This document shows, one piece after another, positions 1 through 64,000 of a DNA stretch of 64,000 nt. Under the pieces are notes generated by a model that ran no database searches, had not been told where the DNA came from, and worked only from the letters and a program-made list of their open reading frames with translations. How positions within the stretch are numbered: position 1 is the stretch's first letter; each line of letters opens with the position of its first letter. Source of the stretch: Dysgonomonas sp. Marseille-P4361 (GTDB lineage: Bacteria > Bacteroidota > Bacteroidia > Bacteroidales > Dysgonomonadaceae); contig NZ_OPYL01000004.1 in NCBI RefSeq assembly GCF_900343125.1, forward strand, positions 186,001 through 250,000, read 5' to 3'. Both the position numbers and the translations under genes were made by a program.

Positions 1-75
1 GGCAATATATCCTACTGCTGCACCCAAAGCAGCACCGATAGCTAAAAATAATAAATTCGAGCCTGTTTTATTCAT
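1..75 (-). CDS. YtxH-like small membrane protein, N-terminal fragment
   Basis: The 25 visible codons begin at an ATG at 75 and run off the left edge. They read MNKTGSNLLFLAIGAALGAAV then GYIA, a glycine/alanine-rich membrane segment right after a short polar start. This is typical of YtxH-domain (general stress/gas-vesicle-like) proteins, whose remainder is usually a charged coiled coil. Only the start is present, so the family call rests on the N-terminal pattern alone. It lies upstream of miaB on the same strand with an A/T-rich gap of about 135 bases between them. Confidence 0.55.
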   Translation of the reverse strand, partial: MNKTGSNLLFLAIGAALGAAVGYIA

Positions 76-211
76 AATATTTTCAGTTTAAATTTTTACA
101 CACATTTATTGAAATAACATTTTTTCAATTCCCTTTTCCAAAGAGACTTCTAATATAATTACTTTTTAAAGAAAAATGAAAAAATGCTTAGTGAAATAAT
201 GTTACAAAGCA

Positions 212-1582
212 CTACACCTCTTCTCCAAACAATGTAGCCGAAGTACTTCCTGTTATTTTCACATTTACAAAGTCTCCGACCCTGTGACTACCTTTATCAA
301 AAATAACTACTTTATTTTGTGAGGTACGCCCGAACAGTTGTTCTCTGGATCGTTTAGAGAAGCCTTCTACAAGCACTTCAAAAACTTTACCAATATCACG
401 TTTGTTACTTTCGTTCGAACATTGATTCTGTAATTCAATTATAGCCTGCAAACGCTCTATTTTCACATCTTCGGGTACATCATCTGCTAATTTCTTAGCT
501 GCATATGTTCCAGGACGTTCCGAATATTTAAACATAAAAGCCGAATCGAAGCAAACTTCTTTCATCAGCGATAGAGTTTCTTGCTGATCTTCCTCCGTCT
601 CGGAATGGTAACCACACATTATATCAGTAGATAGTCCACAACCCGGAATAATCCGTTTAATGGCAGCTATACGATCAAGATACCACTCGCGGTCATATTT
701 CCTATTCATCAACTTCAGCATACGCGAACTTCCCGATTGCACCGGAAGATGAATAAATTTACACAAATTATCATATTTAGCAATAACCTCTAAGGTTTCG
801 TCTGTCATATCTTTTGGATGCGATGTTGTAAAACGCACTCGCATCTTTGGAGCTTCTAAAGCTACAATTTCCAGCAATCTTGAGAAATCGACCATTGTGC
901 CATCTTCATTTTCGAAGCGATATGAATTGACATTTTGTCCGAGTAATGTTACTTCTTTGAAACCCTTATCGCGCAAATCGGCAACTTCGTTCAGAATGCT
1001 TTGAGGTTCGCGACTACGTTCACGCCCTCTGGTATAAGGAACAATACAATAGGTACAAAACTTGTCACACCCACGCATGATAGAAACATAGCCTGAAATA
1101 TGGTTTCCTCCTATTTTTAAAGGTATCACATCTTTATATGTCTCCGTTTTCGACAACTCTACATTGATTGCTTTTTCTCCTTTTTCTGCTGCTCCTACCA
1201 GATTTGGTAGATCAAGATAGGCATCAGGACCGACAACTACATCTGCATGATGATTTTCGAGCAAGTCTTCTTTAACTCTTTCAGCCATACATCCCAAAAC
1301 TCCAATTATCATATTAGGGTTCTTTTTCTTTCTGATAGCCGAAAAATATTCCAATCGTTGAATTACTCGCTGCTCGGCATTGTCTCGCACCGAACAAGTA
1401 TTTACAAATACGGCATCGGCATCTTCCAGCTTGTCCGTCATAACATAACCATCCATCTGCATTACAGATGCCACAACCTCGCTGTCTGCCACATTCATCT
1501 GGCATCCATAGGTTTCGATGAACAGTTTCTTTTCTTCTGTCGAAGTCGTGGATTTAAAGTCCAGTCCTTGATCTTTGTTCAT
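212..1582 (-). CDS. miaB: tRNA-2-methylthio-N6-dimethylallyladenosine synthase
   Basis: MiaB is a radical-SAM methylthiotransferase that converts i6A37 to ms2i6A37 in tRNAs reading U-initial codons. The 456-residue product has the full architecture. The N-terminal UPF0004 domain carries its three cluster cysteines (YGCQMN at Cys27, NTCSVR near 63, GCMAER near 98). The radical-SAM domain has the CDKFCTYC triad near 172-180, followed by YTRGRERSR, and a C-terminal TRAM domain covers roughly residues 390-456. Length matches the family. GCMAER and the RGRERSR stretch favour MiaB over RimO or MtaB. A TAnnTTTG -7 element lies upstream at 1643-1650, and the gene appears monocistronic. Confidence 0.96.
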   Translation of the reverse strand: MNKDQGLDFKSTTSTEEKKLFIETYGCQMNVADSEVVASVMQMDGYVMTDKLEDADAVFVNTCSVRDNAEQRVIQRLEYFSAIRKKKNPNMIIGVLGCMAERVKEDLLENHHADVVVGPDAYLDLPNLVGAAEKGEKAINVELSKTETYKDVIPLKIGGNHISGYVSIMRGCDKFCTYCIVPYTRGRERSREPQSILNEVADLRDKGFKEVTLLGQNVNSYRFENEDGTMVDFSRLLEIVALEAPKMRVRFTTSHPKDMTDETLEVIAKYDNLCKFIHLPVQSGSSRMLKLMNRKYDREWYLDRIAAIKRIIPGCGLSTDIMCGYHSETEEDQQETLSLMKEVCFDSAFMFKYSERPGTYAAKKLADDVPEDVKIERLQAIIELQNQCSNESNKRDIGKVFEVLVEGFSKRSREQLFGRTSQNKVVIFDKGSHRVGDFVNVKITGSTSATLFGEEV

Positions 1583-1642
1583 AGAAATATAGTTTAATTT
1601 CGTTTATTAAAGCTACGGCTTATCTCAAACCGCTTAGAAAGA

Positions 1643-1650
1643 CAAAAGTA
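1643..1650 (-). promoter_or_regulatory. Candidate -7 element for miaB
   Basis: Read on the minus strand this is TACTTTTG, matching the Bacteroidetes -7 consensus TAnnTTTG, about 60 bases upstream of the miaB start. No clear -33 TTTG is present at the usual spacing, so it is a partial match. Confidence 0.4.
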
Positions 1651-1837
1651 CAACAAAAAAGAGAAATCTACTTAGTCTGACATTATTAATATTACCAGAG
1701 ACTACCCCTTACAGACTATAGGGATATGATTGATGAACTAGACAAAGACTTATTTAAACTTTGTGGCACCATTTTTGTTATTTCATAGAGGCAATTAATA
1801 AAGATTGTATCTAAATAAGTTATTAGAAACAAAATCT

Positions 1838-1845
1838 TATATTTG
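1838..1845 (+). promoter_or_regulatory. Candidate -7 element for clpC
   Basis: TATATTTG matches TAnnTTTG exactly and sits about 33 bases before the clpC ATG, a plausible leader length. No good -33 TTTG is seen about 20 bases upstream. The 295-base divergent gap with miaB holds nothing else recognisable. Confidence 0.45.
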
Positions 1846-1877
1846 TATATAAGACATTAAACATCAAATAGACGGTT

Positions 1878-4391
1878 ATGGAAAATAATTTTTCACAAAG
1901 AGTTCGCAAAATCATGACTTACAGTCGTGAGGAAGTTGGACGTTTGCAAACCAACTATCTTGCACCGGAACATTTGATGCTTGGAATTCTCCGCAATGGA
2001 GAAGGATTAGCCATACAGGCATTAAAGGATTTTGGAATAGATTTGGTTGAATTTAAAGAAAGTATTGATAACAACATATTAAAACAGCAGGAGGAAACAT
2101 ACCCAAACAGTGAAGTAGTTTTAAGTAAAAACACTGAGAAAATTCTCAAAATGAGTCTACTTGAGGCTCGATTGACAAAGAGTAAAGAAACAGATTCGGA
2201 ACACTTACTCCTTGCTATTTTAAAAGATCATACAAATGTTGCAGCTATGTTATTAGAAGAATATAATATGGATTATAATGGTGCATTTACCTATATCAAG
2301 AGTATGGGTGATATCATGCACAAGAACGTAAAGCAATCGCCTAAGATGGGGGCTGACTTTACGGACGATGATGATGAAGAAGACGAACCGACAAGCGGTA
2401 GTTCAAATATAGGAACACAGCAACCTCGCCAAGCAACAGATACTCCTGTTCTTGACAATTTTGGCATAGACATGACAAAAGCTGCAATGGACGACAAGCT
2501 TGACCCGATTGTTGGCCGCGAAAAAGAAATAGAACGCTTAGCTCAGATACTTAGCCGTCGCAAAAAGAACAACCCTATCCTGATAGGAGAACCCGGTGTA
2601 GGTAAATCGGCTATTGTAGAAGGGCTTGCTCTACGTATTATCCAAAAGAAAGTTTCCCGTGTATTGTTCGACAAACGAGTTATCGCGCTAGATATGGCAT
2701 CAGTAGTAGCCGGCACAAAATATCGTGGGCAGTTTGAAGAACGAATCAAAGCTATACTGAACGAGCTTTCTAAAAACCCTAATATTATCTTGTTTATAGA
2801 CGAGATACATACCATTGTCGGTGCTGGAGGTGCTACAGGCTCGCTAGATGCTGCCAATATGCTCAAACCTGCTCTTGCTCGTGGAGAGATACAATGCATC
2901 GGCGCTACGACTTTAGACGAATACAGAAAGAATATCGAAAAAGATGGAGCTTTAGAGCGTCGTTTCCAGAAAGTAATGGTAGAACCTACCACTGCTGAAG
3001 AAACGTTACAAATATTGCATAATATAAAAGAACGTTACGAAGAGCACCACAATGTAAAATACACAGAAGATGCACTAGAAGCTTGTGTTAAGCTAACTGA
3101 CAGATACATTACAGATCGTAACTTTCCGGATAAAGCTATTGACGCTTTGGACGAGGCTGGATCTCGTATGCATATAGCAAACATCCAAGTTCCGGAAGAG
3201 ATCGAAAATATCGAGAAAGAGCTTAAAGAGGCAATAGAGCAAAAAAGTGAAGCAGTTAAGGCTCAGAAATATGAATTAGCTGCAAGCTTTAGAGATACTC
3301 AACGTCAGTTGATGACCAAACTCGAAGAAGCTGAAGCAGCCTGGAAGGCTTCATTAAAAGAAAAGCCGGAGACAGTAGACGCTGAAATGGTAGCTGAGGT
3401 AGTATCTATGATGTCAGGAGTACCAGTACAACGTATTGGAGAGTCAGAAGGTATCAAGCTTGTTGGCATGAAGGACAAATTGACTGCATCTGTAGTTGGA
3501 CAAGATGAGGCCGTTAAGAAGATCGTAAAAGCTATTCAGCGTAACCGTATCGGATTGAAGGATCCTAATCGTCCTATAGGTTCATTTATGTTCCTTGGGC
3601 CAACGGGTGTAGGAAAGACTCACCTAGCCAAAAAGATAGCTGAAGAATTATTCGATTCTGCTGATGCACTTATCCGTATCGACATGAGCGAATACATGGA
3701 AAAATTCAATGTATCGCGTTTGGTCGGAGCGCCTCCGGGATATGTTGGGTACGAAGAAGGTGGTTTATTGAGTGAAAAAGTTCGCCGCAAACCATATTCA
3801 GTAGTTTTACTTGATGAGATTGAAAAAGCTCACCCCGATGTTTATAACATCCTACTACAAGTAATGGACGAAGGTCATTTAACAGACAGTTTAGGACGTA
3901 AGGTTGATTTCAAGAATACAATCCTCATTATGACATCGAATGTTGGGACTCGCCAACTGAAAGATTTTGGTGGAGGTATCGGTTTCAACAAGAAAGATGC
4001 TGCTAACAGAGAATATTCGAGAAGTGTATTGCAAAAAGCGTTGAACAAAACATTCTCACCGGAGTTCTTGAATCGTGTAGATGACATTATCACATTCGAT
4101 CAGTTAGATAAGAGCTCGATAGAAAAGATTATCGATATCGAACTGAAAGGGTTCTATAAGAGAATGACCGAACTAGGCTATACTATAGAGCTTAGCCAGG
4201 AAGCTAAAGATTTCTTAGCCGACAAGGGCTATGATGTGCAATTTGGAGCTCGTCCTCTTAAACGTGCAATACAGAACTATATAGAAGATGAAATTGCAGA
4301 GCTAATCCTTTCGGGAACAGTAAAAGAAGGAGGAACAATAAGCTTTGAAGTAGACAAAGAAAACGACAAACTTAAAGCTATTGGTAAATAA
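1878..4391 (+). CDS. clpC: ClpC-type AAA+ unfoldase of the Clp protease
   Basis: This 837-residue protein is the ATP-dependent unfoldase that feeds substrates to ClpP. Two Clp_N repeats fill residues 1-145, followed by an acidic linker (DDDDEEDE, near 167). NBD1 has Walker A GEPGVGKS near 237 and a FIDEIH Walker B. A UVR-type helical middle region (about 445-485, [15 protein letters not shown]) marks ClpC rather than ClpB or ClpA. NBD2 has Walker A GPTGVGKT near 574, then the pore loop GYVGYEEGG, and ends in a ClpB-D2-small domain. No McsA/McsB partner lies next to it, as is usual for Bacteroidetes. A strong terminator follows at 4424-4457, so it is probably monocistronic. Confidence 0.96.
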
Positions 4392-4423
4392 GCCCCCTAT
4401 ATATAAATACGGTAAAAGATCAG

Positions 4424-4457
4424 GCACATTCAGTGACCTGATCTTTTTCATAATCGT
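4424..4457 (+). terminator. Rho-independent terminator after clpC
   Basis: AAAAGATCAGG at 4424-4434 pairs with CCTGATCTTTT at 4447-4457; the stem continues as CAC/GTG around the loop, with one bulged A at 4446. The T-run sits on its 3' side. Confidence 0.85.
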
Positions 4458-4513
4458 AATATTAAATTCTAATTTCTTTACAAAAACGTAACTTATCGGG
4501 GATTAAAAAACAC

Positions 4514-4521
4514 TATCTTTG
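4514..4521 (+). promoter_or_regulatory. Candidate -7 element for mgsA
   Basis: TATCTTTG, an exact TAnnTTTG match, lies 26 bases before the mgsA ATG. The region around the expected -33 position has no TTTG. Confidence 0.55.
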
Positions 4522-4547
4522 GTATAAATAAAATAAGAAAAGACAAT

Positions 4548-5027
4548 ATGAGAAAAAAATTAACAATAGCCTTGGTAGCACATGACCATCGCAAAGCAGA
4601 TATGGTAGAATGGTGTTTCTACAACTCAGATTTCTTAGCAGAACACCATCTTGTTTGTACAGGAACAACAGGTACTCTTATAAAACAAGCCTTTGAGGAA
4701 AAAGGGATACATGCTGAAATTACTCGCATGAACTCCGGACCTATGGGAGGGGATGCAGAAATTGCAGCAATGGTTGTTCGTCACGAAATAGACTTGGCTG
4801 TATTTCTTATCGATGACTTGAACCCTCAACCACATGAGGCTGATATCATGATGCTTCTCCGCCAATGCCGTGTACACAATGTACCTATTGCATGTAATAG
4901 ATATAGTGCGGATCTGATGATTACTAGCACACTTTGGGATGACGAGACCTATAGTCCAATGAACCCTAGATATGAGAATTTCGACAGGGCTAATTTTGAT
5001 GCTAACTTCAGAAGAATCAAAGAATAG
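4548..5027 (+). CDS. mgsA: Methylglyoxal synthase
   Basis: MgsA converts dihydroxyacetone phosphate to methylglyoxal plus phosphate, a bypass of lower glycolysis when phosphate is limiting. The 159-residue protein is a single MGS-like domain. It begins with the phosphate-binding VAHDHRK segment, has the SGPMGGD loop near residue 64, and carries the DLNPQPHEAD stretch. The family length is about 150, so it is complete. The gene stands alone between the clpC terminator and the SUI1 gene. A hairpin with a following T-run at 5053-5106 probably ends its transcript. Confidence 0.95.
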   Translation: MRKKLTIALVAHDHRKADMVEWCFYNSDFLAEHHLVCTGTTGTLIKQAFEEKGIHAEITRMNSGPMGGDAEIAAMVVRHEIDLAVFLIDDLNPQPHEADIMMLLRQCRVHNVPIACNRYSADLMITSTLWDDETYSPMNPRYENFDRANFDANFRRIKE

Positions 5028-5052
5028 TTTATCTATTATTACAAAAAGATCT

Positions 5053-5106
5053 GACAAAGGTAACCCTATATAAAATAAATGAGATCTGTTACTTTTGTCA
5101 CTTTTT
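5053..5106 (+). terminator. Hairpin after mgsA overlapping a -7 element
   Basis: GACAAAGGTAAC at 5053-5064 pairs with GTTACTTTTGTC at 5088-5099 (12 pairs including a wobble, 23-base loop), followed by CTTTTT. The right arm contains TACTTTTG at 5090-5097, an exact TAnnTTTG element 38 bases before the SUI1 gene. The same bases could therefore be the terminator arm of mgsA and the core promoter of the next operon. Confidence 0.5.
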
Positions 5107-5135
5107 AGTTAAAATCTTTTTTTTGATGTACGATT

Positions 5136-5474
5136 ATGAATGACTGGAAAGACCGGCTAAATGTTGTGTATTCTACAAATCCGGACTACAAATACGAAAC
5201 AGAAGAAGAGAAAGAACAAGATACCCTGCCTAAAGAAAAACAACTATTACGTATTTCTTTAGATAAAAGAAATAGAAAAGGAAAAGTAGTCACCTTAATC
5301 ACAGGTTTTATTGGAACTACCGAAGACTTGGAAGACTTGGGCAAGTTTCTGAAAGTTAAATGTGGCGTTGGAGGATCGGCTAAGGATGGTGAAATAATTA
5401 TTCAGGGTGACTTCCGCAATAAAGTATTAGAACTTCTTCAAAAAGAGGGTTATGTCAAAGCACGTATCATTTGA
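5136..5474 (+). CDS. SUI1/eIF1-family translation factor (YciH-like)
   Basis: The 112-residue protein ends in a SUI1 domain (about residues 45-112: KGKVVTLITGF, the CGVGGSAKDG turn, IIIQGDFR). In bacteria such YciH-type proteins are thought to discriminate initiation complexes. Residues 1-44 are a charged tail (DYKYETEEEKEQD). The last 23 bases overlap the start of the helicase-nuclease gene in another frame, so the two are co-transcribed and probably translationally coupled. Function beyond the fold is inferred from the family. Confidence 0.85.
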   Translation: MNDWKDRLNVVYSTNPDYKYETEEEKEQDTLPKEKQLLRISLDKRNRKGKVVTLITGFIGTTEDLEDLGKFLKVKCGVGGSAKDGEIIIQGDFRNKVLELLQKEGYVKARII

Positions 5475-8400
5475 TGACGAAATAAATCTACATGTATATA
5501 AAGCTTCGGCAGGTTCGGGTAAAACACATCGCCTGACTGCCGAATATTTGTCTATTCTATTTTCGTCTCCGAATGCATACCGCCATATACTTGCCGTAAC
5601 CTTTACCAATAAAGCTACCGATGAGATGAAGACACGTATCATCGAAGAGCTGGCACATTTAGCCAAAGGAGATAAATCGCCTTACCTGAAAGATTTATCT
5701 GAAGAATATGGCTTAAACGAAGAACAGGTAAGAAAAGAAGCTAGAGATATACTGGTCAGAATCTTGCACGACTACTCATCTTTCTCAGTCAGTACCATTG
5801 ATAAGTTTTTTCAACAAACCATGCGTTCCTTTACTCGCGAAATAGGATTGGGAGGCGGATACAATGTTGAACTTGATACTGATAAGGTTTTAGGAGAGGC
5901 AATAGATGATATGCTCTATGACCTGGAGAGCAGTGACAAAAAACTACTATTAGACTGGCTATTACGTTTCTCCGAAGAAAAAATAGAGAATGGAGAAACT
6001 TGGAATATAAGAAACGATATACAATCACTTTCTTCCGAAATATTTAAAGAAAGCTACAAGGCATACAGCAATCAAGTACAGTCTGACATATCAGATAAAA
6101 AACTGATGACAGACTATAAAGATATGCTATTTTCTATTATACAAACCTTCGAAAAGACATCTCAACAGCTAGGCGAGAAAGGACTGAATATTATATCCCG
6201 CTATGGGTTGAAACCTGAAGATTTTAAAGGAGGAACACGCTCTCCTTTTTTCTCTTTAGTCAAGTTAGCAAATAAAGAGATCAATGAACCGACTAAAACT
6301 TTTCGAGAACTGGTTGACAATCTTCCCAATTGGTATACAAACAAAACAGGAGGAGGCTTAAGAAGTAAGATAGAAGATGCTTTTCCAGAGCTTAACAGTT
6401 GTATAAGTGAAATAGTCAATCACTACGATGATTCTCGCATATATCAAACTGCCTTTGAAATAAATCGCTATTTCTTCACATTGGGAATACTTGGAGATGT
6501 TGACAAAAAAATCAGAGAAAATGCTGCCGGAAACAATATTATGCTAATCTCTGACACTACAGAATTACTCAATCGCATTATTGACGGTAACGACTCACCA
6601 TTCATATACGAAAAGGTGGGGATGCGCATCAACAACTACATGATTGATGAATTTCAAGACACATCAGGGATGCAATGGCAAAACTTCCTGCCATTGGTAA
6701 AAGATAGTCTGGCGGCCGGGAATAGTAATTTCATTGTTGGCGATGTCAAGCAAAGTATCTATCGTTGGCGAAACTCGGACTGGAAGCTACTAGACGAACA
6801 ATTGGACAAAGATTTCGCTAAAGAAGGGATTGACCACGAGACGTTGGATACCAATTGGCGAAGCGCTCGCAACATTGTTAAGTTCAATAATACTATATTT
6901 TCTTTAGGCTCTCAACTTCTACAAGAAACTTATAATAAGTCGCTAGAGGATAATGCTGACGAACGATTGCAACCATTCTTTCATCGTATCACAAAAGCAT
7001 ATAATGACCTTTGCCAAAAAATACCAGATCCTCATAAGGATAATGAGGGACATGTACGAGTAGAGTTTATCGATACAGATGAAGGTAACTGGCTAGATTA
7101 TGCCTTAGAACAACTTCCAGGACAAATAGAACAGCTACAAGACAAGGGCTACAGCCTTAGAGATATAGCAATACTTGTGCGAACAAAAAAAGAAGGAGCA
7201 GCCGTAGCAAACAAGTTATTGGATTACAAGAATGAACATCTTGACTCTAATTACAAGTATGATATTATTTCAGACGAAGCCCTCTTTGTTAATAATTCGA
7301 AGAGTATAAAATTGATTGTAGCTTTATTGAAATATCTGCACAACCCTTTGGATAGCTCCTTAAAAGCCTTGGCTGTATATGAATATTTCAAATATAATAA
7401 TCAGCTGGCTCCGGAAGATGCTTTACAAAAGTATTTCTCGGCAAATGAGGATCTTCCTGAAGAGATAGCTTATAAACTTGGTCAGATAAGAGAGTTGCCA
7501 CTGTATGAAATGACGGAAGAGATTTTCGAGCTGTTTCGTGATGCCATGGAAGACGATGAACAAGTATATATTCAGTCTTTTCTGGATATGGTATCAGACT
7601 TCAGTGTAAGAAACTCATCCGACCTAGATGCTTTTATCAGGTGGTGGGACGAAACGGGTATAAACAAAACCATCTATACGCCGGACGGACAAGATGCTAT
7701 CAGGATTATGACTATCCACAAATCGAAAGGACTAGGCTTTGAGGTTGTGCTTATACCTTTTTGCAATTGGGAAATAGACCATAAACTGACAACAATATTA
7801 TGGTGCCATCCACAGAGTGAACCTTTCAATCAACTACATTTGGTTCCGGTTAAATATTCACAGAAGTTGAAGAATACAATATTTGACTTCGAGTATTTCA
7901 ACGAGCGCCTGCATGCATTCATCGACAATCTCAATATACTGTATGTAGCCTTTACCAGAGCTAAAAATGATCTCATCATATTCGCTCCTAAGCCGAAAAA
8001 AGATGAGATTAATAATATTTCTTCTCTCTTAAATTCTTCTATCAAGTCTTCTGATGAAAGAATGAGCGAAAGTAAAACCTTCATCAACTTATCTGATTTT
8101 TTGGATGAAGAAACAGCTATATTAGAAATTGGCGAAGATTATAAACCTAAGGTTAAAATAAACTCCAGCGAGATAGGTGAAATAAATGTAAATACGCTAT
8201 CAAGCACACCTTTCGGTGAACGCATCAAGCTCTTGTTAAAAAACAAATATTATTTTTCTGACTCCGGGCAACGCGATTACGGTACATTGATGCACGAAAT
8301 AGTCAGTCAGGTGCAGACTGAAGCAGATATAGATGATGCTGTAGAAAGATATCATATTTCGGGAGATATTACCATAAGCCAAAAAGAAGAAATCACCTCT

Positions 8401-8691
8401 TTACTTAAAACATATCTTTCCGATCCCCTTGTTGCCACTTGGTACTCTGGAGAATACAAAGTATTGAATGAAGTTCAAATATTGCAACCAAAGGGTACTT
8501 TTAGCCGTCCCGATCGTGTTATGATAAAAGGGAATGAAGCGATTGTAATAGACTACAAATTCGGGGAGAAGGAAGATAAAAAATATATTCGACAGGTAAA
8601 ATACTATTCAGATCAGATAAGAAAAATGGGGTATAAAAATGTAAAAGGATATATATGCTACATTACATTAGGCAAAGTTCTTGAGATTTAA
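5452..8691 (+). CDS. AddA-like UvrD helicase with C-terminal PD-(D/E)XK nuclease
   Basis: A 1079-residue superfamily 1 helicase-nuclease of the RecB/AddA class, expected to process double-strand DNA ends for recombination. Visible parts: Walker A ASAGSGKT at 18-25, motif II DEFQDTS near 398, motif III GDVKQSIYRWR near 429, motif V HKSKGLGFE near 755, and motif VI FTRAKN near 833. A C-terminal nuclease follows (YGTLMHEIVSQ near 945, then DRVMIKG and VIDYKFGEKE near 1025-1045). The expected AddB-type partner is not next to it. The start codon lies inside the SUI1 gene. Its stop is separated by two bases from the stop of the convergent YigZ gene, with no terminator visible between them. Confidence 0.9.
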   Translation: MSKHVSFDDEINLHVYKASAGSGKTHRLTAEYLSILFSSPNAYRHILAVTFTNKATDEMKTRIIEELAHLAKGDKSPYLKDLSEEYGLNEEQVRKEARDILVRILHDYSSFSVSTIDKFFQQTMRSFTREIGLGGGYNVELDTDKVLGEAIDDMLYDLESSDKKLLLDWLLRFSEEKIENGETWNIRNDIQSLSSEIFKESYKAYSNQVQSDISDKKLMTDYKDMLFSIIQTFEKTSQQLGEKGLNIISRYGLKPEDFKGGTRSPFFSLVKLANKEINEPTKTFRELVDNLPNWYTNKTGGGLRSKIEDAFPELNSCISEIVNHYDDSRIYQTAFEINRYFFTLGILGDVDKKIRENAAGNNIMLISDTTELLNRIIDGNDSPFIYEKVGMRINNYMIDEFQDTSGMQWQNFLPLVKDSLAAGNSNFIVGDVKQSIYRWRNSDWKLLDEQLDKDFAKEGIDHETLDTNWRSARNIVKFNNTIFSLGSQLLQETYNKSLEDNADERLQPFFHRITKAYNDLCQKIPDPHKDNEGHVRVEFIDTDEGNWLDYALEQLPGQIEQLQDKGYSLRDIAILVRTKKEGAAVANKLLDYKNEHLDSNYKYDIISDEALFVNNSKSIKLIVALLKYLHNPLDSSLKALAVYEYFKYNNQLAPEDALQKYFSANEDLPEEIAYKLGQIRELPLYEMTEEIFELFRDAMEDDEQVYIQSFLDMVSDFSVRNSSDLDAFIRWWDETGINKTIYTPDGQDAIRIMTIHKSKGLGFEVVLIPFCNWEIDHKLTTILWCHPQSEPFNQLHLVPVKYSQKLKNTIFDFEYFNERLHAFIDNLNILYVAFTRAKNDLIIFAPKPKKDEINNISSLLNSSIKSSDERMSESKTFINLSDFLDEETAILEIGEDYKPKVKINSSEIGEINVNTLSSTPFGERIKLLLKNKYYFSDSGQRDYGTLMHEIVSQVQTEADIDDAVERYHISGDITISQKEEITSLLKTYLSDPLVATWYSGEYKVLNEVQILQPKGTFSRPDRVMIKGNEAIVIDYKFGEKEDKKYIRQVKYYSDQIRKMGYKNVKGYICYITLGKVLEI

Positions 8692-8693
8692 TA

Positions 8694-9290
8694 CTATTCG
8701 TCAAATCTCAGGCTTTCTACTTTTTCCAAGCGTCCTTTTAGTTCATCAAATTGTCCTTTACGAATTTCTAGAGTCATCTTGCAATCCATATCATAGCTTT
8801 GACTTATAATAGTAGGCTCCATATCTTTTACAATCTTCATTACGTCGTTCATAAAAGGATATTCAAACTCAAAAAAGATTTCGCAATCGACTGTTTTCTC
8901 TATGATAGTAGCTTCAGATATTGCTTCAGCAGCGGCTTCTCTATAAGCAACGATCAGGCCACTTGTCCCGAGCTTTATCCCACCAAAATAGCGTACAACA
9001 GCAATCAGTATATCAGTCAGTTCATTCGCATTTATTTGCCCTAGAATAGGTTTTCCTGCTGTTCCTGAAGGTTCACCATCATCATTCGCTCTGAAATCTT
9101 TTCTCTCAGCTCCTAACATATATGCCCAGCAAACATGACGAGCATCGTAATATTCTTTACGTAATTTATCTATTTCTACTTTGACTTCATCTACTGTGGT
9201 CACAGGAATAGCATAAGCTATAAACTTACTTCGTTTCTCTGTATATATAGCTTTTGATGATTCTGTAATGGTTTTATAGACATCTTCCAT
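8694..9290 (-). CDS. YigZ/IMPACT (UPF0029) family protein
   Basis: A 198-residue protein with the two-domain IMPACT layout. The N-terminal UPF0029 domain (about 1-125) contains ARHVCWAYMLG, the NDDGEPSGTAGKPIL signature and VRYFGGIKLGTSGL. The C-terminal DUF1949-like domain holds the rest. YigZ proteins are conserved but their biochemical role is unclear; eukaryotic IMPACT modulates Gcn2. It converges on the helicase gene with a two-base gap. Confidence 0.9.
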   Translation of the reverse strand: MEDVYKTITESSKAIYTEKRSKFIAYAIPVTTVDEVKVEIDKLRKEYYDARHVCWAYMLGAERKDFRANDDGEPSGTAGKPILGQINANELTDILIAVVRYFGGIKLGTSGLIVAYREAAAEAISEATIIEKTVDCEIFFEFEYPFMNDVMKIVKDMEPTIISQSYDMDCKMTLEIRKGQFDELKGRLEKVESLRFDE

Positions 9291-9360
9291 AGTTGCAAAG
9301 ATAATATTAATTAAAAATATTTTCTAATATAGATCAATAGAGTAGACTAAGCTTTATAAC

Positions 9361-9396
9361 AAAAAAAGAAGCCTAAGACATTTCATCTCAGGCTTC
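9361..9396 (-). terminator. Terminator of the NlpC/P60 gene
   Basis: On the minus strand the right arm (9386-9396) pairs with the left arm (9368-9378, GAAGCCTAAGA on plus) over 11 pairs with one wobble and a 7-base loop, followed by a T-run at 9367-9361. Confidence 0.85.
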
Positions 9397-9422
9397 CCCT
9401 AGTATATTATTATAACAATTGA

Positions 9423-10181
9423 CTAATTACGTCCTCCTTTTTTCCAATTACGGCTGTAATATCCTTCATCCAAACGGCTAATAATCACCCCTTTCTTTAT
9501 TGAAGCATGAACGAATTTCCCTTCACCCAAATAAATTCCAACATGATTGATATATTTCTTGCCAAAAGTAGAGAAGAATACCATATCTCCCGGCTTTAGA
9601 TCTTCTTTATCATGAATAGATTCTTTCACATTCTTTGCAATTGTAGTACTTACCCGATCTAATTTCTGATCAAATACATTTTTGTAGATGATATTTGTAA
9701 AACCTGAGCAGTCAACAGCTTTGCGACTCATTCCTCCTCTTCTATAGCGAGTACCTAGCCAATCTGCAGCCTCTCTGTAAAGATCTAACATAGAAGCATC
9801 AGTAATAGTTACTCCCAATACGGAAGAGAGTTCTTCCATCTCTTTACGCTGAATCAATAATTCTTGCAGAGCCTTATTTGTTTTAGTAAGATCTATTTCA
9901 GCGAGTAACTGATTTTCTTTTACTATGGTAGATGGCTGGTCTACTATTTTCTGTTCCACTTTAGGTAAAGCTACTGTATTACCTCCTTTGGTTTTAATCT
10001 CAATATTCTCTTTATGAGATTTAACTATTTTTACCTTTTTAGGAGTTAATACTGTATTTTTCCCCGATTTATCTTTTTCTTTATTAGGATATAATGTAGT
10101 AGCCTTCATCTCAGGAGCAAATGCGCCTGACAATAAGATTGCGACCAACGATACATGTAATAATTTTGAAAGAAAAACCAT
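9423..10181 (-). CDS. Secreted NlpC/P60 cell-wall endopeptidase
   Basis: The 252-residue protein has an N-terminal hydrophobic signal (about 3-23, SKLLHVSLVAILLSGAFA) and a basic, low-complexity linker to about residue 110. A C40 NlpC/P60 domain follows, with DCSGF (nucleophile Cys near 157) and NHVGIYLGEGKFVHAS (catalytic His near 213). Such enzymes cleave peptide cross-bridges in peptidoglycan. It is paralogous to the next gene upstream: both have an LGVxL...LY.EAA.WLG..YR.GG.SRK.VDCSGF block. No lipobox, so it is expected to be periplasmic or secreted. Confidence 0.9.
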   Translation of the reverse strand: MVFLSKLLHVSLVAILLSGAFAPEMKATTLYPNKEKDKSGKNTVLTPKKVKIVKSHKENIEIKTKGGNTVALPKVEQKIVDQPSTIVKENQLLAEIDLTKTNKALQELLIQRKEMEELSSVLGVTITDASMLDLYREAADWLGTRYRRGGMSRKAVDCSGFTNIIYKNVFDQKLDRVSTTIAKNVKESIHDKEDLKPGDMVFFSTFGKKYINHVGIYLGEGKFVHASIKKGVIISRLDEGYYSRNWKKGGRN

Positions 10182-10273
10182 GTTTTTAATTTTAAATCGG
10201 ATAAAAATAGAGAATCTATTTCAATATAAAACAATCAATTAGCTTTTTTTAAACATTTTATCCAATTTCAAAA

Positions 10274-10819
10274 TTATTTTAGTCGCCCACCTTTCTTCCA
10301 TGTACGACGATAGTAATCTTCATACAAATGACTAACTATAACGCCTTTCGATGTAGAAGCATGAACAAAATAGCCATCTTTCAGATAGATACCTACATGA
10401 TTTATTTTATTCTTTGATGATGTTGCAAAAAAAACAAAGTCTCCCGTTTGTAAATCATTCTTAGAAACTTTTTTCATTTTCATTCTTGACAGATCAGCCG
10501 TTGATCGAGGTATTTTCTTCCCATAAACCTTTTGATACATTAAGAAAGCAAAACCCGAACAATCAACTCCTTTGCGAGATAACCCTCCCCCACGATAAGG
10601 CACTCCTAACCATAGTGAAGACTCTGCATACAAAGGCATATTTTCATCATCATCTTTATCTAAGTTGCTTAATCTAACACCTAGTTTAGCCGACAAATTA
10701 GAAACTTCTGCGGGATCGTACAACAACCGATTACTCGTCATCTTTTGCGAACCACACGAAGAAAACAAAAGAAGAGAAACGACAAACGATAAGAGATAGG
10801 CGAATTTATGCTGTTTCAT
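10274..10819 (-). CDS. NlpC/P60 lipoprotein endopeptidase
   Basis: A 181-residue lipoprotein. The signal peptide ends in LLFSSCGSQ, a type II cleavage site with the lipid Cys at about 22. The NlpC/P60 domain has WLGVPYRGGGLSRKGVDCSGF-type sequence (Cys near 87) and NHVGIYLKDGYFVHAS (His near 140). Compared with the paralogue at 9423-10181 it lacks the long basic linker, so the two probably act at different distances from the membrane. The spacing between them is 92 bases with no terminator, so they may be co-transcribed. Confidence 0.9.
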   Translation of the reverse strand: MKQHKFAYLLSFVVSLLLFSSCGSQKMTSNRLLYDPAEVSNLSAKLGVRLSNLDKDDDENMPLYAESSLWLGVPYRGGGLSRKGVDCSGFAFLMYQKVYGKKIPRSTADLSRMKMKKVSKNDLQTGDFVFFATSSKNKINHVGIYLKDGYFVHASTSKGVIVSHLYEDYYRRTWKKGGRLK

Positions 10820-10860
10820 ATGATAAAAATTTCAGATAAAGATACTCATAAAAACAGAAG

Positions 10861-10890
10861 AAGGGTGATTTTATTTCTAAAACCACCCTT
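10861..10890 (-). other. Intercistronic hairpin
   Basis: AAGGGTGATTTTA (10861-10873) pairs with TAAAACCACCCTT (10878-10890) over 13 pairs, one wobble, 4-base loop. On the minus strand it is followed by CTTCTTCTG rather than a T-run, so it is a weak terminator or an RNA-stabilising 3' hairpin of the lipoprotein gene at 10917. Confidence 0.6.
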
Positions 10891-10916
10891 TGTATCTAGT
10901 AAGATTCGAATCTAAA

Positions 10917-11426
10917 TTATTTTTTATCGCCCGTGAAACTTACTTCCACATCTGGAGTACCTTCAACTCCTCCTAATTTTATCTTTGTAACACTTATATT
11001 TAAAATTAGCTTTCCATTTTTCACAGTAGATTGATGTAGCTTTACATCTGCTTTCAATGCACCTTCAGCCAAGCTGTATTCAGATAGAGTAACATCTGCT
11101 AATTTTACAACTCCTTCATTTTCTGAAACTGCAGTTGATACTTTGATATCACCTACAGGCATATCCATAAATGTAAAATTATCAAGAGACAATTCTATTG
11201 AATTATCTGCTTTTCTGGCAATTTTTATATCTCGTGTTATTGGATCTTGCTCTCCTCCTGCGGTTCCCAAATCAACAACCAACTTCCCATTATATGTTCC
11301 TGCAATCTGTGCCGCATAGTCAACAGCCGGATCTTCTTTTTCATCATCTCCACATGCTGTAAAGCCTAAACCTAGAGATAAAACAAACGCTACTAGTAAA
11401 AAAAGTTTCTTGTTCATAAGTTTCAT
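10917..11426 (-). CDS. Surface-type lipoprotein, possible calycin-like fold
   Basis: A 169-residue lipoprotein with signal peptide LLVAFVLSLGLGFTAC and lipid Cys at about 25. The residues after the Cys, GDDEKED, form the acidic tail that in Bacteroidetes is linked to export of lipoproteins to the cell surface. The mature part begins AAQIAGTYNGKLVVD, the start of the small beta-barrel (calycin/lipocalin-like) domains common in Bacteroidales lipoproteins. The rest is alternating beta-strand pattern. No specific function can be given. A TATCTTTG box at 11496-11503 (minus) is its likely promoter. Confidence 0.75.
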   Translation of the reverse strand: MKLMNKKLFLLVAFVLSLGLGFTACGDDEKEDPAVDYAAQIAGTYNGKLVVDLGTAGGEQDPITRDIKIARKADNSIELSLDNFTFMDMPVGDIKVSTAVSENEGVVKLADVTLSEYSLAEGALKADVKLHQSTVKNGKLILNISVTKIKLGGVEGTPDVEVSFTGDKK

Positions 11427-11495
11427 ATTATTTAGTTAGTAAATTTCGACGTTAAGACTTTAAGTATAAAATCTTGTGTGTTTTATTGAGCGCTA

Positions 11496-11503
11496 CAAAG
11501 ATA
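11496..11503 (-). promoter_or_regulatory. Candidate -7 element for the lipoprotein gene
   Basis: Minus-strand TATCTTTG, about 70 bases before the start codon at 11426. Exact TAnnTTTG match; the -33 box is not clear. Confidence 0.5.
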
Positions 11504-11587
11504 ACCTTGTTTCCCCTGATTTTATCTTTAAGATTCTATTTATACACTTTTTATATCTTTTTTTAACAATCAGTTAACCATTCCATA

Positions 11588-11627
11588 TAAAAAGAAACTC
11601 TCTGTTTTAATAATTGAAACAGAGAGT
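11588..11627 (-). terminator. Terminator of glnN
   Basis: Arms at 11597-11609 (ACTCTCTGTTTTA on plus) and 11615-11627 pair over 13 bases with one wobble. On the minus strand a TTTCTTTTT tail follows, 22 bases after the glnN stop. Confidence 0.85.
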
Positions 11628-11649
11628 CTTTACTGAAATTGTATATCGA

Positions 11650-13827
11650 TTATCTAATAAACAGAAGTTCTCTGTATTTCGCTAACGGCCACATATCATT
11701 ATCAACTATCAATTCTAATTTATCAACGTGATAACGGATTTCATCCAAATAAGGAGCAACATTGTCGTGATAAGCAATTGCTTTCTCACGTTCCTCTTCT
11801 ATACTATTCGCTACCTTACGAGCATCTATCATAGCATGCACTTTTGCATTGATTGCATTCACATGATTAGAAATTTTCTCTATCAATCGTAATTGTTCTG
11901 CTCCGAGCGTTTTATAATCATCAAAGACCTCTTTCAGTTTCGATACATTAGTCAATAAGATTGATTGGTACGAAATAGCTACTGGAATTATATGATTCAA
12001 AGCCAAATCGCCCAACACACGAGACTCAATTTGGATCTTCTTTGTAAAGATTTCCCACTTAACCTCATTGCGAGCATGCAATTCGACTTCTGATAAGATT
12101 CCCTCAAAAGTTTTGACACTTTGAGCTGAAGTATAACTATCATATATCAAGGGAACACTTGTTTCACAATCAAGACCACGACGACTAGCTTCCTCTTTCC
12201 ATTCGTCACTATAGCCATTTCCATCGAAGCGAATAGGACGAGACTCTTTTATATATTTCTTTATTATCTCATACAAAGCTTCTTCTTTAGACTTGCCCTG
12301 AGCAATAAGACTATCTACCTCTTCTTTGAATGTTCTCAATTGTTCAGCAACAGAGGCATTCAATGCTGTCATAGCGGAAGCGCAGTTAGCCGAAGAACCC
12401 ACAGCTCTAAATTCGAATCTATTACCTGTAAAAGCGAAAGGAGAAGTACGGTTGCGATCTGTATTATCTAGCAATATTTCCGGAATTTGCCCTACTCCTA
12501 AACTAATTTGTTTCTTACTATCAACTACTATCGCATCTTTTACTGAGCTTTTCTCAAATTTATCCAGGATGTCACTGACTTGACTTCCCAGAAAAACTGA
12601 AATGATTGCAGGAGGTGCTTCATTAGCTCCTAAACGATGTGCATTTGTAGCTGAAGATATAGAAGCTTTAAGCAGTCCGTTATTTTTGTGTACTGCAGCT
12701 AAAATATTAACTATAAAAGTTATAAAGCGTAGATTATCTACTTTATCTTTTCCTGGCGAAAGTAGGTTGATTCCAGTATCTGTTGTCAGCGACCAGTTGT
12801 TATGCTTTCCGGAACCATTTACACCTTTAAAAGGTTTTTCATGGTATAAAATTTTAAAAGCATGCTTACGAGCTACCTTATCCATTACAGACATAACCAA
12901 CAGGTTATGATCTACCGCCAGATTACATTCCTCATATATAGGTGCTAACTCAAACTGATTTGGCGCAACTTCATTATGGCGTGTTTTCACAGGAATACCT
13001 AAAGAATAAGCTTCATATTCCAACTCTTCCATGAATTTTTGTACTCTATCAGGGATTGCTCCAAAATAGTGATCTTCCAGCTGTTGATTCTTCGCACTTT
13101 CGTGACTCATCAACGTTCTTCCTGTTAATGCAAGGTCGGGACGAGCCATAAACAAGTCTTCATCAACCAAGAAATATTCCTGTTCCCAGCCAAGGTTTGT
13201 TTGTATCTTCTTTACATCTTCATTAAAGTAATGAACAACGGATGTTGCTGCCTTATCAATTGTAGCTAATGATTTCAACAATGGTGTCTTATAATCAAGA
13301 GCTTCTCCTGTATAAGAGATAAAGATTGTAGGAATACACAATGTATCTCCAACGATAAATGCGGGAGAAGATGGATCCCAGGCTGAATAACCTCTTGCTT
13401 CGAAAGTATTACGCAATCCTCCCGAAGGAAAACTTGAAGCATCCGGTTCTTGCTGAGCCAATAATTTACCCTCAAACTCTTCGATCAAGCCTCCATTACC
13501 ATCATGTTCTACAAAGGCATCATGTTTCTCTGCTGTACCATCCGTCAAGGGATGAAACCAGTGAGTATAGTGAGTTGCCCCATTTTCTAAAGCCCACATT
13601 TTCATTCCTGCTGCTATATGTTCGGCTAGGTTACGATCTACTGCCTCCCCTTTATCGATAGCATTATTTAGCGCCTGAAACGTTTCTTTCGAAAGATATT
13701 TAGACATTGCTCTCTTATTAAACACCTTTTCTCCGTAATATTCGGATGTTTTGAATTTAGGTATTTTCACTTCTATCGGTTTTCTTTCCGATGCTATTGC
13801 CACTGCTCTAAAACGTAACTTTGTCAT
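11650..13827 (-). CDS. glnN: Type III glutamine synthetase
   Basis: GlnN makes glutamine from glutamate, ammonium and ATP; the large class III enzyme is typical of Bacteroidetes. From the ATG at 13827 the product is 725 residues, the usual GSIII length. A longer reading frame to 13881 adds 18 cysteine-rich residues that do not look like the family. MTKLRFRAVAIASERKP is the normal start. Recognisable segments include GWEQEYFLVDE, KTRHNEVAPNQFELAP (active-site region), GSGKHNNWSL, LLSPG and the RNRTSPFAFTGNRFEFRAVG block. A TATATTTG -7 box (13912-13919, minus) and a perfect palindrome at 14003-14019 lie upstream. Confidence 0.95.
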   Translation of the reverse strand: MTKLRFRAVAIASERKPIEVKIPKFKTSEYYGEKVFNKRAMSKYLSKETFQALNNAIDKGEAVDRNLAEHIAAGMKMWALENGATHYTHWFHPLTDGTAEKHDAFVEHDGNGGLIEEFEGKLLAQQEPDASSFPSGGLRNTFEARGYSAWDPSSPAFIVGDTLCIPTIFISYTGEALDYKTPLLKSLATIDKAATSVVHYFNEDVKKIQTNLGWEQEYFLVDEDLFMARPDLALTGRTLMSHESAKNQQLEDHYFGAIPDRVQKFMEELEYEAYSLGIPVKTRHNEVAPNQFELAPIYEECNLAVDHNLLVMSVMDKVARKHAFKILYHEKPFKGVNGSGKHNNWSLTTDTGINLLSPGKDKVDNLRFITFIVNILAAVHKNNGLLKASISSATNAHRLGANEAPPAIISVFLGSQVSDILDKFEKSSVKDAIVVDSKKQISLGVGQIPEILLDNTDRNRTSPFAFTGNRFEFRAVGSSANCASAMTALNASVAEQLRTFKEEVDSLIAQGKSKEEALYEIIKKYIKESRPIRFDGNGYSDEWKEEASRRGLDCETSVPLIYDSYTSAQSVKTFEGILSEVELHARNEVKWEIFTKKIQIESRVLGDLALNHIIPVAISYQSILLTNVSKLKEVFDDYKTLGAEQLRLIEKISNHVNAINAKVHAMIDARKVANSIEEEREKAIAYHDNVAPYLDEIRYHVDKLELIVDNDMWPLAKYRELLFIR

Positions 13828-14259
13828 AAAAAATGCTATTTCTTGTTTAATACAAACACACTCAAAATTGATGGGACACAATATAAAACAATCGCTGTTT
13901 TAAGTATTATTCAAATATAAGAATTATATCTATATTTAAGACTTGTATCGAGCAACACTCACAGAATATTGTTTAACAACAATATAAATAAACTTTGAAC
14001 GTTTTGATATTATATCAAACAATTTGACGATGCAAATTTCATCTAATTTATTCTATCTCACAAGAAAGCTTAAACTTTTTTATACTAAAAAATGATGCTT
14101 TTTGAAGTTAAAATACGACTTGTAAATCTTAGCAGAAATAACGTTTGAACAAAAGGGCTATACAAATCTTTATTATAGCATTATACATAAAACATTTAAG
14201 CCTAATTTTAAGATTTATATATATCTTTGCATTACTTTTACAAAACAAATAAATTTCTT
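13828..14259. promoter_or_regulatory. Divergent control region glnN / lipoprotein
   Basis: This gene-free stretch holds a minus-strand -7 element TATATTTG (13912-13919) for glnN, and a perfect 17-base palindrome TTTGATATTATATCAAA at 14003-14019. It also holds a plus-strand TATCTTTG (14222-14229) for the lipoprotein gene. The palindrome is about 90 bases upstream of the glnN -7 box and could be an operator; its regulator is unknown. Confidence 0.5.
14222..14229 (+). promoter_or_regulatory. Candidate -7 element for the lipoprotein at 14260
   Basis: TATCTTTG matches TAnnTTTG exactly. It overlaps an upstream in-frame ATG at 14227, which rules that codon out as the start and supports the ATG at 14260. 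Confidence 0.6.
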
Positions 14260-14772
14260 ATGCGTAATACATTAACTGCTATATTTTTAATATGCTCAAT
14301 CATAGCAATTACTTCTTGTAGTAAAAACAACGAATATGTAGAATCAACCCTTGACGGAGAATGGACTACTGTCGAACGACATGTTGATATAGATATCGAT
14401 CCTGATTCTTTGTTGAGTCAAAGTTTCAAGAACTTATACGCCTTAGACGATAAAGACTATATCATCAAACGCGTATTCAGCGAATCTGAGAAAGGGCAAG
14501 GACACCTACAAATCAAAGCATTAAACAGAGAAACAGGATATGAAGATCGCTATAGGACAGCCGACTATCATACAGTAAAAGATACTTTATACATAAAAGA
14601 CTCTGAAGCTGCGCAGACTTCATCTATTTTCAGACTAGACGGAAGAGTTCTCATCACATGGACAAAACTCAAAAAGAAAGATCTTGATTTTATTTATCGA
14701 GAAATAGGTGGAGATCCTAATTTAATCCCAGATGATGCTGAAGCAACACTAATAATGAGAGAAGTAAAGTAA
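14260..14772 (+). CDS. Uncharacterised lipoprotein
   Basis: A 170-residue lipoprotein with signal MRNTLTAIFLICSIIAITSC, lipid Cys at 20, and a polar start SKNNEYVE. The mature part begins DGEWTTVERHVDIDID and contains many acidic residues with short beta-like stretches; no known domain is recognised. The longer frame starting at 14227 lies inside the promoter -7 box and is rejected. It sits alone between glnN and rplU. Confidence 0.7.
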   Translation: MRNTLTAIFLICSIIAITSCSKNNEYVESTLDGEWTTVERHVDIDIDPDSLLSQSFKNLYALDDKDYIIKRVFSESEKGQGHLQIKALNRETGYEDRYRTADYHTVKDTLYIKDSEAAQTSSIFRLDGRVLITWTKLKKKDLDFIYREIGGDPNLIPDDAEATLIMREVK

Positions 14773-14789
14773 GTTTTTCTTCAAAAACA

Positions 14790-14821
14790 TTTGAAAAACT
14801 CACCACATTTTATTATCTTTG
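14790..14821 (+). promoter_or_regulatory. Full Bacteroidetes-type promoter of rplU-rpmA
   Basis: TTTG at 14790-14793, a 20-base spacer, then TATCTTTG at 14814-14821. Both elements and the spacing agree with the TTTG-N19/20-TAnnTTTG consensus, the best promoter in the window. The start site would be near 14828, leaving a leader of about 75 bases. Confidence 0.8.
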
Positions 14822-14827
14822 CCACCC

Positions 14828-14902
14828 GATTGCCAATAGGCCAAAAAGAAATCACATAAGGTGGTTCGCCTCAGGCACATAACCTGTAATATATAAAAAC
14901 AG
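14828..14902 (+). promoter_or_regulatory. Structured 5' leader of rplU, possible L21 autoregulatory element
   Basis: The leader contains two short hairpins just before the start codon: AGGTG/CGCCT (14859-14863 with 14867-14871, 3-base loop) and CAGG/CCTG (14872-14875 with 14883-14886). Ribosomal protein genes often carry leaders bound by their own product. That this is such an element is inference from position and structure. Confidence 0.35.
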
Positions 14903-15214
14903 ATGTACGTAATCGTAGACATTCAAGGACAACAAATGAAGGTTGAAAAAGACCAAAAATTGTATGTTCACAGAATCAACGCTGAAAATGGAGCTAGCGT
15001 AGAATTTGACAAAGTTTTACTAGTAGACAAAGATGGTTCTGTTACAGTAGGAGCACCTACAGTAGAAGGAGCTAAAGTTGTGGTAGAAGTAGTATCTCAA
15101 GTAAAAGGAGATAAAGTTCTTGTTTTCCACAAAAAAAGAAGAAAAGGTTATCGTAAACTAAACGGTCACCGTCAACAATTCTCTGAAATTGTAGTTAAAG
15201 AAATTATTGCTTAA
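14903..15214 (+). CDS. rplU: 50S ribosomal protein L21
   Basis: A 103-residue L21, full length. It starts [25 protein letters not shown], and the C-terminus has the RNA-binding [20 protein letters not shown] stretch. It is followed after 20 bases by rpmA in the universal rplU-rpmA order and shares the promoter at 14790-14821. Confidence 0.98.
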
Positions 15215-15234
15215 TCAGTTAAAGACAGAAGAAA

Positions 15235-15504
15235 ATGGCACACAAGAAAGGTGTAGGTAGTTCGAAAAACGGCCGTGAATCGGAAAGTAAACGATTGGGC
15301 GTTAAGGTATTTGGAGGAGAAGCTGTAAAAGCTGGAAACATCATAGTTCGTCAAAGAGGTACAACTCATCACCCTGGTGACAATGTAGGTATTGGCAAAG
15401 ACCATACTCTATTTGCTCTTACAGATGGAACTGTAGTTTTCCGTAAAAAAAGAGACAACAGATCTTTCGTATCTGTACTTCCTGCTACTGAAGCAGAAGC
15501 TTAA
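15235..15504 (+). CDS. rpmA: 50S ribosomal protein L27
   Basis: An 89-residue L27 starting [20 protein letters not shown], with [25 protein letters not shown] typical of the family. There is no N-terminal cleavable extension of the Firmicutes type. Second gene of the rplU operon, closed by the strong terminator at 15531-15559. Confidence 0.98.
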
Positions 15505-15530
15505 AAATACAGTTTTTAGAATATAAAAAA

Positions 15531-15559
15531 GCAGTTTGACTAAGTCAAACTGCTTTTTT
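15531..15559 (+). terminator. Terminator of rplU-rpmA
   Basis: Perfect 10-base stem GCAGTTTGAC / GTCAAACTGC with a TAA loop, flanked by an A-run before and TTTTTT after. Confidence 0.92.
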
Positions 15560-15685
15560 GCTTTCTAGCTACTAACTAATAATGATAAAGTGTAAAAAAA
15601 TTCATTATTATTCGGTATTGGTTTAAGTTTATACATCACGTTACTTTGCATTGTACACAAAATGGTAAACTTAAAACAATATACA

Positions 15686-16186
15686 ATGACTAAAATAGGG
15701 ATATACTACGGTTCTACAACAGGAAACACTCAAGACGTTGCCGAAGAAATAGCTAGAAAGCTAAATATTACTAAAGAAGACATACACGATGTAGCAAAAG
15801 CTAATGTAAACTTTTCCCCATATGATCTTATATTATTTGGATCTTCTACAATGGGTTTTGGAGATCTACAAGATGACTGGGAAGACTATATTGACAAAGT
15901 TAAAGACGCTGACCTTTCGGGTAAAAAAGTTGCTCTGTTTGGCTGCGGAGACTCATCTTCATACAGCGATACTTTCGGAGATGCAATTGGTAAAATTTAT
16001 CAGGTAATAAAAGATAAAGGCTGTCAGGTTATTGGACATGTGGAAACCAAAGGATATACTTTTGATGATTCTGAAGCAGTTATAGACAATAGATTCATAG
16101 GGCTGCTTATCGACAACGATAACGAATCTGATCTAACAGATGACCGCATTGACAATTGGGTGACACAACTAAAGAATGAAATCTAA
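15686..16186 (+). CDS. fldA: Long-chain type flavodoxin
   Basis: A 166-residue flavodoxin from the ATG at 15686, an FMN electron carrier likely serving NifJ, Kor or similar enzymes. MTKIGIYYGSTTGNTQ has the FMN-phosphate loop at residues 9-15. The FGSSTMGFGDLQDDWEDY and FGCGDSSSYSDTFGDA loops bind the isoalloxazine ring. The extra strand after GCGDSSSYSD makes it the long-chain class. An in-frame ATG at 15662 would add MVNLKQYT and lies too close to the probable transcription start (TTACTTTG at 15641-15648). It sits 3 bases before the DUF2023 gene. Confidence 0.95.
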   Translation: MTKIGIYYGSTTGNTQDVAEEIARKLNITKEDIHDVAKANVNFSPYDLILFGSSTMGFGDLQDDWEDYIDKVKDADLSGKKVALFGCGDSSSYSDTFGDAIGKIYQVIKDKGCQVIGHVETKGYTFDDSEAVIDNRFIGLLIDNDNESDLTDDRIDNWVTQLKNEI

Positions 16187-16189
16187 GAT

Positions 16190-16543
16190 ATGATTGATAT
16201 GCGTTTTCTTCATCATCTTATTTACGAGTATAAAAAAGGAGTCAGAGATTTTATCCTTTGTACACTTAGCGGTGAATCTGAAGATAAAGTAAAGTTCAAA
16301 TTAGAAAGAAATGCCATAAAATATGAAATACGTAAACTTGATAATGGAAATATTAATGTATTCTTCGGAAAGGACGAATGCATGAGAGTAGCCAACAAGA
16401 TATGTATAAATAAACCTCTAAACTTATTAAGCCCTGAAGAAGATTTCATTTTAGGGATTCTGTTAGGATATAGCATCAGTGAGCAATGCTCCAGATATTG
16501 CAAAAGACGAAATATTAGAAATAAAGAAAAAGAATATGTTTAA
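16190..16543 (+). CDS. DUF2023 family protein linked to flavodoxin
   Basis: A 117-residue small protein resembling DUF2023 (FLHHLIYEYKKGVRDFILCT, KDECMRVANKICINKPLN, EEDFILGILLGYSI). Function is not known. It follows flavodoxin directly and shares its terminator, so a role in flavodoxin expression, maturation or use is inferred from neighbourhood. Six cysteines include the C-terminal CSRYC. The start may instead be the ATG at 16199, which gives MRFLHHL. Confidence 0.75.
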   Translation: MIDMRFLHHLIYEYKKGVRDFILCTLSGESEDKVKFKLERNAIKYEIRKLDNGNINVFFGKDECMRVANKICINKPLNLLSPEEDFILGILLGYSISEQCSRYCKRRNIRNKEKEYV

Positions 16544-16582
16544 CTCATAACTTTTCTATAGATAGTTTTTTTAGTTGATCTG

Positions 16583-16623
16583 TAATCCTCATAGACGCGA
16601 TGTCTGTGAGGATTATTTTTTTC
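16583..16623 (+). terminator. Terminator of the flavodoxin-DUF2023 operon
   Basis: Fourteen-base stem (16583-16596 with 16602-16615, one wobble) around a GCGAT loop, followed by a run of T. Confidence 0.93.
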
Positions 16624-16719
16624 GCTATCTTTATTATGTTATTTTGACACCGAAACTCTTTTTCATCTAAACAAAAGTATTACATTCACGTTATATAATA
16701 AACACAATAAATATAGAGA

Positions 16720-17355
16720 ATGGATTTATTTGAACTAAGGAGAGATTTCACTCTACAAACATTGAACGAAGAAGATGTACCACAAATCCCAATACCTCTA
16801 TTTGAACAATGGCTTAAAGAGGCAATAGAAGCGAAAGCACTAGAACCCAATGCAATGAATATTGCAACAGCAACTCCAGAAGGGAAACCCTCTTCCAGAA
16901 CGGTTCTTTTAAAACAAGTAGCAAATGATGGTCTTATTTTTTTCTCTAACTACGACAGCAAAAAAGGAAAACAGATCGAACAAAATAAATACTGCGCTCT
17001 AACATTCGTCTGGCATGAGCTAGAGAGACAAGTTAGAATAGAAGGAATAGTGGAAAAGACTTCAGATACAGTATCAGACCTCTACTTCGAATCTCGCCCC
17101 GAAAAGAGTAAGCTTGGAGCCTGGGCATCTCCTCAGAGTGAAGCAATTCCAAACAGAGAATATTTAGAAAACTTAATAACTGACTTTGAAACTAAATTTT
17201 CAAATAAAGAAATTGCTCGTCCATCAAATTGGGGAGGATATATCGTAACCCCTTATTTAATAGAATTTTGGCAGGGAAGAAGTAGTCGTTTGCATGACAG
17301 AATTCAATACTCTTTAGAAAAAAACAGCTGGAAAATTGAGCGTCTTGCCCCATAA
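16720..17355 (+). CDS. pdxH: Pyridoxamine 5'-phosphate oxidase
   Basis: PdxH oxidises pyridoxine or pyridoxamine 5'-phosphate to pyridoxal phosphate with FMN and oxygen. The 211-residue protein is full length. Signatures are NAMNIATATPEGKPSSRTVLLK, FFSNYDSKKGKQIEQN, FVWHELERQVRIEG, the SxxSRxG-like RPEKSKLGAWASPQS, and the C-terminal FWQGRSSRLHDRI...RLAP. An oxygen-using enzyme beside ferredoxin-linked genes suggests tolerance of some oxygen. It is monocistronic or paired loosely with ybaK 68 bases downstream. Confidence 0.96.
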   Translation: MDLFELRRDFTLQTLNEEDVPQIPIPLFEQWLKEAIEAKALEPNAMNIATATPEGKPSSRTVLLKQVANDGLIFFSNYDSKKGKQIEQNKYCALTFVWHELERQVRIEGIVEKTSDTVSDLYFESRPEKSKLGAWASPQSEAIPNREYLENLITDFETKFSNKEIARPSNWGGYIVTPYLIEFWQGRSSRLHDRIQYSLEKNSWKIERLAP

Positions 17356-17423
17356 AAGGTTATATTCACATTCTGAAACTATCTAAATTACAGAATAAAA
17401 TAGGCCCCATCTACCAGATTCTG

Positions 17424-17921
17424 ATGAAAATAGAAAAAACAAATGCAGTCAGACTACTCGATAAAGAGAAGATTCCTTATGAATTAATCTCATACGAAGT
17501 TGATGAATCTGACCTTAGCGCAACTCACGTTGCAGAACAACTACAAGAAAATGTAGAGCAAGTATTTAAGACACTGGTTTTAAAAGGAGACAAAACCGGA
17601 AATTTCGTTTGTATAATACCTGGAGCAGAAGAATTAGACCTAAAAAAAGCTGCAAAATTATCAGGAAATAAAAATTGCGAAATGATTCCCATGAAGGAAC
17701 TACTTCCCACTACCGGATATATTAGGGGAGCATGCTCACCTATCGGGATGAAAAAATTATTCCCTACATATATACACAACTCTTTTCATAGTTTTGACAC
17801 CATCTATATTAGTGCCGGAAAAAGAGGGTTGCAAATACAAATAAATCCAACAAACTTAATAAATATGATAAAAATAAAATCAGGAGATCTTATCCTGAAC
17901 CAACACTATACAGATAGTTAA
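17424..17921 (+). CDS. ybaK: Cys-tRNA(Pro)/Cys deacylase
   Basis: A 165-residue YbaK-type editing protein that hydrolyses Cys mischarged onto tRNA-Pro. KTNAVRLLDKEKIPYEL matches the YbaK/EbsC start, followed by VFKTLVLKGD (catalytic Lys region) and GYIRGACSPIGMKK, and near the end SAGKRGLQIQINP. The length is right for the stand-alone form. Confidence 0.92.
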   Translation: MKIEKTNAVRLLDKEKIPYELISYEVDESDLSATHVAEQLQENVEQVFKTLVLKGDKTGNFVCIIPGAEELDLKKAAKLSGNKNCEMIPMKELLPTTGYIRGACSPIGMKKLFPTYIHNSFHSFDTIYISAGKRGLQIQINPTNLINMIKIKSGDLILNQHYTDS

Positions 17922-18031
17922 CAATAAGTTTTCTATCTTTTTTGCATAAATAAGTCTTATTTTATTACTTTATCAAACCAAATTCTTGTTTCAACAAAGG
18001 CTTAAATTAATGTAAGAAAATTTGATCTTGG

Positions 18032-18039
18032 TAATTTTG
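18032..18039 (+). promoter_or_regulatory. Candidate -7 element of the kor operon
   Basis: TAATTTTG, an exact TAnnTTTG match, 28 bases before korD. A well-spaced -33 box is not seen. Confidence 0.45.
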
Positions 18040-18066
18040 AGTAAAAGCTTAATATAATTTTATAAA

Positions 18067-18297
18067 ATGGCTAAAATAAAAGGAACTGTGGTAGTAAACG
18101 AAGAACGTTGCAAAGGATGTAACCTTTGTGTTGTATCGTGCCCTTGTGATGTTCTGGAACTACAACCACGTAATGTAAATCAGAAAGGATATCATTTTGT
18201 ATATATGAAAAATCCTGATGATTGTATAGGATGTGCAAATTGTGGCTATGTATGCCCCGATGGCTGCCTAACTATCTATAAAAAGAAATTTGAATAG
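18067..18297 (+). CDS. korD: 2-oxoacid:ferredoxin oxidoreductase, ferredoxin (delta) subunit
   Basis: A 76-residue protein with two 4Fe-4S motifs: CKGCNLCVVSCPCDVLE and CIGCANCGYVCPDGC. It is the first gene of the four-subunit cluster and passes electrons from the catalytic subunits to free ferredoxin or flavodoxin. The delta subunit of KorABCD/VorABCD complexes has this size. Separated from korA by 73 bases without a terminator. Confidence 0.93.
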   Translation: MAKIKGTVVVNEERCKGCNLCVVSCPCDVLELQPRNVNQKGYHFVYMKNPDDCIGCANCGYVCPDGCLTIYKKKFE

Positions 18298-18370
18298 CAA
18301 CAACGAGTTACTACACAACAAAAAGCACTAGCAAAGCTATCGGTAATTCGTTCTAACCAAATTAGAATTT

Positions 18371-19453
18371 ATGTCAAAAGAAATATTTTTAATGAAAGGC
18401 AATGAAGCGATTGCTCATGCCGCCATCAGATACGGAGTAGATGGATATTTTGGGTATCCTATTACCCCACAATCAGAGATTATGGAAACCTTAATGAGCG
18501 AGGCCCCTTGGAAAACAACCGGAATGGTTGTTCTGCAAGCAGAAAGCGAAACAGCCTCTATTAATATGGTTTACGGAGGTGCAGGATGCGGAAAGGCAGT
18601 TATGACCTCTTCTTCTAGCCCTGGTATGAGCCTTATGATGGAAGGAGTATCTTACATTGCGGCAGGAGAACTCCCATGCTTACTTGTAAACGTAATGCGT
18701 GGAGGTCCCGGTTTAGGTACAATACAACCCTCTCAAGCCGACTATTTCCAAGCAGTAAAAGGAGGAGGACATGGTGATTATAAATTAATAACATTGGCTC
18801 CTGCATCGGTACAAGAAATGGCGGACTTTGTTACTCTTGGATTTGATCTTGCATTCAAATATCAAACCCCTGCTATGATCCTGACAGATGGTGTAATAGG
18901 TCAAATGATGGAAAAAGTAACCCTCTCTCCATACAAACGTCGCAGAACAGATGCTGAGATAAGAGAGCAATGCCCTTGGGCTACACTAGGGAAACCCAAA
19001 GGTAACAAGCCTAATGTAATTACAACATTAGAACTTGATTCTCACAAAATGGAGATTATCAATTTGCGCCTGCAAGCCAAATACAAAAAAATAGAAAAAG
19101 AGGTATGTTTATATCAGGAGGTTAATTGCGAAGATGCAGATTACATACTGGTTGCTTTTGGATCTGCGGCTCGTATATGCCAAAAAGCAGTTGAACTTTC
19201 TCGTTCAAAAGGTATAAAAGTAGGGCTTATTCGTCCCATTACATTATGGCCATTCCCTTCCGATATCCTGAACCAATATGCTTCTAAGACTAAAGGAATG
19301 CTGACTGTAGAAATGAATGCAGGACAGATGGTAGAAGATGTTCGCCTTGCTGTTAATGGAAAAGTAAAAGTCGAACATTTCGGACGATTAGGAGGCATCG
19401 TACCTACTCCTAGCGAGGTAGTAGATGCTTTAGAAATAAAATTCGGTCTATAA
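18371..19453 (+). CDS. korA: 2-oxoacid:ferredoxin oxidoreductase, alpha subunit
   Basis: A 360-residue alpha subunit combining the pyrimidine-type domain (GNEAIAHAAIRYGVDGYFGYP start, ESETASINMVYGGAGCGKAVMTSSSSPG) with a transketolase-C-like domain (near 250-360, VAFGSAARICQKAV). Annotation pipelines often name such proteins VorB. It acts with KorB on 2-oxoglutarate or branched-chain 2-oxoacids; which substrate is used cannot be read from sequence. Residue pattern ITPQSEI is typical of the 2-oxoglutarate/branched-chain branch. Confidence 0.92.
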   Translation: MSKEIFLMKGNEAIAHAAIRYGVDGYFGYPITPQSEIMETLMSEAPWKTTGMVVLQAESETASINMVYGGAGCGKAVMTSSSSPGMSLMMEGVSYIAAGELPCLLVNVMRGGPGLGTIQPSQADYFQAVKGGGHGDYKLITLAPASVQEMADFVTLGFDLAFKYQTPAMILTDGVIGQMMEKVTLSPYKRRRTDAEIREQCPWATLGKPKGNKPNVITTLELDSHKMEIINLRLQAKYKKIEKEVCLYQEVNCEDADYILVAFGSAARICQKAVELSRSKGIKVGLIRPITLWPFPSDILNQYASKTKGMLTVEMNAGQMVEDVRLAVNGKVKVEHFGRLGGIVPTPSEVVDALEIKFGL

Positions 19454-19487
19454 TCAGACCTTTTTCAATCACTAAATTTAGAAAAGA

Positions 19488-20246
19488 ATGAGCACAATTA
19501 TAATTGATCCGGCAAATTTAGTATATGCAAAACCCGAGTTGATGAATGACGAGGAAATGCACTACTGTCCTGGGTGTTCTCATGGTGTTGTTCACAAACT
19601 GATTGCTGAAGTGATCAGCGAAATGGACTTGAGAGAAAAAACAATTGGAATAGCCCCTGTAGGTTGCGCTGTTTTTGCATACAATTATTTAGATATAGAC
19701 TGGCAAGAGGCAGCTCATGGTCGTGCGCCTGCATTAGCAACAGCTGTAAAACGTCTTCTCCCTGACAGGATGGTTTTCACCTACCAAGGAGATGGAGACT
19801 TAGCTGCAATAGGGACTGCAGAAACAATACACGCTGCAAATCGTGGAGAAAACATAGCCATCATATTTATAAATAACGGGATTTACGGTATGACGGGAGG
19901 ACAAATGGCTCCTACTACCCTACCCAACATGAAAACATCTACATCTCCTGATGGTAGAGACATCAATGAAAATGGGCATCCGCTAAAGATACTAGATCTT
20001 TTGGCTAAACTTGATGGAGTCTGTTTAGCTACACGCCAAAGTGTACATACAGCAGCTTCTGTAAAGAAAGCTAAACGAATGATAAGAAAAGCTTTTGAAA
20101 ACTCGATGGAAAACAAAGGTACTTCTATTGTAGAAATAGTATCTACTTGTAGTTCGGGATGGAAAATGACTCCCGCTCAATCAAACGACTGGATGGTAGA
20201 AAATATGTTTCCTGCATATCCGCTTGGAGATTTAAAGAATATCTAA
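19488..20246 (+). CDS. korB: 2-oxoacid:ferredoxin oxidoreductase, beta (TPP) subunit
   Basis: A 252-residue TPP-binding subunit: HYCPGCSHGVVHKL (CxxC), GIAPVGCAVFAYNYLDIDW, the TPP-binding GDGDLAAIGTAETIHAANR, and NNGIYGMTGGQMAPTT with the metal ligands. Fits the standard length (about 250-280). It follows korA by 34 bases, and korC begins 11 bases after its stop. Confidence 0.94.
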   Translation: MSTIIIDPANLVYAKPELMNDEEMHYCPGCSHGVVHKLIAEVISEMDLREKTIGIAPVGCAVFAYNYLDIDWQEAAHGRAPALATAVKRLLPDRMVFTYQGDGDLAAIGTAETIHAANRGENIAIIFINNGIYGMTGGQMAPTTLPNMKTSTSPDGRDINENGHPLKILDLLAKLDGVCLATRQSVHTAASVKKAKRMIRKAFENSMENKGTSIVEIVSTCSSGWKMTPAQSNDWMVENMFPAYPLGDLKNI

Positions 20247-20257
20247 AACACAAGAAA

Positions 20258-20809
20258 ATGACAACAGAGATAATTATAGCTGGTTTTGGAGGACAAGGAG
20301 TTTTGTCGATGGGAAAGATATTAGCATACTCAGGATTGATAGAAGACAAGGAAGTTTCATGGTTTCCATCATATGGCCCTGAACAACGAGGAGGTACTGC
20401 TAATGTAACAGTCATATTAAGCGATGACCCTATCAGTTCACCAATCGTAAACGAGTATGATATAGCAATTATATTAAATCAACCATCTTTAGAAAAATTC
20501 GAACCTCATGTTAAGCCCGGAGGTATTTTGATATATGACCCAAGCGGCTTCCAGCATCCACCGACAAGGAAAGATATTTATATATACAAAACAAAAGCGA
20601 TAGATACTGCTACCTTGATGCAGAACTCAAAAGCCTTTAATATGATCGTTCTTGGCGGATTGCTCAAAGTTAGTCCTATGGTCAAACTGGAAAATGTCAT
20701 GCTGGGACTTAAAAAATCACTTCCGGAAAGACATCACAAACTACTTCCAATGAATGAACAAGCCATTCTAAAAGGGATGGAAATTATAGAAGAAGTTCAC
20801 ACACCCTGA
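20258..20809 (+). CDS. korC: 2-oxoacid:ferredoxin oxidoreductase, gamma subunit
   Basis: From the ATG at 20258 the product is 183 residues: MTTEIIIAGFGGQGVLSMGK is the standard start of the gamma subunit, followed by WFPSYGPEQRGGTANVTV. A longer reading frame from 20159 would overlap korB and adds no homologous sequence, so it is rejected. It completes the korDABC operon. Confidence 0.93.
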   Translation: MTTEIIIAGFGGQGVLSMGKILAYSGLIEDKEVSWFPSYGPEQRGGTANVTVILSDDPISSPIVNEYDIAIILNQPSLEKFEPHVKPGGILIYDPSGFQHPPTRKDIYIYKTKAIDTATLMQNSKAFNMIVLGGLLKVSPMVKLENVMLGLKKSLPERHHKLLPMNEQAILKGMEIIEEVHTP

Positions 20810-20810
20810 C

Positions 20811-20848
20811 AAATAAAAAAAACGCCTGATTAAAATTAATCAGGCGTT
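20811..20848 (-). terminator. Terminator shared between korC and gldN
   Basis: Perfect 13-base arms AACGCCTGATTAA / TTAATCAGGCGTT at 20821-20848. The A-run at 20815-20822 gives a T-run on the minus strand, so it mainly ends the gld operon, but it can also stop korC transcription. Confidence 0.88.
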
Positions 20849-20870
20849 CTCATTATATATCGCAAATATC

Positions 20871-21737
20871 TTATCTTCTATTTTGAGCTGTATAAAATCT
20901 AGATTGAATATAGTCTAATTCATTCTCTATACGTATACGCTCATTTATTAATTCTTGCATATCTGTAAAGTGATGAGATAATTGTCTCAATCCCACTTGA
21001 TAGATACAACCTCTATAATATCTATTATTAATGATATCAGACATAGAAGCATTAGTTAAAGCAGGAAGAACATTCTTGAAAGAAACTAAAGTCTCTGATC
21101 TTGATAAATATGCACTTATATCATCCATAGAGATCCAAAATAAAGGGAAATATTTTCCTCTTTCGAACAAAACAGGACAGATATGAGTTACTCTAGCTTC
21201 TCCTTTTGATGTTTTAGAGTCGAAATGCCATTTTTCTTTTACCAAGTAATAAGTTATATCCTCAGATGGGATATCGCTTCTTTTTACTGCATATGTTCCA
21301 TCTGTATTAACAGTAAAAGGAATTGCGCACTCTTTCAAAGCTTCAGCACCTTCCAGACGATTTTCTGAATCTAAGATAGGTTGAGGATTAAACTTATAAA
21401 TAGGAGTTTTGTTTGCACTCATTAGATCTACCAATAATGTAAAAAGATTTACATCTCTTTCATTTGTCTTTATAGGTAGAAAGAAAGAATCATTTCCATA
21501 TGTATCTTTCCCTATTTGTCTGTAGATATCTTTTGACCAAGTTGATGTAGAAAAATCATTTTTAAAGCTTTCTATAATAGAGAATTCTCTAGTACTTGGT
21601 GATGCAACTACAGCCTCTATTTCATAAGATACAACATCTACCTGATCGACTACTTTTTCTTTAATTATGTTGTCTTGTGCAATAAGCGAGCTACAAAAGA
21701 AAAGCCCACTAAGCATAAATGAAACAATATATTTCAT
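20871..21737 (-). CDS. gldN: Type IX secretion / gliding protein GldN (PorN)
   Basis: A 288-residue protein with signal peptide (MKYIVSFMLSGLFFCSSLIAQ). GldN/PorN binds GldK/PorK in the periplasmic ring beneath the outer membrane. Family-like stretches are VVSYEIEAVV, SKDIYRQI, FTLLVDLMSANKTPIYKF and EKWHFDSKTS. Last gene of gldKLMN, 15 bases after gldM, with the terminator at 20811-20848. Length is usual (about 280-330). Confidence 0.93.
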   Translation of the reverse strand: MKYIVSFMLSGLFFCSSLIAQDNIIKEKVVDQVDVVSYEIEAVVASPSTREFSIIESFKNDFSTSTWSKDIYRQIGKDTYGNDSFFLPIKTNERDVNLFTLLVDLMSANKTPIYKFNPQPILDSENRLEGAEALKECAIPFTVNTDGTYAVKRSDIPSEDITYYLVKEKWHFDSKTSKGEARVTHICPVLFERGKYFPLFWISMDDISAYLSRSETLVSFKNVLPALTNASMSDIINNRYYRGCIYQVGLRQLSHHFTDMQELINERIRIENELDYIQSRFYTAQNRR

Positions 21738-21752
21738 AATACAATATTTGTG

Positions 21753-23321
21753 TTAATTAATTCTTACTACCATTGTGTTAAGTTCTCTCTCCCCATCAGG
21801 TCCTTTAACCTTAATCTTTGTAATAAACAATTCAGAACCTCTAGCTAAGCGCTTGATCTGCTCTTTTTGCCTATCTGAAAATTTGGCTCCATTTGACAAT
21901 TCCGGAGAAGCATTATTCATTGCGTCAAGAGAAAGAGTCGTAAAGCTTGTTACTGTAAACGGAATATTTAAAATTCCATCATCAATTGCAGCTTTTAATT
22001 CATCGGTGCCCAAAAGAACTGATCTTGAAAGATTTCCTCTTTTAAACATTTTAGCTTTCCCTTCTGCATCATTATAGGCTATGTATGGTGTAGGGTCAGG
22101 TAATCGTCTTATACGAAATTCTTTACCCGCGACAATTGTTCTTAAAGCTCCGTTTACTCTTGCCGAAACCGAAATCACAAATTTCTGTCCTACTTGAGCT
22201 GTAGCAGGTGCAGCAACCCAGTTTTTACCAGACTTAGTCAATGTTCCTCCTTTTACTGCTGTTGCTACAATATCTTGACTAGGTATTCCGGGAACCGAAA
22301 TACTTATTTCATTCGGAATTCCGGCATATACAACATCCATCAAAAGAGGAGCAATAGTAGCCATTGGTTCAATAACAGTATATTCTTGTGTAAAATCTCT
22401 ACGCAAAGAATTTCCCATCCGATCCAACAACTCTATATAACCATTAAATGATTTTGTTCCTACAGAAGCTGTGCCTACTTCATACAAACCATTATTATCT
22501 AATGGCAACTCTTTACCATCAATTACAACCTTAGGGCGCTGAGTAGTATCTACTGCAGCGAGAATAACATTTGCCCGATACGGAAGACCTTGCATTACTA
22601 TATTGGACTGAGGAACTACAAATGCACTCAATTCATTAACACGCAAGTCTTTCACATCAATATCCTGAACTAGATTATTCAGCACCTCTCCTTCAGCTTG
22701 TCTAACATTCATCTCCAACTCTGTAAGTAGAGTTACAGCTGCAATACTAGGCATATTCTCGAAGGAAGCCTGCAACCAGTTCTTTCTATCTTTTCTAGCC
22801 CTTTCAGATGGCTCTGTAGATAAAGTTCTCCTTACTACATTTTGTTTGATACTATCCGAAATATACACGAGCATATTTTCTCTATATGCATCCAACATTT
22901 CTTTTAGTCTTTTTCCTTGTCCGCCGACAGGAGCCATCATCACTTCAGAAGAGGGACCTAATTTATCTTTTTTCTTAAGATTATCAGCATCTGCATCAGA
23001 TCCATCAGTCTTTCGAGCAATATCTTCTTTCAATTTTTGAATAAACAGAACGACCGAATCGGACTGCAACTTTACCTTCTTAGAAAGCTCGTATGAGTCT
23101 CTCGTTTTTTCAGGATTACTAGTATACGATACATTTATATCTGAATAAAGCTTCTCGTTACGTTCATCTGCAATCTTAATTGATTCCTGAAGATTATCGT
23201 TCATCAACACAAACCCATCTAAGACTTCTGTGGATATATTTAAGGCAAGCATAGCGATAAAAACCAGATACATCAGATTTATCATCTTCTGCCGAGTCAT
23301 TTGCCCTTTACTTAATGCCAT
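21753..23321 (-). CDS. gldM: Type IX secretion motor protein GldM (PorM)
   Basis: A 522-residue protein with a short basic N-terminus and one transmembrane helix (about 12-33, MINLMYLVFIAMLALNIS), then a long periplasmic part. GldM forms the proton-driven inner-membrane motor with GldL and reaches the GldKN ring. Periplasmic D1-D4-like domains cover about residues 35-522. The conserved KMINLMYLVFIAMLALN start fits the family. Confidence 0.94.
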   Translation of the reverse strand: MALSKGQMTRQKMINLMYLVFIAMLALNISTEVLDGFVLMNDNLQESIKIADERNEKLYSDINVSYTSNPEKTRDSYELSKKVKLQSDSVVLFIQKLKEDIARKTDGSDADADNLKKKDKLGPSSEVMMAPVGGQGKRLKEMLDAYRENMLVYISDSIKQNVVRRTLSTEPSERARKDRKNWLQASFENMPSIAAVTLLTELEMNVRQAEGEVLNNLVQDIDVKDLRVNELSAFVVPQSNIVMQGLPYRANVILAAVDTTQRPKVVIDGKELPLDNNGLYEVGTASVGTKSFNGYIELLDRMGNSLRRDFTQEYTVIEPMATIAPLLMDVVYAGIPNEISISVPGIPSQDIVATAVKGGTLTKSGKNWVAAPATAQVGQKFVISVSARVNGALRTIVAGKEFRIRRLPDPTPYIAYNDAEGKAKMFKRGNLSRSVLLGTDELKAAIDDGILNIPFTVTSFTTLSLDAMNNASPELSNGAKFSDRQKEQIKRLARGSELFITKIKVKGPDGERELNTMVVRIN

Positions 23322-23364
23322 CAGTTATCTCTTTTTAATTACTAATATTTAGCCTTTGCCAAAA

Positions 23365-24183
23365 TTAGAAATTATTGGGGTTCATATTATTGTTATTATT
23401 ATTTGTAGTCATCGCCTGCAACAGACGTGCATATACATTATTCAATGCTTCAATATGCTTAGTCATTTTAGCTGTTTCCTCTCTGAACATATAGCTATCA
23501 CCAATAGCTCCATCATAGAGATTCTTCATTCTTTGCAGACTATCATTAATATATCTGATGGCGGACATTTGCTCTGTTATTGTTTGCAACTGACCATTGA
23601 ACACATCATTTAGTCCTTTAATATTCTCATTTAATGTCGCAAGATTTTCAGCAAACTCGTGTGTCCCTGAAAGCTGTTTAGATATATCTTCTATTTTCTT
23701 TGAAGTATCATCTAAAGATTGTGCTACACCAGGATCAAATGCGCGATGAGCACTTTGTTGATCAACTGGTATAGTTTGAGTTCCAACAGAAGCCGAATTA
23801 ACTACACCTCCTCGAGGATCTCCAGCAATCACAACTACAGAACCTTGTTGATTCATTGTTTGCTTATCCATCTTGTTCTTATTGGATGGTATGGCTTCTA
23901 CTGCCGGAGTTATAGCAGAACCTCCTCCTATAATTACACCCGCTTGCCCCCCATCCGATGATGGGACATCATGAGAAGAATAGTCTAGTCCTGCCGCAAT
24001 AAAGACAAGGACTTCAACTATCATTCCCGCCATTAAAATCCAATCACCACCAGGGAAATGCATGATTTTGAACATAACACCAAGTATAACTACGGCAGCA
24101 CCCCAGCTATAAATGATATTAAACATTATCTGTCCTTTTCTACTTGCAAGAAAACGTTTTAGATTATGAGCTACATTCCCCAT
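23365..24183 (-). CDS. gldL: Type IX secretion motor protein GldL (PorL)
   Basis: A 272-residue protein with two transmembrane helices (about 20-45 and 50-68). The second contains the acidic residue in MIVEVLVFIAAG that is proposed to take part in proton flow. GldL pentamers surround a GldM dimer. The cytoplasmic tail after residue 70 has a predicted coiled coil (LATLNENIKGLNDVF...) and ends in an asparagine run (about eight Asn in NNNNNNMNPNN). Tight operon with gldM (43 bases). Confidence 0.93.
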   Translation of the reverse strand: MGNVAHNLKRFLASRKGQIMFNIIYSWGAAVVILGVMFKIMHFPGGDWILMAGMIVEVLVFIAAGLDYSSHDVPSSDGGQAGVIIGGGSAITPAVEAIPSNKNKMDKQTMNQQGSVVVIAGDPRGGVVNSASVGTQTIPVDQQSAHRAFDPGVAQSLDDTSKKIEDISKQLSGTHEFAENLATLNENIKGLNDVFNGQLQTITEQMSAIRYINDSLQRMKNLYDGAIGDSYMFREETAKMTKHIEALNNVYARLLQAMTTNNNNNNMNPNNF

Positions 24184-24267
24184 TGTTGTATTTCAACGAA
24201 TATAATTAAGACTTTTTACTACTAATAATAATACAACGTCTAAAATTGTTTTTTATTATTATTGAAA

Positions 24268-26451
24268 TTATCTGATTTTACCTTTTTCATCAACACCCCA
24301 TGTTCTCACACATCTGAAGCCGATATAAGAACGAGATTTATCTTGAAATTCGATAGTTCTATCACCAGCCTTAACTGATGCATCTTTCCAAGAACCACCT
24401 TTTACTATTTTACGTTTTAGTATAGCCGGATCAGACAATGTAGCTCTATAGCTAAAGTCAGGATTAACTTCATCTGTCATACGATCGATAGATTCTGTAT
24501 AAGATGTAACAGTCCATTCGGCAACATTGCCCACCATATCATACAAACCAAATCGGTTAGGCAAGAAAGTAGCTACCGGAGATACTAAATCTTTTAAATC
24601 TTCAGATGCTCTAAAGTTTGCATGAGCTAATCCCTCTGTTGTATGAGTTTTATCCGAGTACCATGAATAATCTAAATCTGAACGTCCATTTCTTGCAGCA
24701 AATTCCCATTCTGCTTCAGTAGGTAGACGATATCCTTCAAAACCACTCAAGTCACATTTACCTTCTGCGATGTAACGATCGGTTCTCCAAGCACAATAAG
24801 CTTCTGCAGCATCCCAGCTAACGCCAACCACAGGATGATTGTCATAAGCCTTGGTTGTAAAATAATTTTTCACATATTGTTCGCCTTTTGCATTAGCAAA
24901 ATCTGTTGCCCAAGCATTTTCGTTTGGATAAATATTTACTATATATGTATGAGTAAAATCGACTGGATTACCGAAAGACTCTCTCGAAAGCGTTTCTCTA
25001 ACAATTTCACCTCTAGTATTTACATAAGCTGTATCTTTTGCAATAACAATAGAATTCGCTTCGCCTGATTGCTTTTTAGAAATGAATTGATAAAAGCTTT
25101 TTGTATCAAACCAGTCATATTTAAAATTCATAGCAGACGGGATTATACTAGTTTGCATTGAATTAACCGAACTTGGACCAACTACACTTGCAATAGCCTC
25201 AGCTTCTCTAGCTGTTGGATTCTTCCAAGGAATTGGTTTTAACCAATTCACACGCTGACCTACCGAACCGTATTCACCCGACATGTCTTTTTCAGGTCTT
25301 ACTAATACTTTAAATGTAGGATCACCACCAAATTTAGGATCAGATAAGCGTTCTCTGATAATAGAGTCACGTACCCAATATACAAATTCTCTATATTGTT
25401 TATTTGTCACCTCTGTTTCATCCATCCAGAAAGGACTTACTGCTACAAGTTTACGCGGCACAGTATCACCCCATAGAGGGTCAATTCCTGTCCCCATTTC
25501 AATATTTCCTCCAGGAACGAGAACCATCTTATCACATGCTCTGGCAATATTGTATGGTTGAACTAAACGTGATTCAATAGCAGGGTCAATGTATCTAGGT
25601 TTACCAAATTTATAAGTTACCCCTAAAGTAGCTTGAGCAATTCCATTATTACTAAAGTCTCCTTTTTGTCCATCAAACTCATCTGAGAGTAACACACCTC
25701 TTCCTTCAAGATAAACTTGGAAGTTCTTAGCAAAAGTAAAAGCAATGTGCCCCCCTACGCTACCACCAAGAAATGTATTATTCAGAGTTCCATGATGAGC
25801 AAAGCGTTGATATATACCTAATCCCACAAAAGGATAAATCTCCCATTTACGCAATGGTGTGTATCCGTTTATAGCATTAAGAAAGTTTAAAGCGACATCT
25901 CCTGTAGCACTAAAATAACGCATATGCTGCATATAATAATGTCCGTTTTCTTTCCAACCGGTAGGATGCCAAACATCAACACCAGACATATCAACCTTAC
26001 CATAAGCATAGTCTACACCTTCAACCATACCTAGATAATCCCAATAAGGGTCTTTAGTCATATTTTTAATATCCAAACCAGTGGATCCGTCTTTCCCCCA
26101 ACGGGTGTACGTTCCATTATACCCATCATTAAATCCGTGCAAAGAACCGCCGGATAACTGCAAACGAAGAATAAGCAAATTACCTATCCTACGTCCGATA
26201 GTAAGCGTTGGAGCCAAAGTTATTCTTTGGTTCAAACTAATTCTATTTCCAGGAACACCATTGTCGTCTTCCCCGAAATACACTTGTCCCCCTGCTCCTA
26301 ATGAGATAAACCAGAGAGGATCTTTAAGCAAATATTCATTTCTTGAAGGAACTGAATATAGTCCAGATTGATCAGTTTGTGCATAAGACACTATTGATAC
26401 ACAGATCAATAACAGTGAAGTTAGTAAAGTTTTTTTGTTCATAAGTTTCAT
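24268..26451 (-). CDS. gldK: GldK/PorK fused to an N-terminal outer-membrane beta-barrel domain
   Basis: From the ATG at 26451 the protein has 727 residues, far longer than usual GldK/PorK (about 460-490). A type I signal ends near VSYAQ. There is no lipobox Cys, although GldK/PorK are normally lipoproteins. Residues about 20-285 look like a transmembrane barrel (KDPLWFISLGAGGQVYFGED, LAPTLTIGRRIGNLLILRLQ, FLGGSVGGHIAFTFAKNF, AQATLGVTYKFGKP) of the OmpA-like Bacteroidales type. From about 305 the formylglycine-generating-enzyme-like GldK domain begins (MVLVPGGNIEMG, FWMDETEVTNKQYREFVYW, YRLPTEAEWEFAARNG, NVAEW, VKGGSWKD, YIGFRCV). The fusion replaces the lipid anchor. The 26485-26492 promoter excludes the longer start at 26487. 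Confidence 0.88.
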   Translation of the reverse strand: MKLMNKKTLLTSLLLICVSIVSYAQTDQSGLYSVPSRNEYLLKDPLWFISLGAGGQVYFGEDDNGVPGNRISLNQRITLAPTLTIGRRIGNLLILRLQLSGGSLHGFNDGYNGTYTRWGKDGSTGLDIKNMTKDPYWDYLGMVEGVDYAYGKVDMSGVDVWHPTGWKENGHYYMQHMRYFSATGDVALNFLNAINGYTPLRKWEIYPFVGLGIYQRFAHHGTLNNTFLGGSVGGHIAFTFAKNFQVYLEGRGVLLSDEFDGQKGDFSNNGIAQATLGVTYKFGKPRYIDPAIESRLVQPYNIARACDKMVLVPGGNIEMGTGIDPLWGDTVPRKLVAVSPFWMDETEVTNKQYREFVYWVRDSIIRERLSDPKFGGDPTFKVLVRPEKDMSGEYGSVGQRVNWLKPIPWKNPTAREAEAIASVVGPSSVNSMQTSIIPSAMNFKYDWFDTKSFYQFISKKQSGEANSIVIAKDTAYVNTRGEIVRETLSRESFGNPVDFTHTYIVNIYPNENAWATDFANAKGEQYVKNYFTTKAYDNHPVVGVSWDAAEAYCAWRTDRYIAEGKCDLSGFEGYRLPTEAEWEFAARNGRSDLDYSWYSDKTHTTEGLAHANFRASEDLKDLVSPVATFLPNRFGLYDMVGNVAEWTVTSYTESIDRMTDEVNPDFSYRATLSDPAILKRKIVKGGSWKDASVKAGDRTIEFQDKSRSYIGFRCVRTWGVDEKGKIR

Positions 26452-26484
26452 GTCAGTTGTAATAACTCTATATAACAAGTGGAG

Positions 26485-26492
26485 CAAAGATA
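26485..26492 (-). promoter_or_regulatory. Candidate -7 element of the gldKLMN operon
   Basis: Minus-strand TATCTTTG, about 34 bases before the gldK start at 26451. The -33 region is A/T-rich without a clear TTTG. It rules out the in-frame ATG at 26487. Confidence 0.55.
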
Positions 26493-26579
26493 ATACATAT
26501 TTTTAATTAAATTAATATTTTAACATGTAAAATAACACAAGTATACATAGAGTAACATTCTACATCTCTTTATTTTACA

Positions 26580-26615
26580 TAAAACAGGGTAGATCCACAC
26601 TGAGATCCACCCTGT
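26580..26615 (-). terminator. Terminator of nifJ
   Basis: Twelve-base arms ACAGGGTAGATC (26584-26595) and GATCCACCCTGT (26604-26615), one wobble, 8-base loop, followed on the minus strand by TTTT. It lies 22 bases after the nifJ stop. Confidence 0.82.
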
Positions 26616-26637
26616 AGTTTATAGAAATCAAGAATTA

Positions 26638-29600
26638 TTAATTCTGCAATTCGGAAGTTTCATCAAACTTATCATAAACATCTGCTGCCATACGTTTATA
26701 GCTCTTATAACGCCACATAGCATTATTTTGCGCCGCTTCGTACAACTCTTGAGATTCACTTGGATTTGATTTCTGGAGAGAAGTATAACGCACTTCACCT
26801 CCTAAGAACTCTTGGAACTTAGACCAATCTGGTTCTTTACTATCTAATGTGAATGGATTTTTTCCTTCTTCTTCCAACATTGGATTGTAACGCCACAAGT
26901 GCCAGTATCCACATGCAACAGCTGCTTTTTCTTCATCCTGTGCATGTCCCATGCCTTTTCTTAATCCGTGACTAATACAAGGAGAGTAGGCTATTACTAA
27001 AGATGGTCCTTTATACTCTTCTGCTTCTTTAATAGCTTTCAAGCATTGTCCCTGGTTTGCCCCCATAGCAACTTGAGCTACATAAACATAACCATAAGTA
27101 GTTGCAATCATACCTAAGTCTTTCTTACGAACCTTCTTACCTGCCGCAGCAAATTTAGCAACCGCTGCTACTGGTGTCGATTTAGAAGATTGACCTCCTG
27201 TATTAGAATAAACCTCAGTATCAAGAACAAGGATATTCACATCTTCTCCTGATGCAATCACATGATCGAGACCTCCGAAACCTATATCATATGCCCAACC
27301 GTCACCACCAAAGATCCAGATAGAACGTTTTACAATATATTGTTTAAGATCTAGCAATTCTTTACATCTAGGACAACCTTGAGCACTTCCAGCTTCTAGA
27401 GCTACTACGATTTGAGGCTGCAGTTCTTTTGTTTTATCAGCATCATTTTTATTATCGACCCAAGATTGGAATAAATCTTTCACCTCTTGAGGTGTATGTT
27501 CTGAATCAATTCCTTCTTTCATCAATTTCTCAATACGATCACGCATGGTAATATTAGCCAAAGCAAAACCTAATCCGAACTCCGCATTATCTTCGAACAG
27601 AGAGTTAGCCCAAGCTGGACCCTTACCCTCTTCATTCTTACGATAAGGTGTAGAAGGAGCAGAACCTCCATAGATAGATGTACAACCTGTTGCATTAGCA
27701 ATCATCATACGATCACCGAACAACTGTGTAATCAATTTTATATAAGGAGTTTCTCCACAACCAGAACATGCGCCTGAGAACTCAAACAAAGGAGTTGCAA
27801 ACTGAGAGTTCTTCACATTCAGTTTTGTATCTACTAAATGAGCTTTACTTTTCACATTCTTGATCATGAAATCCCAATTATCTTGTTCTGGGAATTGACC
27901 GCCAATCTCAACCATTTTAAGAGCAGAGTTGCCTTTTTTACCTGGACAGATATCAGCACAGTTTCCACAACCCAGACAGTCTAATACATCCACTTGAATA
28001 CGGAATGCCATACCGTCAAATTGTTTTCCTTGCGCTTTCAACAATGTTACATCTGCAGGAGCTTTCGCTTGTTCTTCCGCATCTAATACAAATGGACGAA
28101 TAGTTGCGTGAGGACAAACGTAAGCACATTGATTACACTGAATACAGTTTTCAGCTTCCCATACAGGAACAAAAGCCGCAACCCCACGTTTTTCGTATTC
28201 GGTAGTACCATGATCCCATGTACCGTCTTCACGTCCCACAAATACTGAAACTGGAAGATCGTAACCACGTTGAGCATTTACCGGACGAACTACTTTTTTG
28301 ATAAATTCAGGAGCATCATCCTCTTCTGGCTTACCAACAACTATATTAGCCCATTCTGCAGGAACTTCTACTTTTTCTATTTCATCACCACGATCTACAG
28401 CTGCATAGTTTTTCTTAACAACATCTTCTCCTTTACGTCCGTATGATTTTACAATGAATTTCTTCATTTGTTCTACAGCTAAATCGTAAGGGATTACTCC
28501 TGAGATTTTAAAGAATGCCGACTGAAGGATAGTATTAGTACGTCCTCCAAGACCTATTTCTGTAGCAATCTTAGTTGCATTGATAATATAGAAGTTGATA
28601 TTATTTACTGCTAAATATTTTTTCACATTATCAGGTAGATAATTTCCAACTTCCTCTTTACTCCAAACAGAGTTTAGAAGGAATGTACCATTCTTCTTCA
28701 AACCTTTAGTCACATCATAAAGATGAAGATAAGCAGGCACGTGACATGCTACGAAGTTTGGAGTATTCACCAAATAAGTAGAACGAATTGGATGATCACC
28801 AAAACGAAGGTGAGAAGCAGTAAAACCTCCTGATTTCTTAGAGTCATAGGCAAAATACGCTTGACAGTATTTATCAGTATTTTCACCGATAATCTTAACA
28901 GTATTTTTGTTAGCACCCACTGTACCATCAGAACCTAAACCGTAGAATTTAGCTTCGTAATTAGATTCGTCTACAGAAACTTCTTCTTTTAGAGGAAGTG
29001 ATTTGAATGTAACATCATCTACAATACCTATAGTAAAATCATTCTTAGGCATGTTCATTGCTAGATTCTCATATACAGACATGATCTGTGCAGGAGTAGT
29101 ATCTTTAGATGAAAGTCCATAAATACCACCAACAACAGTTGGAGCATCTGGTTTTCCATAAAAACAGTCTTTAACATCCATATATAATGGCTGTCCAAGA
29201 GCTCCCGGCTCTTTTGTACGATCAAGAACTGCTATTTTTGTAGCTGTTTTTGGAACTGCAGACAAGAAAGCTTCAGCTTTGAAAGGACGATATAAGTGAA
29301 CTGCTACCAATCCTACTTTTTCTCCCTTCGCTGTCAAGAAATCAATTGTTTCTTTAATAGCCTCTGTAACAGAACCCATCGCAATGATTACTCGGTCTGC
29401 ATCTTCTGCTCCATAATAATCAAACAATCCATATTTACGTCCTGTAATTTTAGCTATTTCAGCTAAATATTTTTCTACAATTTCAGGAACTGCATCATAG
29501 AATTTATTTGCAGCCTCACGAGACTGGAAGTAAATATCATCATTCTGAGCAGTACCACGTGTTACCGGGTTTTCTGGATTTAACGCTCTCTCGCGGAACT

Positions 29601-30210
29601 CTTTTAATGCTTTTTGATCAATTAATGGAATCAAATCTTCTTGCTCCATTAATTCAACTTTTTGTATTTCGTGAGAAGTACGGAACCCATCAAATATATT
29701 CATGAATGGGATTCTTGACTCTAGAGTAGCTAAGTGAGGAACTGCTGATAAATCCATTACCTCTTGAACCGACCCTGAGAAGAACATTGCAAAACCTGTT
29801 TGGCGTGCAGCCATTACGTCTTGATGGTCTCCAAAGATAGATAAAGCTTGTGCTGCTAAAGCACGAGCCGATACATGAAATACACTTGGCAATAATTCCC
29901 CTGCAATTTTATACATATTAGGAATCATCAACAACAGACCTTGCGAAGCTGTATACGTTGTTGTCAAGGCTCCTGCTTGTAACGAACCATGCAGAGCACC
30001 TGCCGCTCCTGCTTCAGACTGCATTTCTTGCACTTTAAGTATTTCGCCGAATATATTTTTTCTTCCGGCTGCAGCCCACTCATCTACATATTCTGCCATA
30101 GTAGACGATGGGGTGATTGGATAAATCGAAGCTACCTCACTGAACATATAAGATATATGTGCAGCTGCCTGATTACCATCACATGTTAAGAATTTCTTTT
30201 GTTTAGCCAT
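26638..30210 (-). CDS. nifJ: Pyruvate:ferredoxin (flavodoxin) oxidoreductase
   Basis: A 1190-residue single-chain PFOR that splits pyruvate with CoA to acetyl-CoA and CO2 and reduces ferredoxin or flavodoxin. It starts KKFLTCDGNQAAAHISYMFSE (domain I, TPP-pyrimidine). The two 4Fe-4S motifs are CIQCNQCAYVCPHATIRP and CLGCGNCADICPGKKGN, near residues 685-760. The TPP domain has GACSGCGETPYIKLITQLFG, ATGCTSIYGG and GGDGWAYDIGFGG. Domain order and length match bacterial NifJ. It stands alone with its own terminator. Confidence 0.97.
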   Translation of the reverse strand: MAKQKKFLTCDGNQAAAHISYMFSEVASIYPITPSSTMAEYVDEWAAAGRKNIFGEILKVQEMQSEAGAAGALHGSLQAGALTTTYTASQGLLLMIPNMYKIAGELLPSVFHVSARALAAQALSIFGDHQDVMAARQTGFAMFFSGSVQEVMDLSAVPHLATLESRIPFMNIFDGFRTSHEIQKVELMEQEDLIPLIDQKALKEFRERALNPENPVTRGTAQNDDIYFQSREAANKFYDAVPEIVEKYLAEIAKITGRKYGLFDYYGAEDADRVIIAMGSVTEAIKETIDFLTAKGEKVGLVAVHLYRPFKAEAFLSAVPKTATKIAVLDRTKEPGALGQPLYMDVKDCFYGKPDAPTVVGGIYGLSSKDTTPAQIMSVYENLAMNMPKNDFTIGIVDDVTFKSLPLKEEVSVDESNYEAKFYGLGSDGTVGANKNTVKIIGENTDKYCQAYFAYDSKKSGGFTASHLRFGDHPIRSTYLVNTPNFVACHVPAYLHLYDVTKGLKKNGTFLLNSVWSKEEVGNYLPDNVKKYLAVNNINFYIINATKIATEIGLGGRTNTILQSAFFKISGVIPYDLAVEQMKKFIVKSYGRKGEDVVKKNYAAVDRGDEIEKVEVPAEWANIVVGKPEEDDAPEFIKKVVRPVNAQRGYDLPVSVFVGREDGTWDHGTTEYEKRGVAAFVPVWEAENCIQCNQCAYVCPHATIRPFVLDAEEQAKAPADVTLLKAQGKQFDGMAFRIQVDVLDCLGCGNCADICPGKKGNSALKMVEIGGQFPEQDNWDFMIKNVKSKAHLVDTKLNVKNSQFATPLFEFSGACSGCGETPYIKLITQLFGDRMMIANATGCTSIYGGSAPSTPYRKNEEGKGPAWANSLFEDNAEFGLGFALANITMRDRIEKLMKEGIDSEHTPQEVKDLFQSWVDNKNDADKTKELQPQIVVALEAGSAQGCPRCKELLDLKQYIVKRSIWIFGGDGWAYDIGFGGLDHVIASGEDVNILVLDTEVYSNTGGQSSKSTPVAAVAKFAAAGKKVRKKDLGMIATTYGYVYVAQVAMGANQGQCLKAIKEAEEYKGPSLVIAYSPCISHGLRKGMGHAQDEEKAAVACGYWHLWRYNPMLEEEGKNPFTLDSKEPDWSKFQEFLGGEVRYTSLQKSNPSESQELYEAAQNNAMWRYKSYKRMAADVYDKFDETSELQN

Positions 30211-30307
30211 ACTTTCTTTGTAATAGTTGATTATCTTTTAGTTTCTCTATTATCAATTTATATAATCATAGCCTGGATAGAGTTATCCAAACTTTCATAT
30301 TTCTATT

Positions 30308-31528
30308 TTAGTACAAAAAGCCAAAAAGCCAAAGAGGAATAACATTTTTCTCTCCCTTATCCATATTGCCTACAGCATATAATAGATCAGATTTATGTTT
30401 ACCTCGTCCCTTTTGCCCTTCTATTTTAAATTTATATTTAACTCTATTATTATCTGTTACTATAAACATTCCTACTTTCGGCCCCTTATTCAACTTACTA
30501 TCGCTATGATGAAGCTGGTTGTAAAAGAAAGTTTCTCTTAAAGCCTGATCTTCTACCGGTTCTGAGTTTAGAGGAAACATTAGATTTGTATTATGCATAT
30601 ACACCAAATCCGGTTTCTTAGGATACTCTTCTCCTTCTTTATATAACATATTTATCAACCTTGCACTTTTCAGGTATTCCAAATAGTTAGTTACTGTAGC
30701 TCTCGATATTTCGCAATCGACACTAAGTTGGCTTATATTAGGTTTCCCCGGAGAAGTATGAGATAATAAATAAAGTAACTTCCGTAATTTAGGTAAATAT
30801 GTCTGTTCAATTTGCCGGATAGATAGTACATCTACTTCAAGCATCATATTTACTGTTTTAAGTAGGTTTTCAGAAAAATTTCTTTTTTCCAAATAAAAAG
30901 GGTAATAACCATGATGCAAATATGCCCAAAAATGATCTAAAGGTCTTACCTTAGAGCAGATATCTTCTGCTATTTTTTCATGATTAGCTATTATTTCTTT
31001 TAAGCTATAAGGCTTAAATCGCTCACCTAGCTGAATATTCAGAAATTCTCTGAATGAAAACCCTCGTAAGTTATAAACACTAACAATCGAAGACAACTCT
31101 TCGTCTTCGTCTAGTTTCATTACAGTTGACCCTGCAAAAACAATCTTCAACTGAGGAAACTTCTCATGACATTCACGTAATTCTTTCGACCAATTAGGAT
31201 ATTTATAAACCTGATCTAAGAGTAGTGTACGGCCTCCCATTTCTACAAATTCTTGTGCAAAACTAGTAATGGTTCGCACAGTAAAGTAAAACTGGTTCAT
31301 GTTCATGTAGAGGCAATCTTTCTTCTCTAAATCAAAGAATTCTTTTGCATATTGAAGCAGAAAGGTTGTTTTACCAACTCCTCTGGTCCCCTTTATGCCA
31401 ATTAATGATTGAGTCCAATCAATCTGCTTTATTAATTGACGCGGAATAACCCCATCAAGATGCTCTACTAAATACCTATGTGTACGAAAGAATGCTTCCA
31501 CTCTAAATATCACTTTATTAAATCTCAC
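30308..31528 (-). CDS. AAA ATPase with C-terminal DUF4143
   Basis: A 406-residue protein of the stand-alone AAA_14/DUF4143 class. Walker A is GTRGVGKTTFLLQ near residue 46-58. TLLLDQVYKYPNW provides a Walker-B-like acidic position, and STVMKL follows as a sensor. A winged-helix-like region (LSVDCEISRATVTNYLEYLKSARLI) precedes the DUF4143-type C-terminus. These ATPases are widespread in Bacteroidetes with unknown clients. Neither neighbour suggests a role. A TAAATTTG box at 31570-31577 (minus) is a possible promoter. Confidence 0.88.
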   Translation of the reverse strand: MRFNKVIFRVEAFFRTHRYLVEHLDGVIPRQLIKQIDWTQSLIGIKGTRGVGKTTFLLQYAKEFFDLEKKDCLYMNMNQFYFTVRTITSFAQEFVEMGGRTLLLDQVYKYPNWSKELRECHEKFPQLKIVFAGSTVMKLDEDEELSSIVSVYNLRGFSFREFLNIQLGERFKPYSLKEIIANHEKIAEDICSKVRPLDHFWAYLHHGYYPFYLEKRNFSENLLKTVNMMLEVDVLSIRQIEQTYLPKLRKLLYLLSHTSPGKPNISQLSVDCEISRATVTNYLEYLKSARLINMLYKEGEEYPKKPDLVYMHNTNLMFPLNSEPVEDQALRETFFYNQLHHSDSKLNKGPKVGMFIVTDNNRVKYKFKIEGQKGRGKHKSDLLYAVGNMDKGEKNVIPLWLFGFLY

Positions 31529-31569
31529 GAAGATAGTTCTTTTTTCACGTCATTGCAATGTCAAGATAG

Positions 31570-31577
31570 CAAATTTA
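31570..31577 (-). promoter_or_regulatory. Candidate -7 element for the AAA ATPase gene
   Basis: Minus-strand TAAATTTG with a TTTG (CAAA on plus at 31601-31604) 23 bases upstream. Slightly long spacing, so moderate support. Confidence 0.4.
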
Positions 31578-31698
31578 ATCTTTTTTTTTACACTTTTGTG
31601 CAAATAAAAGCGTAAGGAACACATATAACTATCAATAAAAGAGAAGGAAAGATGATATATCAAGAGAAGTTATTCATCATAGAGTTTGTATATAAGCT

Positions 31699-32511
31699 CT
31701 ATTTATAATATTTATTGTAGAGATTTTTATACTCTTTTGTCTGTTTTAATTTCTTTATCCAATGATTTAAAGAATCGAGGAGTATTGTTGAATTCTGATT
31801 TACAGCCCACCCTTCTAAATGAGTGAAACCAATTGATGTCTTATAATCTACTTCAGGAATATCCTCCGCTACTGTTGATGCTATTTTCTCATCACAAACA
31901 GCATAATCAATCTCTTTTGCAGCAACCTTCATTATCAGTTGCTCCGGACCATATAAGCTATCTTCTCGTATATAAATAGAATCACCTATTTCATGAGATA
32001 GATTTTGTATACGAAGAATTGCCGGAGAATTCAGTGAGACAAATAATGTCTTCCCTGCTAAATCTAAATGACTCCTAAGAGGTTCAATATCCTCATTGTA
32101 TTCTTTTTTCCGTTGCACAAGCACTTGCCTGTTTTGAAGAATTGGCTCTGTAAAACGCAACTCTTTTTTAGACTCAGTTGTTATAGGAAGAGTTTGAGCC
32201 AACAAGTCATATCTTCCTGTCTGAATACCTTTTATACTCTTCTCTAAATTAGACTCTAAAGCGATCTCCGCCTTTAGAGAAAAAGAGTTTACTAAAAGAT
32301 TTATTAACTCGTAATTAAAGCCGGCAATCGTATCTCCCGACACAAAATAGCCAACCGAATTGTAATCGGTAACAATACGGATAACTCCGCTTTCTTTTAT
32401 TTCATCAAAGTCTTTGATTGTATAGTTTTCCTCTTTCCTGAATATCAACCCAATTATGATCAATATTACAGCCAAAGTAGAAATTAATATGACATAGTAC
32501 TTCTTTGACAT
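31699..32511 (-). CDS. Membrane-anchored bacterial solute-binding domain (SBP_bac_3-like) protein
   Basis: A 270-residue protein. One N-terminal transmembrane segment (about 5-24, YYVILISTLAVILIIIGLIF) has no lipobox Cys, followed by a periplasmic family-3 solute-binding domain (GVIRIVTDYNSVGYFV, GFNYELINLL, GIQTGRYDLLAQTLPIT, FTEPIL, IDYAVCDEKIA). It resembles the N-terminal half of MltF but has no transglycosylase domain. No ABC permease or ATPase genes are nearby. It ends just after the stop of the putative porin gene upstream (5 bases apart), which suggests the two act together. Confidence 0.82.
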   Translation of the reverse strand: MSKKYYVILISTLAVILIIIGLIFRKEENYTIKDFDEIKESGVIRIVTDYNSVGYFVSGDTIAGFNYELINLLVNSFSLKAEIALESNLEKSIKGIQTGRYDLLAQTLPITTESKKELRFTEPILQNRQVLVQRKKEYNEDIEPLRSHLDLAGKTLFVSLNSPAILRIQNLSHEIGDSIYIREDSLYGPEQLIMKVAAKEIDYAVCDEKIASTVAEDIPEVDYKTSIGFTHLEGWAVNQNSTILLDSLNHWIKKLKQTKEYKNLYNKYYK

Positions 32512-32516
32512 TCGAT

Positions 32517-34616
32517 TTAATTATTAAATTGCCAAGACAGACCTAACTTTAACCCCATAGGATTAACAGGGTATCTATACATTGAGAATGATTGTCCATT
32601 ACCCATACCCTCTGCTACATTATACATCATTACAAAGAAACGAGTGTATTTCAGATGTAAATTCAAGTAAGCTGTTGTTATAGGGAAATTCCCTATTTTC
32701 TTTTCTCTTTGGTTGTAAAACTGCATTGTTAGCGGCTCGTATCCAGGTAGATAATATTCTGTATGAAAGTGTGCATCTACACCTAACTGAAGAGTAAGCA
32801 CTTTAGCTATCTTTGTCATTATGTATAGATTAGAATATATACTCAAATCTGGCAGAGGAATAGCTTCATCATTTGTTGTCTTTTGATAAACAATCTGATT
32901 ATCCCAGTGCAATATACCTGCTTTGAGATTTTGATCTAAACGCAAAGACACGACTTGTGCACTTCCTGAAGCTTGTCGTGGCAAGCCATCTGCCCCCCAA
33001 TAGATATAGTTTTGAATATTCTCTACACCTCCACTAATCCGAGTTTTAGAAAATGAGAGTTCTGGTAGATTAATTTCACCTCCTACAAATACTCTTCTCG
33101 TATCACCAAAATCATTATTCCAGTTCCAATATTTAGAAGCAAAATGATTCTGAAAAAAACTAGGAGTTATATTTTTTATATATGCATTCGCTTTTACAGA
33201 AAGTTTCTTCCCTTTAAAGTCAAACATGGTCTCTACTTCTCCATCTGCCTTAAAGTCGTTTCGCAGCAAATCTTTCTCAACGGATGCTCTATACTTTAAG
33301 TATTTACCTTTTTCCTTAGAAAGGACACCTCCTATCAACAATGAGTTTTCGCTATATTTTTCTCCTAATTTTATATTAGGTGTAGGCATATTACTTGAAG
33401 CCCCTTCCTCTAATCCTGACATAAAGAGAGGTTTCAGATATTTCCTCATATCATACTCCACAAAAGCCGTTAAGCCAAACTTAGTCCAACTACGAAAACC
33501 TTCATTCATTGCTAGAGCCAATGTATTCTTGAAGGAATAATAAGACATATAATCATCTATATCGTCCCCATATTTAGGATTATTGACCAATTCCCCATTC
33601 TCGTAATAAGGAAAATAAATCTTATCCAATTCTTTATTCGTAGAAGTTATGTTTCTGCGCTGATCACTATAATGTGTTGTAAAAATAGCACTTGCCAGAG
33701 GCACATAATTAGCTTTTTTTCTTACTCCCGTAAGCGTATCATTTATCTGATATTCCTCCATATTGTCTCCCAAATCGTAACGATTGGTCACATAAATATG
33801 GCGACCTCTCATTTTGTTACGGGTATTTTCCATCCTTACTGGAATATCCAAAGAACTACCTTTAAAGCCATTACCTCCGTTTGCTGCATCGGGATTGGTT
33901 ATATATAAAAGATCTTCTATACCTCCATTCTCTATATTCGTAAAGTTATTGTTGTATAGGAAAGCATGCATTTTATATTTATCGCCTATATAGCTGGCAT
34001 AAAAATCATAACTAACTTGCTTATTGGACAGAGACTTATAAGAACCTCTAGAATACACATAGTCAAAATCAAACCCAACATTCAGTTTTTTCCCAAAATT
34101 CATTGTAAGTTCTGTTTGTAGACGATTTTCGGCAGTTTCTCCACCTCCACCACTTTGATACTTTACATTTGAATAGGGAACTTTTGTATTCAGGAAATAA
34201 TGATCTTCCGGATTCTTCCGCCAAAGATACATTGGGTCTAAGAAAATGAAGCGAGATGCTTCGGGACGCTCAAAGAATATTTTAGACTGAGCGGGAGAGC
34301 CTATATTACCAAGGTATCCCATTGCTACACTTTTACCATCTACAGACATACTTTGGTGAAAATTCGTAGTCAATGTATCTCTTGGAACAAAAGTTCGCTC
34401 GCCTAGACGACGGGATATTTTCCAAGCATATATGTTAGGCATTTGCAAGCCTACTGTATCTATTATATTGCCCTTATTATGCAATAATGCTGAATCCAGA
34501 CGAACTGAATCAGCATTATGTTCCATATGATCTCTTGATGGAATCTCTCTGTTTTGAGCATGAACAAACAAAAATGCAGCAAAAAACAGCAATATTGTTA
34601 CCGTATATTTTTTCAT
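32517..34616 (-). CDS. Putative outer-membrane porin (Porin_10-like)
   Basis: From the ATG at 34616 the protein has 699 residues. Signal MKKYTVTILLFFAAFLFVHAQ is followed by about 600 residues of amphipathic beta-strand pattern, many with terminal aromatic residues (LTMNFGKKLNVGFDFDYVYS, LHLKYTRFFVMMYNVAEG). The last residue is preceded by an aromatic (SWQFNN), typical of barrels. PF14121-type porins are Bacteroidetes-specific and of unknown substrate. The reading frame extended to 34634 adds MCKFAP, which does not fit a signal peptide. First gene of a pair with the solute-binding protein. Confidence 0.82.
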   Translation of the reverse strand: MKKYTVTILLFFAAFLFVHAQNREIPSRDHMEHNADSVRLDSALLHNKGNIIDTVGLQMPNIYAWKISRRLGERTFVPRDTLTTNFHQSMSVDGKSVAMGYLGNIGSPAQSKIFFERPEASRFIFLDPMYLWRKNPEDHYFLNTKVPYSNVKYQSGGGGETAENRLQTELTMNFGKKLNVGFDFDYVYSRGSYKSLSNKQVSYDFYASYIGDKYKMHAFLYNNNFTNIENGGIEDLLYITNPDAANGGNGFKGSSLDIPVRMENTRNKMRGRHIYVTNRYDLGDNMEEYQINDTLTGVRKKANYVPLASAIFTTHYSDQRRNITSTNKELDKIYFPYYENGELVNNPKYGDDIDDYMSYYSFKNTLALAMNEGFRSWTKFGLTAFVEYDMRKYLKPLFMSGLEEGASSNMPTPNIKLGEKYSENSLLIGGVLSKEKGKYLKYRASVEKDLLRNDFKADGEVETMFDFKGKKLSVKANAYIKNITPSFFQNHFASKYWNWNNDFGDTRRVFVGGEINLPELSFSKTRISGGVENIQNYIYWGADGLPRQASGSAQVVSLRLDQNLKAGILHWDNQIVYQKTTNDEAIPLPDLSIYSNLYIMTKIAKVLTLQLGVDAHFHTEYYLPGYEPLTMQFYNQREKKIGNFPITTAYLNLHLKYTRFFVMMYNVAEGMGNGQSFSMYRYPVNPMGLKLGLSWQFNN

Positions 34617-34714
34617 CGGTGCAAACTTACACAAAAAATGAAAATTGACTAGTTAATGTTTCTATAAAAACAGTAGAAAGCCTTTATTTATTGTATTTAA
34701 GCGCCCAACATTCA

Positions 34715-35830
34715 TCAAATTACTCCTTTTGTAGAAGGTAGCTCGTAGTTAAATATGTCTCTTTTTTTAGCCATCTTCAAAGCACGTGCCAATGATTTAA
34801 ATATTCCTTCGATCTTGTGATGCTCATTTGCACCCTCAGCTTTTATGTTCAAATTCATTTTCGCAGCATCGCTTAACGACTTGAAGAAATGAAGAAACAT
34901 TTCGGTAGGCATATCTCCTATCTTCTCACGTTTAAATTCAGCATCCCATACTAGCCACGGGCGACCTCCAAAATCAAGAGCAACCGAGCAAAGACAGTCG
35001 TCCATCGGCAGACAATATCCATATCTTTCGATGCCTCGCTTATTTCCTAATGCCAAATAAAGAGCCTCACCCAGCGCCAAAGCTGTATCTTCCATTGTAT
35101 GATGTTCATCAACCTCCAGATCTCCATTTACTTTGATCGTAATATCTGTACCTGAATGTTTACCTATCTGATCAAGCATATGATCGAAGAAACCTAAACC
35201 TGTCGAAATATCAGTATCTCCTTTTCCATCTAGGTTTATCGACACATAGATATCCGTTTCTTTGGTAGTGCGCTTTACTTCAGCTTTTCGTTCGCCAGCA
35301 AAAAGATATTCAGATATTACATCCCAATCTGCAGTTTGCAATACACACACTTCTTTCAATTCAGCGGGAACAGCTACTTCATCATTCAAGAAAATTGCTT
35401 TTGCTCCTAAGTTATTTGCCAATTCTACATCGGTCAATCTATCTCCGATAACATAAGAGTTAGCAAGGTCATAATCTTCCGTCATATATTTACCCAGCAT
35501 CCCTGTTCTAGGCTTTCGGGTTGGGGCATTATCCTCAGGGAAGCTACGATCAATTAAAATATCTTCGAATTGTATCCCTTCTCCTTCTAACGTTTTCATC
35601 ATCAAGTTATGAGCCGGCCAGAATGTTTCTTCAGGAAAAGAAGAAGTTCCTAATCCATCTTGGTTTGTGACCATTACAAACTCAAAGTCAAGATTCTTTT
35701 TTATAAAATATAGGTTACGGAATACTTTTGGATAAAATTCCAGTTTTTCTAGACTATCCAATTGATAATCTATCGGAGGCTCTATAACTAAAGTACCATC
35801 ACGGTCTATAAACAATGCTCTTTTTTTCAT
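34715..35830 (-). CDS. hisB: Bifunctional histidinol-phosphatase / imidazoleglycerol-phosphate dehydratase
   Basis: A 371-residue fusion catalysing histidine biosynthesis steps 6 and 8. The N-terminal HAD phosphatase (about 1-165) starts FIDRDGTLV with the two catalytic aspartates. The C-terminal IGPD domain (about 175-371) has [33 protein letters not shown] with the metal-binding histidines, and [15 protein letters not shown]. Fusion in this order is standard in Bacteroidales and enterics. It is the last gene of the his region, 12 bases after hisC. Confidence 0.95.
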
Positions 35831-35842
35831 TTCTAGTCTATA

Positions 35843-36871
35843 TTAAAAACTTTGAAGTGTTTCTATCAATATTTTATTTTCTTGGTCTGTACCTACTGTT
35901 ATTCGCAAACATCCTGCACACAATGAAACCGAATTACGATTACGAACTATTACACCCTTGTCTGCTAACTTTTTATAAATACCGTTTGCATCGTTTACCT
36001 TCACTAATACAAAATTAGAGTCGGTCGGATATATTTTTTCTACAAAAGATAGTTTTGATAATTCTTCCACAAGAAAAGCCCTCCCTTTCAACAAAGTCTC
36101 TACCCACTCTTTGCGCAGAGAAAGTTTATCCAGTTCGTCTATAACAAAGTTCTGAGTAAGGATATTAACATTATAAGGATACTTCACCTTATTGAACAGC
36201 TTTATTATTTCAGGTGAAGCAAAAGCCATCCCCAAACGAACAGCCGCTAAGCCCCACGCTTTAGAGAAAGTTTGTAATATTATAAGATTAGGATAGTTGC
36301 CTAAATCATTTATCCATGTAGCGTCAGCAGCAAAGTCTATATAAGCCTCATCAACGATGACAATACCTTTAAAATTATTCAAGACTTTTTCTACAGCTTC
36401 CCTGTTCATCAGATTCCCCGTAGGATTGTTAGGAGAGCACAAGAATATCAACTTTGTATTATCATCTGTTTTGGCCAACAAAGCATCTGCATCCAAGTCA
36501 AAATTTTCATTCAGCAGCACTTTGCGATACTCTACATCATTAACATTGGCACATACCTCATACATACCATAAGTAGGATCTATAGCTACAATATTATCAA
36601 TACGAGGTTCGCAAAAAACGCGGATAACCAGATCAATAGGCTCATCACTTCCGTTACCTAAAAATATATTTTCGGGATGGACTCCTTTTACTGTGCTTAT
36701 TTTTTCTTTCAACTTCCATTGCAATGGATCGGGATAACGATTATATCTATCATTTAAGGGATTTTCGTTAGCGTCGAGAAAGACTGACGCCTCTCCTTTA
36801 AATTCATCTCTTGCTGATGAATAAGCTTTCATGTTCCATACGTTTTTACGTACCAGTTTCTGTAAGTCCAT
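35843..36871 (-). CDS. hisC: Histidinol-phosphate aminotransferase
   Basis: A 342-residue PLP-dependent fold-type I aminotransferase; it transaminates imidazole-acetol phosphate. Markers are [47 protein letters not shown] and the PLP lysine in [14 protein letters not shown]. It is 114 bases downstream of the DJ-1 gene and a hairpin lies between them. Confidence 0.94.
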
Positions 36872-36924
36872 CGTTCAATTAAAATTTCTCTAATTTAAAA
36901 TTCAAAAGCTTTTGTTCAATAACA

Positions 36925-36964
36925 ATAGTAGCTACAATAATAAAGTCCATATTGCAGCTACTAT
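36925..36964 (-). other. Long hairpin between DJ-1-like gene and hisC
   Basis: ATAGTAGCT at 36925-36933 pairs with AGCTACTAT at 36956-36964, extended by CAATA/TATTG inside (one A/C mismatch). No T-run follows on the minus strand, so it is more likely an intercistronic RNA structure than a terminator. Confidence 0.5.
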
Positions 36965-36985
36965 ATCTGTGTTTATAAATATAAT

Positions 36986-37564
36986 TTATAATTCAATTTT
37001 AGCACCTAACAATTTATAAAACTCTCTTAGCACTGCCGGGTGACCTGGCCATGCAGGAGATGTCGTTAAATTACCGTCAGTTACCGCTTCAGTAGCAGGA
37101 ACGTCTTTATAGTTTCCTCCTGCAAGCGTCACCTCCGGTCCTACGGCTACATAACAAGTCAAAGTGCGATCTTTCACTACTCCTGCCGCTGTCAAAATCT
37201 GAATTCCGTGACAAACTGCAGCTACGGGTAAATTCTTCTCAAAAAAATATCGCGTATAATCCAACACCCTCGGATCGAGGCGAATATACTCTGGGGCTCG
37301 TCCTCCTGTTATATATAAACCTGAATAGTCTTCCAATTTTACAGTATCGAAACTCTTATTCAAGGTAAAATTATGTCCTCTCAACTCTACATAGGTCTGA
37401 AAACCAACAAAGTCATGAATTGCTGTTGCAATCTGCTCTCCCGCCTTTTTACCGGGACAAACCACATCTACATGATACCCTATACTACTCAGCGCTTGAA
37501 ATGGCACCATCAATTCATAGTCTTCTACAAAATCGCCAGCTAACATCAAAATTCTTTTGCTCAT
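36986..37564 (-). CDS. DJ-1/PfpI superfamily protein
   Basis: A 192-residue single-domain protein: RILMLAGDFVEDYELMVPFQAL carries the conserved glutamate at 17, and the nucleophile elbow AVCHGIQ has its Cys near 118. TSPAWPGHP and the histidine-containing stretches fit the family. DJ-1/PfpI members include proteases, glyoxalase-like and deglycase-like enzymes; the substrate cannot be told. It lies inside the his region, with gaps of over 100 bases on both sides, so it may have its own promoter. Confidence 0.85.
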   Translation of the reverse strand: MSKRILMLAGDFVEDYELMVPFQALSSIGYHVDVVCPGKKAGEQIATAIHDFVGFQTYVELRGHNFTLNKSFDTVKLEDYSGLYITGGRAPEYIRLDPRVLDYTRYFFEKNLPVAAVCHGIQILTAAGVVKDRTLTCYVAVGPEVTLAGGNYKDVPATEAVTDGNLTTSPAWPGHPAVLREFYKLLGAKIEL

Positions 37565-37669
37565 GATAAAACAGGTTTAATGGTTTAACATCTAGTAATT
37601 TCCTTAAATATAGTCAGAATTACTAAAACACCCCTGCTTTTACCGGCTATTTTTTGTTAACGAAGCCTA

Positions 37670-38119
37670 TCAATTCTTTTCGTAGGTAGTAACAACAAAT
37701 ATTATCAGAGGCTCATCCCCTGTATTTATTATCGAATGATAATTATCATCGCCTTGTATAGAAGTCAGGTTACCTTTCTTCAGGTCAAACCTTCGAGTAA
37801 TATTTTCTAGCCCTACACGCTCCATATATTCGCCTTGCCCATGAACAATGACATAAAGCTCTTGCTCTTTCTTAGCTCCATGTTCGTGAAAACCAGCTTG
37901 ATCTCCTTTATTTAGCAATACCATATATGTTCCTATACGGTTATTTACCAGCTCTCCTTTTTCGAAGACAGACAGCATATACACAACTCCATTTCCACCA
38001 TACATAGGATCGCGCTTTTCGACATCAATCACTGTACGCTGAGGTTTACCAAAAGGGGTTAATGTGATATCAATATATTTAGACACTTCGTCTATTACTT
38101 GTTGTTTATCTTTTTCCAT
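37670..38119 (-). CDS. Cupin-domain protein
   Basis: A 149-residue cupin: the metal-binding HEHGAKKEQELYVIVHGQG motif sits near 78-96 and the second set is DDNYHSIINTGDEPLI near 125-140. Cupins of this size are often isomerases or dioxygenases, or sensors; nothing further can be read. It is joined by a 9-base gap to the upstream GNAT gene, as part of the his operon. Confidence 0.82.
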   Translation of the reverse strand: MEKDKQQVIDEVSKYIDITLTPFGKPQRTVIDVEKRDPMYGGNGVVYMLSVFEKGELVNNRIGTYMVLLNKGDQAGFHEHGAKKEQELYVIVHGQGEYMERVGLENITRRFDLKKGNLTSIQGDDNYHSIINTGDEPLIIFVVTTYEKN

Positions 38120-38128
38120 ATTTTATAT

Positions 38129-38569
38129 TTATTTACTCAAATGCTTCGCCATTTTATAGTGAGGAATTCCTACTTCTAGGAACGATTCTCCTATTACTTC
38201 ATAACCATACTTAAGATAAAAAGCCATAGCAACCTCTCTGGCATGCAATACAATTTGATCATATCCCTCTTTAGTCGCTACATATTCGGCAAAGGATAGC
38301 ATTGCCGTTCCAATCTCTTTTCTTTGCATTTCTTTGTCCACTGCCATCTGACGCAGTTTAACTACCCCGCTTTCTAACGGCTTGAGGATACAACATGCAA
38401 CTATTTCTCCTCCATTAGGCATAAAAGCTCCAAACAGAATATCTCCTTCATCATCTTTCAGTTCGTTTTCAGTAAAAGACAAACCTAAAGGCTCTCTCAG
38501 AATTTTAGATCTGAGATTAACCATCTGTTCATATTCGGGAGTATCGAGACTTATGATAATAAAGTCCAT
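38129..38569 (-). CDS. GNAT acetyltransferase, second of a tandem pair
   Basis: A 146-residue GNAT protein. VACCILKPLESGVVKLRQMAVDKEMQRKEIGTAML holds the acetyl-CoA-binding motif A (Q-R-K-E-I-G). The C-terminal YLKYGYEVIGESFLEVGIPHYKM is similar to ElaA/YjcF-type proteins. Highly similar to the upstream neighbour, so a tandem duplication. Start and upstream stop overlap as TAATG, which couples translation. Confidence 0.88.
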   Translation of the reverse strand: MDFIIISLDTPEYEQMVNLRSKILREPLGLSFTENELKDDEGDILFGAFMPNGGEIVACCILKPLESGVVKLRQMAVDKEMQRKEIGTAMLSFAEYVATKEGYDQIVLHAREVAMAFYLKYGYEVIGESFLEVGIPHYKMAKHLSK

Positions 38570-38997
38570 TATAAGTTTTTATTCATTAAGATATGAACAA
38601 TACCTGCTTCAACAAATTCTTCCCCATTGAAATGATATCCGTTTTCCAGATAGAATTCTTCTACCTTTCGCTGTGCATGAAGCGTCACTTCCTTAAAGCT
38701 ATTTTCTCTTGCAACATTTTCCGCAAAAGAGAGCAGTTGAGAGCCAATTCCCTGACGTTGATATTCCTCTGCTACTGCCATTTGTCTTAATCGTATTAAA
38801 CGATTATCAAGTTCTGTAAGAACACAACATGCAATCAACTCACCGTCTTTGTAACCGGCACAAAAGAGACTTTCTTCGTCTTGCTCAAAAGCATCGTCAA
38901 AGTAAGGAAGCCCAATCGGCTCTAACAGAATGGTATTTCGCAATTCTACCATTTCGATATATTCTACCGAATTATATTCTATCGTTCTGAATTCCAT
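38569..38997 (-). CDS. GNAT acetyltransferase, first of a tandem pair
   Basis: A 142-residue GNAT protein with RLRQMAVAEEYQRQGIGSQLLSF motif A and a LHAQRKVEEFYLENGYHFNGE end. It starts 3 bases after the hisD stop and overlaps the following paralogue by one base, so it is fully integrated into the his operon. Confidence 0.88.
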   Translation of the reverse strand: MEFRTIEYNSVEYIEMVELRNTILLEPIGLPYFDDAFEQDEESLFCAGYKDGELIACCVLTELDNRLIRLRQMAVAEEYQRQGIGSQLLSFAENVARENSFKEVTLHAQRKVEEFYLENGYHFNGEEFVEAGIVHILMNKNL

Positions 38998-39000
38998 AAG

Positions 39001-40275
39001 CTATTTAAGTCTTAAAGTGACTGCATTCTTGTGTGCAAAAAGTTCTTCGTTCTCTGCCATCACTTCAATGATCGGACCTAAGTTATTTATACCTTCTTTC
39101 GTAATCTCCTGAAATGTGATTTTTTTGATAAAGCTATCCAAATTGACGCCGCTATAAGCTTTAGCATAGCCACTGGTAGGCAAGGTATGATTTGTACCCG
39201 AAGCGTAATCTCCTGCACTTTCGGGCGTATAACTACCAAGAAAAACAGATCCTGCATTCACAATTTTCTCAGCAATATCCATATAATCTTCTGTTTCTAT
39301 TATCAAATGCTCAGGAGCATATTCATTTGTAATATCAATAATTTCCTGAAGATCCCTTAATAGTATCAGTTTACTATTCTCCAAAGCTTGCTCCGCAATC
39401 TCCCTTCGCGGAAGTTTGGCTAATTGTTGTTCAACTTCATGGAACACTCTGGATATAAATTCTTCGCTCGTAGTAGTCAAAATCACCTGACTATCTATTC
39501 CATGCTCAGCCTGAGACAATAAATCTGCTGCAACAAAACTAGCATCTGTCATTTCATCTGCAATAACTTGCACCTCGGATGGACCAGCAGGCATATCAAT
39601 GGCAACATCGCGAAGACTGACTAACTGCTTTGCTGCCATCACATATTGATTGCCCGGACCAAATATTTTATAGACTTGAGGTACTGTTTTTGTACCATAA
39701 GCCATAGCTCCGATAGCCTGCACTCCTCCTATCTTAAATATTTTATTTACACCTGCTTCTTTTGCAGCAAACAAAATAGCTGGATGAAGTTTCCCTTCTT
39801 TGTTGGGCGGAGAGCATAAAACGATTTCTTTGCAACCTGCTATTCTAGCCGGAACAGCAAGCATCAAGACTGTAGAGAAAAGTGGCGCTGTTCCCCCTGG
39901 AATATATAGACCCACTTTTTCTATCGCGACAGACTTTTGCCAACAAGTAACACCTTTTACTGTTTCTATTTTCTTTGTTTCGAATAACTGGCTACTATGG
40001 AATTTTTCGATATTTGCTTTTGCTATACGAATCGCATTTTTCAATTCATCTGAAACCAATTTATCAGCTTCATCTATTTCCGATTGAGATACTGCTAGGG
40101 AATTTAACTTCACTTTATCAAACATCTCTTCATATTCAAAAACAGCAGCATCCCCTCTTTCTCTTATTTCCGAAAGAATTTTTGAAACTGTATTATTTAA
40201 AGACGATGTATCAAATGACGGGCGAGACAAGATTTTTTTCCAGTCATTTCGCTCTGGATATTTTATAGTCTGCAT
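39001..40275 (-). CDS. hisD: Histidinol dehydrogenase
   Basis: A 424-residue enzyme for the last two oxidation steps to histidine. Markers are GLYIPGGTAPLFSTVLMLAVPA, the IFGPGNQYVMAAKQLV stretch, DMPAGPSEVQVIAD, DLLSQAEHGIDSQ, EHLIIETED and the Zn/active-site TNHTLPTSGYAKAYSG. Length normal. It lies 5 bases after the third GNAT gene and 3 bases before the tandem GNATs. Confidence 0.96.
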   Translation of the reverse strand: MQTIKYPERNDWKKILSRPSFDTSSLNNTVSKILSEIRERGDAAVFEYEEMFDKVKLNSLAVSQSEIDEADKLVSDELKNAIRIAKANIEKFHSSQLFETKKIETVKGVTCWQKSVAIEKVGLYIPGGTAPLFSTVLMLAVPARIAGCKEIVLCSPPNKEGKLHPAILFAAKEAGVNKIFKIGGVQAIGAMAYGTKTVPQVYKIFGPGNQYVMAAKQLVSLRDVAIDMPAGPSEVQVIADEMTDASFVAADLLSQAEHGIDSQVILTTTSEEFISRVFHEVEQQLAKLPRREIAEQALENSKLILLRDLQEIIDITNEYAPEHLIIETEDYMDIAEKIVNAGSVFLGSYTPESAGDYASGTNHTLPTSGYAKAYSGVNLDSFIKKITFQEITKEGINNLGPIIEVMAENEELFAHKNAVTLRLK

Positions 40276-40280
40276 ATATT

Positions 40281-40808
40281 TTATTTTTGAAATTCTCTTT
40301 TAAGTAAGCTATATACTGCAATATCGGTAAAGATTCCATCAACCAACAGCTCTCCGTCTCGCTCTATTCCTTCAAGTTGGAAACCCAATCGTTCTCGTAT
40401 ACGGCGACTTTTATGATTACCTACTGCTACTTTTATTTGTACTCTATTCACAGAGAGACCATTAAAGGCATATTCCAACAATTTAAAGACAGACTTAGAC
40501 ATAATACCCTTTCCCTGAGCATATTGAGAAAGCCAATAGCCAATTTCTGTTTTCTTATTGTCTTTATCAGTATCCTTAAACCCTATAAGACCGACAAATT
40601 GATCTTTGTAACAGATTGTAAATTGCAAATCTTCCGACTCTAATACATGTTTTACAAAGTTTCCTGTATCTTCTACCCCCCTCGTAGTATCCACAAATGG
40701 CAACCACTCGCGCATATACTCTCGTTCTTGATCCAAGGTATTGAATATCTTAAAGATATCATCCACAGACAGAGGATAAAGAACTACATCTTCTGAGACT
40801 TGTATCAT
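40281..40808 (-). CDS. RimJ/RimL-type GNAT acetyltransferase
   Basis: A 175-residue GNAT of the RimJ/RimL class (YPLSVDDIFKIFNTLDQERE, IGYWLSQYAQGKGIMSKSVFKLLEYAF, VGNHKSRRIRERLGFQLEGIERDGELL). These modify N-termini or small molecules. The start overlaps the hisG stop as ATGA, so the two are translationally coupled, and it is 5 bases from hisD. Its function inside the his operon is unknown. Confidence 0.9.
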   Translation of the reverse strand: MIQVSEDVVLYPLSVDDIFKIFNTLDQEREYMREWLPFVDTTRGVEDTGNFVKHVLESEDLQFTICYKDQFVGLIGFKDTDKDNKKTEIGYWLSQYAQGKGIMSKSVFKLLEYAFNGLSVNRVQIKVAVGNHKSRRIRERLGFQLEGIERDGELLVDGIFTDIAVYSLLKREFQK

Positions 40809-41659
40809 AATATCATTTTTTCGATAGGTAATACGATTATACCTTCTGCTCCTAAGGCTTTCAGGTTACTGATTACCTCCCAAAAACGCTTATCTTCTAC
40901 AACAGATTGTACTGAACACCAACCTTTTGTAGCCAACGGTGTTACAGTAGGACTACGCATACCCGGAAGGATATCTATAATTTCATCTATCTTATCCTCA
41001 GGAGCATTCAACAATACATACTTTTTGTTGACAGCTGTCTGAACAGCTTCTATCCTAAAAATCAGGTCATTTAATATTTCCTTTTTCTCCGCTGTCAGCT
41101 CTTTATTTGCTATCAACAAGGCCTCCGATTGCATAACAACTTCAACCTCTTTGAGGCGATTGCTAACCAGTGTACCTCCCGAACTTACAATATCGAATAT
41201 GGCATCAGACAATCCTATACCCGGGGCTATTTCTACCGAGCCAGAGATAATGTGTATATCCGATTTTACATTTTCTTTCTTCAAGAACGTCTTCAAAATA
41301 TGAGGATAAGAGGTTGCTATCTTTTTTCCTTCAAACCATTTTACCCCATCATAAGTTTCATCTTTAGGAATAGCCAAAGAAAGCCTGCATTTACTAAAAC
41401 CTAAACGCTTAATAACCTCCGCATCTTCGTTCTTCTCCACATACTCATTTTCTCCAACCACGCCTATATCTGCAACACCTGTTGCTACTGCTTGAGGAAT
41501 ATCGTCGTCACGCAAGAACAATATTTCAACAGGAAAGTCTTTTGCCGGAATCAGCAAAGTACGTTTAATATTATTCAGTTTAATACCTGCTTCATTCAGA
41601 AGCTCCATTGTTTCTTCGAATAGTCGTCCTTTCGATTGTACTGCAATTCTCAGTCTCAT
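40805..41659 (-). CDS. hisG: ATP phosphoribosyltransferase, long form
   Basis: From the ATG at 41659 the protein has 284 residues. RLRIAVQSKGRLFEETMELL is the normal start, a longer frame to 41740 adds sequence that belongs to the leader. Motifs: VATGVADIGVVGENEYVEK, SGSVEIAPGIGLSDAIFDIVSSGGTL, and a C-terminal HisG_C-like region (LPGMRSPTVTPLA) that senses histidine in the long form. First structural gene of the his operon; its transcription is gated by the attenuator at 41689-41728. Confidence 0.95.
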   Translation of the reverse strand: MRLRIAVQSKGRLFEETMELLNEAGIKLNNIKRTLLIPAKDFPVEILFLRDDDIPQAVATGVADIGVVGENEYVEKNEDAEVIKRLGFSKCRLSLAIPKDETYDGVKWFEGKKIATSYPHILKTFLKKENVKSDIHIISGSVEIAPGIGLSDAIFDIVSSGGTLVSNRLKEVEVVMQSEALLIANKELTAEKKEILNDLIFRIEAVQTAVNKKYVLLNAPEDKIDEIIDILPGMRSPTVTPLATKGWCSVQSVVEDKRFWEVISNLKALGAEGIIVLPIEKMIL

Positions 41660-41688
41660 ATTGTATTTTGTTTTATTGTGATTCGGAT

Positions 41689-41728
41689 AAAAAAATAAGA
41701 GCCTACCACTATCAGGTAAGCTCTTATT
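41689..41728 (-). terminator. Attenuator terminator of the his operon
   Basis: On the minus strand AATAAGAGCTTACC (41728-41715) pairs with GGTAGGCTCTTATT (41707-41694), 14 pairs, one wobble, 7-base loop, with a T-run continuing to 41689. It lies between the leader peptide stop and hisG, 30 bases before the start. Confidence 0.93.
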
Positions 41729-41758
41729 ATATTTTTGCAAACATCACATCAATATAGG

Positions 41759-41812
41759 TTACTTACCAGTGGAAAGTAAAAAATGATGATGATGATGCAT
41801 TTTATTGTTCAT
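41759..41812 (-). CDS. his operon leader peptide
   Basis: A 17-codon reading frame, MNNKMHHHHHFLLSTGK, with five successive CAT histidine codons at 41797-41783 (minus). It is followed by TAA at 41761-41759 and then the attenuator. A consensus promoter lies 20-50 bases upstream. The peptide is too short for usual gene callers. An in-frame ATG at 41800 directly before the His run could also start it. Function: ribosome stalling at His codons when charged tRNA-His is low. Confidence 0.9.
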   Translation of the reverse strand: MNNKMHHHHHFLLSTGK

Positions 41813-41832
41813 AATTATGGCTTTAACGAAAG

Positions 41833-41862
41833 CAAAAATATACATTTTTTAGAAGAAACAAA
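41833..41862 (-). promoter_or_regulatory. Promoter of the his operon
   Basis: Minus-strand TTTG (CAAA on plus at 41859-41862), an 18-base spacer and TATTTTTG (plus 41833-41840). Both elements fit the Bacteroidetes consensus. The predicted start is near 41826, about 14 bases before the leader peptide. Confidence 0.7.
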
Positions 41863-41905
41863 ACTTTTTGTTAGCTTTTTTACATCAAAATTGCAAGATA
41901 GACTC

Positions 41906-42379
41906 TTATTTTTCTCTATCTCTCTTACGCTCTTTGTGTCGCTTCAGCATTTCTTCTTTAAATTTCAGATCTGCAGCTCTGTATTTTTCTACTTTTTCGG
42001 CAGAAAGAACTTTTCCGAATTTTTTGAAGTATTCTATTTCCAGTTCAGCTTCTTTTTTATTTGCTTCCAGATTGACTGCCGTTATCTTTTTATAGTCAGC
42101 ATCAGTCTTATTATCCTTCTGTCTCAACTCACGTGTTTCTCTACGCGCTTCTCTATTAATTTGGAATTTCTTATCTGTATACTCCGCTTCGAGAGGTAAA
42201 AATGCCTTAGCCTCCTCTTCGCTCAGACTCATTTCTTTTGTAAGAAAGTTCATCTTTTCCTTTTTGAAAGCTTCCACATCAAACCCTTTACCTTTATTAG
42301 GCTTACCTGGGCCACCCTGTGCGCACACACACAATGAAGCAAATAGAGTCAACAAGAGTAAAATATTTTTTAATTTCAT
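41906..42379 (-). CDS. Spy/CpxP-like small secreted protein
   Basis: From the ATG at 42379 (MKLKNILLLL) a 157-residue protein with signal peptide up to FASLCVCAQ, followed by a basic, mostly helical protein (RREARRETRELRQ-type, KRHKERKRDREK end). LTKEMSLSEEEAKAFLPLEAEY resembles the LTxxQ-like helices of Spy/CpxP periplasmic chaperones. Last gene of the sigma-factor operon, so an ECF-controlled envelope stress effector is plausible but not shown. The longer frame starts at 42388. Confidence 0.65.
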   Translation of the reverse strand: MKLKNILLLLTLFASLCVCAQGGPGKPNKGKGFDVEAFKKEKMNFLTKEMSLSEEEAKAFLPLEAEYTDKKFQINREARRETRELRQKDNKTDADYKKITAVNLEANKKEAELEIEYFKKFGKVLSAEKVEKYRAADLKFKEEMLKRHKERKRDREK

Positions 42380-42400
42380 CGATAACAAAATCTATACTTT

Positions 42401-42742
42401 TTAATTACTAAACATTATTTCTTTGTAGTAAGCATCTGACACTTCATCTTCGAGAAATAAGAAATAATCTTCTTCTACCGAATTTGAAGCAATCCCGGAA
42501 GACAAATATATATTCGTTTGTCCGGTGGTACCAGTTCCTTGCCTAAACACTCCTGTCATAAAAAGAACACCAAAAAGAGCTGCAGCTACAGCTGTCCAAG
42601 GGAAAACTTTTTTCCACATAGGTATCACTTTCTTTTGCGTTTCTTTAGCCGGAAGTTTAGTCATAATTTCCGCATTAAAATTCTCGAAGTAATTTTCCGG
42701 AACTTTAAACGGATTGCTGTTTTTATCAAATTTTTCCAACAT
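42401..42742 (-). CDS. Anti-sigma-like single-span membrane protein
   Basis: A 113-residue protein: a cytoplasmic N-terminus (FDKNSNPFKVPENYFENF), a transmembrane segment at about 47-66 (FPWTAVAAALFGVLFMTGVF) and a short acidic periplasmic end. It follows the ECF sigma gene by 56 bases and precedes the Spy-like gene by 12, the place where an anti-sigma factor usually sits. No zinc-binding anti-sigma motif is visible, so the role is inferred from context. Confidence 0.6.
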   Translation of the reverse strand: MLEKFDKNSNPFKVPENYFENFNAEIMTKLPAKETQKKVIPMWKKVFPWTAVAAALFGVLFMTGVFRQGTGTTGQTNIYLSSGIASNSVEEDYFLFLEDEVSDAYYKEIMFSN

Positions 42743-42798
42743 AACTATCTTTCTTTATTGGACTATCTATATTATAGACTACTTAAACGTAAAAAGGT

Positions 42799-43350
42799 TT
42801 AATGCTCTTTCGATAAAAATTCTTCTATTTTTTTCACTGCATGATGATAAGATGCTTTTAATGCCCCAACCGAAGTCTCAAGCACCTCCGACATATCTTC
42901 ATATTTCATATCATCAAAATACCTCATATTAAAAACAATACGCTGTTTTTCGGGCAGTGTAAGAATCGCTTTTTGCAATTGCAACTGAGCCTCATCCCCG
43001 TCAAAATATTCATCTCCTTCGAGACGCGAAAGAAGGAAAGAATCAGCATCATCCATAGACACATTATTCTGACTTCTTTGCTTATTCAAAAAGGTAATAG
43101 ATTCGTTGACTGCAATACGGTACAACCATGTTGACAGCTTCGAATCTCCTCTAAAATTATCTATACTTGACCAAACTTTAATCAACGTATTTTGTAAAAC
43201 GTCGTTGGCATCATCATGGCTCAACACAATCTTTCGTATTTGCCAATAAAGAGATTCACTAAACATTTTCACCAAATCGGAAAAGGCGGCCTGCTGTGTT
43301 GCCGGATCATGAAGCCTTTCTATTAAATCCTGCTCTGTATCTTGTAACAT
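42799..43350 (-). CDS. ECF-type RNA polymerase sigma factor
   Basis: A 183-residue sigma-70 family member with region 2 (DDANDVLQNTLIKVWSSIDNFRGDSKLSTWLYRIAVNESITFLN) and region 4 (LPEKQRIVFNMRYFDDMKYEDMSEVLETSVGALKASYHHAVKKI). It lacks regions 1 and 3. It sits between the TPR gene and the anti-sigma-like gene on one transcript. Confidence 0.95.
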   Translation of the reverse strand: MLQDTEQDLIERLHDPATQQAAFSDLVKMFSESLYWQIRKIVLSHDDANDVLQNTLIKVWSSIDNFRGDSKLSTWLYRIAVNESITFLNKQRSQNNVSMDDADSFLLSRLEGDEYFDGDEAQLQLQKAILTLPEKQRIVFNMRYFDDMKYEDMSEVLETSVGALKASYHHAVKKIEEFLSKEH

Positions 43351-43374
43351 TTACTTTCTCTATTCTAGGACAGA

Positions 43375-44430
43375 TTATTCTCCTTCTGATTCTATATCTG
43401 TATCATCTCCAAAATAAGCGTCCTCTTCCATATCACTTGAGACTCCCTGCCCATGTTCAAACCACTCAATAAAATTATCAACTTGAGTCTTATTATTCTC
43501 CCACCATTCGAGAGATTCCGGATAATATGCAACACTCACATACCGACAATAGGTTTCGAAGTGCCCCGATCCTAATATCTCTTCATAAGTAGGGACAAAG
43601 AAGAACCATAGCAAACCTGTTTGAGATTCATTTTGTAGCTGTCCTACATTAAAAAATATCAATTTTGACGCTTCTACAAAATAGTTATATTGAGAAACAT
43701 TATCCGTAGCTCCGGTCTTTTTTTCTTGAAGCTGATCATATATTTTCTTACGATCAATATCGTTTTCTAAACCCAATTTATCACTTCCAACTTCCAACTT
43801 AGCAGTGATTATATCATACATTTCACCAAAAGCATCACGCGAGCGCTCTGTATTAGGCTCTAAAAGTAAGAAAAAATGGAAAGAGTAGAAACTCTGTACC
43901 CATTGCCCCAAATCATTTAAAGCATATGCATACAACAGAAAAGAACTTGCATGGGTTGCATCTATTTCTATTGCTTTTTGAAGATGATGAACTGCCATCT
44001 GGCTATCTTTTTTATTAAAATAACTGAGCCCTAAATTGAAGTGAAGCAGGTATTCATCTCCGCATTTCACCAATGCTTCTTTAAGTAAACTTATCCCTTC
44101 ATCTATTTTGTCCTGTTTTGCCAAAGCTGTCCCCTTAACAATATAAGCATCCATCAGCAATGGCTTAAAATTGGCTGTAATAACCTTTGTACTATGCTCA
44201 ATTGCTTTTTTGTAATCTTTCAGATGTAGATAAGACAAAGACATCTCATAGACAGCCGACATAGAACTAGGATTAACCTTCAGCGCATTTTCGTAACAAG
44301 TGATAGCTTCTTTATATTTCCCTTTATCATGTAAAGCAACACCCTGCCTGATCAATTTATCAGAAGAAGGTTGTGCATACAGAGATAATGTTGATATAAA
44401 TAAAAGAAATATGATCGTTATATTTTTCAT
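43375..44430 (-). CDS. TPR-repeat secreted protein
   Basis: A 351-residue protein with signal peptide MKNITIIFLLFISTLSLYAQ. TPR repeats cover about 25-185 (DKGKYKEAITCYENALKVNPSS and similar). A C-terminal region of about 150 residues contains no known domain and ends in a very acidic tail. TPRs act as protein-protein platforms. It is the first gene of the sigma operon, with a -7 box just upstream, so it may sense or scaffold envelope stress; that is inference. Confidence 0.8.
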   Translation of the reverse strand: MKNITIIFLLFISTLSLYAQPSSDKLIRQGVALHDKGKYKEAITCYENALKVNPSSMSAVYEMSLSYLHLKDYKKAIEHSTKVITANFKPLLMDAYIVKGTALAKQDKIDEGISLLKEALVKCGDEYLLHFNLGLSYFNKKDSQMAVHHLQKAIEIDATHASSFLLYAYALNDLGQWVQSFYSFHFFLLLEPNTERSRDAFGEMYDIITAKLEVGSDKLGLENDIDRKKIYDQLQEKKTGATDNVSQYNYFVEASKLIFFNVGQLQNESQTGLLWFFFVPTYEEILGSGHFETYCRYVSVAYYPESLEWWENNKTQVDNFIEWFEHGQGVSSDMEEDAYFGDDTDIESEGE

Positions 44431-44451
44431 GCAATAATCTTTAGTAAACTA

Positions 44452-44459
44452 CAAAAGTA
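44452..44459 (-). promoter_or_regulatory. Candidate -7 element of the TPR-sigma operon
   Basis: Minus-strand TACTTTTG, about 22 bases before the TPR gene start at 44430. No clean -33 element. Confidence 0.45.
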
Positions 44460-44971
44460 AGAAAATACTCTTACATAATTTTATGGTTCTATTTTCTTAG
44501 ATATTTTTAAGGGGAAAAGGTTTAATACTCTAATTAGAATAATTTATCAAGAATCAAACAAAACCATGCTTATTCAACACAAGAACACAAAATACCTGCC
44601 AAAACAATACATAAAGACAAAAAAAACTTATTAAACTTATCTTTTTATCATATTTTTGCCTATTTTTGCATTTATACATTTCACATTGGGAAGCATATTA
44701 CTTTCAGAACGTATAGTTTAGCATTGATATTATTTCTTTATTGCTAATAAATATTATCTGTTAGACCAACATACCCAATACACAATGTAACGCACTAGTA
44801 ACAAACAGAGTAATCCGACTCAAAGAGATGGTATTATTCTTCACTAAACAACAATTTACAGTTTTTATAAAATTAAGAATAAGACACACGGTTTACTATC
44901 ATATTTTTTACAAAAAAATTAGTACATTGTAAACAAAAGAAACAATATAGATCAACTAAAATAAAATAGAG
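44460..44971. other. Gene-free divergent region before acnA
   Basis: About 510 bases without a supported gene. It carries two exact plus-strand TAnnTTTG boxes 10 bases apart (TATTTTTG at 44651-44658 and 44661-44668). These would give a leader of about 300 bases for acnA, or drive a small RNA. No strong hairpin or terminator was found. A 34-codon frame at 44830-44934 (M V L F F T K ...) is too weak to call. Confidence 0.5.
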
Positions 44972-47239
44972 ATGAAGAGTAATACTTTTGACATAGAGAT
45001 GATTCGCAAATTTTATTCTACTTATACCCAAAAAGTAGAAAAGGCTAAAACTATGTTAAATCGCCCATTAACACTTAGTGAAAAGATCTTATATGCACAT
45101 CTCTCTACTGACGAGCAGATCAAAGATTTTGAACGAGTTGTAGACTACGTCAACTTTGATCCGGACAGAGTAGCCATGCAAGATGCTACAGCACAAATGG
45201 CATTATTACAATTAATGAACTCAGGACGAACAGAGGTAGCTGTTCCATCAACAGTGCACTGCGACCACCTGATTCAAGCCTACAAATCAGCTAAAGAAGA
45301 TTTAAACACAGCCGAAATTACCAACAAGGAAGTTTATGATTTTCTTAGCGCTGTATCAAACAAATTTGGTATAGGATTTTGGAAACCGGGAGCAGGAATA
45401 ATCCATCAGGTAGTTCTCGAAAATTATGCTTTCCCCGGAGGCATGATGATAGGAACAGATTCACACACCCCTAATGCGGGAGGATTGGGAATGATCGCTA
45501 TCGGAGTTGGAGGAGCCGACGCTGTTGATGTCATGGCAGGAATGCCTTGGGAACTAAAAATGCCTAAACTGATCGGAGTAAAACTTACCGGAAAATTATC
45601 AGGTTGGGCTTCTCCTAAAGATGTAATATTAAAGTTAGCCGGAATTTTAACTGTAAAAGGAGGAACAAACGCCATCATCGAATACTTCGGAGAAGGCACG
45701 CAATCTCTTTCTGCTACGGGGAAAGCAACCATTTGTAACATGGGTGCTGAAGTTGGTGCAACAACATCAATATTCCCTTACGACAAAAAATCATCAGATT
45801 ATCTAAGAATAACAGACAGAAGTGATGTTGCTGAACTTGCCGATCAAATTATAGCATACTTACAAGCCGATGCAGACGTCATCAACAACCCTCAACAATA
45901 TTATGATGAACTAATAGAAATAAATCTATCTACCCTAGAGCCATTCGTGAATGGACCTTTCACTCCGGATGCGGCCTACCCTATCTCTGAGTTTGCAAAA
46001 GTTGTCAAAGAAAAAGGCTATCCTCAGCAAATGGAGGTTGGCTTAATAGGCTCTTGTACAAACTCCTCTTACGAAGATTTATCGAGAGCAGCATCTATCG
46101 TAAAGAATGCGAAAGAAAAAGACATTAAAATAAAAGCTCAATTTATAATCAACCCCGGATCGGAACAAGTACGCTACACTGCCGAAAGAGACGGTATATT
46201 GCCAATATTCGAAGACGCAGGCGCAACCATTATGGCCAATGCTTGTGGACCTTGTATCGGTCAATGGAAAAGAGAAAATGACAACCCCGATCGCCCTAAC
46301 TCAATCGTGACTTCTTTTAACAGAAATTTTGCTAAAAGAAATGATGGTAATCCAAATACACATGCATTTGTAACATCGCCTGAGATTGTAGCTGCATTAA
46401 GCATCGCCGGCGATTTATGCTTCAATCCAATGACGGATACCTTGACAAACGAAAAAGGCGAAAAGATAAAATTAGATGAACCAAATGGCTACGAACTTCC
46501 ACCTCGCGGATATGCAATGGAAGATTCCGGATATGTAGCACCAGCAAGCGATGGAGGCAACATCATTGTCAAAATAGCTCCGGATTCGCAACGTTTACAA
46601 GAATTAAAACCTTTCCCTGCTTGGGACGGAAAGGATATTATAGATCAACCTTTACTTATCAAAGTAGAGGGTAAATGTACTACAGACCACATCTCTATGG
46701 CGGGACCATGGCTTCGCTTCCGCGGACATCTCGACAATATTTCGAACAATATGCTGATAGGCGCAGTAAATGCTTTCAATCAAAAGACGAACGCTGTACT
46801 GGACTCCGAATCGGGAGAATATATTGAAGTTCCTAAGCTTGCCCGAAAGTTCAAAGCTCAGGGAATTGGGTCTATCGTTGTAGCAGAAGAGAATTATGGA
46901 GAAGGTTCATCTCGCGAACATGCAGCTATGGAACCTCGTTTCCTGAATGTAAAAGCTATTATAGTAAAATCATTTGCACGTATTCACGAAACGAACCTTA
47001 AGAAACAAGGTATGCTGGCACTTACTTTTGTAAATAAAGAGGATTACAACAAAGTTAGAGAAGATGACAAGATAAGCATTCTCGGCTTAATAGATTTCAA
47101 GCCCGGACAAAACCTCACAATCGAACTACTTCATAGCAACGGGACTAAAGAATCGTTCGAAGTAGCTCATACATACAACGACATTCAAATAGAATGGTTT
47201 AAAGCAGGAAGCGCATTAAATTACATGAGCCGTAAATAA
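44972..47239 (+). CDS. acnA: Aconitate hydratase
   Basis: A 755-residue aconitase that interconverts citrate and isocitrate with a 4Fe-4S cluster. Cluster ligands are in [10 protein letters not shown] and [11 protein letters not shown]. Other markers are [21 protein letters not shown] and the C-terminal swivel domain [14 protein letters not shown]. Length and order fit mitochondrial-type aconitase of Bacteroidetes. First gene of acnA-GNAT-gltA-DUF423. Confidence 0.96.
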
Positions 47240-47255
47240 ATCTTTTAAGAATCGA

Positions 47256-47717
47256 ATGGTAAACGAGAATATTACACCGATAAAGGAAAAAGATTTCGAC
47301 GAATTGATTCATCTTTTCAGAGAGTTCTCTATTTTCGAAAAATCGCCCGAAAAGATGATCAACTCTAAAGAAAAGATGATCCTCGAAAAAGATTACATCC
47401 ATGGTTTTATAGCCAGAGGTGAAAACGATGAGATAATGGGCTATGCCACCTGCTTTTTCACCTATCATACTTGGGTTGGAAAATCTTTATATATGGACGA
47501 CCTATATGTAAAAGAGAGATACAGAGGTAAAGGAGTCGGGTCAAGACTGATAAAAAAAGTTATCGCCTTTGCTAAAGAAAAAGAATGCAACAAACTACGA
47601 TGGCAGGTATCCAACTGGAATGCTTCGGCCATTGAATTCTACAAAAAGATTGGAGCCGACATCAACGATGTGCAGCTAAACTGCGACCTCACACTCTCTG
47701 CCAATAATAACATTTAA
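47256..47717 (+). CDS. GNAT acetyltransferase
   Basis: A 153-residue GNAT with DDLYVKERYRGKGVGSRLIKKVIAFAKEKEC and NWNASAIEFYKKIGAD. It lies between aconitase and citrate synthase (16- and 28-base gaps), where many Bacteroidales have isocitrate dehydrogenase. Similar to diamine N-acetyltransferase-like GNATs; target unknown. Confidence 0.9.
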   Translation: MVNENITPIKEKDFDELIHLFREFSIFEKSPEKMINSKEKMILEKDYIHGFIARGENDEIMGYATCFFTYHTWVGKSLYMDDLYVKERYRGKGVGSRLIKKVIAFAKEKECNKLRWQVSNWNASAIEFYKKIGADINDVQLNCDLTLSANNNI

Positions 47718-47745
47718 TATTACGACACCCCTAAGACTACCTATT

Positions 47746-49107
47746 ATGGAAAGACTAAATAATAATGAAATAGTAAACCGTATATCCCAAACGGTTACCA
47801 ACACCTCCAATATCAGTAATGAATTATTCAAACAATTCAACGTTAAACGAGGTTTACGCAATGAAGATCACACCGGAGTAGTTGTAGGACTTACCAAAGT
47901 CGGCGATGTTGTAGGATACGACAGAGACGAGAATGGCAACACATTCCCCATTCCGGGAAAACTTATGTATCGAGGAATGAGTCTTGAAGACATAGTGAGA
48001 GGCGCTCAAAAAGAAGACAGACTAGGCTTCGAAGAAGTTGTATATCTTATATTGTCAGGAGATTTACCTAACAAAAAAGAACTTGCTGAATTCTCTGATC
48101 TATTAAGCAAAACAATGGATCTGAAACCAAAGATTGTTATGCACATTCTCGATCTTGTAGGAAAAGACATCATGAATTACCTATCACGATGTGTGCTTGA
48201 ATTATATACATTTGATGATAATCCGGATAGTACTTCTCCAGAGAACCTGATCAGACAGTCACTCAACCTTGTTGCTACTTTCCCTACAATTGTGGCTTAC
48301 GCTCACAATGCGATAAGACATGAACAAGGAAAATCCTTGCATATCAGACACCCACAACCCAATTTATCATTGGCTGAGAACTTCTTATATATGATAAAAG
48401 GGAGAAACTATACTCCTCTAGATGTTAAAGTTCTTGACTTGGCACTAATGGTTCATGCCGATCATGGAGGTGGTAACAACTCTACTTTTACGGTACGTGT
48501 CACCAGTTCGGCCGGCACTGACACTTATTCAGCTATTGCTGCCGGTATTGGCTCACTCAAAGGTCCTTTGCATGGAGGAGCAAACCTCAAGGTTGTAGAT
48601 ATGCTAAAGCACATAAAACGCAATATCAAAGACTGGACCAACGTAGAAGAAGTGGACTCATACATTCATAAAATATTCAACAAAGAAGCCTACGATAAAT
48701 CAGGACTATTCTATGGTATAGGACATGCTATTTATACCATATCCGATCCACGTACAGTCTTACTTAAAGAAATGGCACGAGATTTAGCTATAGAAAAAGG
48801 TCGTGAAGATGAATATAATTTCATGAACCTTTTGGAAGAGCGAGCAGTATATAATTTCATGGAATTCAAAGGGAAAGACAAAGGAAAGCAAGTTTGTGCA
48901 AATGTTGACTTTTACTCTGGCTTTATTTATGACATGATAGGATTACCTCAGGAAATATTTACGCCTTTGTTTGCTATGGCTCGTATCGTCGGTTGGTCAG
49001 CACATCGGATAGAAGAATTGAACTTTAAACAAAAAAGAATTATACGCCCGGCTTATAAGAACGCGGCTGAAATTAAAGAATACACTAAAATAGACGACAG
49101 AAAATGA
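47746..49107 (+). CDS. gltA: Citrate synthase
   Basis: A 453-residue citrate synthase (acetyl-CoA + oxaloacetate to citrate). Active-site segments: HADHGGGNNSTFTVRVTSSAGTDTYSAIAAGIGSLKGPLHGGAN and GIGHAIYTISDPR, with GFIYDMIGLPQEIFTPLFAMARIVGWSAHRIEE near the end. The long N-terminus (about 75 residues) is characteristic of this Bacteroidetes subgroup. Its last 4 bases overlap the DUF423 gene. Confidence 0.94.
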   Translation: MERLNNNEIVNRISQTVTNTSNISNELFKQFNVKRGLRNEDHTGVVVGLTKVGDVVGYDRDENGNTFPIPGKLMYRGMSLEDIVRGAQKEDRLGFEEVVYLILSGDLPNKKELAEFSDLLSKTMDLKPKIVMHILDLVGKDIMNYLSRCVLELYTFDDNPDSTSPENLIRQSLNLVATFPTIVAYAHNAIRHEQGKSLHIRHPQPNLSLAENFLYMIKGRNYTPLDVKVLDLALMVHADHGGGNNSTFTVRVTSSAGTDTYSAIAAGIGSLKGPLHGGANLKVVDMLKHIKRNIKDWTNVEEVDSYIHKIFNKEAYDKSGLFYGIGHAIYTISDPRTVLLKEMARDLAIEKGREDEYNFMNLLEERAVYNFMEFKGKDKGKQVCANVDFYSGFIYDMIGLPQEIFTPLFAMARIVGWSAHRIEELNFKQKRIIRPAYKNAAEIKEYTKIDDRK

Positions 49108-49493
49108 AACAATGTGTTTTAATTATAGCTAGTATCTACGGAATGCTTTCTGTGATACTAGGCGCTCTTGGTGCGCATGCTTTTAAACAAATATTACCTG
49201 CCGAAAAGCTTCTCAGCTTCGAGACAGGAGTACGCTACCAGATGTATCACGCAATAGCACTCTTAGCAATAGGCTTTTTCTTATCATTCAGCACTTCTGT
49301 AGAAAAATGGGCAGCCATATGTATTATTCTAGGCGTATTCTTGTTTTCTTTTAGCATTTACTTCCTTTCGTTTGCCGATTACTGGAATGTAAACCTTCGC
49401 TTTCTAGGACCAGTTACTCCTATAGGAGGTTTATTTATGATTGCCGGATGGCTTCTGTTAATTATATATTTTATCAAGTATAAAACGATCTAA
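49104..49493 (+). CDS. DUF423 membrane protein
   Basis: A 129-residue four-helix membrane protein (IASIYGMLSVILGALGAHAF, MYHAIALLAIGFFLSF, AICIILGVFLFSFSIYFLSF, PIGGLFMIAGWLLLIIYFI). The ALGAHAF and MYHAIAL motifs are those of DUF423. Function unknown. Start overlaps the gltA stop (ATGA), so it is translated with it. Confidence 0.9.
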   Translation: MKQCVLIIASIYGMLSVILGALGAHAFKQILPAEKLLSFETGVRYQMYHAIALLAIGFFLSFSTSVEKWAAICIILGVFLFSFSIYFLSFADYWNVNLRFLGPVTPIGGLFMIAGWLLLIIYFIKYKTI

Positions 49494-49538
49494 TCAACAA
49501 TTGGAGCAATCTACATTTATCCTCTTTAGATAAGACAA

Positions 49539-49573
49539 AAAGCGAGACTAGTTATTGAAATTAGTCTCGCTTT
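49539..49573 (+). terminator. Terminator of the acnA-gltA operon
   Basis: AAAGCGAGACTA at 49539-49550 pairs with TAGTCTCGCTTT at 49562-49573 around an 11-base loop, with A/T runs on both sides, so it works in both directions and also serves the gene at 49599. Confidence 0.88.
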
Positions 49574-49598
49574 AATTTTTCATTTGATAATAAATCTA

Positions 49599-49862
49599 TC
49601 ATAAGCCAATCTGAGCTTTAACGAAGCCACTTGCTTCCTCTTCTGTTAGAAAATACCAAAATCCCCTAAACTCACACGGAAACTCATCAAGAGGTATTTG
49701 TAGTCTTTTTTTCTCACATTTTAAAGAAAAATCTTCAAAATTCGTAGTGGTGTAATTATACACATCTTCCGAACCGCTAACAACAAACACCTTCATCGAT
49801 AAGTTTTTGGGGTTTACTCTATAGAGAACATCCCCTGCTTTCAAAATTTCCTGCAACAACAT
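49599..49862 (-). CDS. Uncharacterised 87-residue protein
   Basis: A short protein, MLLQEILKAGDVLYRVNPKN..., rich in beta and aromatic residues, with no signal peptide and no recognised domain. It has a strong purine-rich ribosome-binding site (GGGAGG) 6 bases before the ATG, unusual in Bacteroidetes, and a terminator behind it. Its codon use fits its neighbours, so it is likely real. Confidence 0.65.
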   Translation of the reverse strand: MLLQEILKAGDVLYRVNPKNLSMKVFVVSGSEDVYNYTTTNFEDFSLKCEKKRLQIPLDEFPCEFRGFWYFLTEEEASGFVKAQIGL

Positions 49863-50201
49863 AAAACCTCCCTTTTAAACGATGAAACACAAAGCGGTAT
49901 ATCTATATAATGAACAACCACACTTAATTGTTCACTTAGTCTCTGAATATAGGAAATTTAATTCATATTTCCTATTCTTTTCTGTTAAAACAACGTCTAC
50001 GGAAGGTTAAAAAGCAAGATCTCGTTCACAGCTTTCATTTTAAGAATCAAAAGATTAAAGCACACCCCTCACCTAGACTGCACAAAACACCAACATCTGT
50101 GCATATGCTCATTTTTTTTTATTATTTTAATTTCTTTGTCTTATATTTTAATAGTACCTTTGCGTCAAACCAAAATAATAACTTTTTTATAAAGATTAAT
50201 C
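49863..50201. other. Gene-free region between 87-residue gene and mce
   Basis: Contains two hairpins: TGAACAA/TTGTTCA (49911-49917 with 49928-49934) and ATAGGAAAT/ATTTCCTAT (49949-49957 with 49967-49975, 9-base loop), then T-rich sequence. The mce promoter is at its right end. No gene is seen. Confidence 0.55.
50135..50162 (+). promoter_or_regulatory. Promoter of mce
   Basis: TTTG at 50135-50138, a 16-base spacer (short) and TACCTTTG at 50155-50162. The start of mce at 50202 follows after about 32 bases of leader. Confidence 0.6.
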
Positions 50202-50615
50202 ATGGATATTTCACACATTGAACATCTAGGTATCGCTGTAAAAAGCATCGAAGAACAACTACCTTACTATGAAGGAGTTTTAGGTCTAAAATGTTATAAC
50301 ATTGAGGTTGTAGAAGACCAAAAAGTAAAAACTGCTTTCTTCAAAGTAGGACAAACAAAAATTGAGCTTCTAGAGCCGACAAGCCCGGATAGCACTATCG
50401 CTAAATTCATTGAAAAAAGAGGCGAAGGCATCCACCACATTGCTTGGTGTGTTCAGGACGGAGTAGCTAATGCTCTGGCTGAAGTAGAAGCAAAAGGAGT
50501 TCAACTGATCGATAAAGCTCCTCGTCGTGGTGCAGAAGGTCTAGACATCGCTTTCTTACATCCGAAATCAACAGGTAGCGTTCTCACAGAATTTTGTGAA
50601 ACTCCTAAAAAATAA
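50202..50615 (+). CDS. mce: Methylmalonyl-CoA epimerase
   Basis: A 137-residue glyoxalase-fold enzyme that interconverts (R)- and (S)-methylmalonyl-CoA. HIEHLGIAVKSIEEQ, KIELLEPTSPDSTIAKFIEKRGEGIHHIAWCV and FLHPKSTGSVLTEFCE carry the His and Glu metal ligands. It links succinyl-CoA to the carboxyltransferase gene behind it. A strong hairpin lies between mce and mmdA. Confidence 0.95.
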   Translation: MDISHIEHLGIAVKSIEEQLPYYEGVLGLKCYNIEVVEDQKVKTAFFKVGQTKIELLEPTSPDSTIAKFIEKRGEGIHHIAWCVQDGVANALAEVEAKGVQLIDKAPRRGAEGLDIAFLHPKSTGSVLTEFCETPKK

Positions 50616-50621
50616 AGTACA

Positions 50622-50667
50622 AAAGACTTTACGGCATCAAAAAAAACAGGTGCAGTAAAGTCTTTTC
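50622..50667 (+). terminator. Terminator/attenuator between mce and mmdA
   Basis: Perfect outer arms AAAAGACTTTAC (50622-50633) and GTAAAGTCTTTT (50656-50667), extended inside by GCATC/GGTGC around an A-rich loop, followed by CTTATC. It should stop a large share of transcripts before mmdA. Confidence 0.8.
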
Positions 50668-50712
50668 TTATCTAAACAGAAATCAAATTAATCAGAATCT
50701 AAAATAGAAAAT

Positions 50713-52266
50713 ATGAGCCAACTGGAAAAGATTAAGGAGCTTGTAGAACTTCGCGCTAAAGCTCGCCTTGGTGGTGGAGCAAAAAGAATAGAAGCTCAAC
50801 ACGCTAAAGGTAAATACACAGCACGCGAACGTGTTGCCATCTTACTTGACGAAGGTAGTTTCGAAGAGTTCGACATGTTTGTTGAACACCGTTGTACAAA
50901 CTTCGGAATGGAAAAAACAAAATTCCTAGGTGACGGAGTTGTTACCGGTAGCGGTACTATCAACGGACGTTTAGTGTATGTATTTGCACAAGATTTTACA
51001 GTTATCGGAGGATCTCTTTCCGAAACACTAGCAATGAAGATTTGTAAAGTAATGGATATGGCTATGAAAGTAGGTGCTCCTGTTATCGGTCTTAACGACT
51101 CGGGAGGTGCACGTATCCAAGAAGGCGTAAACGCTCTTGCCGGATATGCCGAAATCTTCCAACGCAACATTCTTGCATCTGGTGTTATTCCTCAAATTTC
51201 TGGTATCTTCGGACCATGTGCCGGTGGAGCAGTATACTCTCCTGCATTGACAGACTTCACTCTTATGGTAGAAGGAATTTCTTACATGTTCCTTACTGGC
51301 CCTAAAGTGGTTAAAACTGTAACTGGCGAAGATGTAACACAAGAAGATCTAGGAGGAGCAAGTGTACATGCTTCTAAGTCGGGAGTTGCTCACTTTACAG
51401 CTGCTAACGAAGACGAAGGTCTTGAAATGATTAAAAAATTATTCGGATATCTTCCGTCAAACAACAGAGAAGAAGCTCCTCGCGTAGAGTGCAACGACCC
51501 TGTTGCTCGTATGGATGACAGACTAAACGAAATAATCCCAGACAATCCGAACAAAGCATACAACATGTTTGAAGTAATCGGAATGGTTGTTGACAATGGA
51601 GAATTCCTTGAAGTACATTCAGCTTATGCAAAAAATATCATCGTAGGTTTTGCTCGCATGAATGGACAATCGGTAGGTATCGTTGCCAACCAACCTATGT
51701 ATATGGCTGGTGTTCTTGATATCAACGCATCTCGCAAAGCGGCACGTTTCGTTCGTTTCTGTGACGCTTTCAATATTCCATTAGTAACACTTGTAGACGT
51801 ACCAGGATTCCTTCCGGGAACAGGACAAGAATACGGAGGCGTTATTACTCACGGAGCTAAACTTCTTTACGCATACGGAGAAGCTACTGTACCAAAAGTA
51901 ACAGTTACTCTACGTAAATCTTACGGAGGTTCTCACATTGTGATGAGCTGTAAACAACTTCGTGGTGACTTGAACTATGCATGGCCAACTGCAGAAATTG
52001 CAGTAATGGGTGCAGAAGGTGCAGCTGAGGTTCTTTACGCTAAAGAAGTGAAAGAGGCCGGCGACAAAGCGGCTGAAGTAAAAGCTGAAAAATTAGCAGA
52101 ATACAACAAGCAATTCAGCAACCCTTACAATGCTGCTCGTTATGGATACATCGAGGATGTTATCGAACCACGCAACACTCGTTTCCGCGTAATTCGTGGT
52201 CTTGAACAACTAAGAACTAAACAACAAGTGAACCCTGCGAAGAAGCATGATAACTTGCCTCTATAA
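50713..52266 (+). CDS. mmdA: Methylmalonyl-CoA decarboxylase / propionyl-CoA carboxylase, carboxyltransferase subunit
   Basis: A 517-residue carboxyltransferase (Carboxyl_trans domain) that moves CO2 between biotin and (methyl)malonyl-CoA. Markers are [46 protein letters not shown], and in the C-terminal half [24 protein letters not shown] with [13 protein letters not shown]. It could serve a Na+-pumping decarboxylase or a carboxylase; the operon lacks both the membrane beta subunit and biotin carboxylase. Confidence 0.93.
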
Positions 52267-52307
52267 TTGTAACCAGATTACGAATAAATAAGTAAAAGCT
52301 TAAAATT

Positions 52308-52484
52308 ATGAGTGATAAAAATATACCCACAGATGTTTTAGCTGCAATAGCGATGGCTATATACGACACTCAACATCAACACGATGAAGAGAGTAATGTA
52401 CTTACTATCAAAAATGTATCTAAAGACAATCTTCCTTGGGTCGACAGAAGCAGTGCAATGCTTCAAATGCCAGTAAGAAAATAA
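52308..52484 (+). CDS. Small MmdE-like subunit (epsilon, OadG C-terminal-like)
   Basis: A 58-residue protein beginning MSDKNIPTDVLAAIAMAIYD, with HDEESNVLTIKNVS near 25-38 and PWVDRSSAML near the end. HDEESNVLTI resembles the C-terminal end of OadG/MmdD-like delta subunits, and in Veillonella the epsilon subunit MmdE is a small protein related to that region. It has no transmembrane helix, unlike full delta subunits. It sits between mmdA (41 bases) and the biotin carrier (16 bases), the place expected for a delta/epsilon subunit. The resemblance is by recall, not by alignment. Confidence 0.7.
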   Translation: MSDKNIPTDVLAAIAMAIYDTQHQHDEESNVLTIKNVSKDNLPWVDRSSAMLQMPVRK

Positions 52485-52500
52485 AATTATAGAAATTATC

Positions 52501-52944
52501 ATGAAACAATTTATATACAGAATCAACGGTCAGGACTATATAGTAGCCGTAAATAAGTTGGATAACTCTGTTGCTGAAGTTGCTGTTAATGGAAGCAATT
52601 ATGAAGTAGAGTTGGTAAACAACGAAGAAGAAGTAACACTAATCTCTCGTCCTGTAGAGAAGAATGCAGCAGCACCTGCGCCTAAGAAAGCAACTGTAGC
52701 TGCAGCAACTCCAGCTCCTGCAGCAGGAGGACCTGGAGCCGTAAAATCTCCACTTCCTGGAATCGTAGTAGCAATCAATGTTAACGTTGGAGACAAAGTT
52801 ACTAAAGGTCAAAACGTAGCTACACTTGAAGCTATGAAAATGGAGAATGCTATCGCTGCTCCTAAAGACGGGACAGTAGCTTCGATCAATGTAAATCAAG
52901 GAGATTCAGTTCTTGAAGGTGTTACAATTCTTACTATCGAATAA
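52501..52944 (+). CDS. mmdC: Biotin carrier subunit of methylmalonyl-CoA (de)carboxylase
   Basis: A 147-residue biotinyl protein: N-terminal beta-rich segment, an Ala/Pro-rich hinge (near 60-75), and the C-terminal biotinyl domain SPLPGIVVAINVNVGDKV with the biotin lysine at about 113 in LEAMKMENAI. It carries CO2 between the carboxyltransferase and its partner. Ends the cluster with a strong terminator. Confidence 0.95.
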   Translation: MKQFIYRINGQDYIVAVNKLDNSVAEVAVNGSNYEVELVNNEEEVTLISRPVEKNAAAPAPKKATVAAATPAPAAGGPGAVKSPLPGIVVAINVNVGDKVTKGQNVATLEAMKMENAIAAPKDGTVASINVNQGDSVLEGVTILTIE

Positions 52945-52963
52945 GAATAACAATCTTAATAAT

Positions 52964-52998
52964 AAAAAAAGTTGCATGAGGTCATGCAACTTTTTTTT
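52964..52998 (+). terminator. Terminator of the mmd cluster
   Basis: Perfect nine-base stem GTTGCATGA/TCATGCAAC (52971-52979 with 52982-52990), two-base loop, A-run before and T-run after. Works on both strands and also stops the convergent SGNH gene. Confidence 0.93.
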
Positions 52999-53026
52999 AT
53001 ATAAACATTACACAGCCATTAGACCT

Positions 53027-54163
53027 TTAATAAAATAATTCAGCCACATCAATTTTAATTCGTCTAAACATGGCGTGCTCTCCTTCTACAGAAGGATGTA
53101 TACTATCCGCAACAACATACAAAGGCATCCAATTACCATTATCATCCGTAACTGCTCTACTAATATCCACATATCGCTCTCCACTAGCCCTAACCCATTC
53201 ATTTATAGGCTTCGTCACCAAAGCGTAATCAACATCTGGCCGAGGAGTAACTGTTACGAGTATAGGAGTTTGCTTATTTCTTTTCACCTCCTTAATACAT
53301 TCTTTTACATAAGTGATGTATTCATCCAAGGATCTATTATTTGTCCCCATAGCAATAAATACATAAGGAGATTTAAAATAACTATTTTCAATCTTAAATC
53401 GAGCAAGGAAAGAAGCATCAAGGGCATGTCCTGTACGAGCCATAATAGGAACTTTTTCATATCCTATTTCCTGTGCTACCAAATCACAATAACGATCTTT
53501 GAAGGTCCCCCCATTACCAACTAAGTTCGCCGCATCAAAAAAAGAATCACCCCAAAATGAGACAACTGTCTCTCTGTCATAACCAGTTGTAATAATAGCA
53601 TCATTTACTAATACATTCCCATCTTTTACCCCAAAGAATGCTTGCCCCCAGGCTCTGACTACATTAAAGCCAGATCCTGTATCTATATTATATATTTTAT
53701 CAAACTGACTATCTACTGAAACAATAGAATATTTGAGTCTATACCCATCAAGTTTATCTATTGAAATATTATATTTCGTGTTTTCAACTAAACAAAAAGG
53801 CAAATTAATGATATCTATCAAAGAAGAACCATTAAAATCATCCGAAATCTGATAAACACTCATCTGATTACCCAATATTTCGGCAAAACAAAACCCTTTG
53901 CCTATTCTTAATATGACATTCTTACTATTTACAGTAAAAGATACAGAAAATGACATTCTTTCAATTGTTGTATATACCGGATGTAATATTTGAGTAACAT
54001 TCTCTACATTTGATGCATTAATACTATAACCTTCCGGAATCAGAGTCCCTCCTTTTAATTCCATATCTGACAAAGTAGCTTTTACTGCAGACACCCTGTC
54101 ATTCCTCTCATCATTACAACATGAAAACAGAATCAATACTAATAAAACTATAATACTCTTCAT
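53027..54163 (-). CDS. SGNH/GDSL hydrolase lipoprotein
   Basis: A 378-residue lipoprotein (signal MKSIIVLLVLILFSCC). Residues about 30-190 form a beta-rich N-terminal domain of the kind often seen before carbohydrate esterases. The C-terminal SGNH domain has FWGDSFFDAANL (block I Ser, near 203), IAMGTNNRS (block III Asn) and DSIHPS (block V Asp and His). It is a candidate carbohydrate or cell-wall esterase. Convergent with the mmd cluster. Confidence 0.85.
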   Translation of the reverse strand: MKSIIVLLVLILFSCCNDERNDRVSAVKATLSDMELKGGTLIPEGYSINASNVENVTQILHPVYTTIERMSFSVSFTVNSKNVILRIGKGFCFAEILGNQMSVYQISDDFNGSSLIDIINLPFCLVENTKYNISIDKLDGYRLKYSIVSVDSQFDKIYNIDTGSGFNVVRAWGQAFFGVKDGNVLVNDAIITTGYDRETVVSFWGDSFFDAANLVGNGGTFKDRYCDLVAQEIGYEKVPIMARTGHALDASFLARFKIENSYFKSPYVFIAMGTNNRSLDEYITYVKECIKEVKRNKQTPILVTVTPRPDVDYALVTKPINEWVRASGERYVDISRAVTDDNGNWMPLYVVADSIHPSVEGEHAMFRRIKIDVAELFY

Positions 54164-54366
54164 TATCCCTCAAATACAAATTTTGTAAATCAATTCGCTT
54201 TTTTGCTAAATTATAAGAAAAAATTCACTCCATCAAAACACCACCTCTAAATTCTATTAATCAACACTTTACAGGCGACGCAAAAGACAATCATTATTCT
54301 TAAATACTAGATAAAAAACATAAAAAAGAAACTTCCATGCAACTTTTCCGATCAATAATACATCAA

Positions 54367-54374
54367 TCACTTTG
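54367..54374 (+). promoter_or_regulatory. Weak -7-like element for the Ig-like lipoprotein
   Basis: TCACTTTG, one mismatch to TAnnTTTG, 40 bases before the ATG at 54415. The rest of the 240-base gap is A/T-rich with no other signal. Confidence 0.3.
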
Positions 54375-54414
54375 TAGAACAATTAATAACTTAATAATTT
54401 AAATGATTAGTATT

Positions 54415-55131
54415 ATGAAGAAAAGTAAATTACTTTTAACCCTACTCATGGCCACCCTTTTTGTTGGATTCACTTCTTGTGACAACGACGACGATGAGAT
54501 AAACCTAAAAGTTGAACAAAATGAAGTCAACATAGAAGTAGGAGAAAAAGCTGTAGTTAAAATTACTGAAGGAAATGGAGATTACAAAGCAATCGTAACT
54601 GATGAAGAAGTTGCTACTGCAGAAACGAAAGAAAGTGAAATCATAATCTCAGCTCTAGCAGAAGGAAGTACAACTGTTACAGTAACTGACAAAGAAGGTA
54701 AAAGTGCAACTATTACAGTTAATGTGGTTGGCATAGTTGGAACATGGAACCTAGACGAAACTAAACTAGCTGTAGAAGTTGAAGCTAACGAGGAAACTGC
54801 AGAGAAAATTAAAACAGAGTTAGCTAGCAACAACTTTAAGTCTATCGAATTGAATGACGACAAAACATTCAAAATGACAAAAGAAGGCGAAGAAGGTACT
54901 GAAAACACGGTAAGTGGAACTTATATTTATGTTGACAAAATATTGACTCTAGCCATTACTGAAGAAGGTCAAGAAGCTGAAACTATATCTATGACTATTA
55001 CTGAAGTTACAAAAACATCTATTAAATTAAATTACGACCAAACTGAATCTTTTCAAACTAAATATCCAGAAGGAGAAGTTACAAAAGCTTTGGTCACATT
55101 AGAGCTTACAGCAGCAGCTAGTCAAGAATAA
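54415..55131 (+). CDS. Ig-like-domain lipoprotein with lipocalin-like C-terminus
   Basis: From the ATG at 54415 a 238-residue lipoprotein (MKKSKLLLTLLMATLFVGF, TSC at about 22) with an acidic start DNDDDE, the Bacteroidetes surface-export type of tail. Residues about 30-105 look like a Big_2 Ig-like domain (LKVEQNEVNIEVGEKAVVKI, GSTTVTVTDKEGKSATITVNV). Residues about 110-238 resemble the lipocalin-like domain (GTWNLDETKLAVEV...). Function unknown. The ATG at 54403 adds MISI and gives the same signal. Confidence 0.75.
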   Translation: MKKSKLLLTLLMATLFVGFTSCDNDDDEINLKVEQNEVNIEVGEKAVVKITEGNGDYKAIVTDEEVATAETKESEIIISALAEGSTTVTVTDKEGKSATITVNVVGIVGTWNLDETKLAVEVEANEETAEKIKTELASNNFKSIELNDDKTFKMTKEGEEGTENTVSGTYIYVDKILTLAITEEGQEAETISMTITEVTKTSIKLNYDQTESFQTKYPEGEVTKALVTLELTAAASQE

Positions 55132-55173
55132 GACATATCCTATCGCAAAAAGATATAACTCTTATCAGAGACC

Positions 55174-55213
55174 AAACAAATCAGGGTGGAAATATTTCTA
55201 CCCTGATTTGTTT
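55174..55213 (+). terminator. Terminator of the Ig-like lipoprotein gene
   Basis: Nineteen-base stem (55174-55192 with 55195-55213), one wobble, two-base loop, ending in a T-rich stretch. Confidence 0.92.
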
Positions 55214-55560
55214 TATACAATATCCCTACGGCACTTCACAATAGAATAAAGTTATACGATTTAAGAGAGAGAAAACATCCATATTTTATCTTCAGATCTA
55301 CAGGAGTCTATATTATTTTACTTAAAATGTGTAAATAAATTAACTATTATAAAAAAATAGTAGACCAATTCAACTCCATAATAAATATTATGCTTACATT
55401 TGCCTAGCATTAGAGTTCTTACAGTGTATTGATTAAATTTTTCTGTTCAAGTCATTTTCCCTTATTGGTAACCTTTCTTGTCTAGTTTTTTTTATCCTTC
55501 CTACTTTATTTACATCTTCTGCAAAAAGTATTATAATTTTTACAATTTTATTTTTTTACA
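55214..55560 (+). promoter_or_regulatory. Long T-rich leader and promoter of the RRM gene
   Basis: About 345 bases with no gene. TACATTTG (55395-55402) is a candidate -7 box; the transcript would have a leader of roughly 150 bases, very rich in pyrimidines (several runs of T between 55440 and 55560). Such leaders are frequent before cold-induced or self-regulated RNA-binding genes. Confidence 0.5.
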
Positions 55561-55878
55561 ATGAACATTTTTATTGCAGGGTTGAGCTACAGCATCAACG
55601 ACAATGATTTAAGAGATTTATTCAGCGAATATGGTGAAATCTCTTCAGCAAAAGTTATTATGGACAAAGCTACAGGTCGTTCTAAAGGTTACGGATTTGT
55701 TGAACTAGAAGACAATGCAGCTGCACAAAAAGCTATTGACGAATTAAACGGTGCTGAATATGATGGCAGAACTATCTCTGTATCAGAAGCTCGTCCACGC
55801 ACAGAAGGCGATCGCCCTCGTAGAAACTTCGATAACAACAGAGGTGGAAACGGTGGTTTCAGAAGACGTGAATATTAA
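55561..55878 (+). CDS. RNA-binding protein with one RRM domain
   Basis: A 105-residue protein: RNP2 NIFIAGLSY at 2-10, RNP1 KGYGFVELE at about 43-51, then an Arg/Gly-rich tail (RPRRNFDNNRGGNGGFRRREY). It has the layout of bacterial RRM proteins (cyanobacterial Rbp, Bacteroidetes RbpB). Expected to bind single-stranded RNA. The terminator behind it is also used by copA. Confidence 0.95.
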   Translation: MNIFIAGLSYSINDNDLRDLFSEYGEISSAKVIMDKATGRSKGYGFVELEDNAAAQKAIDELNGAEYDGRTISVSEARPRTEGDRPRRNFDNNRGGNGGFRRREY

Positions 55879-55898
55879 TAAATATTTCCAGATATCGA

Positions 55899-55932
55899 AA
55901 AAGAGGATGGTTTTATAAAACCATCCTCTTTT
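55899..55932. terminator. Bidirectional terminator RRM gene / copA
   Basis: Perfect palindrome, AAAAGAGGATGGTTTT (55899-55914) with AAAACCATCCTCTTTT (55917-55932), two-base loop, T-runs on both strands. Confidence 0.93.
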
Positions 55933-55952
55933 ATTTTCATATGAATCCAAAC

Positions 55953-58253
55953 CTAGATTTTCTTTATTTTTAGCAACAAACTATTCGTAACAACGCTTAC
56001 CGAACTTAAAGCCATTGCAGCTCCTGCAATCATCGGATTCAACAAAAAACCATTTATCGGATAGAGGATTCCTGCAGCTATAGGTACACCTATTATATTA
56101 TAGATAAAGGCCCAGAATAAATTCTGTTTAATTGTTTTGACCGTTTCTTTAGATAGTTTCACAGCTTGAGAAAGTTTATTCAAGTCGGAAGAGATTATTG
56201 TAATCTGCGCCACATCCATTGCTATATCACTCCCTTTCCCCATTGCCACACTAACATCTGCAACAGCCAAAGCACCACTATCGTTAATACCATCCCCTAC
56301 CATAATAACTACTTCACCTTGCTTTTGCAGTTCTTTGATAAAGTCTGTTTTCTCTGCCGGAAGAATACCAGCTTTTATTCGTTCTGAATCTATCCCCACC
56401 TGATTAGCTATAAGTTTTGCTGATCTATTGCTATCACCTGTCAACATATACACCTTTAACCCCATAGATTTTAGTTTATCAATGGCTTCAAGCGATGTAC
56501 TCTTTACTGTATCTGTTATTGCAATTATTGCCAAAAGTTTTTGTTCGTCAGCAAACAGAGCAATACTATTCGAATTATTAATTTCTTTATCAATCCAAAC
56601 CCTTTCTTCATCAGATAATAATATTCCTTGCTCTTCCAAAAGTTTCAAATTACCGATAAAATATTGCCTCCCATCGATTACCCCTACTACTCCTCTACCC
56701 GTCAAAGCTTTCACTTCTACACCTTCTAACAAACGAGCATTTTCTTTTACATATTGCTTTACCGCATTAGCCAAAGGGTGTTCAGAGTATGCTTCGATAG
56801 TATATAAAACATCATACAATACATCCGAGGGCTGCACAACCCAATTCATATTAGTTACATGAGGTTTACCTTCTGTAATAGTCCCGGTCTTATCCAAAAC
56901 TACAGCTGTAGCTTTTTGAGCTTTCTCTAATGCTTCAGCACCTTTTATAAGAATTCCGTTTGTAGCACCTTTACCAATTCCCACCATTATAGCAGTAGGA
57001 GTAGCCAATCCTAAAGCACAAGGACATGCAATTACCAAAACCGTAACCATTGACAACAAACCCTGAGTAAAACCATTTTCTCCTCCCAAGAAAAACCAAG
57101 CGAAGAATGTTATTATAGCAATTGCACCAATAACCGGAATAAATATACTGGATACCTTATCTACCGTTTTTTGGATCGGAGCCTGACTTCCTTGAGCTTC
57201 TTGCACCATTCTTATTATCTGACCTAGCAAGGTATTCGCTCCAATCCTATTTGCTATGAAGTGAAAACTGCCAGTCTGATTAATAGTTCCGGCAAAGACT
57301 TTTTCTTTTTCCTTTTTCTCTACAGCAATAGGCTCTCCACTTATCATACTTTCGTCAACAAACGAACTACCTTTGCTTATAATCCCATCTACAGGAATTT
57401 TATCTCCGGGCTTAACGACTATCTCATCCCCTATCTGAATATTTTCGATCGGAACATCAACAAAAACTCCATTCTTTACAACCAATGCTGTTTTGGGTTG
57501 CAATCCCATCAACTCTTTAATTGCCGTTGTCGTACTACGCTTAGCTTTTTCCTCCATATAGCGCCCCAACAGGACAAAAGCAATAACAACACCCGACACT
57601 TCGAAATAAACATGCGGTTCTAATCCTCGTTGCTCCCAAAAAGATAGAACTAACGTATTAAACACACTAAACAAATATGCTGTCCCCGTACTCAATGCGA
57701 CGAGAGTATCCATATTTGTTGACAGATGCTTTGCCTGTCGCCATGCTACAACAAAAAACTGTCTTCCAAAAACAAATATTATAGGAGTTGAGAGTGCCCA
57801 CATTATATAATTAGCATACGGCATTGCATGGAAAAACATTGCGATGATAATTAATGGCACCGCAAAAACTAAAGATAGAATACAATTCCATTTCAATTTG
57901 CTTAGCTCTTTGTTTCGCAAGTCTTCGATTTCACCTTTACTCATAGCATCTACTATCAGATTATAGCCTGCATCTTGTACTGCTTTTTGCATTTTATCGG
58001 GAGAAGTGATCGAAGGTAAATATTCTACATACGCAGTAGCATTAGCTAAATTTACAGAAGCTTCTACTACTCCTGGTTGTTTACTTAAAGTAGACTGTAC
58101 ATGAGCAACGCACGAAGCACAAGTCATTCCGGTCACAGGGAAATCTTTTTTTTCGGTCTGTCCTGTAACCGGGATAACCTTAGCATTCAAGTTTATTTTA
58201 CTCGGTTTAGAATTAGTTAATAAGCTTTTTGGTGGTATTTTTGATTTATTCAT
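55953..58253 (-). CDS. copA: Copper-exporting P1B-type ATPase
   Basis: A 766-residue heavy-metal ATPase. A 35-residue polar extension precedes one HMA domain with GMTCASC at 42-48. Then come the membrane helices, the TGE-like SGEP loop (MISGEPIAVEK), the ion-binding CPCALG (near 410), the phosphorylation motif DKTGT (near 452), the HP motif (SEHPLANAV), and GDGIND with MGKGSDIAMDVAQI at the end. CPC indicates a Cu(I) (or Ag) exporter. No copper chaperone or regulator gene is next to it, but a palindrome lies upstream at 58290-58308. Confidence 0.95.
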   Translation of the reverse strand: MNKSKIPPKSLLTNSKPSKINLNAKVIPVTGQTEKKDFPVTGMTCASCVAHVQSTLSKQPGVVEASVNLANATAYVEYLPSITSPDKMQKAVQDAGYNLIVDAMSKGEIEDLRNKELSKLKWNCILSLVFAVPLIIIAMFFHAMPYANYIMWALSTPIIFVFGRQFFVVAWRQAKHLSTNMDTLVALSTGTAYLFSVFNTLVLSFWEQRGLEPHVYFEVSGVVIAFVLLGRYMEEKAKRSTTTAIKELMGLQPKTALVVKNGVFVDVPIENIQIGDEIVVKPGDKIPVDGIISKGSSFVDESMISGEPIAVEKKEKEKVFAGTINQTGSFHFIANRIGANTLLGQIIRMVQEAQGSQAPIQKTVDKVSSIFIPVIGAIAIITFFAWFFLGGENGFTQGLLSMVTVLVIACPCALGLATPTAIMVGIGKGATNGILIKGAEALEKAQKATAVVLDKTGTITEGKPHVTNMNWVVQPSDVLYDVLYTIEAYSEHPLANAVKQYVKENARLLEGVEVKALTGRGVVGVIDGRQYFIGNLKLLEEQGILLSDEERVWIDKEINNSNSIALFADEQKLLAIIAITDTVKSTSLEAIDKLKSMGLKVYMLTGDSNRSAKLIANQVGIDSERIKAGILPAEKTDFIKELQKQGEVVIMVGDGINDSGALAVADVSVAMGKGSDIAMDVAQITIISSDLNKLSQAVKLSKETVKTIKQNLFWAFIYNIIGVPIAAGILYPINGFLLNPMIAGAAMALSSVSVVTNSLLLKIKKI

Positions 58254-58289
58254 TTCTCTATATATTTTGACATCATATAAAGATAAACA

Positions 58290-58308
58290 ATCTTTCGCGA
58301 CAAAAGAT
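58290..58308 (-). promoter_or_regulatory. Palindrome upstream of copA
   Basis: ATCTTT-CGCGACA-AAAGAT at 58290-58308, about 37 bases before the copA start. It could be an operator for a metal regulator; no regulator gene is nearby. Confidence 0.3.
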
Positions 58309-58466
58309 CATTCCTTTTATTCAAAAAAAAATACAAACAAGCTGAACTTTTGACATCTAAACAACCTTTATCTGTATAAAAAAGGTTATTATTGAGGTAT
58401 TAATGAGAATTAATCATTTTATTTGTGTACATTAACTTTTAAACACTAATAAATAAAAATTTATAT

Positions 58467-59804
58467 ATGAAAGTAAACGAATTGCTGCTAGCCCTAGAAG
58501 CTAAACATCCGGGAGAACAAGAGTATCTACAAGCCGTAAAGGAAGTATTGACAACCATCGAGGACGTTTACAACCAACATCCAGAATTCGAGAAAAATAA
58601 AATACTCGAAAGACTTGTTGAACCTGACCGCATCTTCACGTTTCGCGTTACATGGGTAGACGACAGAGGAAACATACAAGTAAATATTGGATACCGTGTG
58701 CAATTCAACAATGCGATTGGTCCCTACAAAGGTGGTATTCGATTTCACTCATCACTGAATATTTCGACTGTAAAATTCCTAGGCTTTGAACAAACATTTA
58801 AAAATGCTCTGACAACCCTTCCGATGGGAGGAGGAAAAGGAGGCTCTGACTTTAGTCCTAGAGGAAAATCGAGTGGCGAAATCATGCGATTTTGCCAAGC
58901 TTTCATGCTTGAACTCTGGAGAAATATTGGTCCAGACACAGACGTACCAGCAGGAGACCTTGGTGTTGGAGCACGCGAAATAGGTTACCTATACGGAATG
59001 TATAAAAAACTAGCCCGCAAAAATACTGGAACTTTCACAGGGAAAGGCTTAGAATATGGAGGTTCTCTTGTCCGCCCTGAAGCAACCGGATTTGGGGCTC
59101 TATATTTCGTTGTCGAAATGCTAAATACTAAAGGAATAGATATAAAAGGGAAGACCGTCGCTATTTCCGGCTTTGGAAATGTAGCTTGGGGTGCTGCTTT
59201 GAAAGCATCTCAACTAGGGGCTAAAGTTGTTACCATATCAGGACCTGATGGCTACATATACGATCCAGACGGTATATCTGGGGAAAAAGTAGACTACATG
59301 CTCGAACTTAGAAGTAGCGGTCTTGATATTGTTGAGCCATATATTGAACAGTATCCTAACTCCGTATTCCATAGAGGGAAAAAACCTTGGGGAGAAAAAG
59401 TAGATATAGCTTTACCTTGTGCCATTCAGAACGAACTAAACAAAGATGATGCAGAACAACTGATTGCAAATGGAGTTCTTTGTGTTGCAGAAGTTTCTAA
59501 TATGGGATGTACAACAGAAGCAACAGATCTTTTCATCGAACATAATATTTTTTATGGACCTGGAAAAGCTGTAAATGCTGGAGGAGTTGCAACATCTGGA
59601 CTAGAGATGAGCCAGAATGCTATGCATATCCAATGGACTGCCGAAGAGGTTGACCAACGCTTACAGTCTATCATGAAAAATATACATGACCAATGTGTAA
59701 AATATGGTAAAACTGAAAATGGATATATTAACTATGCAAAAGGAGCAAATATTGCAGGATTTATGAAAGTTGCACGAGCGATGATAGCCCAAGGTGTAAT
59801 TTAA
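58467..59804 (+). CDS. gdhA: NADP-specific glutamate dehydrogenase
   Basis: A 445-residue hexameric GDH that fixes ammonium onto 2-oxoglutarate. PLPYKGGIRFH-like PYKGGIRFHSSLNISTVKFLGFEQTFKNALT, the glutamate-binding lysine in MGGGKGGSDFSPRGKS, VPAGDLGVGAREIGYLYGMY and the Rossmann loop ISGFGNVAWGAAL are all present. Length typical of small bacterial GdhA. Monocistronic, with a terminator. Confidence 0.96.
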   Translation: MKVNELLLALEAKHPGEQEYLQAVKEVLTTIEDVYNQHPEFEKNKILERLVEPDRIFTFRVTWVDDRGNIQVNIGYRVQFNNAIGPYKGGIRFHSSLNISTVKFLGFEQTFKNALTTLPMGGGKGGSDFSPRGKSSGEIMRFCQAFMLELWRNIGPDTDVPAGDLGVGAREIGYLYGMYKKLARKNTGTFTGKGLEYGGSLVRPEATGFGALYFVVEMLNTKGIDIKGKTVAISGFGNVAWGAALKASQLGAKVVTISGPDGYIYDPDGISGEKVDYMLELRSSGLDIVEPYIEQYPNSVFHRGKKPWGEKVDIALPCAIQNELNKDDAEQLIANGVLCVAEVSNMGCTTEATDLFIEHNIFYGPGKAVNAGGVATSGLEMSQNAMHIQWTAEEVDQRLQSIMKNIHDQCVKYGKTENGYINYAKGANIAGFMKVARAMIAQGVI

Positions 59805-59829
59805 TTTTCACCTTTCATTTCAAAAGATA

Positions 59830-59863
59830 AAATCCCTTAAATATTTAGACATTTAAGGGATTT
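59830..59863 (+). terminator. Terminator of gdhA
   Basis: Perfect 13-base stem AAATCCCTTAAAT/ATTTAAGGGATTT with an 8-base loop, 25 bases after the stop. Confidence 0.88.
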
Positions 59864-59880
59864 CTATGCTATATATAAAT

Positions 59881-59937
59881 AAAGGAAGGTAAAGAAAGGT
59901 AAACGATGAACTTACCTTTAATACAAACTCTTCCTTT
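59881..59937. other. Nested inverted repeat, possible structured RNA
   Basis: Outer arms AAAGGAAG (59881-59888) and CTTCCTTT (59930-59937) enclose inner arms AAAGGTAA (59895-59902) and TTACCTTT (59912-59919). Both are perfect. It lies between the gdhA terminator and the DUF177 promoter, so it belongs to neither gene. Confidence 0.5.
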
Positions 59938-60019
59938 TATATCAGAATATTTAAGTTTACAATCAGAATCTTTGAGTTAAGATTAGAGATAAATTATTTA
60001 TTTATTCAAAAAAACTTTA

Positions 60020-60027
60020 TACCTTTG
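60020..60027 (+). promoter_or_regulatory. -7 element of the DUF177-rpmF operon
   Basis: TACCTTTG, exact match, with TTTA at 59997-60000 19 bases upstream. About 31 bases before the GTG start. Confidence 0.6.
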
Positions 60028-60058
60028 CAGCCATTCTTTTTGAGTTTTTTATCTGAAC

Positions 60059-60637
60059 GTGGCGAAATTTAGTTTATACAACATCCCATTAAGAGGATTA
60101 TCTGAAGGAAAACATGAGTTTGAATACGACTTGGATGACAAGTTCTTTTCTCTCATTGATGATGGTACCGCTGATGTAAAAAGAGGTGCCCTAAAAGTGG
60201 TTGTATCTTTAAAGAAGACTTCAACAACATTTGAATTGAACTTCAACATCAAGGGTTCAGTACAAGTTCCTTGCGACAGATGCTTGGATGACATCGATAT
60301 AGATGTTGAAACCAAGAATAAATTGATTGTTAAGTTTGGAAAAGAATATTCAGAAGAAAGTGATGAGATTGTAATTATTCCGGAAGAAGATGGAGCTATC
60401 AATATAGCTTGGTTCTTATATGAGTTTATTGTATTGAGCCTACCTGCTAAAAAAGTTCATGCTCCGGGAACTTGTAACAAAGCAATGTCATCAAAGTTAA
60501 ATAAGCACAAAGTAAAAAGCAACGATGACGAAGATGATAATTCTGACGAAGAAGACACTTCTTTTGAAGAAGAGGACGCTTCTTTCTCTGATCCTCGTTG
60601 GGACTCTTTGAAAGACTTATCAATGGATGAAAATTAG
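60059..60637 (+). CDS. DUF177 (YceD) family protein
   Basis: A 192-residue protein starting with GTG at 60059 (MAKFSLYNIPLRGLSEGKHEFEY). The core DUF177 part carries FNIKGSVQVPCDRCLDDIDIDVE with its two cysteines. The C-terminus is strongly acidic (DDEDDNSDEED...). In many bacteria yceD lies before rpmF and fabH and is linked to rRNA processing or ribosome assembly; exact role unclear. Operon partner rpmF follows after 51 bases. Confidence 0.85.
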   Translation: MAKFSLYNIPLRGLSEGKHEFEYDLDDKFFSLIDDGTADVKRGALKVVVSLKKTSTTFELNFNIKGSVQVPCDRCLDDIDIDVETKNKLIVKFGKEYSEESDEIVIIPEEDGAINIAWFLYEFIVLSLPAKKVHAPGTCNKAMSSKLNKHKVKSNDDEDDNSDEEDTSFEEEDASFSDPRWDSLKDLSMDEN

Positions 60638-60688
60638 AAAACGTATTTCTAAAATAGATATATAAAAACAACTAAATAAAAAAAAGAG

Positions 60689-60874
60689 ATGGCACATCCG
60701 AAACGAAGACAATCAAAGTCTAGAACAGCTAAAAGAAGAACTCATGACAAAGCAGTAGCACCTACACTAGCTGTATGTTCTAATTGCGGATCATGGCATG
60801 TATTCCACACTGTATGTCCTGAATGCGGACACTATAGAGGAAAATTAGCTATAGAAAAAGGAGCTGCGGTTTAA
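60689..60874 (+). CDS. rpmF: 50S ribosomal protein L32
   Basis: A 61-residue L32: MAHPKRRQSKSRTAKRRTHD, then the zinc-binding CSNCGSWHVFHTVCPECG with four cysteines. Full length. Followed by a terminator hairpin before fabH. Confidence 0.97.
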   Translation: MAHPKRRQSKSRTAKRRTHDKAVAPTLAVCSNCGSWHVFHTVCPECGHYRGKLAIEKGAAV

Positions 60875-60895
60875 TTCGAGCCCAAGATTTAAAAA

Positions 60896-60921
60896 GCCCT
60901 AGACAATAGGGCATTTTTTTT
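60896..60921 (+). terminator. Terminator between rpmF and fabH
   Basis: GCCCTA (60896-60901) pairs with TAGGGC (60907-60912), 5-base loop, followed by a run of T (60914-60921). Only 27 bases remain before fabH, so the hairpin probably attenuates rather than fully ends transcription. Confidence 0.82.
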
Positions 60922-60947
60922 ATTAACCTATACAAAACCACAAAGGT

Positions 60948-61934
60948 ATGATTAGAGCTGCAATCACAGGTGTTAGTGCATACACACCAGAAAAAATACT
61001 AACGAATGCAGATTTTGAAAAAATAGTTGACACTACGGACGAATGGATAATGAGTCGCGTAGGTATCAAAGAACGTCGTGTCTTAGACAAAGGACTAGGT
61101 ACATCTACAATGGCTGCCGAAGCAGTAAAAAGTGTACTCGAAAAAACGAACACTAAGCCAGAAGAAGTAGAAGTTATCATCTTTGCAACTACAACACCTG
61201 ACTATATCTTCCCTTCTACTGCAGCAATGACAGCAGAAGCTTGTGGAATAAAAAATGCATTAGGATTCGATATCCAAGCAGCATGTTCTGGATTCCTTTA
61301 TGCTCTGGAAACAGGTTCTAATTTCGTAAAATCCGGTCAATACAAGAAAGTCCTTGTTGTAGCCGGAGACAAAATGACATCTATCACGAACTACAAGGAT
61401 CGTACAACATGTCCTCTTTTTGGAGATGGAGTCGGAGCAGTTATGCTTGAGCCAACAGAAGAAGAATATGGAGTAATGGACTCGATACTACATGTTGACG
61501 GAGTTGGTATCCCTCACCTGCACATGCATGGAGGAGGATCAGTACACCCTGCATCTCACGAAACAGTAGACAATGACATGCACTATGTTTATCAAGAAGG
61601 ACAAGTTGTTTTTAAACATGCTGTATCTAAGATGGCAGATGTATCTGTAGAGATCATGGAGCGAAATAACCTGACAAAAGACGATGTAAACTGGCTAGTT
61701 CCTCATCAGGCAAACATCCGCATCATCGAAGCTGTAGGAAACCGCATGGGATTATCTGCTGACAAGGTTATGATCAATATCCAAAAATACGGAAACACCA
61801 GTGCAGGTACAATCCCTATCTGTCTTGCTGAATGGGAATCGCAATTAAAGAAAGGAGACAATATCATCCTTACTGCTTTTGGAGCCGGATTCACATGGGG
61901 ATCACTATACTTGAAGTGGGCTTATAATAAATAA
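60948..61934 (+). CDS. fabH: 3-oxoacyl-[acyl-carrier-protein] synthase III
   Basis: A 328-residue initiation condensing enzyme (acetyl-CoA + malonyl-ACP). Catalytic triad: Cys near 114 in [11 protein letters not shown], His near 253 in VPHQANIRI, Asn near 283 in [18 protein letters not shown]-like [11 protein letters not shown] ends the protein. Third gene of yceD-rpmF-fabH. No plsX is seen between them. Confidence 0.95.
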
Positions 61935-61954
61935 GAATCAACAAACATATTTTA

Positions 61955-61985
61955 AAGCTGTCTCCTTTTCGAGGCAGCTTTTTTT
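61955..61985 (+). terminator. Terminator of fabH
   Basis: AAGCTGTCTC (61955-61964) pairs with GAGGCAGCTT (61971-61980), one wobble, followed by a T-run. Confidence 0.9.
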
Positions 61986-62073
61986 ATCTAATCTGTACAG
62001 AGAAGCACATCAAAGAATGATCTAATAAAACGTTTTTTACTTATCTTTACCATTCTATAAACAAAAGCCTCTT

Positions 62074-62709
62074 ATGAAAACAGTTACATACTCAGTATTC
62101 TTCACAATTGCCTTTTCTTTTATGTTCTTTAGCTGTAGCAATGAAAATGAGCAAGAAAGAGTATTACGACAAACATATATAGATGTATCGGACTTCACCA
62201 TGTATAAAGGCTCTCCTTCGGGAGGAGTAAAAGTCCAATTTAACAATCTTAAGAAGAAAGAACTTATTGAGAAATACCTATCAGAAGTTTTTAATCCTGA
62301 TGCCTATAAGAATATAACATTACAATTCAACGAAAACAAATTAACTTATCTGGAAAGTGCCAGCGGTAACAGAGGGAAACAAATCATTTCCGATTATGTA
62401 ATAGACAAGGACGGACTACATATAATGGTATTTGACTCCGTAACGAATACTAAAAATCCTAAATTCATAGCTTTGGTAGATGTGAATAGTAATTTCTATC
62501 TGAGAAGCGGACTCATCGGATATACAAACCCTAAATTCTCGTCAGAGCAAACAGATGAGCCCACTGAACCAAGATTTAAACAAGACTCATTAAATGCAGT
62601 TGTTGATATACAAACAGTATTAAATAGATTAGGCTACAACAGCATAGAAGAATTAACCAACCCTACAGACACTATTGTATGGTGCAATGTTATATATCCA
62701 TTCAACTAG
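62074..62709 (+). CDS. Uncharacterised lipoprotein, tandem copy 1
   Basis: A 211-residue lipoprotein (MKTVTYSVFFTIAFSFMFFSC, lipid Cys at 21, then SNENEQE). No known domain. It ends TDTIVWCNVIYPFN, similar to the end of the next gene (KDTLIWCTRSSIFK), so the two look like a diverged tandem pair. A near-consensus -7 box, TATCTTTA (62042-62049), lies 25 bases upstream. Confidence 0.7.
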   Translation: MKTVTYSVFFTIAFSFMFFSCSNENEQERVLRQTYIDVSDFTMYKGSPSGGVKVQFNNLKKKELIEKYLSEVFNPDAYKNITLQFNENKLTYLESASGNRGKQIISDYVIDKDGLHIMVFDSVTNTKNPKFIALVDVNSNFYLRSGLIGYTNPKFSSEQTDEPTEPRFKQDSLNAVVDIQTVLNRLGYNSIEELTNPTDTIVWCNVIYPFN

Positions 62710-62721
62710 AAATCATCAGAT

Positions 62722-63291
62722 ATGAATTATTTTAAATATACTTTAATCTCAATAATACTGGCTTCTGCAACTTTATTCTCATGCGGAGACGATAAGACTG
62801 AAGGTGGTATACAACACAGAGAATCTACTATAGAATCAACCTTCGGTTATATAGGTTCTTCCTCTGGTGTTAAAGAACTACATCCTGATTCTATAAAAAA
62901 AATACTTGACCGAGTATTTCCAGCTACTTTATTTGAAGAATATGCTGATACCTATTTCATATTTCTCGACGAAATGACAGTTGCCATAGATCAAGGCGAC
63001 TCTCGTCCGGAAATCAATAAATATATTTTTGAGAATGGTTCGTTATACCTCATAAATAACGACACTCCGGTATATTATGGAGAAGGTGACACCAATGAGC
63101 TAAAAATTCGCCAACATTATGTAGCATACAAAAGAGATGGTGAGAAATCCTTTACAACGAAACAAATTACGCCACGAAAAGAAGTTAGCGAAGAAGATGC
63201 TGCAACTGAAACACCTTTTTTATCAATAGAAAATATAAAATCGTCTAAAGACACTTTAATCTGGTGTACAAGAAGTTCGATATTCAAATAA
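62722..63291 (+). CDS. Uncharacterised lipoprotein, tandem copy 2
   Basis: A 189-residue lipoprotein (LISIILASATLFSC, lipid Cys near 21, acidic GDDKTEGG tail of the surface-export type). It starts 12 bases after the paralogue at 62074 and shares its C-terminal DTxxWC pattern. Alternating polar/hydrophobic strands suggest a beta-rich fold. No function can be given. Confidence 0.7.
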   Translation: MNYFKYTLISIILASATLFSCGDDKTEGGIQHRESTIESTFGYIGSSSGVKELHPDSIKKILDRVFPATLFEEYADTYFIFLDEMTVAIDQGDSRPEINKYIFENGSLYLINNDTPVYYGEGDTNELKIRQHYVAYKRDGEKSFTTKQITPRKEVSEEDAATETPFLSIENIKSSKDTLIWCTRSSIFK

Positions 63292-63321
63292 AATTTCACT
63301 TTTTTAAGTAAAAATGAAGAG

Positions 63322-63344
63322 GCTCTTTAAATAAGAGCTTTTTT
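63322..63344 (+). terminator. Terminator of the lipoprotein pair
   Basis: GCTCTT (63322-63327) pairs with AAGAGC (63333-63338), followed by TTTTTT. Confidence 0.8.
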
Positions 63345-63372
63345 CATATCATAATGATTCAGAGAAATTACG

Positions 63373-63380
63373 TACCTTTG
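63373..63380 (+). promoter_or_regulatory. -7 element of der
   Basis: TACCTTTG, exact TAnnTTTG match, 24 bases before the der ATG. No clear -33 box. Confidence 0.5.
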
Positions 63381-63404
63381 TAGCAAATTTAGAGAAAATC
63401 ATTT

Positions 63405-64000
63405 ATGGGAAATTTAGTAGCTATAGTCGGACGACCTAATGTCGGCAAATCAACTCTTTTCAATCGTTTGACCGAGAGCCGGCAAGCTATAGTCGATGAG
63501 ACATCGGGAACGACAAGAGATCGTCAATATGGAAAAGTAGAATGGGGAGGTCAAGAATTCTCCTTAGTAGATACAGGTGGCTGGGTTTTGAACTCAGAAG
63601 ATATATTTGAAAATGAAATAAACAAACAAGTAAAAATCGCTATAGAAGAGGCTGATGTCATTCTCTTTGTAGTAGATGTAATGAATGGCTTAACGGATTT
63701 GGACTCTACTGTGGGCAACATGCTAAGAAGATCGAGCAAGCCAATCATATTAGTCTCCAACAAAGCCGACAACTTCAACCTACATCATCAATCAGCTGAA
63801 TTCTATTCTTTAGGATTAGGCGATCCGTTCAATATATCAGCAATCAATGGTTCAGGAACAGGAGATTTACTCGATACTATTATTTCTAAGTTCACCAAAG
63901 AAGGGGACGAAGAAGAATTGGAAGAAATTCCTCGTATTGCGATCGTAGGACGTCCAAATGCAGGAAAATCATCTTTTGTAAATGCATTGATTGGTGAAGA
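63405..64000 (+). CDS. der: Ribosome-assembly GTPase Der (EngA), N-terminal part
   Basis: The first 198 codons of Der, cut by the window end. G domain 1 has GRPNVGKST (G1), [10 protein letters not shown] (G2 region), DTGG (G3), SNKAD (G4) and SAING (G5). The second G domain begins [18 protein letters not shown] near 181-198. Der has two G domains plus a KH-like domain and acts in 50S subunit assembly. Confidence 0.96.

Follow-up and report, generated by a model that had tools for sequence, protein, structure and literature searches.

The closest described relatives of the protein analyzed here belong to the type IX machinery, in which PorK (GldK; model TIGR03525) is held by a lipid anchor and forms, together with PorN (GldN), a ring below the outer membrane. 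According to the available part of PMC12635249, the known ring comprises about 33 subunits (31–35-mer) with an outer diameter of 540 Å and an inner diameter of 380 Å, and the PorG barrel is disulfide-linked to GldK Cys343 in F. johnsoniae or PorK Cys356 in P. gingivalis, which lie on the side of the ring that faces the membrane. The same source reported in November 2025 a covalent attachment of outer-membrane barrels to the PorK/GldK track as it moves, as in SprF-GldK of gliding Flavobacterium. The protein described here, which we call FK, resembles PorK/GldK in fold, in sequence, and in its place before porL-porM-porN, but it carries an N-terminal OmpA-type barrel instead of the lipid anchor, has a leucine and a loop deletion at the site of the PorG-reactive cysteine, contains in most species an extra co-varying cysteine pair, and occurs beside a canonical PorK. 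Like PorG (DUF6089), its barrel is a small outer-membrane barrel attached covalently to K from the membrane side; in contrast to PorG, it is attached by a peptide bond, with one barrel per K subunit, and joined at the N-terminal arm, while PorG itself is still present in the genome and shows no homology to the FK barrel in profile comparison. SprF-GldK likewise places an outer-membrane barrel on a moving K track, as we propose for FK, yet it does so by a disulfide and with another barrel family (PMC12635249, available part), and the window's genome has no GldJ above the cut-off of 458 (best score 60 bits, on the canonical K). In OmpA-family proteins of Dysgonomonadaceae the barrel and the stretch right behind it are homologous to FK, whereas the C-terminal peptidoglycan-binding domain (PF00691) is replaced in FK by the PorK domain. 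What is new in FK is the peptide-bond link, the single barrel per subunit, and the absence of the very cysteine to which PorG is bonded. FK is a variation on the type IX ring rather than a system of its own. An earlier note on this DNA had seen in it a departure from the known machinery, which holds for the peptide-bonded barrel but not for a barrel on the K ring as such, already known from the PorG disulfide (PMC12635249, available part).

FK is encoded on the minus strand of the window, i.e., the whole stretch of 64,000 nucleotides from Dysgonomonas sp. Marseille-P4361 that was analyzed (Table 1). That it is a single protein of barrel and GldK/PorK domain, as first proposed from the sequence, is borne out by the domain calls and by the predicted fold of both halves: Residues 308–717 match TIGR03525 with 368.1 bits against a curated cut-off of 350 (NCBIfam), and residues 309–720 match the P. 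gingivalis PorK chains of cryo-EM ring entries with an E-value of ~1e-101 (phmmer). Structure prediction of the whole protein from 21 aligned sequences yields an eight-stranded barrel (43–284) followed by a PorK domain (304–725); its mean pLDDT is 61.5 and low across most of 595–710, but the split into two domains is clear in the model despite this modest overall confidence. In a fold search with the model, residues 304–725 match PorK, so that the PorK fold is present, and model alignments with P. gingivalis PorK give 34–37% over 371–375 residues. The start at residue 4 is common to the relatives in the alignment. A 31-base imperfect direct repeat (74%) links the FK start (26446–26476) with the inside of porM (22411–22441) and is probably due to chance. 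Elsewhere in the window's genome, frames of 330 and 534 residues (L003, G000:C13; L006, G000:C4:397517) weakly resemble the formylglycine-generating-enzyme-like part of FK, with E-values of 2.5e-10 and 1.3e-5.

Table 1. Features of the FK locus and candidate PorM tip frames; coordinates are window positions unless a genome is given.
Feature	Coordinates	Strand	Description	Basis
FK	24268..26451	minus	727 aa; signal peptide, OmpA-type 8-stranded barrel, PorK/GldK domain	
FK signal peptide	26377..26442	minus	residues 4–25, ends ...SYAQ, without lipobox	sequence
FK barrel domain	25600..26325	minus	residues 43–284, 8 strands	
FK long second surface loop			about residues 108–173, in barrel domain	
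FK conserved linker	25528..25599	minus	residues 285–308, contains Cys306	alignment
FK PorK/GldK domain	24298..25527	minus	residues 309–718, formylglycine-generating-enzyme-like	
Cys306 of FK	25534..25536	minus	co-varies with Cys566	
Leu608 of FK	24628..24630	minus	aligned to PorK Cys356 (PorG-reactive)	
Cys566 of FK	24754..24756	minus	co-varies with Cys306	
porL/gldL	23365..24183	minus	sole PorL found in genome	
porM/gldM	21753..23321	minus	sole PorM found in genome	
porN2	20871..21737	minus	diverged porN/gldN paralogue, without C-terminal LW motif and tail	
Inverted repeat	20808..20861		between convergent ends of porN2 and 2-oxoacid oxidoreductase genes	
Candidate PorM tip frame	G008:C10:433107-433622			
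Candidate PorM tip frame	G013:C58:54378-54878			
Candidate PorM tip frame	G017:C1:96445-96981			
Candidate PorM tip frame	G019:C380:4873-5370			

The predicted strands of the barrel (47–59, 82–88, 93–107, 174–188, 203–217, 223–241, 244–255, and 269–282) follow the order of OmpA, the second surface loop being long. Folding residues 1–310 alone from 18 sequences gives almost the same eight strands, and a fold search with the whole predicted model matches residues 43–284 to solved small outer-membrane barrels. Since the number of strands is even, both ends of the modeled barrel would lie in the periplasm, where the PorK domain must be. The barrel region has no match in Pfam. Against an alignment of six OmpA-family proteins, the FK barrel profile yields a probability of 100 over 284 columns, and the match extends into the stretch directly behind the barrel. 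PF00691 follows the barrel in each of the five OmpA-family proteins scanned (all of the six but L039), in four of them above the cut-off and in one (G027) below it; FK has no C-terminal PF00691, and FGE-sulfatase is its only Pfam match at E-values up to 0.01. By these profiles the FK barrel is related to the OmpA-family barrels. Of the OmpA/PorP-type barrels with which the earlier note suggested a comparison, the OmpA type matches and the PorP type does not: Alignment with the PorP/SprF profile covers 29 signal-peptide columns only (probability 35). Descent from PorG was rejected likewise, as this alignment also consists of 29 signal-peptide columns (probability 7.6); a search of FK with DUF6089 gave no match. 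A 663-aa OmpA-like protein of the fusion-free Dysgonomonas G027 (L042:6958-8949) has a barrel at 33% to that of FK and a TPR-like end that scores below the cut-off. Barrel-only matches with E ≤ 1e-30 occur in seven family genomes, none of them with a fusion.

The K half of FK has lost both residues by which a canonical K is attached to the membrane or to a barrel. The claim of a signal peptide without lipobox cysteine holds throughout the alignment, where this column is cysteine in 51/51 canonical K and in 0/21 fusions; by a strict lipobox pattern the counts are 34/51 versus 0/21. The PorG/SprF-reactive column (PorK Cys356, GldK Cys343) is cysteine in all 63 canonical K and leucine in all 19 distinct FK sequences longer than 650 aa (in an earlier, smaller count Cys 51/51 and Leu 20/20, one further FK being incomplete). 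FK sequences moreover lack five residues slightly behind this column, which corresponds in the window's protein to a deletion after residue 615, just behind Leu608. The PorG proteins of Dysgonomonas keep two cysteines within their last eight residues at 23 of 24 loci, the remaining locus being misread; because these cysteines are kept and FK has a leucine, bonding of PorG is still open to the canonical ring, whereas FK cannot bond it by that residue. The spacing is C-x-C in 20 genus members and C-x-x-C in G026, G027, and G012 (L051, L053, L066), the same three genomes that cluster with one another in the tree of canonical K. Outside these sites most of the PorK sequence is retained: FK keeps the canonical consensus at 133 of 168 conserved positions, and the changed ones are most frequent in two regions, the N-terminal arm and the loop of the PorG cysteine (11/16 versus 24/152 elsewhere; Fisher p 1.6e-5, for regions picked after the cysteine result). 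In the available part of PMC4980022, Lys39 of the N-terminal arm and Lys480 and Lys483 of the C-terminal tail of P. gingivalis PorK cross-link to PorG; for this reason, the fusion point of FK lies near a site at which the machine is known to hold a barrel. As all FK sequences form one clade, the loss of the lipobox, the loss of the PorG cysteine, and the gain of the barrel count as one co-occurrence and not as 19.

Most fusions carry a further pair of cysteines, namely Cys306 in the linker, 24 residues past the last strand of the barrel, and Cys566 in the K domain: 16 fusions have both and four have neither, one more sequence ending before the second site. Cys566 is not the PorG site of PorK, which is the leucine mentioned above. 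As judged from this co-variation, a candidate Cys306–Cys566 bond may pin the linker either to its own K domain or to the neighboring subunit; the intersubunit option arises because the PorK N-terminal arm lies over the neighboring subunit (PMC12635249, available part).

The gene order on the minus strand is FK-porL-porM-porN2. The product of porN2 scores 83.8 bits with NCBIfam, just below the cut-off of 85.9, and the inverted repeat behind it is probably a shared terminator. A second locus of the same genome encodes porP, a lipoprotein porK of 470 aa, and a porN of 347–357 aa, with no L or M between them; the genome further contains one PorG with C-tail cysteines, one Sov, and one PorP-family gene. 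Because a lipoprotein PorK of the canonical kind is encoded elsewhere together with PorP and PorN, FK is a putative additional ring subunit and not a replacement. The different assembly envisaged at the outset is consequently upheld as far as the fused barrel and the missing lipid anchor are concerned, and has to be amended in that the canonical PorK/PorN pair is kept as well. This arrangement recurs in the genus: By counts in which some genomes enter twice, 21 of 22 FK loci read FK-L-M-N2 (the remaining one ends inside FK), all 44 K loci from other genera have the order K-L-M, and the canonical K of the genus is directly followed by N in 21 of 22, with N also adjoining K in the 22nd (G012). 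Wherever a fusion genome has a full M (20 of 20), this gene adjoins FK, and FK lies downstream of PFOR in most fusion loci with a readable upstream side. L-M without FK is found in three genus members (G012, G027, and G028), and in G028 the PFOR gene is directly followed by L and M. The FK-L-M-N2 and P-K-N1 operons of G008 (L078:938-16176) are ~6 kb apart on one strand; both K genes share a contig at ~60–125 kb in G005, G007, G009, G010, G014, G017, G020, and G024.

Among 25 Dysgonomonas genomes, the search for the same fusion that the earlier note had called for returned FK in 21, canonical K in 22, and both in 20; neither was found in G016, which is 51% complete. The FK loci include D. mossii DSM 22836 and D. 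hofstadii DSM 104969, and dN/dS is well below 1 in six pairs, with both halves of FK under purifying selection. The frameshift or misassembly once suspected is rejected on these grounds, and the chance that FK is a pseudogene in decay, or arose from an error of sequencing, assembly, or annotation, is next to nil. Replacement of the canonical ring by FK is equally rejected, given the canonical PorK in 22 genomes. The motor and the translocon, in turn, are single: A full PorM is present once in 22 of the 25 genomes, a PorL frame once in 23, and PorG once in 24, never more than one in each case, and Sov is found in all 25, as two pieces in two fragmented genomes. Type A CTD cargo is encoded in all 25 by a model that also matches in 2/14 control genomes, above the cut-off in one; since cargo is ubiquitous, type IX secretion presumably works throughout the genus. 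G012 and G027, although devoid of FK and N2, encode PorK and PorN1, L and M, as well as Sov, PorG, and CTD cargo, which makes FK dispensable for having the basic system.

So far, FK has been found in this genus. In an order sample of 393 genomes from 204 genera, the barrel matched, among the matches listed, in four of the five sampled Dysgonomonas genomes only, and every other frame listed was at most 535 aa long. Of the best 80 among 197 relatives, L113–L130 are fusions, a set that overlaps with the 25 genomes and is not independent of them. Absence from the phylum sample is weakly supported, because the strict threshold left only 19 of its 247 genomes. Seven of the 18 fusion loci among the relatives are filed as Prevotella sp. 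(L116, L117, L119, L124, L125, L129, and L130) and look like misnamed Dysgonomonas.

Whether FK would enter the canonical ring or form its own was judged from the subunit contacts. In the available part of PMC12421860, neighboring PorK subunits of P. gingivalis are cross-linkable via A168 with T236 or V239, PorN Trp278 contacts PorK Phe334, and PorK Asp198 and Asn244 are further PorN contacts; these numbers refer to the mature protein, with a shift of 23 inferred from the chain numbers in the fold-search match. Of 63 canonical K, 59 have A at the first of these positions, 58 have T at the second, and 51 have V at the third; of 19 FK sequences, 16 have Y, 13 have M, and 15 have M there, the window's own FK having Y, N, and A; across the K–K contact segments, FK differs from K with a Fisher p of 0.011, for segments chosen post hoc after PMC12421860 (available part). 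The position of Phe334 is occupied by alanine (18) or serine (1) in FK. PorN1 has a conserved C-terminal Leu-Trp (41 and 40 of 46), the tryptophan of which is probably Trp278, and PorN2 has at this motif Phe in 19/19 followed by Tyr (12), Asp (5), Ser (1), or Thr (1). Asp198 and Asn244, on the other hand, are kept in FK in 19/19 sequences each. These substitutions argue with moderate strength for a matched FK–PorN2 pair rather than free mixing. A ring in which occasional FK subunits sit among canonical PorK–PorN as extra anchors or PorG-like pushers would agree with the largely kept PorK core, with the joint occurrence of both K types in 20 of 25 genomes, and with PorG itself being substoichiometric to K (PMC12635249, available part), but the bulky residues at the PorK–PorK contacts and the constant company of a PorN2 devoid of the conserved C-terminal motif make it unlikely.

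Our preferred reading, which stands about an even chance of being right, is that FK and PorN2 constitute a second, barrel-anchored ring or track that shares the PorL–PorM motor and is tied to the outer membrane through a peptide bond. FK would be a PorK/GldK paralogue: An OmpA-family barrel would have been joined to a second PorK copy while porN was duplicated too, and FK and PorN2 would polymerize side by side like PorK and PorN below the outer membrane. The barrel would thread every FK subunit into the membrane with its N and C ends in the periplasm, thereby replacing the lipid anchor, and the peptide bond would supply the link between barrel and ring that the PorG disulfide provides in canonical PorK. 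The single PorL–PorM motor encoded in the FK operon would drive this ring as well as the canonical PorK–PorN1 ring. FK would then be track and barrel client in one: Its extracellular loops may push surface or translocon partners, a role also ascribed to PorG, or the purpose may lie in moving these surface loops themselves.

A ring of the known dimensions would have room for the barrels. An 8-stranded barrel is ~25–30 Å wide, and the calculated spacing at the mean diameter of 460 Å is ~44 Å per subunit, so that one barrel per subunit fits. If the FK ring turns, all barrels must move through the membrane together, and about thirty barrels per ring would add drag, which counts against the FK ring. 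More tentatively, one proton-driven motor may serve two rings of different make, a canonical lipid-anchored PorK–PorN ring that pulls PorG by its disulfide and a second ring with a barrel on every subunit, i.e., a crown of ~30 barrels, pinned by Cys306–Cys566 in most species and driven as one body.

The location of L and M beside FK and N2 in all fusion genomes having them could also mean that the roles are reversed, with FK–PorN2 as the main motor-coupled ring and canonical PorK–PorN1 as an accessory. G012 and G027 have K, N1, and L-M but no FK or N2, so that K–N1 with L-M is presumably sufficient, and the sole PorG keeps cysteines suited to the canonical K; this assignment is quite improbable.

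In the tree, FK does not fall among the K of its own family and sits on a very long stem (1.45 changes per column); horizontal gain is not decided by this position, since such placements on very long stems mislead. The long stem leaves room for a change of function, and together with the grouping of the barrel with the OmpA family it fits a static envelope protein, whose K domain would form with PorN2 a fixed scaffold or a vesicle or shape factor undriven by the motor. We regard this as improbable in view of the constant linkage to porL-porM and the retained PorK fold with most of its conserved positions. In the M tree, from which G028 is absent, G012 and G027, both without the fusion, are nested next to a genome that has it, but an AU test does not reject the fusion genomes as one clade (p 0.237); this leaves undecided whether FK was lost secondarily or gained late, and G012 and G027 may have lost it or may never have possessed it.

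Within its scope of titles and abstract openings, and with preprints and most subscription papers outside its coverage, a literature search returned no description of a barrel–GldK/PorK fusion or of a Dysgonomonas with two copies of PorK. Nature seems to have arrived at the barrel-on-track idea independently in FK, in which the barrel is fused and the unneeded cysteine is gone. It offers a handle, free of the PorG disulfide, on whether the ring turns and pulls barrels along in the membrane, and raises the question of how one motor would serve two rings. Finally, four of the 25 genus genomes contain, beside the full PorM, frames of 341–372 residues that are possible stand-alone PorM tip domains (Table 1); their similarity to the GldM model is limited to its C-terminal part (positions ~330–521) and scores below the cut-off.
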